Shown: one piece after another, positions 1 to 42,758 of the stretch
Layout: each line of letters starts with the position of its first letter
How positions within the stretch are numbered: position 1 is the first letter of the stretch
Origin: an uncultured Lachnospiraceae bacterium
Lineage (GTDB): Bacteria; Bacillota; Clostridia; Lachnospirales; Lachnospiraceae
DNA: 42,758 nt
NCBI GenBank assembly: GCA_947089585.1
Contig: CAMULB010000005.1
Location: 1 to 42,758, forward strand
Direction: 5' to 3'
Position numbers and translations under genes: made by a program
The notes under the pieces: model-generated
The model's input: only the letters and a program-made list of their open reading frames with translations
Databases searched by the model: none
Told to the model about the DNA's origin: nothing

Positions 1-71
1 GTCGGGAGGCTTTCGCTTCCTTTCGCATTTAATGTTACAATTTTCATCGCATGAAAATTAAAAATGTATTA

Positions 72-100
72 ATGACATCTTCTGGAAAATGTGCTATACT
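72..100 (+). promoter_or_regulatory. Sigma-A-type promoter for uppP
   Basis: A -35-like ATGACA (72-77) is followed after 17 bp by TATACT (95-100), with a TG one base upstream of the -10 (extended -10). It lies 75 bp upstream of the uppP start and is the only good promoter in the first 170 bases, which otherwise show nothing else recognisable. Confidence 0.6.
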
Positions 101-174
101 AGAGCGTGTCAAAAAGGGCGGAGCATAAGAGCCTTAAGGGATAAGAACACAAATGAGAAATACAGGAGGTTGCC

Positions 175-1053
175 ATGTCATTAATAGAAGCGATATTTAT
201 GGGAATTATACAAGGCTTGACGGAATTCCTTCCAGTCAGCAGTTCGGGACATCTGGCTATTTTCAAAAATATCTTCCAGGTGAACACGGACACCGGAATC
301 CTGTTTGATGTACTTTTGCATATCGGAACGTTAGCGGCTGTATTTGTGGTGTATCATCGGGATATCGGCAAGATGATCCGGGAGGGATTTGGCTTGCTTG
401 GGGACGCTTTCTGTAATGTAGGGCTCTTTTTCAAAAATGTCTTTGGCCAGCAGGAGAATCCCTATCGGCGGGTGGTGAAAAACGGCTACCGCAAGTTCGA
501 TCTGCTGGTCATTGTATCAACGATTCCCACGGCGGTGATCGGTTATACCGCCAGAGACCTGGTGGAGGCGTCCTCGGAGATTTTGCTGGTGCCGGGGATT
601 TGCCTCATTTTGACCAGCATTCTTTTGGTTATCTCCGACCGGGTGCAGGATCGGGGCAAGAGTCCTAAGAATGTGACGTATACCAATGCCTTCGGAATCG
701 GCATTTGTCAGGGAATTGCGACGATGCCGGGGCTTTCCCGCTCTGGAACGACGATTACGGCCTGCGTGCTCAGCGGCTTTGACCGCAATTTTGCCGTCAA
801 GTATTCGTTTATTATGTCGATTCCGGCGATTCTGGGCGCTGCCATTTTGCAGCTAAAGGACATCGGTTCCGTCGAGGTGGAGCCGGCTGAGGTTGGCTAT
901 TATGTGCTGGGTACGGTAATTGCGGCGGTGGTAGGCTATGTCTGCATCAAGACGCTTTTGGTGATTGTGCGGAAAAAGAAGTTTACATATTTTGCAGTGT
1001 ATTGTCTGTTGATTGGAATTGTGTCTACAGCGGGATATTTTGTGCTGGCATAG
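175..1053 (+). CDS. uppP: Undecaprenyl-diphosphatase (UppP/BacA)
   Basis: This integral membrane enzyme dephosphorylates undecaprenyl diphosphate, recycling the lipid carrier for peptidoglycan and other wall polymers. The protein is 292 residues, normal for the family. Two signature blocks are visible: GLTEFLPVSSSGHL (about 14-27, with the conserved Glu17 and His26) and PGLSRSG (185-191, with the conserved Arg). The rest is mainly hydrophobic helices, with a longer polar loop at about 85-108. The start is set by the AGGAGG about 7 bases upstream of the ATG. It is first in a same-strand row with ftsK, fhs and folD. Family known for bacitracin resistance when overexpressed; no such regulation is visible here. 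Confidence 0.95.
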   Translation: MSLIEAIFMGIIQGLTEFLPVSSSGHLAIFKNIFQVNTDTGILFDVLLHIGTLAAVFVVYHRDIGKMIREGFGLLGDAFCNVGLFFKNVFGQQENPYRRVVKNGYRKFDLLVIVSTIPTAVIGYTARDLVEASSEILLVPGICLILTSILLVISDRVQDRGKSPKNVTYTNAFGIGICQGIATMPGLSRSGTTITACVLSGFDRNFAVKYSFIMSIPAILGAAILQLKDIGSVEVEPAEVGYYVLGTVIAAVVGYVCIKTLLVIVRKKKFTYFAVYCLLIGIVSTAGYFVLA

Positions 1054-1139
1054 CGTAAAGCTGGCGGCCAGACGACAGATTGTGATTTGTACAGCGCCGT
1101 TCGTGACGGACGGTTCTGTATTAGCTTAGGAGGGTGGCA

Positions 1140-4100
1140 ATGGCAGCCAGACAACAAAATGGAAAAAAAAGAAGCGGCAGCGCAAAGGGCAGCGCCGCAA
1201 AAAAGAAGCAGGCAGAGAGCGAAATTCCTTTTTTGAACGAGGTCGTTCTGCTGGCGATTCTGGCGATCTGTATTCTGCTTTTATTGAGTAACTTTGGCGC
1301 GGGCGGTGTGATCGGCGCAAAGATCAGCGGTTTTTTCTTTGGGCTGTTTGGGCTCTCGGCGTATTTGCTGCCGATTTGTGTCTTTGTCGGAGCAGCCTTT
1401 TACATGTCCAACAAACGGAATCGAATTGCAGTCATCAAGCTGGTGGCTGCAGTCCTGTTTGTAATGTTTTTCTGTCTCTTTGTAGAGCTTGTGGTGGTGG
1501 GAAAGACCGAGGAGACGATTGCCGCTTCCTTCACCTACGGCGCCGAGCATAAGAACGGCGGCGGGATTGTGGGCGGATGCCTCTCGCATTTGCTGATCGG
1601 AGCGTTCGGGGTGATCGGCGCTTATGTGGTGGACATTATCGTGCTGATCATCAGTCTGGTGCTGATCACGGAGCGTTCCTTTTTGGGCGGTGTGAAAAAG
1701 AGCAGCAAGAAGGTCTATGACACGGCAAAGGAGGATGCGGTTCGATGTCGGGAGCATGTGGTGCAAAAGAGGGAGGAGCGGGCCCGGATGCGGCTTGACC
1801 GCAAGGTGGAGGGCGTTGCCGTGGATACGAAGATTGTTCCGCCGGTGCTGGACTTTTCCGACAATCTAAGCGAGCTAAAGCCCGTAAAGCAGACGCCGCA
1901 GTTTACCAAAAATGCAATGGAGAAGCTGTTTTTGTCACAAAAGACAGACCAGCAGCCGGTGTTGGAGCAAGAGCGGGATACACGGCTTCAAGGCCGGCAG
2001 AATGGGGAACATGAGACGGTGGAATTTCCGCGTCAGTCCCAGTCGGCCTTTACCGGTACGGAGCAGGGGGTGCCGTCGGTCAGCTGGTCTGCCGGCCGGG
2101 ACGAGCCGTCGTCTGTGCAGGGCAGCATGTCTGCCGGCCGGACGGAGTCGTCATTTGATGAAACGGAATTGCTGCTGACGCGGTCAGCGCTTTCGATGCC
2201 GGTGCATCCGGTAGTCACCAGGCGTGAGCCGTCTATTGTGGTGCAAAACGGCAGTACGGAGGAAGCGGCAGATAAGACGGCATTATACGACGGCGGTGTT
2301 GGGCGGCAGCAGATCCCGTCTGAGAGAGCGTATGCTCCAGATGATCTGAGGGATGAAACCGGTTCAGAGGAGACGGGCGGATTTGAAACGGGGTCGGACG
2401 AGCGGTTTGTGCTGCATGCGGAATACGGCGTTGAGCCGGAGGAGCGGTTTGTGCCGCCAGCAGCATATGAGATAGAAGCAGAGCCGGAGGATGTATTGAC
2501 AGAGGATGCGTTGGGCCTGGAGGTGAGAAGAATGATCCAGGATGAGAACGCGGATTTTGGAATCGACGATTGGGGCAAAACAAATGCAGAGGAAGGAAGC
2601 ATTGATTTTTCGCAGGATATTTTTTCGCAAATGGAGATTACTGAGGAGGATGCAGACAGAGCATTTGCAGCAGAACCCATTTTACCAGGCGACGAGCAGT
2701 GTGTCTTGCCAGCTGACGAGCAACGCGTTTTGCCGGATGACGAGCAAGCACCCGTTTTACCAGCCGATGCGCAAAGGAGCGCGCAGCCGCCACGGGCTGT
2801 TCGGATGCCGCAGGAGGTTAAGCGGACGCCTGTGACAGAGCCGGGTGCTTCCGAGCGATTTGACCCGTTTGATTCCGCAGAGCCGCAGATGCAGCAGCAG
2901 CCCAAGCCGGCGTATCGGTTTCCGCCTACGTCCCTGTTGAAAGCAGGAAATGGCAATCAGGGTGACAGCCAGCAGCATTTGCAGGAGACGGCCTTAAAGC
3001 TGCAGCAGACGCTGAAAAACTTTGGCGTCAACGTTACGATCACCGATGTCAGCTGCGGGCCCTCGGTTACGCGCTATGAGCTACAGCCTGAGATGGGGGT
3101 TAAGGTCAGTAAGATTGTCAATCTGGCGGATGATATCAAGCTCAATCTGGCGGCGGCGGATATCCGGATTGAAGCCCCGATTCCGGGAAAGGCAGCGGTC
3201 GGGATTGAGGTGCCGAACAAAGAGACGGTGATGGTAAGGTTCCGCGATATGGTGGAGGCGGACGCATTCAAAAATCATGCTTCCAGCATCTGTTTTACCG
3301 CCGGTAAGGATATCGCCGGACAGGTAGTGGTGGCGGATATCGCCAAGATGCCCCATCTTTTGATTGCGGGCGCCACCGGTTCGGGAAAATCGGTCTGCAT
3401 CAATACAATTATTATGAGTATTCTCTATAAGGCCAATCCAGAGGATGTGAAGCTGATCCTGATTGACCCGAAGGTGGTGGAGTTAAGTGTTTATAACGGG
3501 ATTCCGCACCTCTTTATTCCGGTTGTGACCGACCCCAAGAAAGCGGCCGGCGCACTGCATTGGGCTGTGGCGGAGATGACCGAGCGTTACCAGAAGTTTG
3601 CCGAGTACCAAGTGCGGGATTTGAAGGGATACAATAAGAAGGTCGAGGCAATCGGTGAGATCGCGGATGAGACAAAACCGCAGAAGATGCCGCAGATTGT
3701 GATCGTAGTGGACGAGCTGGCGGATTTGATGATGGTGGCGGCGGGAGAAGTCGAGGATGCGATCTGCCGGCTGGCTCAGCTGGCCCGTGCAGCCGGCATT
3801 CATATGATCATTGCCACGCAGCGACCGTCGGTGGACGTCATTACCGGCTTGATCAAGGCCAATATGCCTTCGCGGATTGCGTTTTCCGTCTCTTCCGGGG
3901 TGGATTCGCGGACGATTCTCGATATGAACGGGGCGGAGAAGCTGTTGGGAAACGGCGATATGCTGTTTTATCCGCAGGGAATTCCGAAGCCGGTTCGCGT
4001 GCAGGGCCCCTTCGTATCCGACGGCGAGGTGGAGGCCGTGGTTGATTTCTTAAAGGAACAGAATATGGCGGTCTATAACGCGGAAATTGAAGCGAAGATG

Positions 4101-4364
4101 AATACGGCTGCCAGCGGAGGAGGCCCAGGCGGAGCCAATGAACGCGACGATTATTTTGTCGATGCCGGAAAATTTGTCATTGAGAAGGATAAGGGTTCCA
4201 TCGGAATGCTGCAGCGTTGGTTTAAGGTGGGCTTTAATCGGGCGGCACGGATTATGGACCAGTTGGAGCAGGCCGGCGTGGTAGGGCCTGAGGAGGGCAC
4301 GAAGCCCAGGCGCGTTTTGATGTCGATGGAGCAGTTTGAAGCGTATGTCGATGAATTCGTGTAA
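1140..4364 (+). CDS. ftsK: DNA translocase FtsK/SpoIIIE
   Basis: This is a membrane-anchored, ATP-driven DNA pump that moves chromosome ends through the division or sporulation septum. An in-frame GTG lies at 1134, but AGGAGG at 1128-1133 sits 6 bases before the ATG at 1140, which I take as the start (1074 residues). The N-terminus has a basic Lys-rich tail, then four or five membrane helices (about 30-190). A linker of about 380 acidic, Pro/Glu/Gln-rich residues follows and contains short internal repeats (LPxDEQ, SAGR, EERFV). The RecA-like motor has Walker A GATGSGKS (about 744-751) and Walker B-like VIVVDELADLMM. A C-terminal winged-helix gamma domain (about 1007-1074) should read KOPS/SRS-type sequences. 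At 1074 residues it is longer than B. subtilis SpoIIIE, because of the linker. Confidence 0.95.
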   Translation: MAARQQNGKKRSGSAKGSAAKKKQAESEIPFLNEVVLLAILAICILLLLSNFGAGGVIGAKISGFFFGLFGLSAYLLPICVFVGAAFYMSNKRNRIAVIKLVAAVLFVMFFCLFVELVVVGKTEETIAASFTYGAEHKNGGGIVGGCLSHLLIGAFGVIGAYVVDIIVLIISLVLITERSFLGGVKKSSKKVYDTAKEDAVRCREHVVQKREERARMRLDRKVEGVAVDTKIVPPVLDFSDNLSELKPVKQTPQFTKNAMEKLFLSQKTDQQPVLEQERDTRLQGRQNGEHETVEFPRQSQSAFTGTEQGVPSVSWSAGRDEPSSVQGSMSAGRTESSFDETELLLTRSALSMPVHPVVTRREPSIVVQNGSTEEAADKTALYDGGVGRQQIPSERAYAPDDLRDETGSEETGGFETGSDERFVLHAEYGVEPEERFVPPAAYEIEAEPEDVLTEDALGLEVRRMIQDENADFGIDDWGKTNAEEGSIDFSQDIFSQMEITEEDADRAFAAEPILPGDEQCVLPADEQRVLPDDEQAPVLPADAQRSAQPPRAVRMPQEVKRTPVTEPGASERFDPFDSAEPQMQQQPKPAYRFPPTSLLKAGNGNQGDSQQHLQETALKLQQTLKNFGVNVTITDVSCGPSVTRYELQPEMGVKVSKIVNLADDIKLNLAAADIRIEAPIPGKAAVGIEVPNKETVMVRFRDMVEADAFKNHASSICFTAGKDIAGQVVVADIAKMPHLLIAGATGSGKSVCINTIIMSILYKANPEDVKLILIDPKVVELSVYNGIPHLFIPVVTDPKKAAGALHWAVAEMTERYQKFAEYQVRDLKGYNKKVEAIGEIADETKPQKMPQIVIVVDELADLMMVAAGEVEDAICRLAQLARAAGIHMIIATQRPSVDVITGLIKANMPSRIAFSVSSGVDSRTILDMNGAEKLLGNGDMLFYPQGIPKPVRVQGPFVSDGEVEAVVDFLKEQNMAVYNAEIEAKMNTAASGGGPGGANERDDYFVDAGKFVIEKDKGSIGMLQRWFKVGFNRAARIMDQLEQAGVVGPEEGTKPRRVLMSMEQFEAYVDEFV

Positions 4365-4473
4365 ACGGGCGTAGCAGGATACAGCCGCAGAGCATGGGAA
4401 GGAACGACGCGGTATGGTCGTGAAATGCGGCAAAATACGATTATGTTTGAAAGATTCAGGGAGGGAAACAAGG

Positions 4474-6144
4474 ATGAAGACAGATATTCAGATTGCACAG
4501 GAAGCACAGATGCTTCCAATTCAGGAGATTGCATCCCAGCTTCAGATTGCACCGGAGGAGTTAGAGCTGTACGGCAAATATAAGGCCAAGCTAAGCGACG
4601 AATTGATGGAACGGGTGAAGGACAATCCCAAGGGCAAGCTGATTCTGGTAACGGCGATCAATCCGACGCCGGCCGGAGAGGGAAAGACCACCACCAGCAT
4701 TGGCCTTGGCCAGGCGTTTGGCAGGCTGGGGAAAAAGGCGGTGCTGGCATTGCGGGAGCCCTCTCTCGGCCCCTGCTTTGGCATCAAGGGCGGCGCTGCC
4801 GGAGGCGGCTATGCCCAGGTTGTGCCGATGGAAGATCTGAATCTTCATTTTACCGGAGATTTCCATGCGATTACCTCGGCCAATAATCTGCTGGCAGCGC
4901 TTTTGGACAACCACATCCAGCAGGGAAACGCGCTGGGCATCGACCCCCGACAGGTTGTGTGGAAGCGCTGCCTCGACATGAATGACCGTTCTCTGCGCAA
5001 CATTGTCGTTGGCCTTGGCAGTAAGATGGACGGCATGGTGCGGGAGGATCATTTTGTGATTACGGTGGCCTCGGAGATTATGGCCGTGCTTTGCTTGGCG
5101 GACGACATGGAGGATTTGAAAAAAAGGCTGGGCCGGATGATTGTCGCCTATTCCTTTGAAGGAAAGCCGATTACAGCCGAGGATCTGCAGGCGACCGGCG
5201 CGATGGCGGCTCTGTTGAAGGACGCTTTAAAGCCCAATCTGATTCAGACCCTGGAGCATACGCCGGCCATTGTCCACGGCGGTCCGTTTGCAAACATTGC
5301 ACATGGCTGTAACAGTGTCCGCGCCACAAAGACAGCCTTGAAGCTGGCGGATTATGTGATTACAGAAGCTGGATTCGGCGCCGATCTTGGTGCAGAGAAA
5401 TTTTTTGATATCAAATGCCGTATGGCCGGTTTACAACCGGACGCAGTTGTATTGGTCGCGACGATACGCGCCCTCAAATATAACGGCGGAGTGCCTAAGA
5501 CCGTGCTGGAGCAGGAAAATCTGGAGGCATTAAAAAGCGGAATTGCCAATTTGGAAAAGCACATCGAGAATTTGAAGCATTACGGCGTGCCGGTCGTTGT
5601 GACACTGAATTCCTTCCTCACCGACAGCGAGGCAGAGACTGCGTATGTCGAACAATTCTGCCGGCAGCATGGGTGTGAATTTGCACTTTCAAGGGTCTGG
5701 GAGCAAGGCGGTGCAGGTGGAATTGCGCTGGCTGAGAAGGTACTTTACACGCTGGAGGAAAAGGAGAGCCGTTTCCATACGCTGTACGAGGATTCCCTCG
5801 GAATCAAGGAGAAGATCGAGAAAATTGCCAAGGAGATTTACGGCGCGGCCGGCGTCACCTACGCACCAGCTGCGTCAAAGGAGATTCGGCGGATCGAAGA
5901 GCTGGGGATGAAGGAATTTCCGGTCTGTATGGCCAAGACTCAGTATTCTCTGTCCGACGATCCGAATAAATTGGGACGGCCTGACGGTTTTACGCTTCAG
6001 GTGCGCGAGGTCTATGCATCGGCCGGAGCCGGCTTTGTCGTTGCGATTACCGGCGCGATTATGACGATGCCGGGTCTGCCCAAGGTTCCTGCCGCCAACA
6101 GCATTGACGTAGACGAGAGCGGCGTGATTACCGGGCTGTTTTAG
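4474..6144 (+). CDS. fhs: Formate-tetrahydrofolate ligase
   Basis: The enzyme makes 10-formyl-THF from formate, THF and ATP in the cytoplasm. It supplies one-carbon units for purines and, in acetogens, the methyl branch of the Wood-Ljungdahl pathway. The open frame extends up to 4414, but AGGGAGGG at 4457-4464 fits the ATG at 4474, giving 556 residues, the usual size. The nucleotide-binding loop [11 protein letters not shown] is at about 66-76, followed by the family block [18 protein letters not shown]. It ends with the typical [10 protein letters not shown] segment near the C-terminus. It is 13 bases upstream of folD, whose product catalyses the next two steps. No THF riboswitch was recognised in the ftsK-fhs gap. 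Confidence 0.97.
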
Positions 6145-6157
6145 AGGGGAGAAAGAG

Positions 6158-7009
6158 ATGGCTGTTATCATAGACGGAAAGAAGATTTCACAGCAGATCA
6201 AGGATGAATTGAAGGAGCGCGTAGAAGCGTTGCAGGCAGAGGGCAAGAGCGGTGCGTTGGCGGTGGTTCAAGTCGGATCGGATCCGGCTTCTGGCGTCTA
6301 TGTGCGCAATAAGAAAAATGCCTGCGCTTACATCGGCATCGAGTCTTTGGCTTACGAGCTGAAGGAGGAGACGACCCAGCAGGAGCTGCTGTCCTTGATT
6401 GAAAAATTAAACCAGGACGATCACGTCAAGGGAATTTTGGTGCAGCTTCCGCTGCCGGCGCATATTGATGAAAATGCGGTGATCCGGGCGATTGCGCCGC
6501 AAAAGGACGTGGACGGCTTTCATCCTCAGAGCGTAGGTCTGATGACGATTGGCCAAGACGGATTTTTGCCCTGCACGCCGGCCGGGATCATTCAGCTCTT
6601 GAAGCGAACCGGGATTGAAATTGCCGGCAAGCACTGTGTCATCATTGGCCGCAGCAATATTGTCGGCAAGCCGATGGCGCTTCTGATGTTGCGCGAGCAT
6701 GCGACGGTGACAATTACGCATTCACGAACCAAGAATTTGCAGGAAATTTGCCGTCAGGCGGATATTCTGATTGCCGCCTTAGGAAAGCCGCGGTTTGTGG
6801 GCGCAGAGTATATCAAGGAGGGGGCGGTTGTAATTGATGTCGGCATTCACCGCAATGAAGAAAACAAGCTGTGCGGCGATGTCGATTTTGAGAACGTAGA
6901 ACCGCTGACCTCGGCCATTACTCCGGTGCCCGGCGGCGTAGGGCCGATGACGATTGCCATGCTGATGCAGAACTGCGTGGAGAGCATTGCCAAAGAGGGA
7001 GCCGTATGA
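6158..7009 (+). CDS. folD: Bifunctional methylene-THF dehydrogenase/methenyl-THF cyclohydrolase
   Basis: FolD interconverts 10-formyl-THF, 5,10-methenyl-THF and 5,10-methylene-THF, the last step being NAD(P)-dependent. The 283-residue length is typical. Visible signatures are YVRNKKNACAYIGI (catalytic Tyr/Lys region), VQLPLP, PCTPAGIIQLL, GRSNIVGKPM (Rossmann dinucleotide site) and the C-terminal PVPGGVGPMTIAML. An AGAGGGGAG ribosome site precedes the ATG. Together with fhs it forms a folate one-carbon unit. Its stop codon overlaps the start of the next gene (ATGA), implying translational coupling. Confidence 0.97.
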   Translation: MAVIIDGKKISQQIKDELKERVEALQAEGKSGALAVVQVGSDPASGVYVRNKKNACAYIGIESLAYELKEETTQQELLSLIEKLNQDDHVKGILVQLPLPAHIDENAVIRAIAPQKDVDGFHPQSVGLMTIGQDGFLPCTPAGIIQLLKRTGIEIAGKHCVIIGRSNIVGKPMALLMLREHATVTITHSRTKNLQEICRQADILIAALGKPRFVGAEYIKEGAVVIDVGIHRNEENKLCGDVDFENVEPLTSAITPVPGGVGPMTIAMLMQNCVESIAKEGAV

Positions 7010-8202
7010 AGTGTGTAAACTGCGGCGCAGAGCTTCGGGTTGGAAGCGTCTATTGTGCCGCCTGCGGGCGGGAGGCGCAGATTGTGTCGGACTCCAATGT
7101 GCTGGAAGAAGAGCTGCTGGAAGAGATTTTGAAGGATGAGCGGCGCCCGAAGGAGAAGATTTCCCAGAAAGCCAAATCCTTAAAGTCCAAGGCTTCGCAA
7201 GGAAAGGTCAAAAAGTCTGGGGGCGAAAAATCCGGCGGATCTGGCGCCGGCAAAAAGGAAGCGCACAAGAAGAGCTATAAATCCCTGATTCTTCTGATGA
7301 CCTGCGTCGTTGTTCTGGCGGCGCTCAGCTTGATTTTGATTCCGGAGATCATTCGGCAGAGAAATTACAATTCGCTTGATTATCAGATGGAAAGCGGACA
7401 GCAGAATCTCAATGCGGCGGAATATGAGAAGGCGCTGGAGAATTTTCAACGAGTATTGGAGCTCGATGCGGATCAGATTACCGCGCGCTATGAGCTGGCG
7501 AAGCTGTATCAGCTGGTGGACAAGCCTGAGTCGGCGATCGAACAGCTGAGACAGATTATTTCCAAGTATCCAGAGGAAAAGAGAGCGTATGAGATGCTGA
7601 TTGATCTCTACAAGGAGCAAAAAGCTTACGAAGCGATCGTAAAGCTGCGAGAATCTGTCACAAAATCAGAGATTCTAACCTTGTTTGATGAATTTTTGGT
7701 GCAGCAGCCGCAATTTCTCTTAGAGCCGGGCACATATGACGACTGGATCTCGATTGCGCTTTCGGCGGAGGACGGGAATGAGATTCTCTATACGACGGAC
7801 AGCTCGGATCCTTCCCGAAATGGAACGGTTTATCAAGAAGCAATTTCGATGGAAGCGGAAGGAACGCTTAAGCTAAAAGCAGTAGCGCGAAATCAATATG
7901 GCCTGTTCAGCGAACCGCTGGAAGGAAGCTTTACCGTCAAATATGAAAAACCGAGGATGCCGTCGGCAACACCAAATGGCGGCAATTTCCAAAGTCCCAC
8001 TACGGTGACGCTTAAGGGCAGCGAGGGCAGCCATATGTATTATACCTGGGACGGCACGACGCCTACATCCGATTCTGCAGAGTACAGCGAGCCAATTCCG
8101 GTTCCGGAGGGAAACTGTATTTTGTCGGTTATTTTGGTCGATAAGCACGGGAATTTCAGTGACGTATTGAAATGCAATTTCAGATATTATCCCCAATCAT
8201 AG
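7006..8202 (+). CDS. Zinc-ribbon, single-TM, TPR and CHB_HEX-repeat protein
   Basis: No specific function is recognised. The order of parts is clear: an N-terminal zinc ribbon (Cys3, Cys6, Cys17, Cys20), a Lys/Ser-rich basic linker to about residue 88, one transmembrane helix at about 91-113, two or three TPR-like helical repeats (about 120-215), and two beta-sandwich modules (about 235-398) with the TTDSSDPS and TWDGTTPTSD signatures of the chitobiase/beta-hexosaminidase C-terminal (CHB_HEX_C_1) family. By topology the ribbon is cytoplasmic, while TPRs and beta modules lie outside. The ATG overlaps the folD stop, so it is co-translated with folD, but a role in folate metabolism is not evident. 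A protein-protein or wall-binding scaffold is the most that can be inferred. Confidence 0.8.
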   Translation: MKCVNCGAELRVGSVYCAACGREAQIVSDSNVLEEELLEEILKDERRPKEKISQKAKSLKSKASQGKVKKSGGEKSGGSGAGKKEAHKKSYKSLILLMTCVVVLAALSLILIPEIIRQRNYNSLDYQMESGQQNLNAAEYEKALENFQRVLELDADQITARYELAKLYQLVDKPESAIEQLRQIISKYPEEKRAYEMLIDLYKEQKAYEAIVKLRESVTKSEILTLFDEFLVQQPQFLLEPGTYDDWISIALSAEDGNEILYTTDSSDPSRNGTVYQEAISMEAEGTLKLKAVARNQYGLFSEPLEGSFTVKYEKPRMPSATPNGGNFQSPTTVTLKGSEGSHMYYTWDGTTPTSDSAEYSEPIPVPEGNCILSVILVDKHGNFSDVLKCNFRYYPQS

Positions 8203-8216
8203 GGGATCGAAGTGAG

Positions 8217-8297
8217 GGAACCACAGGATCCTGCAGCGTCGGTGTGCGAATGATGCGGCTTTAGCCGGCTGTATGCGGGAGTCTGTGGTTCCTTGTT
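8217..8297 (+). terminator. Terminator after the uppP-to-TPR gene row
   Basis: A perfect 10-bp inverted repeat GGAACCACAG (8217-8226) / CTGTGGTTCC (8283-8292) encloses a smaller hairpin CGGCTTTAGCCG, and is followed by a short T-rich tract. It lies between convergent genes, so it may serve both strands. Confidence 0.5.
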
Positions 8298-8314
8298 TTA
8301 ATGTCAAAAATAAG

Positions 8315-8860
8315 TTAAAGTGATTCTTCCGGCGCATAGATCTGGTAAATCTGTTCCACCAGATAATCAAGATAGGATTCTTCCAATAGCGGAAATTTTT
8401 CGGTAATCAGAGCAGCAATCTTCTCAGAACGCACAAAATATCGCTGCTCCATCGGCAGGTCAGCCGCCTGCAGCGTGCGGTCGAGATCGGCGAGCGAGTA
8501 CGTAGTAGTAATATAATCAATGATCTCCCGTGTCCGTCGTTCCTCGGCGTCCGTCTCGGCAGCCAGTGTTTTTGACTTTTTGAGGTAGCCAAGGCCCATC
8601 AGCAGACAGGCAAGAAAAAGCGCCCCCAAAACAATCGTATACAATAGCTTCATCGGAAATGCCAGGGAAAGCGGAAGAACGCCCAGCCAGACACAGGCGA
8701 TGAGTATGAGACCGGCGATGCCGAAAAAGATAAAAAGCCAAGAGCTGGATTTTGCATCCTCCAGCTTCTTGCTTTTTTCGGTATAAATGCTTCCCTGAGA
8801 GCCTGTTCCATCTTTCGGATCCAAAGGTTGATATTCCATAAAACGCGTTTGTCCTTTCAA
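8315..8860 (-). CDS. Small membrane protein of the FIST/MCP cluster
   Basis: Family not recognised. The 181-residue product has a polar N-terminus of about 40 residues, two transmembrane helices (about 41-60 and 72-93) and a charged cytoplasmic tail of about 85 residues rich in Glu, Asp and Tyr. The open frame begins with TTG at 8860, preceded 6 bases upstream by GGGAG, which overlaps the end of the chemoreceptor gene. An ATG at 8839 with a weaker site is the alternative start. Only 3 bases separate it from the upstream receptor gene, so the three genes FIST, receptor and this one are almost certainly co-translated. An accessory membrane partner for the soluble receptor is possible but unproven. 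Confidence 0.7.
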   Translation of the reverse strand: MKGQTRFMEYQPLDPKDGTGSQGSIYTEKSKKLEDAKSSSWLFIFFGIAGLILIACVWLGVLPLSLAFPMKLLYTIVLGALFLACLLMGLGYLKKSKTLAAETDAEERRTREIIDYITTTYSLADLDRTLQAADLPMEQRYFVRSEKIAALITEKFPLLEESYLDYLVEQIYQIYAPEESL

Positions 8861-8863
8861 AAA

Positions 8864-9814
8864 TCACTCCCGATTCGGCTGCTTGTCCAGAATCATCGGG
8901 GGAATCTGCGACAGCAAATTGTCAATATCCTCAAACATAGCGCTTTTCATAGTGCCAAGCGTACTGGCGCGCTCGATGTGCTTGACCACTTCCTGATACT
9001 GTAATTTGATGTCATCAAAGAAACGGTAGATCACCTGCAGATCCTGTTGGGATGTATGGATGACGTCGGATATCTCAGATTGTACTGAGGAAGAGCTTTC
9101 TGCAGCCAACGTGATCTCGTGGAATGAATCATAGGTGCTGTTTACCGTGTCAATGCTGTGGCTTAATGCCTGTTCGGAAGTAGAAATGCTGTTGTTCAGC
9201 TGGCTGGTGCCCTGCTGTACATCCTGTACGCCGGTATCGACTTCATTGGCCAGCTGCTTGATCTCCTCGGCCAGCTCGCGCACTCTGGCGGCTACCACAG
9301 CAAAGCCCTTTCCCTCATGCCCGGCTTTGGCCGCTTCAATGGAAGCATTGATGGCCAGGATATTCGTCTGGTCGGCAATGGAGACAATTTTGCTCATGCA
9401 TTGCTGAATATTTTTTACTGCCGTCTGCAGCTGGCCGAAGGTCTGTTCCATATCGCGGTAAGAGTGCTCTACGGCCAGAGAGGTCTCCTTCAGCGCTTCG
9501 ACCTTTCCCTGTGCTTCCGAGACAGTCTGTGTGATCGCTTCGCGAACCTGCTCAAATTGGCTGGCCGCCTGATCAATGTTGGAAAAGGATTGGCCGAAAT
9601 CCTGCAGCTGTGTCTGGAAGTTATCCGCTGTCTCCAATACGCCGTCAAAAGAGCTGCTGACCATGCTAAGCTCGAAGAGAGAAGCGACTTCCTTCCCAAT
9701 TAAGTCCTTTTTGTAATCGTGCAGGCAGTCGGTTACATGCAGAACCGGTGAAAGACTCCTCTCATTATGCCATGGTTGGCTGGGCTTGGTTTGTCCTTTT
9801 TTGGAAAATAACAT
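8864..9814 (-). CDS. Soluble methyl-accepting chemotaxis protein
   Basis: This 316-residue protein contains the long antiparallel coiled-coil signalling domain of chemoreceptors, with the conserved hairpin tip at about 155-180 ([20 protein letters not shown]). No transmembrane helix, HAMP or obvious N-terminal ligand domain is present; the first 50 residues include a Cys/His-bearing segment (His26, Cys30, His32). It is therefore a cytoplasmic receptor that should contact CheW/CheA, neither of which is in this window. AAAGGAGG 5 bases before the ATG overlaps the stop of the FIST gene just upstream, so the two are coupled. The likely reading is that the FIST protein senses and this protein transmits, but that is inference. 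Confidence 0.9.
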
Positions 9815-9825
9815 GGGGTCCTCCT

Positions 9826-10881
9826 TTATTCAAATACGACGCAGGTCATGGACTGGTTGACGAAGCGGTTGTTGTAATGCTCCCCGTAGCCTACCAGGCC
9901 GGCGTGGCTGCCCAAGGCGGACATTTCCTGCAGATACGTCTGCATATAGCCGTGTTCACTGAATAATTTATAGCGGAACAGGCAGTTGACGGAAAAGACA
10001 GCAGACCGCTTGGGAAATTCGCTGCAGATTTTTTGAATCGTCTCTTTGGTGATCGCCTTGTAATCGCCCAGCTCCAGCAGGAGCAATACGTCGGAATCGT
10101 TGACCTGGCGGAAGCAGGCCAAAGCATTGCCGTCCACCTCTTTGATCGAGATAATACAGGTATCGTCGCCGTTGAGCTTGCCAAAAGGATTCTGAAAGGT
10201 CTGAGTCAGAATCTGCTGGTCGGTGACATGAAGAATATTTTCATAAACCTGCTTGGCCGGTTTGCCATTTAAAGAACCGATGATATATTTGGCCCGATCG
10301 GTATTGGACGCGATAAAGCGTTCGTTGCTGAACGGATGGTAAATATTTTCCTTGTAGGTCTTGACCCGTCCGTTGTGATTTTTGATCAGTCCGTATGCGA
10401 CAGCATCCTCGTAGATTTGTCCGTTGACGGAGACCTTCCCCGCATCTCCGGTGCCGCCCACCAGGGAAATATCCTTCTGGCGCAGGGCTGTGTTCATTGT
10501 CGTGAGTACACAGGCGTCGTTGCCGGTACAAAAATCAATGCATACGGTATCCTGTGAAGACGCTTTGATCTGATACAGATCCTCCTTCAGCCGGCGGATG
10601 TACTTGACCGGCATGACGGAAATCTCCTCCAATACGTTGGCAACTGCGCTTACTCCGTCGGAAAATGCGATTACCCCAACGCCCGATTCCACGATTTTAG
10701 CGCCATAGCTCATACCGATACAGCCAATGCTTGGAATGCCCGGAAAGTGCTTTTCCAGGGCTTTGACATGAGATTCAAATTGATTCTGATTGGATAGCAG
10801 CATCAGAAACTTTGGATTGCTGATCGAACGAAGCGCCTCCTCCAAATTTCCGCTCTGGCTCATACCAAATGATTGCCGCAT
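9826..10881 (-). CDS. FIST domain sensory protein (FIST_N plus FIST_C)
   Basis: FIST proteins are predicted small-ligand sensors, suggested to bind amino acids or related metabolites, and are often found with chemoreceptors or diguanylate-type signalling. The N-terminal half has the family pattern [21 protein letters not shown] and [10 protein letters not shown]; the C-terminal half ends with [12 protein letters not shown] and [20 protein letters not shown], the typical Cys and G-[YF]-GE motifs of FIST_C. The frame extends to 10938, but GGGGAGG upstream of the ATG at 10881 supports a 351-residue product. It is the first gene of a three-gene transcript driven by a good promoter at 10944-10973. 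Confidence 0.88.
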
Positions 10882-10943
10882 ATTCCCGCCTCCCCTCTTA
10901 GTTTTTTCTGTTTGTGATTGGAAATGTGATGATAGCAACTCTG

Positions 10944-10973
10944 ATTATACTTTATGGCAAGCCGAAACGTCAA
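10944..10973 (-). promoter_or_regulatory. Sigma-A promoter for the FIST-receptor-membrane operon
   Basis: On the minus strand TTGACG (10973-10968) and a perfect TATAAT (10949-10944) are 18 bp apart, 63 bp upstream of the FIST gene start. Confidence 0.8.
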
Positions 10974-10992
10974 TGACGATTTTGGCTCGCGG

Positions 10993-11029
10993 AAAAAAAC
11001 AGCTGCAAGACCTATGGCAGCTGTTTTTT
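10993..11029 (-). terminator. Terminator after the MshEN-CheX gene
   Basis: Perfect stem AAAAAACAGCTGC / GCAGCTGTTTTTT with a 10-base loop. It is bidirectional in form and separates the receiver/MshEN-CheX transcript from the FIST operon. Confidence 0.85.
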
Positions 11030-11089
11030 ATATAAAACCCTCCTGCTGGTAGGAACTGTATGGATAAATGCCCGTGGGCTCCAAGCAGA

Positions 11090-11986
11090 TTATTCATTGG
11101 CATGAACCGAGCAGATAAAATGAATGACGCCGAAAGGATACATAATCTGGAAAATGTAGGTTGCTTCTCCCAGCGAAAACAAATTATCATCGTAAGTGAT
11201 CGGGGGCTCCAATTCCACCTCCAATGAAAAGTCATTGGACATGTTTACAACGAACAGCCCGTTATGTAAATTCAGAAAATCCTCCATCGAAGCGCGAACA
11301 TATTCGTCAAACTCCGTGAATTCATCCTGCGCGTAGCGGGAAGCGAAAGCAATGGCCGTCTCAGGATCCATATTTAAAGCGGAATCTACATGGAACTGCG
11401 GACAGTTCAGACTCTGCGACGTACAGCGGTCGGTGGGCACCTCAGGAATGCGGATGATGTTCAGCGGCGTAAAATCGTCGCCGATGAAGCGGATGAGGTT
11501 GTTGAACAAAAGCAGCAGGTATTCGTTGATGTACTCAGGATAAACCATATATTCCTCTGAATCAATATCATCGAGCAAATGCTGAATTAAATCGTTCTGT
11601 TCTTCATAATCCCCCAGATCATCAATCTCATATTCCGAGCAGTAATCGGTTACAATGTTCTGCAGCTGTACGCCGGTCAATACCCCCTGGTCAACGAGCA
11701 CCTGACCCAGTACCACATAGCCGGGGGCCTGAATCTGCAGCAACTCCGTCACCTGCTCCAAAGTCAAATAACCCTCTTCCACGGCAAGCTCCCCAAAGCG
11801 TTTGTCCTGATGGGTCTGCAAGATAAAAATACGTTCGGCTTCGCTGGCGGTCATATAGCCCTGATGGATGGCCAGTGTTCCAAGGTTTACATGAGCAGAT
11901 GCCTGGGTCTCTAAGGCATCTAAGAGCTGTTCCTTTGTTACCATACCGCTGTTTAACAAATAGTTACCAAACACTTGCGTATACAT
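11090..11986 (-). CDS. Four-repeat MshEN-like protein with CheX-like C-terminal domain
   Basis: The 298-residue protein starts with four tandem repeats at exact 29-residue spacing (motif starts 6, 35, 64, 93). Each has the pattern hG-x2-hh-x2-G-h-T-x6-h-x2-Q, for example FGELAVEEGYLTLEQV. This is the pattern of the N-terminal domain of type II secretion/pilus ATPases (T2SSE_N/MshEN), some of which bind cyclic di-GMP; only repeat 3 keeps a basic residue before the FG. An acidic linker (about 117-150) leads to a C-terminal domain (about 150-298) that resembles the CheX/CheC CheY-P phosphatase fold, with a D236-x-x-N239 motif followed by NG. GGAGGT precedes the ATG. It starts 2 bases after a CheY-like receiver gene, a plausible substrate. 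No ATPase domain is present. Confidence 0.7.
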   Translation of the reverse strand: MYTQVFGNYLLNSGMVTKEQLLDALETQASAHVNLGTLAIHQGYMTASEAERIFILQTHQDKRFGELAVEEGYLTLEQVTELLQIQAPGYVVLGQVLVDQGVLTGVQLQNIVTDYCSEYEIDDLGDYEEQNDLIQHLLDDIDSEEYMVYPEYINEYLLLLFNNLIRFIGDDFTPLNIIRIPEVPTDRCTSQSLNCPQFHVDSALNMDPETAIAFASRYAQDEFTEFDEYVRASMEDFLNLHNGLFVVNMSNDFSLEVELEPPITYDDNLFSLGEATYIFQIMYPFGVIHFICSVHANE

Positions 11987-11988
11987 AT

Positions 11989-12366
11989 TTAATGACCTCC
12001 AAATCTGACTTGAATAATTTCCTGGATCTGAAAGGATTGGATGGGCTTTTGAACAAAGTCGCGGGCACCTTCTATAATCGCACTCTTCAATTGCGCTTGT
12101 GTACCGACAGAAGATACAATAACAATGTCTGCGGAAGGATCGAATGCTATCATCTCCTTGGTGGCCGATACGCCATCCATGACAGGCATCACGATGTCAA
12201 GAAATACGAGGTCAGGTTTATGTTCCTTGTAAAGGTCAACGGCTTCCTGTCCATTGGACGCTTCAAGAAAATTGCTGCATCCAAAATGCTTCAGGATATC
12301 CTTCAACTGCTTCCGGGCTAAAACGGAATCATCGCTTATTAAAACCTTCTTGTTATCCATTACCAT
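11989..12366 (-). CDS. CheY-like response regulator receiver protein
   Basis: A stand-alone 125-residue receiver domain. The acidic pocket is Asp12/Asp13, the phosphoacceptor is Asp57 in FLDIVMPVMDG, the switch Ser/Thr is in IVSSVG (85-86) and the conserved lysine is Lys108 in QKPI. There is no output domain, so it must act by protein contact, as CheY does. AGGAGAG lies 8 bases before the ATG at 12366; a second ATG two codons later is a weaker choice. Its stop is 2 bases from the MshEN-CheX gene, which may encode its phosphatase or effector. Confidence 0.93.
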   Translation of the reverse strand: MVMDNKKVLISDDSVLARKQLKDILKHFGCSNFLEASNGQEAVDLYKEHKPDLVFLDIVMPVMDGVSATKEMIAFDPSADIVIVSSVGTQAQLKSAIIEGARDFVQKPIQSFQIQEIIQVRFGGH

Positions 12367-12402
12367 ATTAAAATCTCTCCTGTCGTAAAATTTTCATATC
12401 TT

Positions 12403-12431
12403 ATTCTACACCATTATAAAAAAATTTTCAA
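12403..12431 (-). promoter_or_regulatory. Sigma-A promoter for the receiver/MshEN-CheX transcript
   Basis: Minus-strand TTGAAA (12431-12426), 17-bp spacer, TAGAAT (12408-12403), 37 bp upstream of the receiver start. The remaining sequence to 12606 shows no gene or clear structure, apart from a weak AACAG/CTGTT stem downstream of citrate synthase. Confidence 0.75.
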
Positions 12432-12606
12432 TTAATTTCCTGAAAAATGCACAAAGAACCTGTGTAAAAGTGAGTAATACGCCTCGGAGGATGAAAAATA
12501 CGGGAAAATCATGGGAATAATTCCAGGTCGGATGGAGACAGGAAGCATAAAAACAGATCGGCTGTTCTGTCTTACTTCCTGTTACCATGTCAAAAGGGCG
12601 AGCTGC

Positions 12607-13974
12607 TTAACGCTGCTCGAACGGAATATAGGCCCGATGGCCCTGGACGGATTTGTAAGCCGGACGCATAATCTTGCCGTTGTAGGAAAGCTCCTCTAAG
12701 CGATGCGCGCTCCAGCCGGCAATTCTTGCGATGGCGAAAATCGGAGTATATAATTCGAGCGGAAGATCCAGCATACTGTAGGCAAAGCCGGAGAAAAAGT
12801 CCACGTTGGGGCTGACGCCCTTGTAGATCTTACGTTCTTTGGCAATGATTTCCGGCGCGAGGCGTTCCACCATTGCATAGAGGGCGAATTCTTCCTCACG
12901 TCCCTTTTCCCGTGAAAGTCGCTCGACGAAGGAGCGGAAGAGAATCGCACGGGGATCAGACAGTGAATATACGGCATGGCCCATACCATAGATCAAACCG
13001 GCGTGGTCGAACGCCTCTTTATTTAAAAGAGCGGAGAGATAGCGTCCGACCTCCTCCTCGTCGGTGCAGTCTCTTACATGGGCCTTTAAATCTTCAAACA
13101 TCTTTACTACCTTGATGTTGGCGCCGCCGTGCCGCGGGCCCTTTAAGGAGCCTAAGGAAGCTGCGATCGCAGAATAAGTATCGGTTCCGGAAGAGGAGAC
13201 AAGATGCGTGGTAAACGTAGAATTGTTACCGCCGCCGTGCTCCATATGAAGAATCAGGGCAATGTCCAGAAGCTTTGCCTCAAGCGGTGTGTACTGGCTG
13301 TCCGGGCGCAGGATATGCAGAATCGTCTCTGCCGTCGAAAGTGTGGGATCCGGGGTGTGGATGTAGAGACTTGCGCCGTCATGGTAGTGCTTGTATGCCT
13401 GATATCCGTAGACCGAAAACAGTGGAAAGAGACTGATCAATTCTAAGCACTGGCGCAGTACATTGGGAATCGTAATATCGTCGGCACGGTCGTCATATGA
13501 ATAAAGCGTCAGCACGCTTCGCGCCAGCGTGTTCATCATATCCTGACTGGGAGCTTTCATAATAATGTCGCGCACAAATCCGGTAGGCAGCGTGCGGTAT
13601 TCTGCCAGCAGGGATGAAAACATCTTAAGCTCGTCGGCGGAAGGAAGCTTGCCGAACAGGAGCAGATACGTGCTCTCCTCAAAGCCGAAATGGCTCTCGT
13701 CGGAAAGCCCCTTGATGATATCCTTGACATTGTAGCCCCGGTAGTAGAGCTCGCCGTGCGCGGGAACGGAATTGCCGTCCACGATCTTAGTCGCGCAGAC
13801 ATCGGAAATCTCGGTCAAACCGACCAGTACGCCCTTGCCGTTTAAGTCGCGCAGTCCCCGCTTGACGTCGTATTCTGTATAAAGGGCGGGATCAATCGTA
13901 GCGGCCTTCTCACACAGCTTCGCCAGCTTGGAAAGCTCCGGTGTAATCTCACAAAAGTTGTTTGTTGAATGCAT
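12607..13974 (-). CDS. gltA: Citrate synthase
   Basis: The enzyme condenses oxaloacetate and acetyl-CoA to citrate, here probably to feed 2-oxoglutarate and glutamate synthesis in an anaerobe with a partial TCA pathway. The 455-residue protein carries the family catalytic elements: His in HMEHGGGNNSTF, His in GMGHAVY, and Asp in PNVDFFSGF. The N-terminal extension of about 50 residues before the core is longer than in many bacterial enzymes. GGAGGAG lies 4 bases before the ATG. It is divergent from PEP carboxykinase across a 263-bp region that holds promoters for both. Confidence 0.95.
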   Translation of the reverse strand: MHSTNNFCEITPELSKLAKLCEKAATIDPALYTEYDVKRGLRDLNGKGVLVGLTEISDVCATKIVDGNSVPAHGELYYRGYNVKDIIKGLSDESHFGFEESTYLLLFGKLPSADELKMFSSLLAEYRTLPTGFVRDIIMKAPSQDMMNTLARSVLTLYSYDDRADDITIPNVLRQCLELISLFPLFSVYGYQAYKHYHDGASLYIHTPDPTLSTAETILHILRPDSQYTPLEAKLLDIALILHMEHGGGNNSTFTTHLVSSSGTDTYSAIAASLGSLKGPRHGGANIKVVKMFEDLKAHVRDCTDEEEVGRYLSALLNKEAFDHAGLIYGMGHAVYSLSDPRAILFRSFVERLSREKGREEEFALYAMVERLAPEIIAKERKIYKGVSPNVDFFSGFAYSMLDLPLELYTPIFAIARIAGWSAHRLEELSYNGKIMRPAYKSVQGHRAYIPFEQR

Positions 13975-14053
13975 AGATCTCCTCCATTTCTAAAATAAAT
14001 ATTTATCTGTTAAGCATGGCACATCAAAGCAGCGAAATCAAAAACACTTTATC

Positions 14054-14083
14054 ATGATACCATAGGTATTTCTTTTGAGACAA
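14054..14083 (-). promoter_or_regulatory. Sigma-A promoter for citrate synthase
   Basis: Minus-strand TTGTCT (14083-14078), 18-bp spacer, TATCAT (14059-14054), giving a leader of about 75 bases before the citrate synthase start. Confidence 0.6.
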
Positions 14084-14109
14084 GGGGCAAAGTAAAATTT
14101 GTGTAAACT

Positions 14110-14137
14110 TTAACAATTTTCGTAAAAATTTTATAAA
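14110..14137 (+). promoter_or_regulatory. Probable promoter for PEP carboxykinase
   Basis: TTAACA (14110-14115), 16-bp spacer, TATAAA (14132-14137), in AT-rich sequence. A second candidate is the perfect TTGACA at 14155-14160 with a poor -10 TATCCT at 14178. The choice matters because the first puts the hairpin at 14172 into the transcribed leader. Confidence 0.5.
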
Positions 14138-14171
14138 TTTTTCATCATTCGGCATTGACAAAAAAATAACA

Positions 14172-14201
14172 AAAAGCTATCCTTAGGATAACAGCTTTTT
14201 C
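14172..14201 (+). terminator. Terminator-like hairpin in the PEP carboxykinase leader
   Basis: AAAAAGCT pairs with AGCTTTTT, and ATCC with GGAT across a TTA loop, with a 3-base bulge. The five T's at the end make it look like an intrinsic terminator, yet it sits between the likely promoter and the gene, 36 bases before the ATG. No gene ends here on either strand, so an attenuator or 5' stabilising hairpin is possible. Confidence 0.55.
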
Positions 14202-14237
14202 ATAAGCATAGTATTTTAGGTCAAGGAGGAAAAGAGA

Positions 14238-15917
14238 ATGGCAACAAAAGCGTATTATCCCAGAACAGAGATTGGACCCGACAAGGTAGGGTTTTCCAAG
14301 ACCCGTTCCATCATTGAGGCGGCATTCTATGGCAATAATGTAGTTCGGATCAATACATTGCGGGAAGCCTATGAGCTGGCGAAGAATTCCCCCGGAACCG
14401 TTGTGACTGATATGCCTGTATATCGCGGGGAAGAGTTCGGATTAGAGCCGGACGCGAAGGTTCTGCTGTTTAACGACGGTTCAATCACCGGACGTTATGC
14501 GCCGGCGCGGAGAATCACCGGCAAACAGGGCGTGAATACAACCGAGCTGGACAAGATTTTGATGGATGCGATCTACGATTCCAGATGGAAGACGATGTAC
14601 CATGCCGAGGTATTTATTGGTCTGGATCCGGAATTCATGGTCAAAGCACACCTGCTGATTCCGGAAGGCGAAGAGAACTTGATGTATTCCTGGATGCTGA
14701 ATTTCCAGTATATGTCCGATTCCTATGTGAAGATGTACAAGAGCTCCAAGCTCTACGACAATGAGCCGGATATCTATATTTTCTCCGATCCGCAGTGGGT
14801 GGGAACCGACCGCACCGACATCTGCGATCCCAAGTGTCTGTGCTACTTTAATACAGATACCAACTGTGCGGGAATCCTTGGTATGCGCTACTTCGGAGAG
14901 CATAAGAAGGGAACACTGACGCTGGCCTGGGCGCTTGCCAACCGCAACGGCTATGCTTCCTGCCATGGCGGGCAGAAGGAATATACTTTAGAGGACGGCT
15001 CCAAATACGTGGCGGCTGTATTCGGACTTTCCGGCTCCGGTAAGTCCACGATTACGCATGCCAAGCATGGAGACAAATACCCGGCGATCAAGGTGCTGCA
15101 CGACGACGCCTTTATCATCAATGCGGAGACCTGCGCTTCCGTTGCGTTAGAGCCGACCTATTTTGATAAGACGGCGGATTATCCCACCGCCTGCGAGGAT
15201 AATAAATATCTGCTGACCGCGCAGAACTGCTCGGCCACACTCGACGAGGACGGCAAGGTCGTGCTGGTGACAGAGGATATCCGCAACGGCAACGGACGTG
15301 CAATCAAATCTAAGCTGTGGTCGCCCAATCGTGTGGATAAGATTGAATCTCCGGTCAATGCGATTTTCTGGATTATGAAGGATCCCACCATTCCGCCGGT
15401 TGTTAAGCTTAAGGGCGCTTCCCTGGCTTCCGTTATGGGCGCGACGCTGGCAACCAAGCGTTCGACTGCAGAGCGTCTGGCGGCAGGCGTAGATCCCAAT
15501 GCGCTGGTGGTAGAGCCTTATGCCAATCCGTTCCGTACCTATCCGCTGGTACACGACTATGAGAAGTTTAAAGCGTTGGTAGAGAATAAGCATGTAGACT
15601 GCTACATCATTAACACCGGTGATTTCATGGGTAAAAAGGTGCAGCCAAAGGATACGCTGGGCGTGATTGAAGCGATCGTGGAGAAGCGGGCAGAGTTCAA
15701 GACATGGGGTCCGTTCTCCGATATCGAGATTCTCGAATGGGAAGGCTTTGTTCCCGATTTGGGCGACAAGGAGTACATTGCTCAGCTCAAGGCGCGGATG
15801 CAGGATCGTCTCAATTATGTGACTAATCTGGATGAAGCAGAGGGCGGCTTCAACAAGCTTCCGGAAGATGCGGCGGCAGCCATCCGAAAAGTTGTGGAAG
15901 AAGCAAATACTTTGTAA
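14238..15917 (+). CDS. pckA: Phosphoenolpyruvate carboxykinase (ATP)
   Basis: PEP carboxykinase interconverts oxaloacetate plus ATP with PEP, CO2 and ADP. In fermentative anaerobes it often runs toward oxaloacetate. The 559-residue protein has the kinase-1a P-loop GLSGSGKST (263-271) and the metal-binding loop with LHDDAF (about 287-292); the N-terminal substrate segment includes FNDGSITGRYAPARR. P-loop Ser residues replace the Thr of the E. coli enzyme (GLSGTGKTT), and the sequence is of the divergent type common in Lachnospiraceae. AAGGAGG is 8 bases before the ATG. It ends at a strong terminator and is divergent from citrate synthase, the consumer of oxaloacetate. Confidence 0.93.
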   Translation: MATKAYYPRTEIGPDKVGFSKTRSIIEAAFYGNNVVRINTLREAYELAKNSPGTVVTDMPVYRGEEFGLEPDAKVLLFNDGSITGRYAPARRITGKQGVNTTELDKILMDAIYDSRWKTMYHAEVFIGLDPEFMVKAHLLIPEGEENLMYSWMLNFQYMSDSYVKMYKSSKLYDNEPDIYIFSDPQWVGTDRTDICDPKCLCYFNTDTNCAGILGMRYFGEHKKGTLTLAWALANRNGYASCHGGQKEYTLEDGSKYVAAVFGLSGSGKSTITHAKHGDKYPAIKVLHDDAFIINAETCASVALEPTYFDKTADYPTACEDNKYLLTAQNCSATLDEDGKVVLVTEDIRNGNGRAIKSKLWSPNRVDKIESPVNAIFWIMKDPTIPPVVKLKGASLASVMGATLATKRSTAERLAAGVDPNALVVEPYANPFRTYPLVHDYEKFKALVENKHVDCYIINTGDFMGKKVQPKDTLGVIEAIVEKRAEFKTWGPFSDIEILEWEGFVPDLGDKEYIAQLKARMQDRLNYVTNLDEAEGGFNKLPEDAAAAIRKVVEEANTL

Positions 15918-15926
15918 GCAGAATGT

Positions 15927-15964
15927 AAAAAATAAGGGGCATCCGGGCGATGCTCCTTATTTTT
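15927..15964 (+). terminator. Terminator after pckA
   Basis: Stem AAAATAAGGGGCATC / GATGCTCCTTATTTTT with loop CGGGC and a terminal T run. Confidence 0.9.
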
Positions 15965-16038
15965 GTGCAAAGTGCCGATGAAAAATACGAAAAAGTATGT
16001 TAGGATAGAGGAAAATTAGATTGTATGGGAGGTATGTT

Positions 16039-18510
16039 TTGAAGAATTTCATAAGAAAGCAATGGATTCGCTGCATTTGCCTGCTGGCGCTGTGCCTGAC
16101 GGCTGCTCTTGCAGGGCAGAAGATGACAGCGAAGGCGGCAGGGAATTACTACCTGCAGGTGAATAAGAGGACGAATGTCGTAACCGTTTACCAGAGCAAC
16201 GGTACGCCTTATAAGGCGTTTATCTGCTCTGCGGGAGGTGATACGCCCCTGGGAACCTTCTATACCAGCCAGAAGCTGCGCTGGCATGAGCTGATGGGGC
16301 CGGTTTGGGGACAGTATTGCACCAGAATTACGGGAAGTATCTTGTTTCATTCCGTCTGGTATTATCAGAATGGAAATCCGGCGACCCAGTCGTATGCCGA
16401 GTATAATAAGCTGGGCAACCTGGCCTCTCATGGCTGCATTCGTCTGACGGTTGGCGACGCCAAATGGATTTATGACAATTGTCCGACCGGAACCCAGGTG
16501 CGCATTATCTACGGCACCTCGGCCAACGATCCGCTGGGAAAGCCCTCATTTATGCATATGAGCGGATACCAGGGCTGGGACCCGACTGACCCGGATCCGA
16601 GAAATCCGTATGCGCGTTCGTTCCCCAGCATCAATACATCGGGCAAGGGTACGACGATTTCCTGCGGCGATGCATTTGATTACATAGCCGGCATCAGTGC
16701 GAAGGATTCTGCCGGCAACGATATTACATCTTCGATTACTTATGAAGGCACTGTAGACACGAGCACGTTAGGCGCTTATACGGTGAAATATTCCGCGCGC
16801 GATTCCCTGGGACGGAGCACCTCTGCGACGGTAACGTATCAGGTTGTGGACAACCGGGAGGCGACGCTTTCCGGCGTCAGGGCCGAGGTGCGCAAGGAGT
16901 ATAACAGCACCTATCAGCTTTTAAGCAAGATTAAGGCGGCAACGGCGGACAAAAAGGACTTAACCGCTCAGATTCAGGTGAAGGTGAAGGCGCCGGGCGC
17001 CAAGAATCCCGCGACTTATAAGAAAAACACCTTAAAGTTAAGCAAAACAGGGACGTACAAGATCTATTATACGGTCATTAATCCGAACAACCAGATGATC
17101 AGCACCAAGGTTACGACGGTCAAGGTGACGGACACCAAGAAGCCGAAGCTTTCCGGCGTCAAAAAGACAAAGACGGCCGGCTATAATAGCGTGATGAATC
17201 TGAAGAAGGGTGTGACGGCCAAGCTTGTCTCAGGCAAGAGCATGACCAGTAAGATCAAGATTGAAATCAAAGCACCGGGGGCGAAGAGCTACAAGACCTT
17301 AAAAGCCAGCGGTAAGAATACGGTCAACTACAAGAAATATTGCTTTAAGAAGACCGGAAATTATTATGTGCGTTATTCGATTGTCAACCCGAATAAAAAA
17401 TCATCCGTTACCAAACAGACGTTGAAGATCACGGTGAAGGATGTCAGCAAGCCCAAGCTCACCGGAGTCAAGGGCAGCGCTACCTATGAATATGGCAAGG
17501 TGATCAACTTAAGATCCGGCATAAAGGCTAAGATGGTTTCCGGGGTGGATATTACGCCTAAGATGACGGTTAAGGTCAAGGCGCCGGGAAGAAAGACTTA
17601 CGTTACGCTCAAGATGGATGGAGACGAGGCGAAGAACCGCAACAGTATCCGTTATCATCTGAATCGGGTAGGAACGTATGAGTTTGTTTACCGCAGCACG
17701 AATCCGAACAAGAAATCGGTTTATATCGAGAAGAAACGGAAAATTACCGTGCGCGATACGAGTAAGCCTGTGATCAAGGGCGTGACGGCAAGCAAGACGA
17801 TCAAAGAGGGAGAGGTTCTCAATCTGACTGCGGGTGTGACCGCTTCCATTCCTTCCAACGCGTCGCTGAAGGTGAATGTGAAGGTACTCAACCAGGCCGG
17901 CACAGCCGTAACAGGGAATTTGCAGAGCTTTGCATTCAATCAGACCGGAACCTACCGTGTCGTTTACACCGCGGAGAATGCGGCGGCTAAGAAGTCGCAG
18001 CGTCAGGCAACTGTGACGATGACCGTCTTTGTCAACGGCAGTACGCCGGTGATTACGATTCCGGCCCCAAGAACGGTAGAGCAGGGAGCCGAGGTCAACC
18101 TTTTAGAAGGCGTGACTGCGAAGATTCCGTCCAATTCGTCGTTGCCGGTTGAGGTCAGTATGGTAGATGCCAGCGGCAAAAATGTACCCGTACCGGCAAA
18201 TAGCGTCCGCAGCTTTGTATTTACAGCTGCCGGAACGTATCGTGTGACTTACAAAGCGGTGCATCCTGGAGACACGAAGGCTACGAGCACGCAGGTATTG
18301 GTGATCACGGTAACGGCCAAACCGGAGCCAACTCCGACGCCAGATCCGGAGCCGAACCCGAATCCAGATCCGGGCCAGACGCCGACCGATCCAAGCACGC
18401 CAGACCAATCACCGACTGATCCGAGCGCGCCGAATACGCCAAGTCAGGGGAGAGCTTCGGTTCCGGCCGGACAGGCCGAGCATACAGTTTCCCCGACGGA
18501 TGCTGACTGA
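16039..18510 (+). CDS. Secreted L,D-transpeptidase with Ig-like repeats
   Basis: The predicted product makes 3-3 cross-links or anchors proteins in peptidoglycan, outside the membrane. The frame is open from 16021, but GGGAGG at 16027-16032 is 6 bases upstream of TTG at 16039, which I choose (823 residues). A signal peptide covers about 1-34 (ending AKA). The YkuD-type catalytic domain (about 36-160) has His104 in ILFHS and the active-site motif HGCIRL (131-136, Cys133). An Ig-like module (about 195-275) follows, then three related basic repeats of about 100 residues with VKAPG and NPNK signatures (about 278-575) and two further Ig-like modules (about 580-770). The tail is rich in Pro, Thr and Asp. 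No LPxTG anchor is seen; wall binding through the basic repeats is inferred. Confidence 0.9.
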   Translation: MKNFIRKQWIRCICLLALCLTAALAGQKMTAKAAGNYYLQVNKRTNVVTVYQSNGTPYKAFICSAGGDTPLGTFYTSQKLRWHELMGPVWGQYCTRITGSILFHSVWYYQNGNPATQSYAEYNKLGNLASHGCIRLTVGDAKWIYDNCPTGTQVRIIYGTSANDPLGKPSFMHMSGYQGWDPTDPDPRNPYARSFPSINTSGKGTTISCGDAFDYIAGISAKDSAGNDITSSITYEGTVDTSTLGAYTVKYSARDSLGRSTSATVTYQVVDNREATLSGVRAEVRKEYNSTYQLLSKIKAATADKKDLTAQIQVKVKAPGAKNPATYKKNTLKLSKTGTYKIYYTVINPNNQMISTKVTTVKVTDTKKPKLSGVKKTKTAGYNSVMNLKKGVTAKLVSGKSMTSKIKIEIKAPGAKSYKTLKASGKNTVNYKKYCFKKTGNYYVRYSIVNPNKKSSVTKQTLKITVKDVSKPKLTGVKGSATYEYGKVINLRSGIKAKMVSGVDITPKMTVKVKAPGRKTYVTLKMDGDEAKNRNSIRYHLNRVGTYEFVYRSTNPNKKSVYIEKKRKITVRDTSKPVIKGVTASKTIKEGEVLNLTAGVTASIPSNASLKVNVKVLNQAGTAVTGNLQSFAFNQTGTYRVVYTAENAAAKKSQRQATVTMTVFVNGSTPVITIPAPRTVEQGAEVNLLEGVTAKIPSNSSLPVEVSMVDASGKNVPVPANSVRSFVFTAAGTYRVTYKAVHPGDTKATSTQVLVITVTAKPEPTPTPDPEPNPNPDPGQTPTDPSTPDQSPTDPSAPNTPSQGRASVPAGQAEHTVSPTDAD

Positions 18511-18604
18511 GCGCCTGGTTCGCCCATAGAAGATGTGATGATACAAATTTTGGCAGTTTTGGAAAATGATTCATGCAAAAATTGTAAAAAATCATAAATT
18601 ATAG

Positions 18605-18633
18605 TTGATAATCCGGGCATAATAGAGTATAAT
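18605..18633 (+). promoter_or_regulatory. Sigma-A promoter for 6S RNA
   Basis: TTGATA (18605-18610), 17-bp spacer, perfect TATAAT (18628-18633). Transcription should begin near A18640. Confidence 0.85.
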
Positions 18634-18639
18634 CTATTT

Positions 18640-18835
18640 AGCGAATGAGAAGGAGCTTCCTGGAATGTGCGACACCCTGCTATTTTGAACCTACATTTTT
18701 GTTTACGGGAATCCTACATCTCTGATCGGATGTCAGGCCGCCAGAGGTCAGCGGAAGGCAGAAGAGCAGATGCGGACACCCACCTAGCTTTGCTAGGAGT
18801 CAAAATTGCAGGAAACGGCATTTTGGGATCCTACA
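18640..18835 (+). ncRNA. ssrS: 6S RNA
   Basis: 6S RNA mimics an open promoter and sequesters sigma-A RNA polymerase in stationary phase. The roughly 195-base transcript has the expected architecture. A closing stem pairs TCCTGGAATGTGC near the 5' end with GGCATTTTGGGA near the 3' end, and CCCTGC with GCAGG. A large central bubble and a terminal-arm region with GGCCGCC and AGCGGAAGGCAG follow, and the 3' strand has the small CACCTAGC/GCTAGG hairpin, as in E. coli 6S (CACCTTG.. hairpin followed by GCAG..CGGCAT). No open frame with a ribosome site overlaps it, and a strong promoter precedes it. Exact ends are estimates. Confidence 0.85.
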
Positions 18836-18928
18836 AAAGATGTTACCAAAGATTTTACAAAAGAATTCTTACGTAAGCTCTTACAAAAGAACCTTTGTAG
18901 AATACACAAGAGATTCAGATACAAAAGA
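18831..18928 (+). repeat. Repeated TACAAAAGA motif downstream of 6S RNA
   Basis: TACAAAAGA or one-to-two-mismatch versions start at 18832, 18844, 18856, 18870 (degenerate), 18882, 18903 (degenerate) and 18920. The first three are exactly 12 bp apart. They lie between the mature 3' end of 6S RNA and its terminator, so would form the 3' trailer of a precursor. Function unknown. Confidence 0.6.
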
Positions 18929-18930
18929 CG

Positions 18931-18964
18931 GAAGCTGCTTAAGGTTGTTAAGCAGCTTCTTTTA
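18931..18964 (+). terminator. Terminator of the 6S RNA transcript
   Basis: Perfect 12-bp stem GAAGCTGCTTAA / TTAAGCAGCTTC, 5-base loop, then TTTTAT. The sequence from here to 19159 holds only the ribosome site of the next gene; no further gene is seen. Confidence 0.88.
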
Positions 18965-19159
18965 TGCTGTGAACAGGAATAAGCCCGATCATTCACGGAA
19001 GAAAAAACAGCCGTTTGTTGTTGGTAAATACGCATATACTTTCAGATTGCCGCATAAGAATAAGACAGGCCATCATGTTACAGAGCGCAGTCAGGAAGTT
19101 AGGGTGTGAGAGCTTTGGTTTAACGAAAATAGAAAGGCATACCCTGGGCAGGAGAATTT

Positions 19160-21379
19160 ATGATAAAAAATAAAAAGCTTGTATTGCCGATGCTGGTTTT
19201 AGTCCTTTGCATCGTCGCATTCATATGGATTGCAGTAGATGAAATGAATCGAGACGCCGGATTTTCCGAGGAATATGTTTTAGCCGAGGAGCTTCCTGCA
19301 TTGTTAAGCTTTACATATTATGATATTGAGGGGTGGGAGCAGCAGATTGCCTCGATTGCGGAAGGAAAGCTGTCCTATCAGGAGCTGGAGGCGCTGTTAA
19401 GTCAGATGGGCGTGTCCGAATATGTGGACTATGAGCCGCAGACCGGATTCCGCACGGTGTCCCGCAAGGTGTTTTTTCAGATTTATGAGCAGCTGGTGGA
19501 TCTTCTGGATGTAGACGGCCGTGTTGTTTTGGAGGAGCGCGTGTTCATCGGCGAGGCGGCGAAGGAGGAACAGTGGCTGACCCAGAACGGGTACGAGCAG
19601 ATTCGAGGCGGCCTGTCGTTTATCCATCCGCATGATATGTATCAGGTCTATACCCTGGACGGCGCGGTGATTGGAATGGTCAAAAGGCTTGATCAGACTC
19701 TGATGTGGGAAAATGTATTTGTTCACCGCGGAGGCGAGGGAGAAGCCGAGGTACTATTTGAAAAGGAGCTTTTCACAATTGAGGTGCCGGGCCTTAGCGA
19801 ACCAATCGAAGATACAATTTGTGATCTTGCGTGGACGGATTCAGAGATCACAGCGATCTATAAGAAGGAGGATCGGGTGCAGGGAACGGTGCTTTCCTAT
19901 GACGAACAGAAAATTGAGATCTCCGGGTATGGTACGTTGGCCCACAGCGGAGAGCTGAAAATTTATAAGACCTATGGAACCGTGGAGCAGCTTGATGAAT
20001 CCAAGCTGATGATCGGCAATCTGGTAGCGGATTTTGTGGTGGCCAAGGAGCAGGTGTGCGGAATTATTTTGCAAGAGCCGGCTCAGTTTGAACAGATTCG
20101 CGTGCTGCTTTTAAATGAAGACAGCCCCTATTATCCCGAACTTTACATCTGCTCGGATGAGGCGATGACCGTGACGTTTCAGGAGCAGACAAGGGAGGCG
20201 GACGCACGGATTAAGGTGTCCGAGTTCTGGCAGGAGCAGGAGGAGGGCTATCTGCGCGTTGAGACGGCGACCGAAAAAGGAAAGCTGTTTTTGGCTGATG
20301 AAAATGGAACACCCGTCTCGTTGGGCTATGGCGGCAGCTTTGAAGTGCGCAAGTACCCCAAGGGCTACAGCGTAGTCAATGAGATTTCGCTGGAGGAGTA
20401 TCTCTGCAGCGTGGTTCCAAGCGAGATGCCGTCGTCCTATGAGATGGAGGCGCTGCGGGTGCAGGCGATTTGCGCAAGAAGCTATGCATGTATTCAGCTG
20501 GCAAACGATACGTATGCAGGATTTGGAGCAAATGTAGACGACAGTACAAATTTTCAGGTCTATAATAAACAGGAGCGAGAGGAACGCTCGACGTTGGCGG
20601 TACAGGATACGGTGGGCGAGGTGCTAAAGTATCAAGGACAGATTGCGGAAGCGTATTATTATTCAACCTCCTGCGGTTTTTCACAGGGGATGGAGGTCTG
20701 GAATCAACAGGGAGAGGAGCAATATGGGTATCTTGCGGGGATTTCCCTGCTGACGGATCCGAAAGAACTGGATTTTTCCCAGGAAGAGGTTTTTGCAGAA
20801 TTTATCCGCAGCAAGGAGTATCAGGCCTACGACAGCGATGGCCCTTACTATCGCTGGAAAGCTTCCCTTGATGTGACTCGCTATCTGGAGGCGGTCAATC
20901 AGGCGGTGGCAGAGCGGATGAGCGCCAATGCCAGCCATGTGCAGATTTTAGACAAAGAAGGGCAGCCTTGGGAGACCGGGCCCGATCAGTTGGGGAATCT
21001 AACCGGAATTCAGGTACTGGAACGCGCTTCGGGCGGCGTGCTGATGCGGCTGCAGATTTTTTATGAAAAGGGGAGCATTCTTCTGACAACGGAATATAAT
21101 ATACGAAAGATCTTAGGGGCCGCAGTGAGTTCTATGGAGGATAAAGACGGCAACGCGATTTCGTCGATGACGCTGCTTCCCAGTGCGGCATTTGTCGTAG
21201 AACCGACCAAAAGCGGGTATGTCCTGTATGGCGGCGGTTATGGCCACGGCATTGGCATGAGCCAGAACGGTGCGAACGGCATGGCGAAGGCGGGGCTTAC
21301 ATATACGGATATTTTACAGAAATTCTATCAAAATATAACCATAGAAAATATTTACAACGGCCAGGGGAAGGAAGAATAG
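19160..21379 (+). CDS. SpoIID/LytB domain protein with long N-terminal region
   Basis: SpoIID-family proteins act on peptidoglycan glycan strands (SpoIID itself is a lytic transglycosylase in engulfment; LytB an amidase enhancer). The 739-residue product begins with a signal anchor (about 7-26). A unique region of about 380 residues follows, with beta-rich character. The SpoIID domain is at about 405-720, seen in EYLCSVVPSEMPSSYEMEAL (about 411-430), ARSYA, and the C-terminal GHGIGMSQNGANGMA (about 694-708). Family Glu in PSEMP is the probable catalytic residue. AGGAG is 5 bases before the ATG. It follows 6S RNA and precedes a YihY gene; a CGGATGG/CCATCCG hairpin at 21388-21415 lies after it but lacks a clear T run. 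Confidence 0.88.
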   Translation: MIKNKKLVLPMLVLVLCIVAFIWIAVDEMNRDAGFSEEYVLAEELPALLSFTYYDIEGWEQQIASIAEGKLSYQELEALLSQMGVSEYVDYEPQTGFRTVSRKVFFQIYEQLVDLLDVDGRVVLEERVFIGEAAKEEQWLTQNGYEQIRGGLSFIHPHDMYQVYTLDGAVIGMVKRLDQTLMWENVFVHRGGEGEAEVLFEKELFTIEVPGLSEPIEDTICDLAWTDSEITAIYKKEDRVQGTVLSYDEQKIEISGYGTLAHSGELKIYKTYGTVEQLDESKLMIGNLVADFVVAKEQVCGIILQEPAQFEQIRVLLLNEDSPYYPELYICSDEAMTVTFQEQTREADARIKVSEFWQEQEEGYLRVETATEKGKLFLADENGTPVSLGYGGSFEVRKYPKGYSVVNEISLEEYLCSVVPSEMPSSYEMEALRVQAICARSYACIQLANDTYAGFGANVDDSTNFQVYNKQEREERSTLAVQDTVGEVLKYQGQIAEAYYYSTSCGFSQGMEVWNQQGEEQYGYLAGISLLTDPKELDFSQEEVFAEFIRSKEYQAYDSDGPYYRWKASLDVTRYLEAVNQAVAERMSANASHVQILDKEGQPWETGPDQLGNLTGIQVLERASGGVLMRLQIFYEKGSILLTTEYNIRKILGAAVSSMEDKDGNAISSMTLLPSAAFVVEPTKSGYVLYGGGYGHGIGMSQNGANGMAKAGLTYTDILQKFYQNITIENIYNGQGKEE

Positions 21380-21486
21380 GGATCGTTCGGATGGCGCACA
21401 TGGGTGCTCCATCCGGATTTCGCGTATGAGCGGGCAAAGCCTGCCGTCCATCTCTCTTTCCCAAAGAGAGACGAAAGGAGAAATCC

Positions 21487-22317
21487 ATGCTTTGGAACGT
21501 AATAAGCGGCATCCGATTGTTTACCAAAAAATGCCGCCAGGATCATATCAGCGCCTATGCCGCGCAGTCTGCATTTTTTATCATTCTCTCGATCATTCCG
21601 TTTTTGATGCTGCTGGTCTCGCTGATTCAGTATACGCCGGTGACGGAAGGGATGCTGATGCAGGTAGTGAACCGGATGATGCCGGATTACATTGCGCCTT
21701 TTTTGATCGGGATGATTCATGAGGTATATTCAAAAAGCATCGGACTGATTTCAATTACCGCGATTTCAGCCATCTGGGCGTCGGCGAAGGGGATCCAGTA
21801 TCTGTCGGGAGGCTTGAATGAAGTATACGATATCATGGAGACGCGGAATTTTGTCATGCTGCGTTTTCATGCGATTCTTGACACGCTGGTGTTTGTCGCC
21901 GTGCTGGTGCTCTCTTTGGTGCTTCTGGTCTTCGGCAATGCGATTCAGGGCATGCTGATGGAATACATTCCCCTTGTGGGCAGGCTGACGCATGTCGTGC
22001 TAAGCTTTCGTACCTTGATTATGATGGCTGTGTTTGTCTTTTTCTTTACGCTTTTGTATAAGTTTTTGCCCAACCGCAAGGCCACGCTGCGCAGTCAGCT
22101 GCCAGGGGGCGTGCTCTGCGCCTTGGCCTGGTCGGTTTTTTCGTTTGGGCTGTCGGTGTATGTGGATGAATTCAACGGATTTTCGATGTATGGCAGCTTG
22201 ACGACCATTGCGCTGTTGATGCTGTGGATGTATTTCTGTATGTATATTTTGCTGATCTGCGCGGAGATCAACGATATTTACGAGGAGCACTGGGCCAAAA
22301 AGCGGCGCTGGGATTAA
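21487..22317 (+). CDS. YihY/BrkB family membrane protein
   Basis: The 276-residue protein has about six transmembrane helices and the family landmarks: an early DHISAYAAQSAFFIILSIIP block, YKFLPNRK before the fifth helix, and PGGVLCALAWSVFSFGLSVY near the end. Members are called YihY/virulence factor BrkB or, by older error, ribonuclease BN; the biochemical function is not established. AAAGGAG lies 8 bases before the ATG. The stop is followed by about 440 bp without a gene that contain the candidate invertible switch. Confidence 0.9.
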   Translation: MLWNVISGIRLFTKKCRQDHISAYAAQSAFFIILSIIPFLMLLVSLIQYTPVTEGMLMQVVNRMMPDYIAPFLIGMIHEVYSKSIGLISITAISAIWASAKGIQYLSGGLNEVYDIMETRNFVMLRFHAILDTLVFVAVLVLSLVLLVFGNAIQGMLMEYIPLVGRLTHVVLSFRTLIMMAVFVFFFTLLYKFLPNRKATLRSQLPGGVLCALAWSVFSFGLSVYVDEFNGFSMYGSLTTIALLMLWMYFCMYILLICAEINDIYEEHWAKKRRWD

Positions 22318-22468
22318 AGGGCGTGCGTTTGCCTTAAAAAAATGGGAGCTTCTGGCTTTGGGGCGCTGACAGCGCCGCCGAAAGACAGCAGGAGCGAAGG
22401 GAGAGAGCAACTGTTTTCTGCGAACATGGTGTACGCCTGAGATTTCTTGAGATCTATCTATATAAAAA

Positions 22469-22509
22469 TAAAAAAATGCAACATTTCTGATAAAATGTTG
22501 CATTTTTTT
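22469..22509 (+). terminator. Bidirectional terminator at the left end of the invertible segment
   Basis: AAAAAATGCAACATTT pairs with AAATGTTGCATTTTTT around a short CTGATA loop, with A- and T-runs on the two sides, so it should terminate in both directions. It stops transcripts from the YihY gene and also any transcript from the leftward sigma-28-like promoter at 22523-22549. Half of it overlaps the left 28-bp recombination-like site. Confidence 0.9.
22476..22503 (-). repeat. Left 28-bp dif-like inverted recombination site (candidate)
   Basis: Read on the minus strand the site is an 11-bp arm ATGCAACATTT, a 6-bp centre TATCAG, and an 11-bp arm AAATGTTGCAT. The 11-6-11 layout with inverted arms and an asymmetric centre is that of tyrosine-recombinase sites such as dif. 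A near copy in the opposite orientation is at 22627-22654; 19 consecutive bases (first arm, centre, AA) are identical. Confidence 0.65.
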
Positions 22510-22522
22510 ATTTACACCTTTA

Positions 22523-22549
22523 ATATCGGCCATTCTGGTCAATACTTAA
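22523..22549 (-). promoter_or_regulatory. Sigma-28 (SigD)-type promoter, pointing away from csrA-flagellin
   Basis: On the minus strand TTAA (22549-22546), a 15-bp spacer and a perfect GCCGATAT (22530-22523) match the SigD consensus (TAAA, 15 bp, GCCGATAT). Transcription would start near 22517 and run left into the terminator at 22509-22469 after only a few bases. No minus-strand gene lies in front of it. It sits inside the inverted-repeat-bounded segment. Confidence 0.65.
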
Positions 22550-22589
22550 CCCCTGAAATGGAAAAAGAATTGAAAAAAGAAAAGCTTTT

Positions 22590-22622
22590 GTCGGGAAAAG
22601 GTCTGTTTTTCCGGCTTTTTTT
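22590..22622 (+). terminator. Rightward terminator inside the invertible segment
   Basis: GTCGGGAAAA (22590-22599) pairs with TTTTTCCGGC (22606-22615) and seven T's follow. It reads toward csrA, so in the present orientation it blocks read-through into csrA-flagellin. Confidence 0.85.
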
Positions 22623-22626
22623 GTTG

Positions 22627-22654
22627 ATGCAACATTTTATCAGAACGGTTGCAT
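22627..22654 (+). repeat. Right 28-bp dif-like inverted recombination site (candidate)
   Basis: On the plus strand the first arm ATGCAACATTT and centre TATCAG are identical to the left site in opposite orientation; the second arm AACGGTTGCAT differs from the left AAATGTTGCAT at two positions. The site can form a GATGCAAC/GTTGCATC hairpin but has no T-run after it, so it should not terminate rightward transcription. Confidence 0.65.
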
Positions 22655-22656
22655 CT

Positions 22657-22757
22657 GCCTGACCGGGGAGAGTGGAGCTCCGATCGTGTTCCGGCAGGAA
22701 GGAGAAAAAGGAGCGCGCAGAAGGTCATCGTCATGGACGGAGACAAAAACAAGGAGG
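22657..22757 (+). promoter_or_regulatory. GGA-rich leader of csrA
   Basis: Eight GGA triplets lie in about 90 bases (22667, 22674, 22697, 22701, 22710, 22735, 22739, 22753), the last within the AAGGAGG ribosome site. GGA is the core of CsrA-binding sites, so CsrA autoregulation or sequestration by this leader is plausible. Some of the triplets may be chance in purine-rich sequence. Confidence 0.45.
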
Positions 22758-22761
22758 TTTT

Positions 22762-23046
22762 ATGCTGAAATTGACTGTCAAACCGGGAGAATATTTGCTG
22801 ATTGGCAATGAAATCAAACTGGTTTTCACCGGCGGAAGCAAGAACAATATGCACATTCTGATTGAGGCGCCAAGGACGATGAACATTGCAAGAAGTACGG
22901 CCCTGGAAAAATACGGCGTCGCCGGGCCGGGCAATGAGGTGAAACACCCGAAGGACCGGGAGCTTTCCCCGCAGGCGCAGGCAAAAATCAAAGCGATTCT
23001 GATGGAAGAGCGCAAACGGGCCAGAGCGGAAGCCAGAAGGGCGTGA
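22762..23046 (+). CDS. csrA: CsrA-family translational regulator with basic C-terminal tail
   Basis: CsrA dimers bind GGA motifs in mRNA hairpins; in Bacillus subtilis CsrA blocks the flagellin ribosome site and is antagonised by FliW. The start follows AAGGAGG by 4 bases, giving 94 residues. The core (1-50) has MLKLTVKPGEYLLIG, the beta-strand pattern, EAP at 35-37 and the conserved RNA-contact Arg44. The usual Arg6 is Val here. CsrA is normally 60-75 residues; this one adds about 30 residues ending in a very basic helix (MEERKRARAEARRA). It lies 120 bp upstream of flagellin and the two are probably co-transcribed. FliW is not in the window. Confidence 0.88.
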   Translation: MLKLTVKPGEYLLIGNEIKLVFTGGSKNNMHILIEAPRTMNIARSTALEKYGVAGPGNEVKHPKDRELSPQAQAKIKAILMEERKRARAEARRA

Positions 23047-23078
23047 GAAAGCGCATCGCGGTCAGAGACAGAGGTAAG

Positions 23079-23160
23079 AACGCAGAAACCCTTAGGAGAC
23101 TGCGTTGTTATAAAAACCATAATATTGCAAACGGATTTGCAAGGGAAAAACAAGGAGGAA
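23079..23160 (+). promoter_or_regulatory. CsrA-type GGA hairpins in the flagellin leader
   Basis: Hairpin 1 pairs AACGCAG (23079-23085) with CTGCGTT (23100-23106), and AGGAGA lies at the 3' side of its loop. Hairpin 2 is a perfect 7-bp stem TTGCAAA (23125-23131) / TTTGCAA (23136-23142) with the tetraloop CGGA, the ideal presentation of GGA to CsrA. The ribosome site AAGGAGGAA (23152-23160) supplies another GGA 21 bases downstream, a spacing a CsrA dimer could bridge. No separate promoter was found in this gap. Confidence 0.7.
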
Positions 23161-23166
23161 CACATT

Positions 23167-25125
23167 ATGGCAATGGTAGTACAACACAATTTAACGGCAA
23201 TGAATTCCAACAGAATGTTGGGCATCACCACAAGCGCACAGTCCAAATCATCGGAAAAGCTGTCATCTGGTTATCGCATTAACCGTGCAGCGGACGACGC
23301 AGCAGGCTTGACCATTTCCGAGAAAATGAGAAAGCAGATGCGGGGACTTGACCGTGCGTCCACCAATGCGCAGGATGGCGTATCTGCTGTGCAGACGGCG
23401 GAAGGAGCTTTGACCGAAGTGCATTCTATGCTGCAGAGAATGAACGAATTGGCCGTACAGGCATCCAACGGGACGAACAGCGAATCGGACCGCGATGCGA
23501 TCAAGGCCGAGATTGATCAGCTGACGACGGAGATTGACCGTGTCGCTGAGACAACCAAATTCAATGAGATTTATCTGTTGAAGGGGAACGCGGCCGGAGC
23601 TAAGACGACCAAGACGATTGCGGCGCATGATGCGGGTCTGGAAGGAAAGCTCACCGATCTGGGCGGCGGAAATTCCAGCTTTGCGCTGGAGAAGGCGTTG
23701 GAAAATGGTGATAAGGTAACGATTGCCGGCAAGGAGTACACGATTGGCACGTCAGAAAACCATAAGGATGCCGGGGAGCTGAATACGAGTACGGATGGGT
23801 ATTTAAAATCAGATAATGCGATATTTGATACTGCTTTGTCAGCAGGAGACAGTATTTCTTATCAGGGAAATACCTATACCTTGACGGAAAAGCTTTCAGC
23901 ATCTGATATTCAATGGGCAGCGAATGATACAGTGACAATCGGGGATACTCAGTATACGGTTGTGCCAGATACAGCTACACCGACTGCGAATCAAGTTAAA
24001 GCATCCGATATGCAGAGCTTTGTACAGAAAGCTCTGGAAGAGGGCAAACAGGTAAAAGCAGCTGTAAGTGATAAGCTGACGGTAGCTTCAACCGCAGCCA
24101 GTGGAACGGCGAATGCAGCAGCAGCGTCGAAAACTGTAGCAGGGTCAGACGTGATCATTGTTTCCTCTTTAGAAGCAGGGGAGATCAGCAGTTTTCTATT
24201 AGCAGATACAAAAGCATCAACGGTTGCCAAAGCCGGAGCTGGAATTACGGATACTACTCAAACGAAGCTTGCAGCGGGCGACAGCGTAACCATTGGCGGC
24301 GTTACGACAAAGGCCACCGCAGAAACACCGGCCTCTGCCAAAGCCGTATACGATGCGATTGATGCTTTGACGGCTGGCGATACGGTAAAGGTTGGAACCG
24401 GCGTAGATGAAGTTACCTATACGATTGCAGAGGAAGCAGACGTAGATGAAGCGGCATTCAAGCTCACAAAGGATGCAATTTTATCCAAAATTAAAGATGG
24501 GGACGTCGTAGAGATTGGCGGAAATGCTCAGACCGTGATCGGAGACATTGCCCTTCCCGAAACAAATGACAAGGTAATCAGCGCAAAGCAGGCTTACAAC
24601 ATGATCGCGGATGAGCTGCAGAAGGCTTCCAGCATTGGCGCGGACACCGAAGCGGCTGTAACCAATGACGGGGACGGAAAATTTACGATCACTCAGGGCA
24701 GTGTGGAAGTAAAGGATGCGTTGTCATTCAGCCTGCATGTAGGATCAGACGCCGATATGACCAATAAGATTACCGTAGACATTGATGCGATGAGTGCGGC
24801 AGGTCTTGGTGTAAAAGGCATAAGCGTCTTTGACGACAGCGGTATGGCGGCAACCTATGCTATTGATGCGATTGCAGGCGCAATCTCTACGGTATCTGCG
24901 CAGCGTTCCGCGCTTGGCGCCGTTCAGAATCGTTTGGAGCATACGATTGCCAACCTCGACAACGTAGTAGAGAACACGACCGCAGCAGAATCCCGCATTC
25001 GTGATACCGATATGGCTTCCGAGATGGTGGAGTACTCCAAGAACAATATCCTGGCGCAGGCTGGACAGTCTATGCTGGCACAGGCAAATCAGTCTACACA
25101 GGGTGTATTGTCCTTACTGCAATAA
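23167..25125 (+). CDS. fliC: Flagellin with long repeat-bearing central domain
   Basis: Filament subunit of the flagellum. The frame is open from 23125 but AAGGAGGAA is 6 bases before the ATG at 23167, whose product begins MAMVVQHNL as flagellins do (652 residues). The D0/D1 N-terminal region (about 1-140) has SSGYRINRAADDAAGL and AVQASNG; the C-terminal D1/D0 (about 570-652) has RSALGAVQNRLEHTI and ends SLLQ. The central surface domain (about 150-565) holds about six copies of a beta-hairpin motif of the form xGDxVTIGGxxYTI (for example ENGDKVTIAGKEYTI, AGDSVTIGG, DGDVVEIGG) separated by short helices. The stretch about 23760-24250 is more AT-rich than the ends, suggesting domain exchange. 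Confidence 0.97.
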   Translation: MAMVVQHNLTAMNSNRMLGITTSAQSKSSEKLSSGYRINRAADDAAGLTISEKMRKQMRGLDRASTNAQDGVSAVQTAEGALTEVHSMLQRMNELAVQASNGTNSESDRDAIKAEIDQLTTEIDRVAETTKFNEIYLLKGNAAGAKTTKTIAAHDAGLEGKLTDLGGGNSSFALEKALENGDKVTIAGKEYTIGTSENHKDAGELNTSTDGYLKSDNAIFDTALSAGDSISYQGNTYTLTEKLSASDIQWAANDTVTIGDTQYTVVPDTATPTANQVKASDMQSFVQKALEEGKQVKAAVSDKLTVASTAASGTANAAAASKTVAGSDVIIVSSLEAGEISSFLLADTKASTVAKAGAGITDTTQTKLAAGDSVTIGGVTTKATAETPASAKAVYDAIDALTAGDTVKVGTGVDEVTYTIAEEADVDEAAFKLTKDAILSKIKDGDVVEIGGNAQTVIGDIALPETNDKVISAKQAYNMIADELQKASSIGADTEAAVTNDGDGKFTITQGSVEVKDALSFSLHVGSDADMTNKITVDIDAMSAAGLGVKGISVFDDSGMAATYAIDAIAGAISTVSAQRSALGAVQNRLEHTIANLDNVVENTTAAESRIRDTDMASEMVEYSKNNILAQAGQSMLAQANQSTQGVLSLLQ

Positions 25126-25168
25126 TACAAAAACAACGGGCGAGTGCCTGAGGCGACAACATCGTTTC

Positions 25169-25216
25169 AAAGAGCCAAAGATCTGGGGATTGAAGCCTGG
25201 ATCTTTGGCTCTTTCT
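25169..25216 (+). terminator. Terminator after flagellin
   Basis: Perfect 15-bp stem (25169-25183 with 25200-25214) containing GAGCCAAAGATC / GATCTTTGGCTC, ending in CTTTCTTC. It may serve both converging strands. Confidence 0.88.
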
Positions 25217-25294
25217 TCATAAAAGCTTTTATGCTTCATGCTCCTTCTGGCGTGTCTGCTACGCGTTTCGATCGTTCGTGCCTTTCACCGATTG

Positions 25295-26554
25295 TTAATG
25301 TGTCTTGCGGTTGATAAACTCCGTCTTATATTTGGAATAGACAATTTTCTGGCTGCGGTACAATCCGTAGTAGCCGGAGAGCATATAGCTGATGGCAATT
25401 GAGAGCAGAAAATAAGGCATTGCCGCAAATCCGAACAGCTCGAAGCAGATCAAAAGCGAGGTGATGGGACAGTTGGTAACGCCGCAGAAGACCGCGCCCA
25501 TGCCGATGGCTGTACAAAGCGAGGGGGCAAAACCAAACAGATGGCCGAACAGGCAGCCAAAGGTGGCTCCGATGAAAAAGGAGGGGACGATCTCGCCGCC
25601 CTTATAGCCGGCGCCCAGTGTCAGGGCGGTAAAGAGAATTTTGAGCACAAACGCGTAAGGAACGACGTCGTGTTCAAAACACGCTTCAATCACCGGCATT
25701 CCGGCGCCGTTGTAGTCCTGCGAACCTACCAGCAGCGTCAGCGCCACCAACAGGCAGCCGCCGGCAAAGACACGCAGGTAGGGATTCTTAAGATAGTTCT
25801 GATACAGGTGCTCCGAGGTATGCAGGGCAATACAGAACAGCACGCTGACGCCGGCGCAGCAGATGGCCAGAAGCAGGCAGAAAATCGCATTTCCAAAGGT
25901 AAAATCCGGGATCCTGCCGATCAAAAAATGCTCCGGCTGCACCTGAAAATAGGTGGCAATCCCGTGGGCAATCAGCGAGGAGATGACGCAGGGCACCAGC
26001 GCGGAATAATGCATAATGCCTACGCTGACGACTTCCATGGAAAAAATAGCCGCAGCCATCGGCGTGCCGAAGAGTGCGGAAAACGCCGCGCTCATGCCGC
26101 ACATAATCATGATGTGCTGATCCTTCTCGTCAAACCGAAGCAAACGGCCTAAGGAGTTGCCAATGCTGCCTCCTAACTGCAGCGCAGCGCCCTCACGGCC
26201 GGCAGAACCGCCGAACAGATGCGTCATTACGGTAGAGAGGAAGATCAGCGGAGCCATTTTCAAAGGAATGTGGTTTCCGGAATGGATGGCAGACAAAACG
26301 AGGTTGGTGCCGGTATCCTTTTCATAATGCATCAGCCGGTAAGCGCCGACAATCAAAAGACCGCCGACCGGCAAAAAAAACAACAGCCAGGGAAATTCGG
26401 CTCTGGCTTCGGTGGCATATTTCATGCAGTAATAAAAAACGGTTCCCACAATTCCGATCGCAATGCCGGATAAAATGGAAAAGAGAATCCAGCGCAATAG
26501 CAGGCCGATCCGTGACGAGATGTGCAGCAGACCGGATTTTAACTTCTGATTCAT
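25295..26554 (-). CDS. CLC-family transporter, CLC-F (fluoride/proton antiporter) type
   Basis: The 419-residue membrane protein has the CLC fold signatures: GSAGREGAALQLGGS (about 116-130) with the gating Glu121, PMAAAIFSMEV with Glu174, and ALTLGAGYKGGEIVP further on. The segment that in chloride CLCs reads GSGIP is absent; instead there is DTGTNLVLSAI (80-90), followed by APLIFLSTVMTHLFGGSAGREG. From memory this arrangement, and the terminal SGYYGLYRSQ, are features of the fluoride-exporting CLC-F clade, so fluoride export is the likely role. A start at ATG 26554 is preceded by AAGGGGG. No fluoride riboswitch was recognised upstream. A chloride-type CLC is the alternative. Confidence 0.8.
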   Translation of the reverse strand: MNQKLKSGLLHISSRIGLLLRWILFSILSGIAIGIVGTVFYYCMKYATEARAEFPWLLFFLPVGGLLIVGAYRLMHYEKDTGTNLVLSAIHSGNHIPLKMAPLIFLSTVMTHLFGGSAGREGAALQLGGSIGNSLGRLLRFDEKDQHIMIMCGMSAAFSALFGTPMAAAIFSMEVVSVGIMHYSALVPCVISSLIAHGIATYFQVQPEHFLIGRIPDFTFGNAIFCLLLAICCAGVSVLFCIALHTSEHLYQNYLKNPYLRVFAGGCLLVALTLLVGSQDYNGAGMPVIEACFEHDVVPYAFVLKILFTALTLGAGYKGGEIVPSFFIGATFGCLFGHLFGFAPSLCTAIGMGAVFCGVTNCPITSLLICFELFGFAAMPYFLLSIAISYMLSGYYGLYRSQKIVYSKYKTEFINRKTH

Positions 26555-26731
26555 AAAAAATCCCCCTTTTGCTGCGCCAAGCGGTGTTCAGATCAGGCCG
26601 TCTGGCGCGCCTTTAAGAAAAGTGTATCATTCAGGCAAAGAATACGCAAGGGGAAAATCGGAAATGGGCTGTGGGAGCGCTTGATTTGCTGCTGTTTACA
26701 TCTGGGCTGTGCACGAAAGACGTTCTAAATA

Positions 26732-26785
26732 CAAAATCAGCTGGAACAATCCGGGAGCTTCCCGAAAGGATTCCAGCTGATTTTG
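26732..26785 (-). terminator. Terminator after the C-glycoside deglycosidase genes
   Basis: Perfect 15-bp stem (26732-26746 with 26771-26785; core AATCAGCTGGAA / TTCCAGCTGATT) with further pairing inside. The minus strand reads TTTTG-TATTT after it. The rest of the gap to the CLC gene shows nothing else. Confidence 0.75.
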
Positions 26786-26807
26786 CTGTCGTAATAGCTA
26801 CTTTCGC

Positions 26808-26903
26808 AGCCAAGTGAGATTTGTCAAAGCGATTGTCGTAGCCAAGTGAGATTCGTCAAAGATATTTTGGCGGTTAGGTGAGAGCGGTCAGCGCCGCTTT
26901 CGC
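26808..26903. repeat. Three tandem 32-bp repeats 3' of the deglycosidase beta gene
   Basis: Units begin at 26808, 26840 and 26872, exactly 32 bp apart. The first two share AGCCAAGTGAGATT, then T/CGTCAAAG; the third is degenerate (GGTTAGGTGAGA, then CGGTCA). They lie between the stop of the beta-subunit gene (minus) and its terminator. Function unknown; may be part of a dispersed repeat family. Confidence 0.7.
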
Positions 26904-26914
26904 GTCTGGCTTCA

Positions 26915-27352
26915 CTATCTGCAGAGCAGGAGCTTCCGCTCATGATCCGTGCCGAACATATGCGACATATTGCCGAGGCCGCTGCCGTCTGCTTCCTGTT
27001 CCAGCGCGCCGTTGTAATTCAGCACCCAGCCGAACTGCAATTGAATCTGATGATAGCCAATCGCAAGCCCGTCCTTTTTCGGCACCCGAATCGTCAGCGG
27101 AGTGCGGAACTGCCAATATTTTTCCAGATCGAACATTTCCTCTCTTGTGTATTCCAGCCCGTCGTATTCATAGATCAGATCGTCGCGGTCAAAGGTTTCC
27201 CCGTCAACCGTCACATTGCCGAAACGGCACTGGGTGAACCATAAGCCTTTGTAATAATTCGGCACAAAGCGGAACTCAAAGCCGCTGATGTTACCGTTTT
27301 CGTCGTATGTATTGTGAAAGCCTCTTTGCTGAATCGACTGATATTCTACCAT
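26915..27352 (-). CDS. C-glycoside deglycosidase beta subunit (DUF6379-type)
   Basis: This 145-residue beta-rich protein resembles the small subunit of bacterial C-glycoside deglycosidases (DgpBC, DfgAB, CarBC types), which cleave the C-C bond between a 3-keto sugar and an aromatic aglycone, as in puerarin. Recognisable features are GFEFRFVPNYYKGLWFTQ, the VDGETFDRDDLIYEYDG segment, and GYHQIQLQFGWVLNYNG near the C-terminus. AAGGAGGGG lies 6 bases before the ATG and overlaps the stop of the alpha-subunit gene. Gene order alpha-beta in one transcript supports the pairing. The assignment is from remembered family resemblance. Confidence 0.75.
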   Translation of the reverse strand: MVEYQSIQQRGFHNTYDENGNISGFEFRFVPNYYKGLWFTQCRFGNVTVDGETFDRDDLIYEYDGLEYTREEMFDLEKYWQFRTPLTIRVPKKDGLAIGYHQIQLQFGWVLNYNGALEQEADGSGLGNMSHMFGTDHERKLLLCR

Positions 27353-27365
27353 TTTGATCCCCTCC

Positions 27366-28271
27366 TTAATATCCTAAAAGATTGCGCATCATAATCTGGT
27401 GACGCCGTATCTGTTCCGGGATGACCTCCATCGCGGCGGCAAAATTCTCCGGCGATTTTTCGGCGGAAAAGCGAAGCGGCCCTTCGTATTCGGACAACAG
27501 ATTTCCGCTCCAGCCGTTGTCCACCATCAGTTGAATGACTTCCTTATAGGGAATCGTCGTCTCCTCAAAATTCTCGTTCACGTTGGTGAATTTGGTGTGG
27601 CAGCTAAAGCTGTAGGGAAGAAAATCAACGATTTCCTCCGGTTTCGTTACATCCTCAAAGCTCCAGGGCATATGCTCCATGCCCTCGGCAGCCCGGTACT
27701 GGAACGTGCCAAAGTCGATATTGAATCCAAAATGGCATGTTTTGGTGCGGTGAATGAAATCCAGATACTCATCACGGATGTGAGGCGTATGCAGTGTAGT
27801 CGGCAGATGTACCTCGTTCTGCATGCGGACATCGTATTTCTCGGCGTAAGGAAGGGCCTTTTCAATGTAGGACTGCCAGCCCGGCTCCGGGTCGCAGATT
27901 TGATTGACACAGGTAATCTTCGTGCGCAGCGTCTTAAAGCCCAACAGATTGGCCAGACGGAAATCCTGCTTCAATTCTTCCACCATCTCGTCGTCGCTCA
28001 TTCCCGGTCCCCGATGCAGATGGTTTTCAGCCCAGTGGCCTAATTCCGCCGGCTGCAGCTGGTATTTTTCGCACAGACGCCAGTATTTGTCAATCCATTC
28101 CGTTGAAGGATTGGGGTAATTGTCGATGTAGCTGGTCAGAAGCTCAAAGCAGGTCGCGCCTGTATCGTACATCTCTTGAAAGCAGTCCTCCAATGTCATT
28201 GTTCTTCCCAGAAGATTCTCATAGCTGTAGACTGAGATTCCTCTCTGCGGATGTCCTTTTTTCTTGTCCAT
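27366..28271 (-). CDS. C-glycoside deglycosidase alpha subunit / sugar phosphate isomerase-epimerase family
   Basis: A TIM-barrel protein of the sugar isomerase/AP endonuclease family 2 superfamily. The frame is open to 28286, but GGAGGT is 7 bases upstream of the ATG at 28271, giving 301 residues. Putative metal ligands of the family are present: Glu153 and His155 in NEVH, Asp186 in FNIDFG, His225 in SCHTKF and Glu261 in LLSEYEG. Coupled to a DUF6379-type beta subunit, this matches the two-subunit Mn-dependent C-deglycosidases of gut Lachnospiraceae. The oxidoreductase that makes the 3-keto-glycoside substrate is not in the window, so it must be encoded elsewhere or the substrate differs. 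Confidence 0.8.
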   Translation of the reverse strand: MDKKKGHPQRGISVYSYENLLGRTMTLEDCFQEMYDTGATCFELLTSYIDNYPNPSTEWIDKYWRLCEKYQLQPAELGHWAENHLHRGPGMSDDEMVEELKQDFRLANLLGFKTLRTKITCVNQICDPEPGWQSYIEKALPYAEKYDVRMQNEVHLPTTLHTPHIRDEYLDFIHRTKTCHFGFNIDFGTFQYRAAEGMEHMPWSFEDVTKPEEIVDFLPYSFSCHTKFTNVNENFEETTIPYKEVIQLMVDNGWSGNLLSEYEGPLRFSAEKSPENFAAAMEVIPEQIRRHQIMMRNLLGY

Positions 28272-28354
28272 ATGTATGACCTCCATTTCCAGTGTGATTT
28301 TTAAAAACGGCCGAACCGATGTGCACCGGCTTGCTGCGGCCTCTTTGTATCTCC

Positions 28355-28383
28355 ATTATAAGAGAAACGCGTGCTTCTGCAAA
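28355..28383 (-). promoter_or_regulatory. Sigma-A promoter for the deglycosidase genes
   Basis: Minus-strand TTTGCA (28383-28378), 17-bp spacer, perfect TATAAT (28360-28355), giving a leader of about 75 bases. Confidence 0.75.
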
Positions 28384-28426
28384 TGAGGAAAGAAGAGTAT
28401 ATGATGGACAAAACGATATAGAAAGC

Positions 28427-28450
28427 CGCTGATGCCAGATCGTATCAGCG
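28427..28450 (-). terminator. Weak terminator-like hairpin after the ABC-2 operon
   Basis: CGCTGAT / ATCAGCG with a 10-base loop, 67 bp beyond the last permease stop. The minus strand lacks a solid T run afterwards, so termination is uncertain. Confidence 0.3.
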
Positions 28451-28516
28451 AAACGGATTGGAAAGGCAGCAGCCCGCTGCAAGGAGCGTATCATCTGGAA
28501 AAAGCAGCTGCCGCGC

Positions 28517-29416
28517 TTACGATCCGCTGGACTGATAATGGCGCACGCCAAAACGCCACAGCAGTCGGCAGGGGAGCAAAAAGAGCACGGCGAGAAGCGG
28601 TACCAGGATATAGTACCATTCCCTTTTTCGATCCAGCAAATACAGCAGAGGATAATACTGAACCAGTGCATAGGGAATGATGAAGGTCGTAAACAGAAGC
28701 ACTTTTTTTCCGTAAATATTGAAGGGATAGCGCCCGTATTCTTTGGCTCCGTCGGTAACGATGTTGATGAATTCCAGCCCATCGAGCGTGAAAAAGCACA
28801 ATGCGGCATAGATGAGGAAGAGACCGGAAAACAGGCAGGCGCCGCCGATGATCATAAAAATCACGGTCAGAGCCTTGGCTGGCGTCCACACAATCGTCCC
28901 GCTGCGCGCGGCATAGACAAACAGCACGATGGCCTGTACGATGCGGCCAAGGCGGGTCAGCTCGAATCGGCTGCCCAATACCTGCAGCACGAGATTCTGC
29001 GGACGCACCAGAATGCGGTCAAAGGAGCCGCTGCGCACAGTCTGGGAAAAGGTGTCAAAGCCTCTGGCCCACATCTCGGCGAAGGAAAATTCCAAAAGGA
29101 CGATGGAAAAGCAGATCAGAACCTCCAAATAGGAAAAATTCCCGACCTGGGAGAATCGCCGGAACATAAAATAAATGCCTAAAAATACATTAAAGGATAC
29201 CAGAAACTGTCCCAGGATCGAGAGGAAAAAGGAGGTCTTATATTGCATTGCGCTGCGCACGGCAATGGAAAGGTAGTGGACGTAAAGTCTGAGCGCAGAA
29301 AGCAAGCCTCGCTTCGGGAGAACAGGTTCGTCGGCGGAATGCGCGCTTTCGCATGTCCTACATTCCGACGCCGATGAGGCGCAGTGGTCGTTGGAATTCG
29401 TTTGTTTTGACTGCAT
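28517..29416 (-). CDS. ABC-2 type permease (second membrane subunit)
   Basis: The 299-residue protein has a polar, Ser/Cys-rich N-terminal extension of about 37 residues and then six transmembrane helices. The segment TVRSGSFDRILVRPQN between helices is characteristic of the COG3694-type ABC-2 permease. It forms an exporter with the permease and ATPase upstream. GGGAGG 7 bases before the ATG overlaps the previous gene's stop. Substrate unknown: relatives are annotated as multidrug or viologen exporters. The N-terminal extension, with clustered Cys and His residues, is not usual for the family. Confidence 0.85.
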   Translation of the reverse strand: MQSKQTNSNDHCASSASECRTCESAHSADEPVLPKRGLLSALRLYVHYLSIAVRSAMQYKTSFFLSILGQFLVSFNVFLGIYFMFRRFSQVGNFSYLEVLICFSIVLLEFSFAEMWARGFDTFSQTVRSGSFDRILVRPQNLVLQVLGSRFELTRLGRIVQAIVLFVYAARSGTIVWTPAKALTVIFMIIGGACLFSGLFLIYAALCFFTLDGLEFINIVTDGAKEYGRYPFNIYGKKVLLFTTFIIPYALVQYYPLLYLLDRKREWYYILVPLLAVLFLLPCRLLWRFGVRHYQSSGS

Positions 29417-29419
29417 CGT

Positions 29420-30223
29420 TTAACCTCCCTGAATGATGATTTTTTTGACAACGCGGCGGCACAAAAGCTGTCCGCCAAGTACAAGGATCAAAAGCCAGAC
29501 AGCTTGCAGCAGGATCGCTCTTGTCATCTCCATGGCCGTCATACTGCCGCTGTAAATGCGAAACGGGACGTTTTGCATGGAAGCGAACGGAAGCAGCTCC
29601 ATCAGAGCGCGCAGCCTTTGCGGTAAAAAGGGCAGCGGAAGGATGGCCCCGGACAAAAACTCCGTTGCCGAGGAAAAGATAATCTGCAGTCCGTTTGGCG
29701 AGAGCGTCAAAAGGGACAAGACCTGAATCAGCGTACAGAGCGAGACCGTGACCAGAAGTCCCAGCGTTAAGGACAGCAAAAACAGAAGTCCATGCATCCA
29801 TCCGGCCGGGCGGCATAAGCCATAGGAGGACGGCAGAAGCGCAGCCACAAGCAGGATCGGAAAGCAGCGCAGTACCGCCTTCGAGATCCGTATCGCGGTG
29901 TTCTTGGTGAACCACAGATCGTAAATGCGGATAGGACGGCAGAGCTCGTAAGCGACGCCGCCGGTCTGGATTGCGTCAAGAATCTCAGGATCCATCTGCC
30001 AGGTGGCAAAAAGTGCAAGAAAGGACTGCTGCAGCCATACATAAGCGGCGGCGGCCTTCAGGCTCATCGGAAAAGCGGATGGATCGGCCTCATAAAACGC
30101 ATGAAAGACCAAAATCTCCAAAAAGCCCCAGATAAACTGCGTGGCAATGCCCGAAGCAGCGGCCGCCCGGTATTGCAGTCCCGTCACAAAACGGAGACGG
30201 AAAAAAGAAAGATATTTTTTCAT
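29420..30223 (-). CDS. ABC-2 type permease (first membrane subunit)
   Basis: A 267-residue, six-helix membrane protein of the COG4587 type. The frame is open to 30277 but AGGAGG sits 5 bases before the ATG at 30223 (a second ATG is one codon upstream). The AIQTGGVAYELCRPIRIYDLWF loop matches the coupling region seen in its partner permease. It lies between the ATPase gene (10 bases upstream) and the second permease, so the three proteins should assemble one heterodimeric exporter. Confidence 0.85.
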   Translation of the reverse strand: MKKYLSFFRLRFVTGLQYRAAAASGIATQFIWGFLEILVFHAFYEADPSAFPMSLKAAAAYVWLQQSFLALFATWQMDPEILDAIQTGGVAYELCRPIRIYDLWFTKNTAIRISKAVLRCFPILLVAALLPSSYGLCRPAGWMHGLLFLLSLTLGLLVTVSLCTLIQVLSLLTLSPNGLQIIFSSATEFLSGAILPLPFLPQRLRALMELLPFASMQNVPFRIYSGSMTAMEMTRAILLQAVWLLILVLGGQLLCRRVVKKIIIQGG

Positions 30224-30233
30224 CATACCCTCC

Positions 30234-31022
30234 TTAAATCTGATAGTCCTGATAGAGCTGCGCAACCGTCTCATCAATGCTTAAATCCTCGCGTTGAAAG
30301 TCGTTTAATGTTTTGTCCAGCAGAAGCTGGCCTTTGCCGATCAAGAGAATGCGGCTGGTCAGGGCCTCAATGTCCTGCATGTCGTGTGTGGTGAGAATGA
30401 CTGTGGTGCCGTGGAGCTGATTTTGCCGGCGGATGAAATCGCGCACAGCCAGCTTGGATACGGCGTCGAGCCCGATCGTCGGTTCATCGAGAAAGAGGAT
30501 GCGGGGGCTATGTAGCAGCGAGGCGGCAATTTCACAGCGCATGCGCTGTCCCAAAGAAAGCTGTCGGGCCGGGGTGCGCAGAAGCTCCCCCAACTCTAAA
30601 AGCTCCGTCAATTCGTCCCGGTTGCGGCGGTAGACGGGGTCTGGAATCGCGTAGATGTCTTTTAAGAGCAAAAAGGAATCTATGACCGGGACATCCCACC
30701 ACAGCTGCGAGCGTTGTCCAAATACGACGCCGATGCGCTGGACATGACGGATCCGGTTTTTCCAGGGCACGCATCCGTCGATGCAGCACTGCCCGCTGTC
30801 CGGGGTGAGGATTCCGCTTAAGATCTTGATGGTAGAGCTCTTGCCGGCGCCGTTTGGCCCGATGTAGCCGACCATCTCACCGTCGTGGATGGTGAAGCTG
30901 ATGTCGCGCAATGCATGAATGATCTCATGCTCGCGGTGAAAGAGTGACCGGCAGGCTGCGCGAAAGCCTGCGCTTCGTTTCGCAATTCGGTACGATTTGC
31001 ATAGATGCTTGACTGTAATCAT
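30234..31022 (-). CDS. ABC-2 exporter ATP-binding protein
   Basis: The 262-residue ATPase has Walker A GPNGAGKSS (55-63), the Q-loop in GVVFGQRSQLWWD, the signature LSLGQRMRCE, Walker B ILFLDEPTIGLD and the switch His in TTHDMQD. The long N-terminal strand before Walker A and the RSQLWWDVPVIDSF block are typical of COG4586 ATPases, which pair with the two permease types found downstream. AGGAGG precedes the ATG by 8 bases. No clear promoter was identified in the 31023-31195 gap, which otherwise holds nothing recognisable. Confidence 0.93.
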   Translation of the reverse strand: MITVKHLCKSYRIAKRSAGFRAACRSLFHREHEIIHALRDISFTIHDGEMVGYIGPNGAGKSSTIKILSGILTPDSGQCCIDGCVPWKNRIRHVQRIGVVFGQRSQLWWDVPVIDSFLLLKDIYAIPDPVYRRNRDELTELLELGELLRTPARQLSLGQRMRCEIAASLLHSPRILFLDEPTIGLDAVSKLAVRDFIRRQNQLHGTTVILTTHDMQDIEALTSRILLIGKGQLLLDKTLNDFQREDLSIDETVAQLYQDYQI

Positions 31023-31236
31023 ACTTGTTTCCTCCTGGTAGTTATATTTTCATATCTTGCCAAGCGGTCTGGCTCCGTTGGATTTTGCCAACTGGATCCC
31101 GTAGGTAAAATATTGGATTTGTTCCCTGAAATGGAACGATTAGAAATGATACAGCGTTTCCCTTAGATGAAACAGGAATTTATAGTATAGCATGGGTGAA
31201 CGGAAAAAACAATTGTTTTATTTCCCAAATTGTGTA

Positions 31237-31245
31237 TGTTATAAT
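31237..31245 (+). promoter_or_regulatory. Extended -10 promoter for the Uma2 gene
   Basis: TG at 31237-31238, one base, then perfect TATAAT (31240-31245), 25 bp upstream of the start. The -35 region is poor (TTGTTT is 21 bp away). Confidence 0.6.
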
Positions 31246-31270
31246 GATAAAAAAGAAGGGATGTGAGCGC

Positions 31271-31825
31271 ATGGCATTGGCATCGAGCGAGCATTGGAGA
31301 GATGAAAAGATAAATGGTGTAGTCTATGATATGTCTCCCTCACCTGGGTATCGACATGGGATTATTAATGGCAATATTTACACAGGTATCAAGCAGGGCT
31401 TGAAAAACAGCGTGTGCCTTGTTACCATGGAAAACCTCGATTTTAAATACCATCCAGACCTAAATGACGACTATGTGTGTCCCGATGTGATGGTACTTTG
31501 CGATCGCAAGCATTTAAAGGGCGGGGCGTATTCTGGAGTTCCGAAATTCATTGCAGAGACCTTAAGCCCTTCCACGGCAAAGCGCGACATGACGGAAAAG
31601 AAAGCGATCTATGAACAGGCAGGCGTGGAGGAATATTGGATTGTTTTTCCCCAGGGATCGTTGGAGATTTACTATTTGCAGGATGGAGTATATGTGATGG
31701 AACAGCTGCTTTTGCTGCAGGACGATCCAGAGGAGGAAGAGTACAATGCCGAGCAGGAGATTTGCTTACGGGCCTTTCCTGATATCAAAATGACACTGGG
31801 AGAGATTTTTGAAGGTCTCGATTGA
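31271..31825 (+). CDS. Uma2 family (DUF820) putative restriction-endonuclease-like protein
   Basis: The frame is open from 31196, but promoter and ribosome site (GAAGGG) favour ATG 31271, giving 184 residues. The family has a PD-(D/E)xK nuclease fold; visible elements are PDVMVLCD, FIAETLSPSTAKRDMTEKKA (the Glu and Lys of the core) and YEQAGVEEYWIV. Family members are widespread, especially in cyanobacteria, with no settled role. It stands alone, convergent with a superoxide dismutase gene, and has no methylase or toxin partner beside it. Confidence 0.88.
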   Translation: MALASSEHWRDEKINGVVYDMSPSPGYRHGIINGNIYTGIKQGLKNSVCLVTMENLDFKYHPDLNDDYVCPDVMVLCDRKHLKGGAYSGVPKFIAETLSPSTAKRDMTEKKAIYEQAGVEEYWIVFPQGSLEIYYLQDGVYVMEQLLLLQDDPEEEEYNAEQEICLRAFPDIKMTLGEIFEGLD

Positions 31826-31900
31826 GAGGAAAAAACAGCAGCAGCGTTTTTGAAGCGGTATGGCCGGCAACAGAAGCGGTCATGCTTCGATATGGAAGAA

Positions 31901-31935
31901 ACGCCCTCCAGACGGGTTTGACATCTGGAGGGCGT
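31901..31935 (-). terminator. Hairpin between convergent Uma2 and superoxide dismutase genes
   Basis: Perfect 12-bp stem ACGCCCTCCAGA / TCTGGAGGGCGT with an 11-base loop. On the minus strand it is followed by TTTCTTCC, so it most likely terminates the dismutase transcript. Confidence 0.6.
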
Positions 31936-31986
31936 ATGATATTTGACAGCTTTTTCAGTGTCACGGCTGTAGTAACTTGTGCATCG

Positions 31987-32511
31987 TTACTCCATGCGGG
32001 CGGAGGGCGAACGGGTCGTCTTTTGAATTACGCCGCAGCCGATTTTTTCACCGGAATTTCCGGCAGGCTGAGAGCGGAAATCATCCGGAAGATCATGCAC
32101 AATCACGGTATGCCCTAAGATATCGCCCCATTTGAAGCGATCGGATAAAATGACGCTCCAGGCAAAGCCCTCGTGGGTGGCAAACAGCGGGGGCAGATCG
32201 CCGCCGTGAGCTGGATGCTCACAGCCGCCGGGGTTGTAATGAAGACCCGCGTCCGCAAAGGGGTCCTGTGCATTGCCGCTGCAGGAGGTTCCCTGATGAA
32301 TGTGGAAGCCAAAGACGTGGTTGCTGCAGATGGGGGATACGACCGGAAGATTGTACAGCTCTGCGTTGACGAGTACGCCGTCCGTCACCGGATAGAAACG
32401 AACCATGCCGTGCAGATTGGGGTATTTGCTGCTTCCCTCGATGGAAGCGTAAGCTGCGGGCATCTCATAGAGCAGCGTGTTCAGATAGCTAAGTCCGGGA
32501 TTTAATTCCAT
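31987..32511 (-). CDS. sodC: Cu/Zn superoxide dismutase family protein, cytoplasmic
   Basis: SodC converts superoxide to oxygen and peroxide. All metal ligands can be aligned in the 174-residue protein: Cu ligands His70 and His72 (FHIH), bridging His91 (LHYNP), Zn ligands His99, His102 and Asp105 (CEHPAHGGD), and Cu ligand His139 (VIVHD). Cys77 and Cys159 could form the usual disulfide. The active-site Arg of the GNAGxRxACGV block is replaced: the sequence is GNSGEKIGCGV, with Lys156. The zinc loop is short. No signal peptide is seen, unlike most bacterial SodC. GGAG is 6-8 bases before the ATG. Some Firmicutes homologues (YojM) have lost metal ligands; this one has not. Confidence 0.87.
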   Translation of the reverse strand: MELNPGLSYLNTLLYEMPAAYASIEGSSKYPNLHGMVRFYPVTDGVLVNAELYNLPVVSPICSNHVFGFHIHQGTSCSGNAQDPFADAGLHYNPGGCEHPAHGGDLPPLFATHEGFAWSVILSDRFKWGDILGHTVIVHDLPDDFRSQPAGNSGEKIGCGVIQKTTRSPSARME

Positions 32512-32630
32512 TTTAACTCCAAAAAAACGTTCTTAAAATCAGTATATGCACAAGACGCGGCAGAGGTGTTCGGCGATTCAGGAGCAAAGCGCTTTCTGCC
32601 AAATGTTTTCAGACATGCGTGAGCAAACTC

Positions 32631-32658
32631 TTGACAAATTTTTCCCATGTGTTAGAAT
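32631..32658 (+). promoter_or_regulatory. Sigma-A promoter for leuS
   Basis: Perfect TTGACA (32631-32636), 16-bp spacer, TAGAAT (32653-32658). The leader is only about 55 bases, too short for a T-box. Confidence 0.85.
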
Positions 32659-32685
32659 TTTGAAGTAAATGATGCAAAGAGAACA

Positions 32686-32701
32686 TCAGCCGGCCGGCTG
32701 A
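32686..32701 (+). repeat. 16-bp perfect GC palindrome in the leuS leader
   Basis: TCAGCCGGCCGGCTGA reads the same on both strands and ends 4 bases before the AGGAGGA ribosome site. In RNA it could fold into a very stable short hairpin or mediate dimers; in DNA it could be a protein site. Confidence 0.5.
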
Positions 32702-32718
32702 ATCAGGAGGAATGATAT

Positions 32719-35127
32719 ATGTCAGCACCTTACAATCATAAAGTAATTGAACAGAATTGGCAGAAGATATGGGACGAGGAGCGGGCCTTTGCGGCTACCG
32801 ATGACTATACGAAGCCGAAATATTATGCACTGGTTGAATTTCCCTATCCGTCGGGACAGGGGCTTCATGTAGGGCACCCCCGGCCTTATACGGCGCTTGA
32901 TATCGTGGCCAGGAAGCGCAGGATGCAGGGCTATAACGTGCTGTATCCGATGGGCTGGGATGCATTTGGCCTGCCGACGGAGAATTATGCGATTCAGAAC
33001 AAGATTCATCCCAAGCTTGTGACGAAGAACAATGTCGAGCATTTTAAGGGTCAGCTGCATGCATTGGGCTATTCCTTTGACTGGGAGCGGGAGGTCAACA
33101 CGACCGACCCCGATTATTATCACTGGACCCAGTGGATTTTCTTAAAGCTGTTTGAGGCGGGACTGGCCTACAAATCACAGATGCCGATCAACTGGTGTAC
33201 CTCCTGTAAGGTGGGACTGGCCAATGAGGAGGTAGTCAACGGCGCCTGCGAGCGCTGCGGCGCGCCGGTCGTGCGCAAGGTGAAGAGCCAGTGGATGCTG
33301 AAGATTACCGATTATGCACAGAAGCTTTTAGACGGTCTGGACGAAGTAGATTTTATCGAGCGCGTCAAGGTGTCGCAGAAGAATTGGATTGGTAAGAGCC
33401 AGGGCGCAGAGGTGGATTTTGCACTGGCGGGCAAGGAGGACAAGCTGACCGTATATACCACGCGGCCGGATACGCTGTTTGGCGCGACCTACATGGTGAT
33501 TTCTCCTGAACACCCGATGATTGAGAAGTATCAGACCGAGATTCGCAATCTGGACGAGGTGAGGGCATATCAGGAGCAGGCGGCGCGCAAGTCGGATTTT
33601 GAGCGTTCGGAGCTGGCGAAGGACAAGACGGGGGTAGCGCTTGACGGGCTGCGGGCCGTCAATCCGGTCAACGAAAAAGAGATTCCGATCTGGGTATCCG
33701 ATTATGTCCTGATGAGCTATGGAACGGGAGCAATCATGGCCGTTCCGGCCCACGATACGAGAGACTGGGAATTTGCCAGGAAATTCGACCTGCCGATCAT
33801 CGAGGTGGTGGCCGGCGGCGAGGATGTGCAGCAGGCGGCTTTTACCGATGTGGCTACCGGCCGGCTCGTCAATTCCGATTTCCTCAACGGACTGGAGGTA
33901 GCGGAAGCGAAGAAGAAAATCATTGCCTTTTTAGAGGAGAAAAAGATCGGCAGCGGCAAGACCAACTTTAAGCTGCGGGATTGGGTCTTTTCCCGTCAGC
34001 GCTATTGGGGCGAACCGATCCCGATTGTGCACTGTGAGAAATGCGGCTATGTCGCGCTGCCGGAGGATCAGCTTCCGTTGGAGCTGCCAGAGGTGGAGAG
34101 CTACATGCCGACCGATAATGGAGAATCGCCCTTGGCGGCAATGACCGACTGGGTCAACACCACCTGTCCCTGCTGCGGCGGGCCGGCGAAGCGGGAGACG
34201 GATACGATGCCCCAATGGGCCGGCTCCTCCTGGTATTTCCTGCGCTATACCGATCCGCAGAACAAACAGGCATTGGCGAGCAAGGAAGCGCTGTCTTACT
34301 GGCTGCCGGTAGACTGGTACAATGGCGGAATGGAGCACACGACGCTGCATTTGCTGTATTCCCGTTTCTGGCATCGTTTCTTGTATGATCAGAAGATCGT
34401 GCCCACGCCGGAGCCTTACCAGAAGCGTACCTCGCACGGCATGATTTTGGGCGAAAACGGTGAGAAAATGTCGAAATCGCGCGGCAATGTCGTCAATCCA
34501 GATGAGATTGTGGAGGAGTATGGCGCGGATACGCTGCGTACCTATGAGATGTTCATCGGCGCCTTTGAGCTGAGCGCGGCCTGGTCTGAGAACGGTGTAA
34601 AGGGCTGCCGGCGGTTTTTGGAGCGCGTGTGGAAGCTGCAGGATCTGCTGGTGGACGGCGATGCTTACAGCAGCGCCTTTGAGACAAAGATGCATCAGAC
34701 CATCAAAAAGGTCAGCAACGATTATGAGAGCCTTAAGTACAACACGGCGATTGCGGCGATGATGGCTCTTTTGAATGATTTTGCCAAAGCCGGCAGCATC
34801 AATCGCGCGGAATACCGTACCTTTTTACTGCTGCTCAATCCGGTGGCGCCCCATATCACTGAAGAGCTTTGGAGTCTGTGCGGCTATCAGGGGCGTGTCT
34901 ATGCACAGCAATGGCCGGAATATGAGGAGGCCAAGACCGTGGAGGATACGGTGGAGATCGCCGTGCAGATCAACGGCAAGACGCGTGCAGTGATCACTTT
35001 GGCCAAGCATGCGGCGAAGGAAGAGGCGATTGCGGCCGGAAAGGAAGCCGTGAAGGAGAAATTGACCGGAACCATGATCAAAGAGATCTATGTGCCGGGC
35101 AGAATTATTAATATCGTACAAAAATAG
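32719..35127 (+). CDS. leuS: Leucyl-tRNA synthetase
   Basis: Class I enzyme charging tRNA-Leu. The 802-residue length is normal for bacterial LeuRS. The class I motif is HVGH (about 51-54) within [14 protein letters not shown], and KMSKS is at about 583-587 in [10 protein letters not shown]. The connective/editing domain (about 220-420) and a zinc-type Cys cluster (CPCCG near residue 485, with CEKC near 440) are visible. AGGAGGA lies 6 bases before the ATG. It has its own promoter and terminator. Confidence 0.98.
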
Positions 35128-35138
35128 TGACATTCGGA

Positions 35139-35168
35139 ATCCTCCGCAGTCAAATGCGGGGGATTTTT
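35139..35168 (+). terminator. Terminator after leuS
   Basis: AATCCTCCGCA (35139-35149) pairs with TGCGGGGGATT (35155-35165), followed by further T's. Confidence 0.9.
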
Positions 35169-35224
35169 GTCTTCATCATTCGGATTCTTTTTTTTGCAAG
35201 AACTTCCTCTTTTGCAGAAAACGA

Positions 35225-35252
35225 TTGAAAAAAAGGCGAAAAACGTTATAAT
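35225..35252 (+). promoter_or_regulatory. Sigma-A promoter for the chemoreceptor gene
   Basis: TTGAAA (35225-35230), 16-bp spacer, perfect TATAAT (35247-35252). Not of the sigma-28 type usual for motility genes. Confidence 0.8.
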
Positions 35253-35312
35253 GGTAAAAAAGACTTGTTTCGGCACCAAAGGAACAGGGAATGCAGGGAT
35301 GGAGGAAAGAGG

Positions 35313-37022
35313 ATGAAGATGAAATCCAAGATACTTTTGATTGCTATGATTCCGCTGTTGCTTTTAGGGGCAATAACGATCCTGGTCAGCGGTCAGGGAA
35401 CAACAAAAGTGGTGACAGATAATATTGAAAACGGGCTGCGTGCGGCAGCCGTCTCCGTGCGGGATACGCTTACCTATATGAACCAGGAGCCGTACCGTAT
35501 CGGAGCGGACGGCGAGCTGTATAAGGGGGAGACGAATCTGACCGAGCATGCCGAGCTGGCAGATCATTTGAAGGAAGAGTCGAACATGGACGTGACCGTA
35601 TTTTACGGCGATACGCGCTATATGACTTCTGTCTTAGACGAGCAGGGCAGCCGCGTGATCGGAACCAAGGCCGGATCGAAGGTAACACAAGAGGTGCTAA
35701 AGCAGGGGGCGGAATATTTTTCCACCGACGTCGACGTCGCCGGACAGAAGTATTTCGGCTACTATGTGCCGCTGTACGAGGCGCAGACGCAGCAGGTGGT
35801 TGGAATGGTATTCGCCGGTATGCCGCAGAAGGAGGCCCATGACCAGATGCAGGCCATTCTGTTTCTAATGGCCGCAATTACGCTGTTTGTGACCGTGGTG
35901 GGTCTGATTGTGATTTTTATTGTCGTGGATCGCATGGTAAAGAGCCTGCGGAAAGGAAATTCGGCTCTGGCCGAGCTTTCGGAAGGCAGACTCAACACCG
36001 TGTCTTTAAAGGGGCAGATGCTGGAGCGCCGGGACGAGATTGGGCAGATCAGCCGGGCGATTCATAAGCTGCAGCGGGAGTTGAGCGCTGTAATTTCAAC
36101 CATTGTAAAAAACAGCGATGAGATTCTTAAGACGTCGGATCAGCTGCATGAACGGGCCAAGATTACCAACGAGCATGTGGCACAGATGGAGAATGCGGTA
36201 GGAGATATCGCGGTCAGCGCCGGAAACCAGGCAGATGAGACACAGAATGCCACAGATCATATCGTGGCGATGGGAGATATGATTGAAGAGATTGCCGCTG
36301 ATATTGCCGATCTTACCGGGAACGCACGATCTGTTAAGGAGCGGGGCGAGACGGCGATCATGGCCTTAAAGGAGCTGCAGGAAACGAATGGGAAGACACG
36401 GCAGTCGATTGATGTGATTTATCAGCAGACCAATGAGACCAATGAATCTGCCCAGGAGATTAAGGCGGCGACCGCATTGATTACAAATATTGCCGAGGAG
36501 ACGAATCTTCTCTCGCTCAACGCCTCGATCGAAGCGGCGCGGGCGGGAGAGCAGGGACGCGGCTTTGCCGTCGTGGCGGCACAGATTCAGAAGCTGGCGG
36601 AGCAGTCCAGCGAGTCGGCGAAGCAGATTGAAGCGATCATTCTCTCACTGATCAAGGATTCCGACCAGGCGGTGATGACGATGAATGAAGTGAAGCGGAT
36701 TATGGAGCAGCAAAGCAAGAATGTCAGCAATACAGATACACAGGTAATTCAGCTTTTGCAAGATGTCGATCTGGCATTGACGGCAATCGAGAGTGTTTCT
36801 ACCAAGACGGATCGGGTGAACCAGGAGCGCAACAATGTCGTTCAGATCGTGCAGAATCTGTCCGGGATCGCTCAGCAGAATGCGGCCAGTACCGAAGAAA
36901 CCTCTGCTTCCGTGACCGAGATCAGCGGCATAGTGGTTGAGATTGCGGAAAATGCAAAGGAGCTGGAGGGTGTTTCCAACCAGATGGAGCAGACAATGGC
37001 GCGGTTTCAGATGGAAGGATAA
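35313..37022 (+). CDS. Membrane methyl-accepting chemotaxis protein with Cache sensor
   Basis: A classic transmembrane receptor. GGAGGA 6 bases upstream sets the start at ATG 35313 (569 residues) rather than the longer open frame. Order: N-terminal helix (about 7-27), extracellular single-Cache-like domain (about 35-185) with [14 protein letters not shown] and YFGYYVPLY, second membrane helix (about 190-215), HAMP (about 216-270), and the signalling coiled coil with [20 protein letters not shown] at about 410-429. The ligand is unknown. A lipoprotein gene follows 43 bases downstream and could share the transcript. Confidence 0.95.
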
Positions 37023-37065
37023 AAACGCATAGTTTGGACAGACTATTTCAAAAGGAGATCTAAAA

Positions 37066-37644
37066 ATGAAAAGAGGGAAATTATTTTTTATGGCGGCAGG
37101 GGTGTTTGCTCTGTCACTGGTTTTCCTGTCCGGATGCGGGAAAACAGATTCTGCCAAGGAGGAGGCGCCGCAGTATGAGAATGCGCTGGAGGTACTCAAC
37201 ACCGTCGTAAAAGCGTATGAGCAAGAGGACTTGTTTGCCATGTACGGCGGAAATCAGGAAAATGCGGTGATGGATGAACCGGGGAAATTTGACATCAGCA
37301 AGACGGATGAGCTTGTGCATACATTGGGCCTGCCTAAGGAACAGGCGGCGGAGATTGACGATGCGGCTTCCATGGTGCATATGATGAATACCAATACGTT
37401 TACCGGCGCGGCCTATCATCTGAAGGATGAAAAGAAGAAGGAGGAGTTTGCCGAAGCGGTAAAAAGCAATCTGCTGGCCAATCAGTGGGTGTGCGGGCAG
37501 CCGGATACCGTGCTGATTCTTGACGTTGGCGGCGGCTATGTGATTACGGCTTATGGACAGGCCGAGATTATGAAGCTGTTTTTGACCAATGCGACCAATG
37601 CGTTAAGCGGTGCGACGGTGCTCGTGGAAGCGCCGATTGGGTAA
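37066..37644 (+). CDS. Putative lipoprotein of unknown function
   Basis: The 192-residue product has a type II signal peptide with lipobox LSGC (lipidated Cys at about residue 23). The mature part is acidic, helix-rich and ends in a short beta segment. AAAAGGAG lies 8 bases before the ATG. It is between a chemoreceptor and an MBOAT gene; a ligand-presenting role for the receptor is conceivable but unsupported. I do not recognise a named domain. Confidence 0.75.
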   Translation: MKRGKLFFMAAGVFALSLVFLSGCGKTDSAKEEAPQYENALEVLNTVVKAYEQEDLFAMYGGNQENAVMDEPGKFDISKTDELVHTLGLPKEQAAEIDDAASMVHMMNTNTFTGAAYHLKDEKKKEEFAEAVKSNLLANQWVCGQPDTVLILDVGGGYVITAYGQAEIMKLFLTNATNALSGATVLVEAPIG

Positions 37645-37707
37645 CAGTCTAAGCTGCGCCGTTTTAAGCGGACAGTTGGACTGAGATTGCAGCAGTAAGG
37701 AAAGCGT

Positions 37708-39105
37708 ATGATTTTTTCCAGTATTGTATTTCTATTTTATTTTTTGCCTTTGGCAGCGGCCGCATATTTTCTGGCTCCACGCACTTTGAAAAATGCGGTT
37801 CTGCTGGTGGGCAGTCTGGTTTTTTATGCATGGGGCGAGCCGAAGTATGTGGGGCTGATGCTTCTGACTGTCGTGTTTGGATATGGTTTCGGGCGTTTGA
37901 TTGAAAAAAACAGAGACAACAAAAGAGGGCGCAGTTACTGTATTGCTTCGGTGATGGTCAGCCTTTCTTTTTTGCTGTTTTTTAAATATACGGATTTTTT
38001 GATCGAAAATATCAATGTACTCTGCCAGAGGAAGCTGCCGCTTTTAGAGCTGGCGCTTCCGATCGGGATCAGCTTTTATACGTTTCAGATCATCAGCTAT
38101 ACGATGGATGTGTACCGGGGCGAGGCGGCGCAGAAGCGTTTGCTTGATCTGGCGGCCTATATCGTGATGTTTCCCCAGCTGATTGCAGGGCCGATTGTCC
38201 GTTATGCACAGATTCAAGCAGAGCTGTCGAAGCGGACGCATTCTTTTACGCTTGCGGCTTCGGGAATCCGCCGTTTCGTCTTTGGTTTGTCCAAAAAGCT
38301 GCTGTTGGCAGATCCGCTGGGAGAGCTTTGCCGTTTGTTTTTGGAGAGCGGGGAAAAATCCGTTCTCTTTTGCTGGTTGTATGCGATCGCGGTGTCGCTG
38401 CAGCTTTATTTTGATTTTTCCGGCTACAGTGATATGGCGATCGGCCTGGGCAGGGTGTTTGGCTTTCACTTTGCGGAAAATTTCCGCTATCCTATGATGG
38501 CAGACAGCATCACGGATTTTTGGCGGCGCTGGCATATTTCACTTGGCCAGTGGTTTCGCGATTACGTCTATATTCCACTGGGCGGCAGCCGCAGGGGGAA
38601 AGCACGCCAGATTTTCAATTTGTTGCTGGTCTGGAGCTTGACCGGCCTCTGGCATGGGGCGGCCTGGAATTTTGTGGTCTGGGGTCTGTTTTTTGCCCTC
38701 CTTTTGACGGCGGAAAAGCTGTGGCTGAAAGAGTGGCTCAAGCGTCACCGCATTCTTTCTCATCTGTATGTACTGTTTTTTATCCTGGTCAGCTTTGTGA
38801 TTTTTAACGGTACCTCGCTCTCACAAGCATTTGCACAGCTGGGCGGGCTGTTTGGGGTGGGAGGCTTGCCCCTGGTCAGTCGGGAAGCTGTGTATTACCT
38901 GCGCAGCTTTGGGGTGATTTTGCTGCTGGCCGCTTTCGGGGCGACGCCGGCGCCTGGTGCACTGATTGCTGTGCTTACGCGCGGCTCAAAAAGCCAAAAG
39001 CTGGTTCATCTGGCAGAGCCGTTGGTGCTGTTGGCGCTTCTGCTGCTGGGAACGGCTGTTTTGGCGGACGGTTCCTTTCAGCCGTTTTTGTATTTTCGAT
39101 TTTAG
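37708..39105 (+). CDS. MBOAT family O-acyltransferase (AlgI/DltB-like)
   Basis: Multi-pass membrane acyltransferase, 465 residues and about 11 helices. Family landmarks are FYAWGEPKYV, LPIGISFYTFQIISYTMDVY, the FPQLIAGPIVRY block, DFSGYSDMAIGLGRVFGF, and the catalytic His in LTGLWHGAAWNFVVWG (about 316). Such proteins move acetyl groups across the membrane to modify exopolysaccharide or wall polymers. The next gene encodes the DHHW-type partner, as in many Firmicute pairs. AAGGAAAG precedes the ATG. Confidence 0.95.
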   Translation: MIFSSIVFLFYFLPLAAAAYFLAPRTLKNAVLLVGSLVFYAWGEPKYVGLMLLTVVFGYGFGRLIEKNRDNKRGRSYCIASVMVSLSFLLFFKYTDFLIENINVLCQRKLPLLELALPIGISFYTFQIISYTMDVYRGEAAQKRLLDLAAYIVMFPQLIAGPIVRYAQIQAELSKRTHSFTLAASGIRRFVFGLSKKLLLADPLGELCRLFLESGEKSVLFCWLYAIAVSLQLYFDFSGYSDMAIGLGRVFGFHFAENFRYPMMADSITDFWRRWHISLGQWFRDYVYIPLGGSRRGKARQIFNLLLVWSLTGLWHGAAWNFVVWGLFFALLLTAEKLWLKEWLKRHRILSHLYVLFFILVSFVIFNGTSLSQAFAQLGGLFGVGGLPLVSREAVYYLRSFGVILLLAAFGATPAPGALIAVLTRGSKSQKLVHLAEPLVLLALLLLGTAVLADGSFQPFLYFRF

Positions 39106-39153
39106 AATTTCTCTGGCTGTGACAGAGAGGGTTCGATTTGAGGGAGGGCTTTG

Positions 39154-40329
39154 ATGAGGACAGAGCGAAAGGATCAGGTGGTTTGCATCGGTGCGGCAGC
39201 GATTTTGGCGGTGTTTTTTTTGCTGTCTGTGTTTGGGCCGAAGGCGGAGTACTCGTACAGTGAACGGCGGATGCTGGCCAAACTGCCGATCTTTTCTTCG
39301 TCTGCCGTTTTAAGCGGCCGCTGGATGCGCGCGTTTGAGGATTATACGGTGGATCAGTTTCCGTTTCGTGAACCGCTGCGGCGGGTGAAGGCGTGGACGG
39401 CGATTCATCTGTTTGGACGGCGGGAGTACAACGGACTGTATGTCTGGGACGGATCTTGTGCAGCCGTTGAATACCCGCTGGCGGAAGAAAAGCTGGATTG
39501 GGCGGTTGAGCGATTTCAGCTGATTCGCGAACGGTATCTGAACGATCAAAACAGAGTTTTCTTATCGGTCGTCCCGGATAAAAATTGTTTTCTTGCCGCA
39601 GAGAGCGGCCACCTTGCGCTGGATTATCCGGCGTTGGAGCAGATGATGGCAAAAAAGGCTGCTTTCGCGCAATACATTTCGATTTCCGATCTGCTTGCGA
39701 AGGAGGATTATTATAAGACCGATCCGCATTGGCGTCAGGAGTGCATCACCGATGTGGCAGAGCGTCTCGCTTCGCGCATGGGCGCATCGTTTGAGGACGA
39801 ATATCAGGTGCATGTGCTCACAGAGAATTTTTACGGCGCTTATTACGGACAGGCCGCGCTGCCGATGGAGCCGGATTCGCTGCGGTACGTAACGGGGCCG
39901 GCGATCGAGGAATGCCGGGTGTACGACTGGCAGGAGCAGAAGGAGGGAGAGGTCTACGACCGCAAGCTGGGAACGGGGCGTGATCCGTATGAATTTTTTC
40001 TCTCCGGGTCGCGGCCGCTGCTGACGATTACCAAAGGGCAGGCCGGGCAAACAGAGACAGCAGTGACGGGCGAAGCGGCCATGCCTGGGGCTGCAGAGCG
40101 GTCTGCGGGGCAGAAGGGAGCGGCGCAGGGAAAGCGGCTGGTGCTGTTTCGCGATTCCTTCGGATCGAGTATCGCGCCGCTTCTGCTTGGCGGCTACGAT
40201 CAGATCACGTTGGTAGACATTCGCTATATCCACCCAGAGGTTTTGGGGAGATTTGTCGATTTTACCGACTGTGATGTGCTGTTTTTGTATAGTACACTGG
40301 TGCTGAATCACAGTGAGACGTTAAAGTAA
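39154..40329 (+). CDS. DHHW family SGNH-like acetyltransferase partner (AlgJ/AlgX-like)
   Basis: Predicted extracytoplasmic enzyme with an N-terminal signal anchor (about 8-28), probably completing polysaccharide O-acetylation with the preceding MBOAT protein. GAGGGAGGG fixes the ATG at 39154 (391 residues; an adjacent in-frame TTG at 39151 is rejected). The family motif DPHW (about 189-192) replaces DHHW, and LVLFRDSFGSS (about 328-338) carries the Asp-Ser nucleophile region. A Gly/Ala/Gln/Glu-rich low-complexity insert of about 35 residues (about 288-324) sits before this motif. Length and order agree with DHHW proteins. Confidence 0.88.
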   Translation: MRTERKDQVVCIGAAAILAVFFLLSVFGPKAEYSYSERRMLAKLPIFSSSAVLSGRWMRAFEDYTVDQFPFREPLRRVKAWTAIHLFGRREYNGLYVWDGSCAAVEYPLAEEKLDWAVERFQLIRERYLNDQNRVFLSVVPDKNCFLAAESGHLALDYPALEQMMAKKAAFAQYISISDLLAKEDYYKTDPHWRQECITDVAERLASRMGASFEDEYQVHVLTENFYGAYYGQAALPMEPDSLRYVTGPAIEECRVYDWQEQKEGEVYDRKLGTGRDPYEFFLSGSRPLLTITKGQAGQTETAVTGEAAMPGAAERSAGQKGAAQGKRLVLFRDSFGSSIAPLLLGGYDQITLVDIRYIHPEVLGRFVDFTDCDVLFLYSTLVLNHSETLK

Positions 40330-40371
40330 GAGCTTTTTTAAATGGGGTCGATCCAGATTGTAATCATGGAT

Positions 40372-40419
40372 AAAAAACCGGTATCCGCCCATTCTCGGCA
40401 GATACCGGCTTTTGTTTTT
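40372..40419 (+). terminator. Bidirectional terminator after the MBOAT/DHHW pair
   Basis: AAAAACCGGTATC pairs with GATACCGGCTTTT, with T-rich sequence beyond on the plus strand and a T run on the minus strand, serving both the plus pair and the converging small minus genes. Confidence 0.88.
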
Positions 40420-40427
40420 GCAAAAGA

Positions 40428-40706
40428 CTATTTCTTTCGTCCTTTCATCATGCTCAAAATCAGATCCGCTTTTTTTCGGTCTCCTTCGGACATATTTTGC
40501 TTTAATACCTCGACAATCAAATCCATCTCCGAGGCTTCAAAGCCCACGCCCTTTTTTTGGGCGGCAGCGGAGGCGGCCATCAGGTTGGAGGCCATATCCT
40601 TGGGGCTGGCGCCCTGATCCTGACCGGCTAATTCCATCAGAAACTGCAGTTTTTCGGGAGAAATATTTTTCAGCTGTGGATTGTTCAATAAAATGGATGG
40701 ATCCAT
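40428..40706 (-). CDS. Small helical hypothetical protein (92 residues)
   Basis: Not recognised. Predicted all-helical, Met- and Lys-rich, with an N-terminal MDPSILLNNPQLKNISPEKL and a basic C-terminal MMKGRKK. No signal peptide or membrane helix. AGGAG lies 5 bases before the ATG. It follows another small gene 66 bases upstream on the same strand and ends at a bidirectional terminator. Both look like real genes by ribosome site and amino-acid composition. Confidence 0.75.
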   Translation of the reverse strand: MDPSILLNNPQLKNISPEKLQFLMELAGQDQGASPKDMASNLMAASAAAQKKGVGFEASEMDLIVEVLKQNMSEGDRKKADLILSMMKGRKK

Positions 40707-40772
40707 GCATGCTCCTTTCTATAGAACGGCTAAGAAGCGGCATAAGCGCAGCCTCCTATGTAGGCCGTAGGG

Positions 40773-41111
40773 TCAGGTGAACAGTGTTTCGTAGGCAGAA
40801 AACATTTGTACATAATTCATCAGCATATCAATCGTTTCCTGTTCTTTTTCTGTGCAAAATTCCCGCACCGCATTGAGCATCTGCACCGGCATCGGTTCCT
40901 CCTCCTCGGCGACTGAGCAGATTTGCATCGAGGCGTCTGGATGGTTAAAAATAGAAACGGTGCGCTGCAGCTCCAGGAATTTTATCAGAAATGCCATTGT
41001 CTTTTGGTTGGGATTGTTGATGTAGGGAATGGCGGCTTTCATCATCTGAAGCTGCCGGTCCTGAACCAGGGAATCGAAGGTAGTAGCGTTGCTTTGAGTT
41101 TCTTGTTCCAT
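40773..41111 (-). CDS. Small hypothetical protein (112 residues)
   Basis: Not recognised. An acidic, helix-rich cytoplasmic protein with many Met and Gln residues and a central EEEEP stretch. The ribosome site is weak (AGGTAA, 5 bases from the ATG). Its neighbour downstream has a similar composition (Met/Leu-rich helices, ending regions LMNYVQMF here and LILSMMKG there), so the pair may work together. Confidence 0.65.
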   Translation of the reverse strand: MEQETQSNATTFDSLVQDRQLQMMKAAIPYINNPNQKTMAFLIKFLELQRTVSIFNHPDASMQICSVAEEEEPMPVQMLNAVREFCTEKEQETIDMLMNYVQMFSAYETLFT

Positions 41112-41287
41112 GACATTACCTGTTTTTTTATTTCATTTTATGAGGCAGGGACGGCAAATATAACTGTATTTTGGAAAATGCATATATTGTATAGTGAACG
41201 GCCGGGATAACGGCTCGGCAGTTCGCTGCGCCTGTTACATCTGCGTGGCAGTTGCGAAAAGGAACCGTATGTGAAAGGAATCGTGCA

Positions 41288-41458
41288 ATGGGAAAATTAA
41301 TTATAGAAGGAAACAGCGTCTACGAGGTCGATGAGGAGTGTATGAGAAAGAGGGAGCAGCGAGAGGAGAGCTGGGAAACGGCGCAGGGGGCGGAAAGGGA
41401 GACGGGGCCGCACAAGGATCACAGTAAAAAGAAACAGAAGCGATACGAAGCCAGATAA
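41288..41458 (+). CDS. Small hypothetical protein (56 residues)
   Basis: The open frame extends to 41252, but AAAGGAA about 8 bases upstream and the start MGKLIIEGNSVYEVDEEC point to ATG 41288. An N-terminal beta-hairpin-like part is followed by a highly charged tail ending KKKQKRYEAR. It resembles short conserved Lachnospiraceae proteins I have seen with the same opening, but no function is known. Confidence 0.6.
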   Translation: MGKLIIEGNSVYEVDEECMRKREQREESWETAQGAERETGPHKDHSKKKQKRYEAR

Positions 41459-41537
41459 AGAAATTTCGATCCTGTCAAAATAGCATGGAACAAAAACAGA
41501 TCAAATGATCAGGGCGCTGTGCAGGAGGAGGTTTTGG

Positions 41538-41580
41538 CCGCGGCAGCTTCCGGACAATCAGGAACGCTGCGGCTTTTTTT
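41538..41580 (+). terminator. Terminator after the 56-residue gene
   Basis: GCAGCTTCC pairs with GGAA-C-GCTGC and flanking CCGCG/CGG, followed by seven T's. Confidence 0.75.
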
Positions 41581-41619
41581 GCCTGCTGCCCGCGCCCTTT
41601 TTTGCCGGCCATATTTTTA

Positions 41620-41648
41620 TTGTAATCCGTCCATATGAATGGTAAAAT
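41620..41648 (+). promoter_or_regulatory. Sigma-A promoter for proB
   Basis: TTGTAA (41620-41625), 17-bp spacer, TAAAAT (41643-41648), 62 bp upstream of the proB start. Confidence 0.65.
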
Positions 41649-41710
41649 AGAGTGGAATTGTCATTGGAATCGACAAGCATGGATTACAGGAGGATGAAAG
41701 GATTTACAAT

Positions 41711-42544
41711 ATGAGAAATTTTGCCAATAAAAAACGGGTCGTTGTGAAGATCGGTTCCTCTTCGCTGCATTATCCAACCGGAAATCTTAATTTCACCAAG
41801 CTGGAGCATCTGGTACGGGAGCTGTGCGACATCAAAAACCGGGGCACCGACGTGTGCCTGGTCAGTTCAGGAGCGATCGCCGTCGGTCGTAAGGTGATGG
41901 GGCTAAATGAGCGGCCGAAAACGATTTCCACGAAGCAGGCGTGTGCTTCGGTGGGACAGGCCCGTCTGATGATGACGTATCAGAAGCTGTTTGCCGAATA
42001 TCATCAGACGGCGGGACAGGTGCTGATGACCAAAGGGACGATGCTGGATAACGTATCGCGGAAGAATGCGCAAAATACCTTTGAGGAGCTGTTTCGGCTG
42101 GGCGTCAGTCCGATCGTCAATGAAAATGATACCATTTCCACATATGAGATGCAGTTTGGCGATAACGATACCCTGTCGGCGATTGTAGCTTCTTTGGTAT
42201 CGGCGGATCTTTTAATCCTGCTGTCAGACATTGACGGGCTTTATACGGACGATCCGCACAGCCATCCGGACGCAGAGCTGATCGAAAACGTCGATGTTAT
42301 CGATGAAACGCTTCTGCATATGGCAAAAGAGTCCACCGGAAGCGACGTTGGAACCGGAGGGATGGCGACAAAGCTGACTGCAGCGAAAATTGCCACGAAA
42401 TCCGGGGCGGATATGATTATAGCAAACGGGAAAGATGCAGGGATTCTACACAGGATTTTTGAGGGAAATTATGTCGGGACTCTGTTTCATTCCCATTATG
42501 ATGAAGATTTTTATATCAGCGATTTTATAGAGGAGACGCTTTAA
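41711..42544 (+). CDS. proB: Glutamate 5-kinase, short form
   Basis: First step of proline synthesis: ATP-dependent phosphorylation of glutamate. The 277-residue protein is the amino-acid kinase domain alone, with VVVKIGSSSLHY, VSSGAIAVG, IVNENDTIS, FGDNDTLSA, LLSDIDGLYTDDP and GTGGMATKLTAA. The C-terminal PUA domain present in E. coli ProB is absent. ProA is not within the window; instead a DUF896 gene follows after 3 bases. AGGAGG is present 16 bases upstream of the ATG and AAAGGA 9 bases upstream. Confidence 0.96.
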   Translation: MRNFANKKRVVVKIGSSSLHYPTGNLNFTKLEHLVRELCDIKNRGTDVCLVSSGAIAVGRKVMGLNERPKTISTKQACASVGQARLMMTYQKLFAEYHQTAGQVLMTKGTMLDNVSRKNAQNTFEELFRLGVSPIVNENDTISTYEMQFGDNDTLSAIVASLVSADLLILLSDIDGLYTDDPHSHPDAELIENVDVIDETLLHMAKESTGSDVGTGGMATKLTAAKIATKSGADMIIANGKDAGILHRIFEGNYVGTLFHSHYDEDFYISDFIEETL

Positions 42545-42547
42545 CTT

Positions 42548-42758
42548 ATGAATCAGAAGAGTATAGACAGAATCAATGCATTATACCGAAAATCCAAAGC
42601 CGAAGGATTGACCCAAGCAGAAAAGTCGGAACAGGAAGTCCTCAGGAAGGAATTTATCGCTTCCGTCAGGAATAATTTAAAAGCCCAGCTGGATCGGATC
42701 GATGTGCAAAACCCGGACGGGACGATTGTGAATCTTGGTGAAACCCATGGAAACCAAA
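42548..42758 (+). CDS. DUF896 (YnzC-like) protein, 3' end outside window
   Basis: The first 70 codons are present and no stop occurs before the edge. The start MNQKSIDRINALYRKSKAEG, then LTQAEKSEQ and the C-terminal NPDGTIVNLGE, match the short DUF896/YnzC family (about 65-80 residues), so nearly the whole protein is here. The family is a small helical hairpin; B. subtilis YnzC is linked to the SOS region but its role is unclear. It starts 3 bases after proB, indicating one transcript. Confidence 0.88.
   Translation, partial: MNQKSIDRINALYRKSKAEGLTQAEKSEQEVLRKEFIASVRNNLKAQLDRIDVQNPDGTIVNLGETHGNQ

What the first reader, a model, noticed from the sequence alone, without database searches (positions are those of the whole stretch)
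22476..22654. Candidate invertible sigma-28 promoter switch controlling csrA-flagellin, captured in the OFF orientation
Seen: two 28-bp sites in inverted orientation (22476-22503 and 22627-22654), each with 11-bp inverted arms and a shared 6-bp centre TATCAG; 19 consecutive bases are identical. Between them are a SigD-type promoter (TTAA, 15 bp, GCCGATAT) pointing left, away from csrA-flagellin, and a rightward terminator. As drawn, the promoter runs straight into a terminator completed by the left flank, and two rightward terminators block read-through to csrA. Inverting the segment would place the promoter about 150 bases upstream of csrA, would turn the internal terminator leftward, and would replace the T-run behind the left hairpin with CATCAACAAAA, while the right flank has no T-run. 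Every element therefore flips consistently between OFF and ON. Known: Clostridioides difficile has a flagellar switch of similar size (about 154 bp, 21-bp repeats) inverted by a tyrosine recombinase. Inference: this is a separate, dif-like-site-based flagellin phase-variation switch that also co-switches csrA.
Basis: partly seen in the sequence, partly recalled or inferred. Interest (0 to 1): 0.95.

Follow-up and report, generated by a model that had tools for sequence, protein, structure and literature searches.

The report
Flip-switch promoter for a flagellin operon
A Lachnospiraceae bacterium carries a 179-base DNA cassette, bounded by two mirror-image sites, that is predicted to flip and so turn a flagellin gene and its CsrA-like partner on or off; two related bacteria hold such a cassette in opposite orientations, and many relatives encode the likely flipping enzyme inside it.

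Summary
Two 28-bp sites (22476-22503, 22627-22654) match 26 of 28 in inverted orientation and enclose a sigma-28 promoter pointing away from a csrA-like/flagellin operon. Inverting the segment in silico removes both rightward terminators and aims the promoter at the operon.

The window is a minimal, recombinase-free member of a wider family. In many relatives the segment (738-1,087 bp in 41 loci) also encodes a ~192-aa tyrosine recombinase. Evidence for recombination: the 6-7-bp centre is identical within a site pair in 44 of 45 loci although 32 centres occur (at most 13 exact in 10,000 shuffles), and two Roseburia MAGs hold orthologous loci in opposite orientations. The operon-distal site doubles as a predicted terminator for the OFF transcript.

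The same genome has a second minimal switch, a third site pair beside another flagellin leader, and one strong, unlinked recombinase relative, the likely trans-acting enzyme.

Not shown: inversion in this strain, expression, or which enzyme acts. 47 of 48 scorable named loci are OFF, which is unexplained. The sites are not dif, and the 'csrA' is a paralogue.

The parts
22476..22503 (+). operon-distal recombination site, ATGCAACATTT-CTGATA-AAATGTTGCAT, full palindrome in its arms
22487..22492 (.). 6-bp centre (predicted crossover region) of the distal site
   Evidence: identical to the partner's centre; differs from the centre of the C68 switch
22627..22654 (-). operon-proximal recombination site, inverted, with a degenerate outer arm
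22638..22643 (.). 6-bp centre of the proximal site
22523..22549 (-). sigma-28 (SigD/FliA-type) promoter, pointing away from the operon (OFF)
   Evidence: FliA is encoded on contig C220
22467..22512 (-). predicted intrinsic terminator made from the distal site plus flanking T-run; would end the OFF sigma-28 transcript at once
   Evidence: (61-nt strand -24 kcal/mol, z -8.4); T-run pattern conserved in relatives
22472..22507 (+). rightward terminator-like structure formed in the OFF state by the distal site and the adjoining segment
   Evidence: not listed by the stricter scan
22590..22615 (+). rightward terminator-like structure inside the segment; becomes leftward after inversion
   Evidence: weak fold z -1.5
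22762..23046 (+). csrA-like paralogue, 94 aa, first gene of the switched operon
   Evidence: PF02599, E 1.3e-15; below both CsrA equivalog cut-offs; position 6 is V, not R
23167..25125 (+). flagellin, 652 aa
   Evidence: PF00669 E 7.6e-44 and PF00700 E 1.1e-27

Best explanation
The window carries a site-specific inversion cassette in which a sigma-28 promoter, drawn here facing away from a csrA-like/flagellin operon (OFF), is predicted to be flipped by a small tyrosine recombinase so that it would drive the operon (ON). Shown by sequence: two inverted sites with the same 6-bp centre, the promoter between them, and terminator geometry that changes consistently when the segment is inverted in silico. 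Inferred: the crossover falls in the centre; in OFF the sigma-28 transcript is ended within about 50 nt by the distal site, which folds as an intrinsic terminator, while two rightward terminators shield the operon; in ON the transcript crosses the proximal site, whose degenerate outer arm and missing T-run let it through. Because this segment has no recombinase gene, the enzyme is likely supplied in trans by the one close relative found in the genome (contig C93). That enzyme probably also works the second switch on C68; different centres would keep recombination within each pair, so each flagellin would switch on its own.
For: (1) Architecture. (2) A second copy in the same genome (C68) has the same order (distal site, leftward promoter, internal terminator-like repeat seen by eye, proximal site, csrA-like gene, flagellin) but centre TGTTTG instead of CTGATA. 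(3) Centre identity: of 46 arm-detected pairs (42 of 50 listed rec loci plus 4 from the genus), 45 had equal length and 44 of those 45 share the centre exactly; 32 distinct centres; 10,000 shuffles never exceeded 13 exact. (4) Opposite orientations: L170 and L175 (Roseburia MAGs) have collinear flanks while the recombinase segment is inverted relative to them; L175 reads rec - sigma-28 promoter - site - csrA - flagellin. A second ON-oriented locus, with variant arms, is G002:C40. (5) Recombinase inside the segment in relatives: PF00589; invariant residues include R42, K72, H140, R143, H166 and Y175 (that these are catalytic is recalled). (6) A sigma-28-like promoter (at most 1 mismatch) follows the recombinase on its strand in 36 of 48 scored loci, against 2 of 48 on the opposite strand. 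(7) Own genome: one strong relative, C93:2799-3371, E 2.3e-88, PF00589 E 7.1e-26, sister to the recombinase inside the G002:C65 csrA-flagellin switch, support 100/96. (8) Co-occurrence in the genus: the 4 of 6 genomes with such a recombinase are the 4 that match the switch/operon DNA; G004 and G005 have neither. (9) Terminator role of the distal site: more T in the 10 nt beyond it than beyond the proximal site in 44 of 45 loci (1 tie); hairpin more stable in 38 of 45. (10) FliA present.
Against: No reads were available, so neither inversion nor both orientations is shown in this strain. Among the 48 of 80 named loci with csrA within 500 bp of the recombinase, 47 are OFF and only 1 is ON; adding six genus loci (window, C68, G003:C39, G001:C9, G002:C65, G002:C40) ON is 2 of 54. 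A freely flipping switch would give more ON unless OFF dominates populations; this bias is unexplained. In 12 of the 48 loci no sigma-28-like promoter with at most 1 mismatch was found beside the recombinase, in 5 none with at most 2. The clear inverted pair is between two species (flanks about 73-86% identical), not two isolates of one. The C93 recombinase lies in no switch that I could find, and its nearest relative sits between 27-nt sites while the window's are 26-nt. The genome is about 91% complete, and a weaker recombinase match (C44, E 1.1e-8) also exists, so another enzyme is possible. G001 and G003 minimal switches coexist with recombinases of a different clade, so the enzyme-site pairing is not fixed. 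Whether G004 and G005 are flagellated was not tested, which weakens the co-occurrence argument. In 4 of 45 loci the distal site is the less palindromic one, and in 6 of 45 its hairpin is the weaker. The internal terminator is only weakly supported.
Confidence: 0.88

Rival explanations
1. A static bidirectional terminator and a leftward sigma-28 promoter making a short RNA: nothing inverts, and the mirror sites are terminator palindromes.
For: The left site folds as a strong hairpin with T-runs on both strands. Almost all scored loci show one orientation (47 of 48).
Against: A terminator needs no second inverted copy with an identical loop; loops match within pairs in 44 of 45 loci and vary between loci. 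L170/L175 are inverted. A tyrosine recombinase sits inside the segment in many relatives (those loci were found by the recombinase, so that call gives no rate; among the eight csrA-flagellin loci with a site pair that the DNA search led to in relatives, six have it and two lack it).
Confidence: 0.05
2. A decayed switch: it once inverted with an internal recombinase, lost it, and is now locked OFF.
For: The segment lacks the recombinase found in relatives. G003:C18 looks like such a relic: sigma-28 promoter and distal site but no proximal site and no csrA.
Against: Both sites keep identical centres and recognisable arms in two separate minimal switches of this genome, in G001 and in G003, and each such genome keeps a recombinase with an open frame.
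Confidence: 0.1
3. XerC/XerD or another host recombinase acts on dif-like sites, and the C93 enzyme is irrelevant.
For: The 11-6-11 layout resembles Xer sites (recalled); the recombinase family matches Xer catalytic domains.
Against: Several inverted pairs per genome with different centres do not fit a chromosome-dimer site; many relatives carry a dedicated recombinase within the segment; the genus genomes without that recombinase gave no match to the switch.
Confidence: 0.05
4. Mobile-element or phage attachment sites rather than a regulatory switch.
For: 64 contigs labelled viral hold relatives of the recombinase at 29-49% identity.
Against: The window's exact distal site (26 nt) has no exact match in viral contigs; no gene was recognised inside the window's segment beyond promoter and terminators, and 48 of 80 recombinase loci abut the same operon type.
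Confidence: 0.02

Closest known systems
Salmonella Hin/hix flagellin phase variation (recalled; Hin mentioned in passages of PMC11868660)
   Same: A promoter on an invertible segment controls a flagellin operon; the recombinase is encoded inside the segment (recalled).
   Different: Hin is a serine recombinase with hix sites; here the enzyme is a tyrosine recombinase, the promoter is sigma-28 type, the window's segment lacks the enzyme, and several site pairs with different spacers coexist.
Clostridioides difficile flagellar switch (RecV; PMC5386303, abstract and passages seen)
   Same: Short invertible segment (154 bp, 21-bp repeats), a recombinase not encoded in the segment, flagella affected, Clostridia.
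   Different: Lies in the 5' UTR upstream of flgB and acts after transcription initiation with the promoter outside; repeats AAGTT(A/G)CTAT(A/T)TTACAAAAAA look unrelated by eye; no flagellin-specific sigma-28 promoter in the segment.
E. coli fim switch (FimB/FimE; recalled)
   Same: ~200-aa tyrosine recombinases, promoter inside a short segment, enzyme acting in trans.
   Different: Target is fimbriae; NCBIfam models PRK09871 and PRK09870 (tyrosine-type DNA invertase; that they stand for the Fim enzymes is recalled) score 24-50 bits against cut-offs of 221-222.
C. difficile cwpV switch (described in passages of PMC5386303)
   Same: One orientation creates an intrinsic terminator that silences the gene.
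   Different: There the promoter is fixed and only the terminator flips; here promoter and terminators flip, and the recombination site itself is the terminator stem.
Providencia stuartii 844-bp invertible fimbrial segment enclosing a recombinase ORF (PMC5903667, passage seen)
   Same: Recombinase gene within the invertible segment.
   Different: Fimbrial locus, 14-bp imperfect repeats; no link to flagellin.

Membership tests
Invertible-promoter phase-variation switch (general) | promoter on a segment bounded by inverted repeats | tested here: met
Invertible-promoter phase-variation switch (general) | segment found in both orientations | tested here: met
   met between related species (L170 v L175), not within this strain
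Invertible-promoter phase-variation switch (general) | both orientations within one clonal population | not testable with these tools
   no reads
Invertible-promoter phase-variation switch (general) | dedicated site-specific recombinase | tested here: met
   in relatives inside the segment; in this genome only in trans, its action inferred
Invertible-promoter phase-variation switch (general) | expression follows orientation | not testable with these tools
   no transcript data
Hin/hix | serine recombinase | tested here: not met
   segment and C93 enzymes are PF00589, tyrosine recombinases
FimB/FimE invertases | meets the curated tyrosine-type DNA invertase models | tested here: not met
   PRK09871 38.7-49.7 bits v cut-off 222; PRK09870 24.4-34.7 v 221, three recombinases
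C. difficile RecV flagellar switch | segment upstream of flgB without internal promoter | tested here: not met
   here upstream of csrA-flagellin with an internal sigma-28 promoter; definition from PMC5386303 passages
XerCD/dif | recombinase reaches XerC or XerD cut-off | tested here: not met
   XerD 52.6-54.4 v 329.6; XerC 41.6-44 v 335.15; the best model, XerA, 69.1-75.6 v 220; three recombinases incl. C93
XerCD/dif | single dif per replicon (recalled) | tested here: not met
   pairs at C5 and C68 plus a third pair C42/C176

The most novel reading that the evidence does not exclude
One trans-acting 192-aa tyrosine recombinase runs a bank of separately addressed flagellin switches in a Lachnospiraceae cell: shared arms recruit the same enzyme, private 6-7-bp centres keep each pair apart, and a site also serves as the terminator that silences its own promoter. 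A third, larger switch would not flip the promoter but bring different flagellin leaders to a fixed sigma-28 promoter at the fliW-csrA-flgL locus. Clonal cells could thus display different combinations of flagellins with unrelated central domains.
Probability: 0.4. Interest if true: 0.9.

Novelty: new variant of a known kind. Interest (0 to 1): 0.77.

Why it matters
This genome has five Flagellin_N matches (one of them is FlgL), and gut flagellins are targets of host antibodies (PMC11285207, title and start of abstract in the listing). A DNA-level switch would explain why individual flagellin genes could be silent in a genome or culture, and it makes the flagellin repertoire a countable property of sequencing reads. 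The family also shows a simple design: interchangeable site centres and a site that is its own terminator. In the held library I saw no description of flagellin phase variation by inversion in Lachnospiraceae (searches; only the listed top rows were seen, for instance 15 of 1,709); papers outside that library were not searched.

Tried and rejected
Considered and rejected: static terminator, dif site, phage attachment site (see rivals). The promoter might serve a gene on the distal side: rejected, because its transcript would meet the distal hairpin at once and the distal neighbours of the window (PF03631 membrane protein) and C68 (kinase/response-regulator-like by eye) differ and converge on the cassette. 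Searched for the exact site in viral contigs: none. Rfam at gathering thresholds gave nothing in L216, L215, L034 and L193 and only 6S RNA in the window. I first read the shared contig ends in G001 (55 nt) and G003 (141 nt) as proof of both orientations in a population; I dropped that, since two near-identical flagellin leaders would break an assembly in the same way. A protein-database search of the C93 recombinase failed on a wrong frame and was not repeated, because the answer no longer mattered. No structure prediction was run.

Rows dropped before counts: one search used 42 of 50 listed loci plus 4 from the genus (8 dropped for want of two arm matches: L101, L103, L104, L111, L112, L115, L122, L177), and 1 of those 46 (L138) was left out for unequal length. 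One search used 45 loci (40 of those 42, plus window, C68, G003:C39, G001:C9 and G002:C65) and left out L138 and the ON locus L175; of 80 loci, 48 scored by csrA orientation against the recombinase; 3 had csrA farther than 500 bp, 1 had flagellin only, 28 had neither (9 of them with the recombinase near a contig end). Some loci are near-copies (L152/L168, L163/L174, L136/L169), so counts are not fully independent.

Full report
Observation. The pair is far beyond chance: 19 consecutive identical bases against a maximum of 14 in 2,000 dinucleotide shuffles, and at up to 2 mismatches only two loci in the 3.14-Mb assembly carry the pattern.

Organism. 

Geometry. In the drawn (OFF) state the promoter at 22523-22549 points left into the distal site, which with its flanks folds at -24 kcal/mol (z -8.4) and ends in a T-run; two rightward terminator-like structures lie between upstream genes and csrA-flagellin. 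Inverting 22487-22643 in silico leaves both sites unchanged in sequence, puts the promoter at 22581-22607 facing the operon, and leaves no rightward terminator by the same scan. The proximal site has a weaker hairpin (51-nt stretch -13.2 kcal/mol, z -1.5) and no T-run. The internal terminator is the weakest element (z -1.5).

A second switch in the same genome. Contig C68 repeats the layout with a different centre, TGTTTG, in front of another csrA-like gene and flagellin, also OFF. The two flagellins align over the N-terminal 138 residues (72% identical) and a 97-residue C-terminal stretch (51%), not in the middle (the C68 copy is cut by the contig end).

The family. In many relatives the segment is larger and holds a ~192-aa tyrosine recombinase between promoter and proximal site. 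It has only the catalytic PF00589 domain and falls far below the XerC, XerD, XerA and DNA-invertase cut-offs. Of 10 solved-structure sequences matched by its profile, 9 are named recombinase or integrase (Int) and one RaiA; best E 5.4e-10. In the window's family 31 of 299 genomes have a relative at E <= 1e-25. Beside the recombinase in those 48, a sigma-28-like promoter with at most 1 mismatch lies on its strand in 36 and on the opposite strand, as control, in 2.

Evidence that the sites recombine. With sites found by their arms alone, the centre is identical within the pair in 44 of 45 loci while 32 distinct centres occur; shuffling partners gives at most 13 exact in 10,000 trials. This is what a crossover region needing homology predicts. 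L170 and L175, both labelled Roseburia MAGs, have collinear flanks at about 73-86% identity on one strand while the recombinase segment matches on the other; L175 is the ON form, with promoter, site, csrA and flagellin in line. G002:C40 is a second ON-oriented locus with variant arms (GCGACA/TGTCGC), a 20-bp inverted repeat about 2.8 kb apart, and a divergent recombinase inside, whose direction relative to the promoter is the reverse of the usual one.

Site as terminator. In the 45 loci compared, the T-run beyond the distal site is richer than beyond the proximal site in 44 (1 tie, C68), and the distal hairpin is more stable in 38, less in 6, equal in 1. Arm pairing is better in the distal site in 26 loci, equal in 15, worse in 4. 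The inferred logic: one site silences the OFF transcript, the other is kept leaky for the ON transcript.

Which enzyme. The own genome has one strong recombinase relative, on C93, and one weak match, on C44. On the 9 kb read around C93 no csrA or flagellin was found. On the tree it is sister to the recombinase inside the G002:C65 csrA-flagellin switch (100/96), within a supported clade that also holds the L170 and L175 enzymes. G000, G001 and G003 have minimal switches and one such recombinase each; G002 has internal ones; G004 and G005 gave neither recombinase nor switch match. Trans action is therefore likely but not shown.

CsrA-like partner. The switched gene lacks arginine at position 6; 0 of the 48 switch-linked copies scored have it, by a crude motif match. 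That this residue matters for RNA binding in E. coli CsrA is recalled, not tested. The ordinary csrA stands beside fliW and flgL on C42 and passes the CsrA cut-offs (91.3 v 73); the switched one does not (24.0 v 73).

Third site pair. One end of C42 reads sigma-28 promoter - site - flagellin-leader-like sequence, and C176 begins with a flagellin start, its leader and a site with the same centre TATATC, next to nucleotidyltransferase and NeuB genes. G001 and G003 contigs break at the corresponding site. This suggests a larger rearrangement that changes which flagellin leader meets a fixed promoter; it is a lead only.

Against. There is no read-level proof; only 1 of 48 scored named loci is ON. 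Either OFF cells dominate, or switching is rare or biased, or something about the ON state is not understood.

Literature. PMC5386303 (abstract and passages), PMC5903667 (passages), PMC3720852 (passages; flagellin promoters in Roseburia and Eubacterium, with no occurrence of 'recombinase' or 'phase vari' in its main text), PMC11868660 (passages), PMC5622956 (one passage: R. hominis has flaA1, flaA2, flaA3 and flaB). PMC13174815 and PMC11285207 were seen only in listings. None of the rows listed by the ten searches described this system; several listings were cut to the top rows.

Verdict. A real, probably working flagellin phase switch: a new variant of a known kind, notable for its minimal trans-served form, the double use of the site as terminator, and parallel switches in one genome.

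Noticed in passing
L034 (G000:C68) 2081-2251: Second minimal csrA-flagellin switch in the same genome, OFF, with a different 6-bp centre.
   Followed up: yes
L234 (G000:C42) 37-63 and L236 (G000:C176) 206-232: Third site pair, same centre, one beside a sigma-28 promoter on the contig with flgL-fliW-csrA and one beside a flagellin leader and sugar-modification genes (NeuB); both near contig ends.
   Followed up: partly
L223 (G003:C58) 1-141, L216 (G003:C3) 1-141; L215 and L217 (G001:C36, C27) last 55 nt: Contigs break at a recombination site and share 141 or 55 nt; it could be an assembly branch from both orientations or from duplicate leaders.
   Followed up: partly
L039 (G002:C40) 3755-6590: About 2.8-kb segment with 20-bp inverted repeats, variant arms, a divergent recombinase and ATPase-like ORFs (by eye) inside, promoter facing csrA (ON).
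   Followed up: partly
L036 (G003:C18) 5230-5430: Flagellin with a sigma-28 promoter pointing away and a distal site but no proximal site or csrA found: looks like a switch locked OFF.
   Followed up: no
L125, L154, L142, L150: Relatives of the recombinase between inverted repeats without csrA or flagellin, next to large secreted-protein-like or glycosyltransferase-like ORFs (by eye); the family may switch other surface genes.
   Followed up: no
L099-L178: 47 of 48 scorable loci are in the OFF orientation; cause unknown.
   Followed up: partly
window 22745-22757 and 23146-23158: Identical 13-mer AAAAACAAGGAGG precedes both the csrA-like gene and the flagellin (shared ribosome-binding region).
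   Followed up: no
window 18654-18833: 6S RNA (RF00013, 72.7 bits).
   Followed up: no
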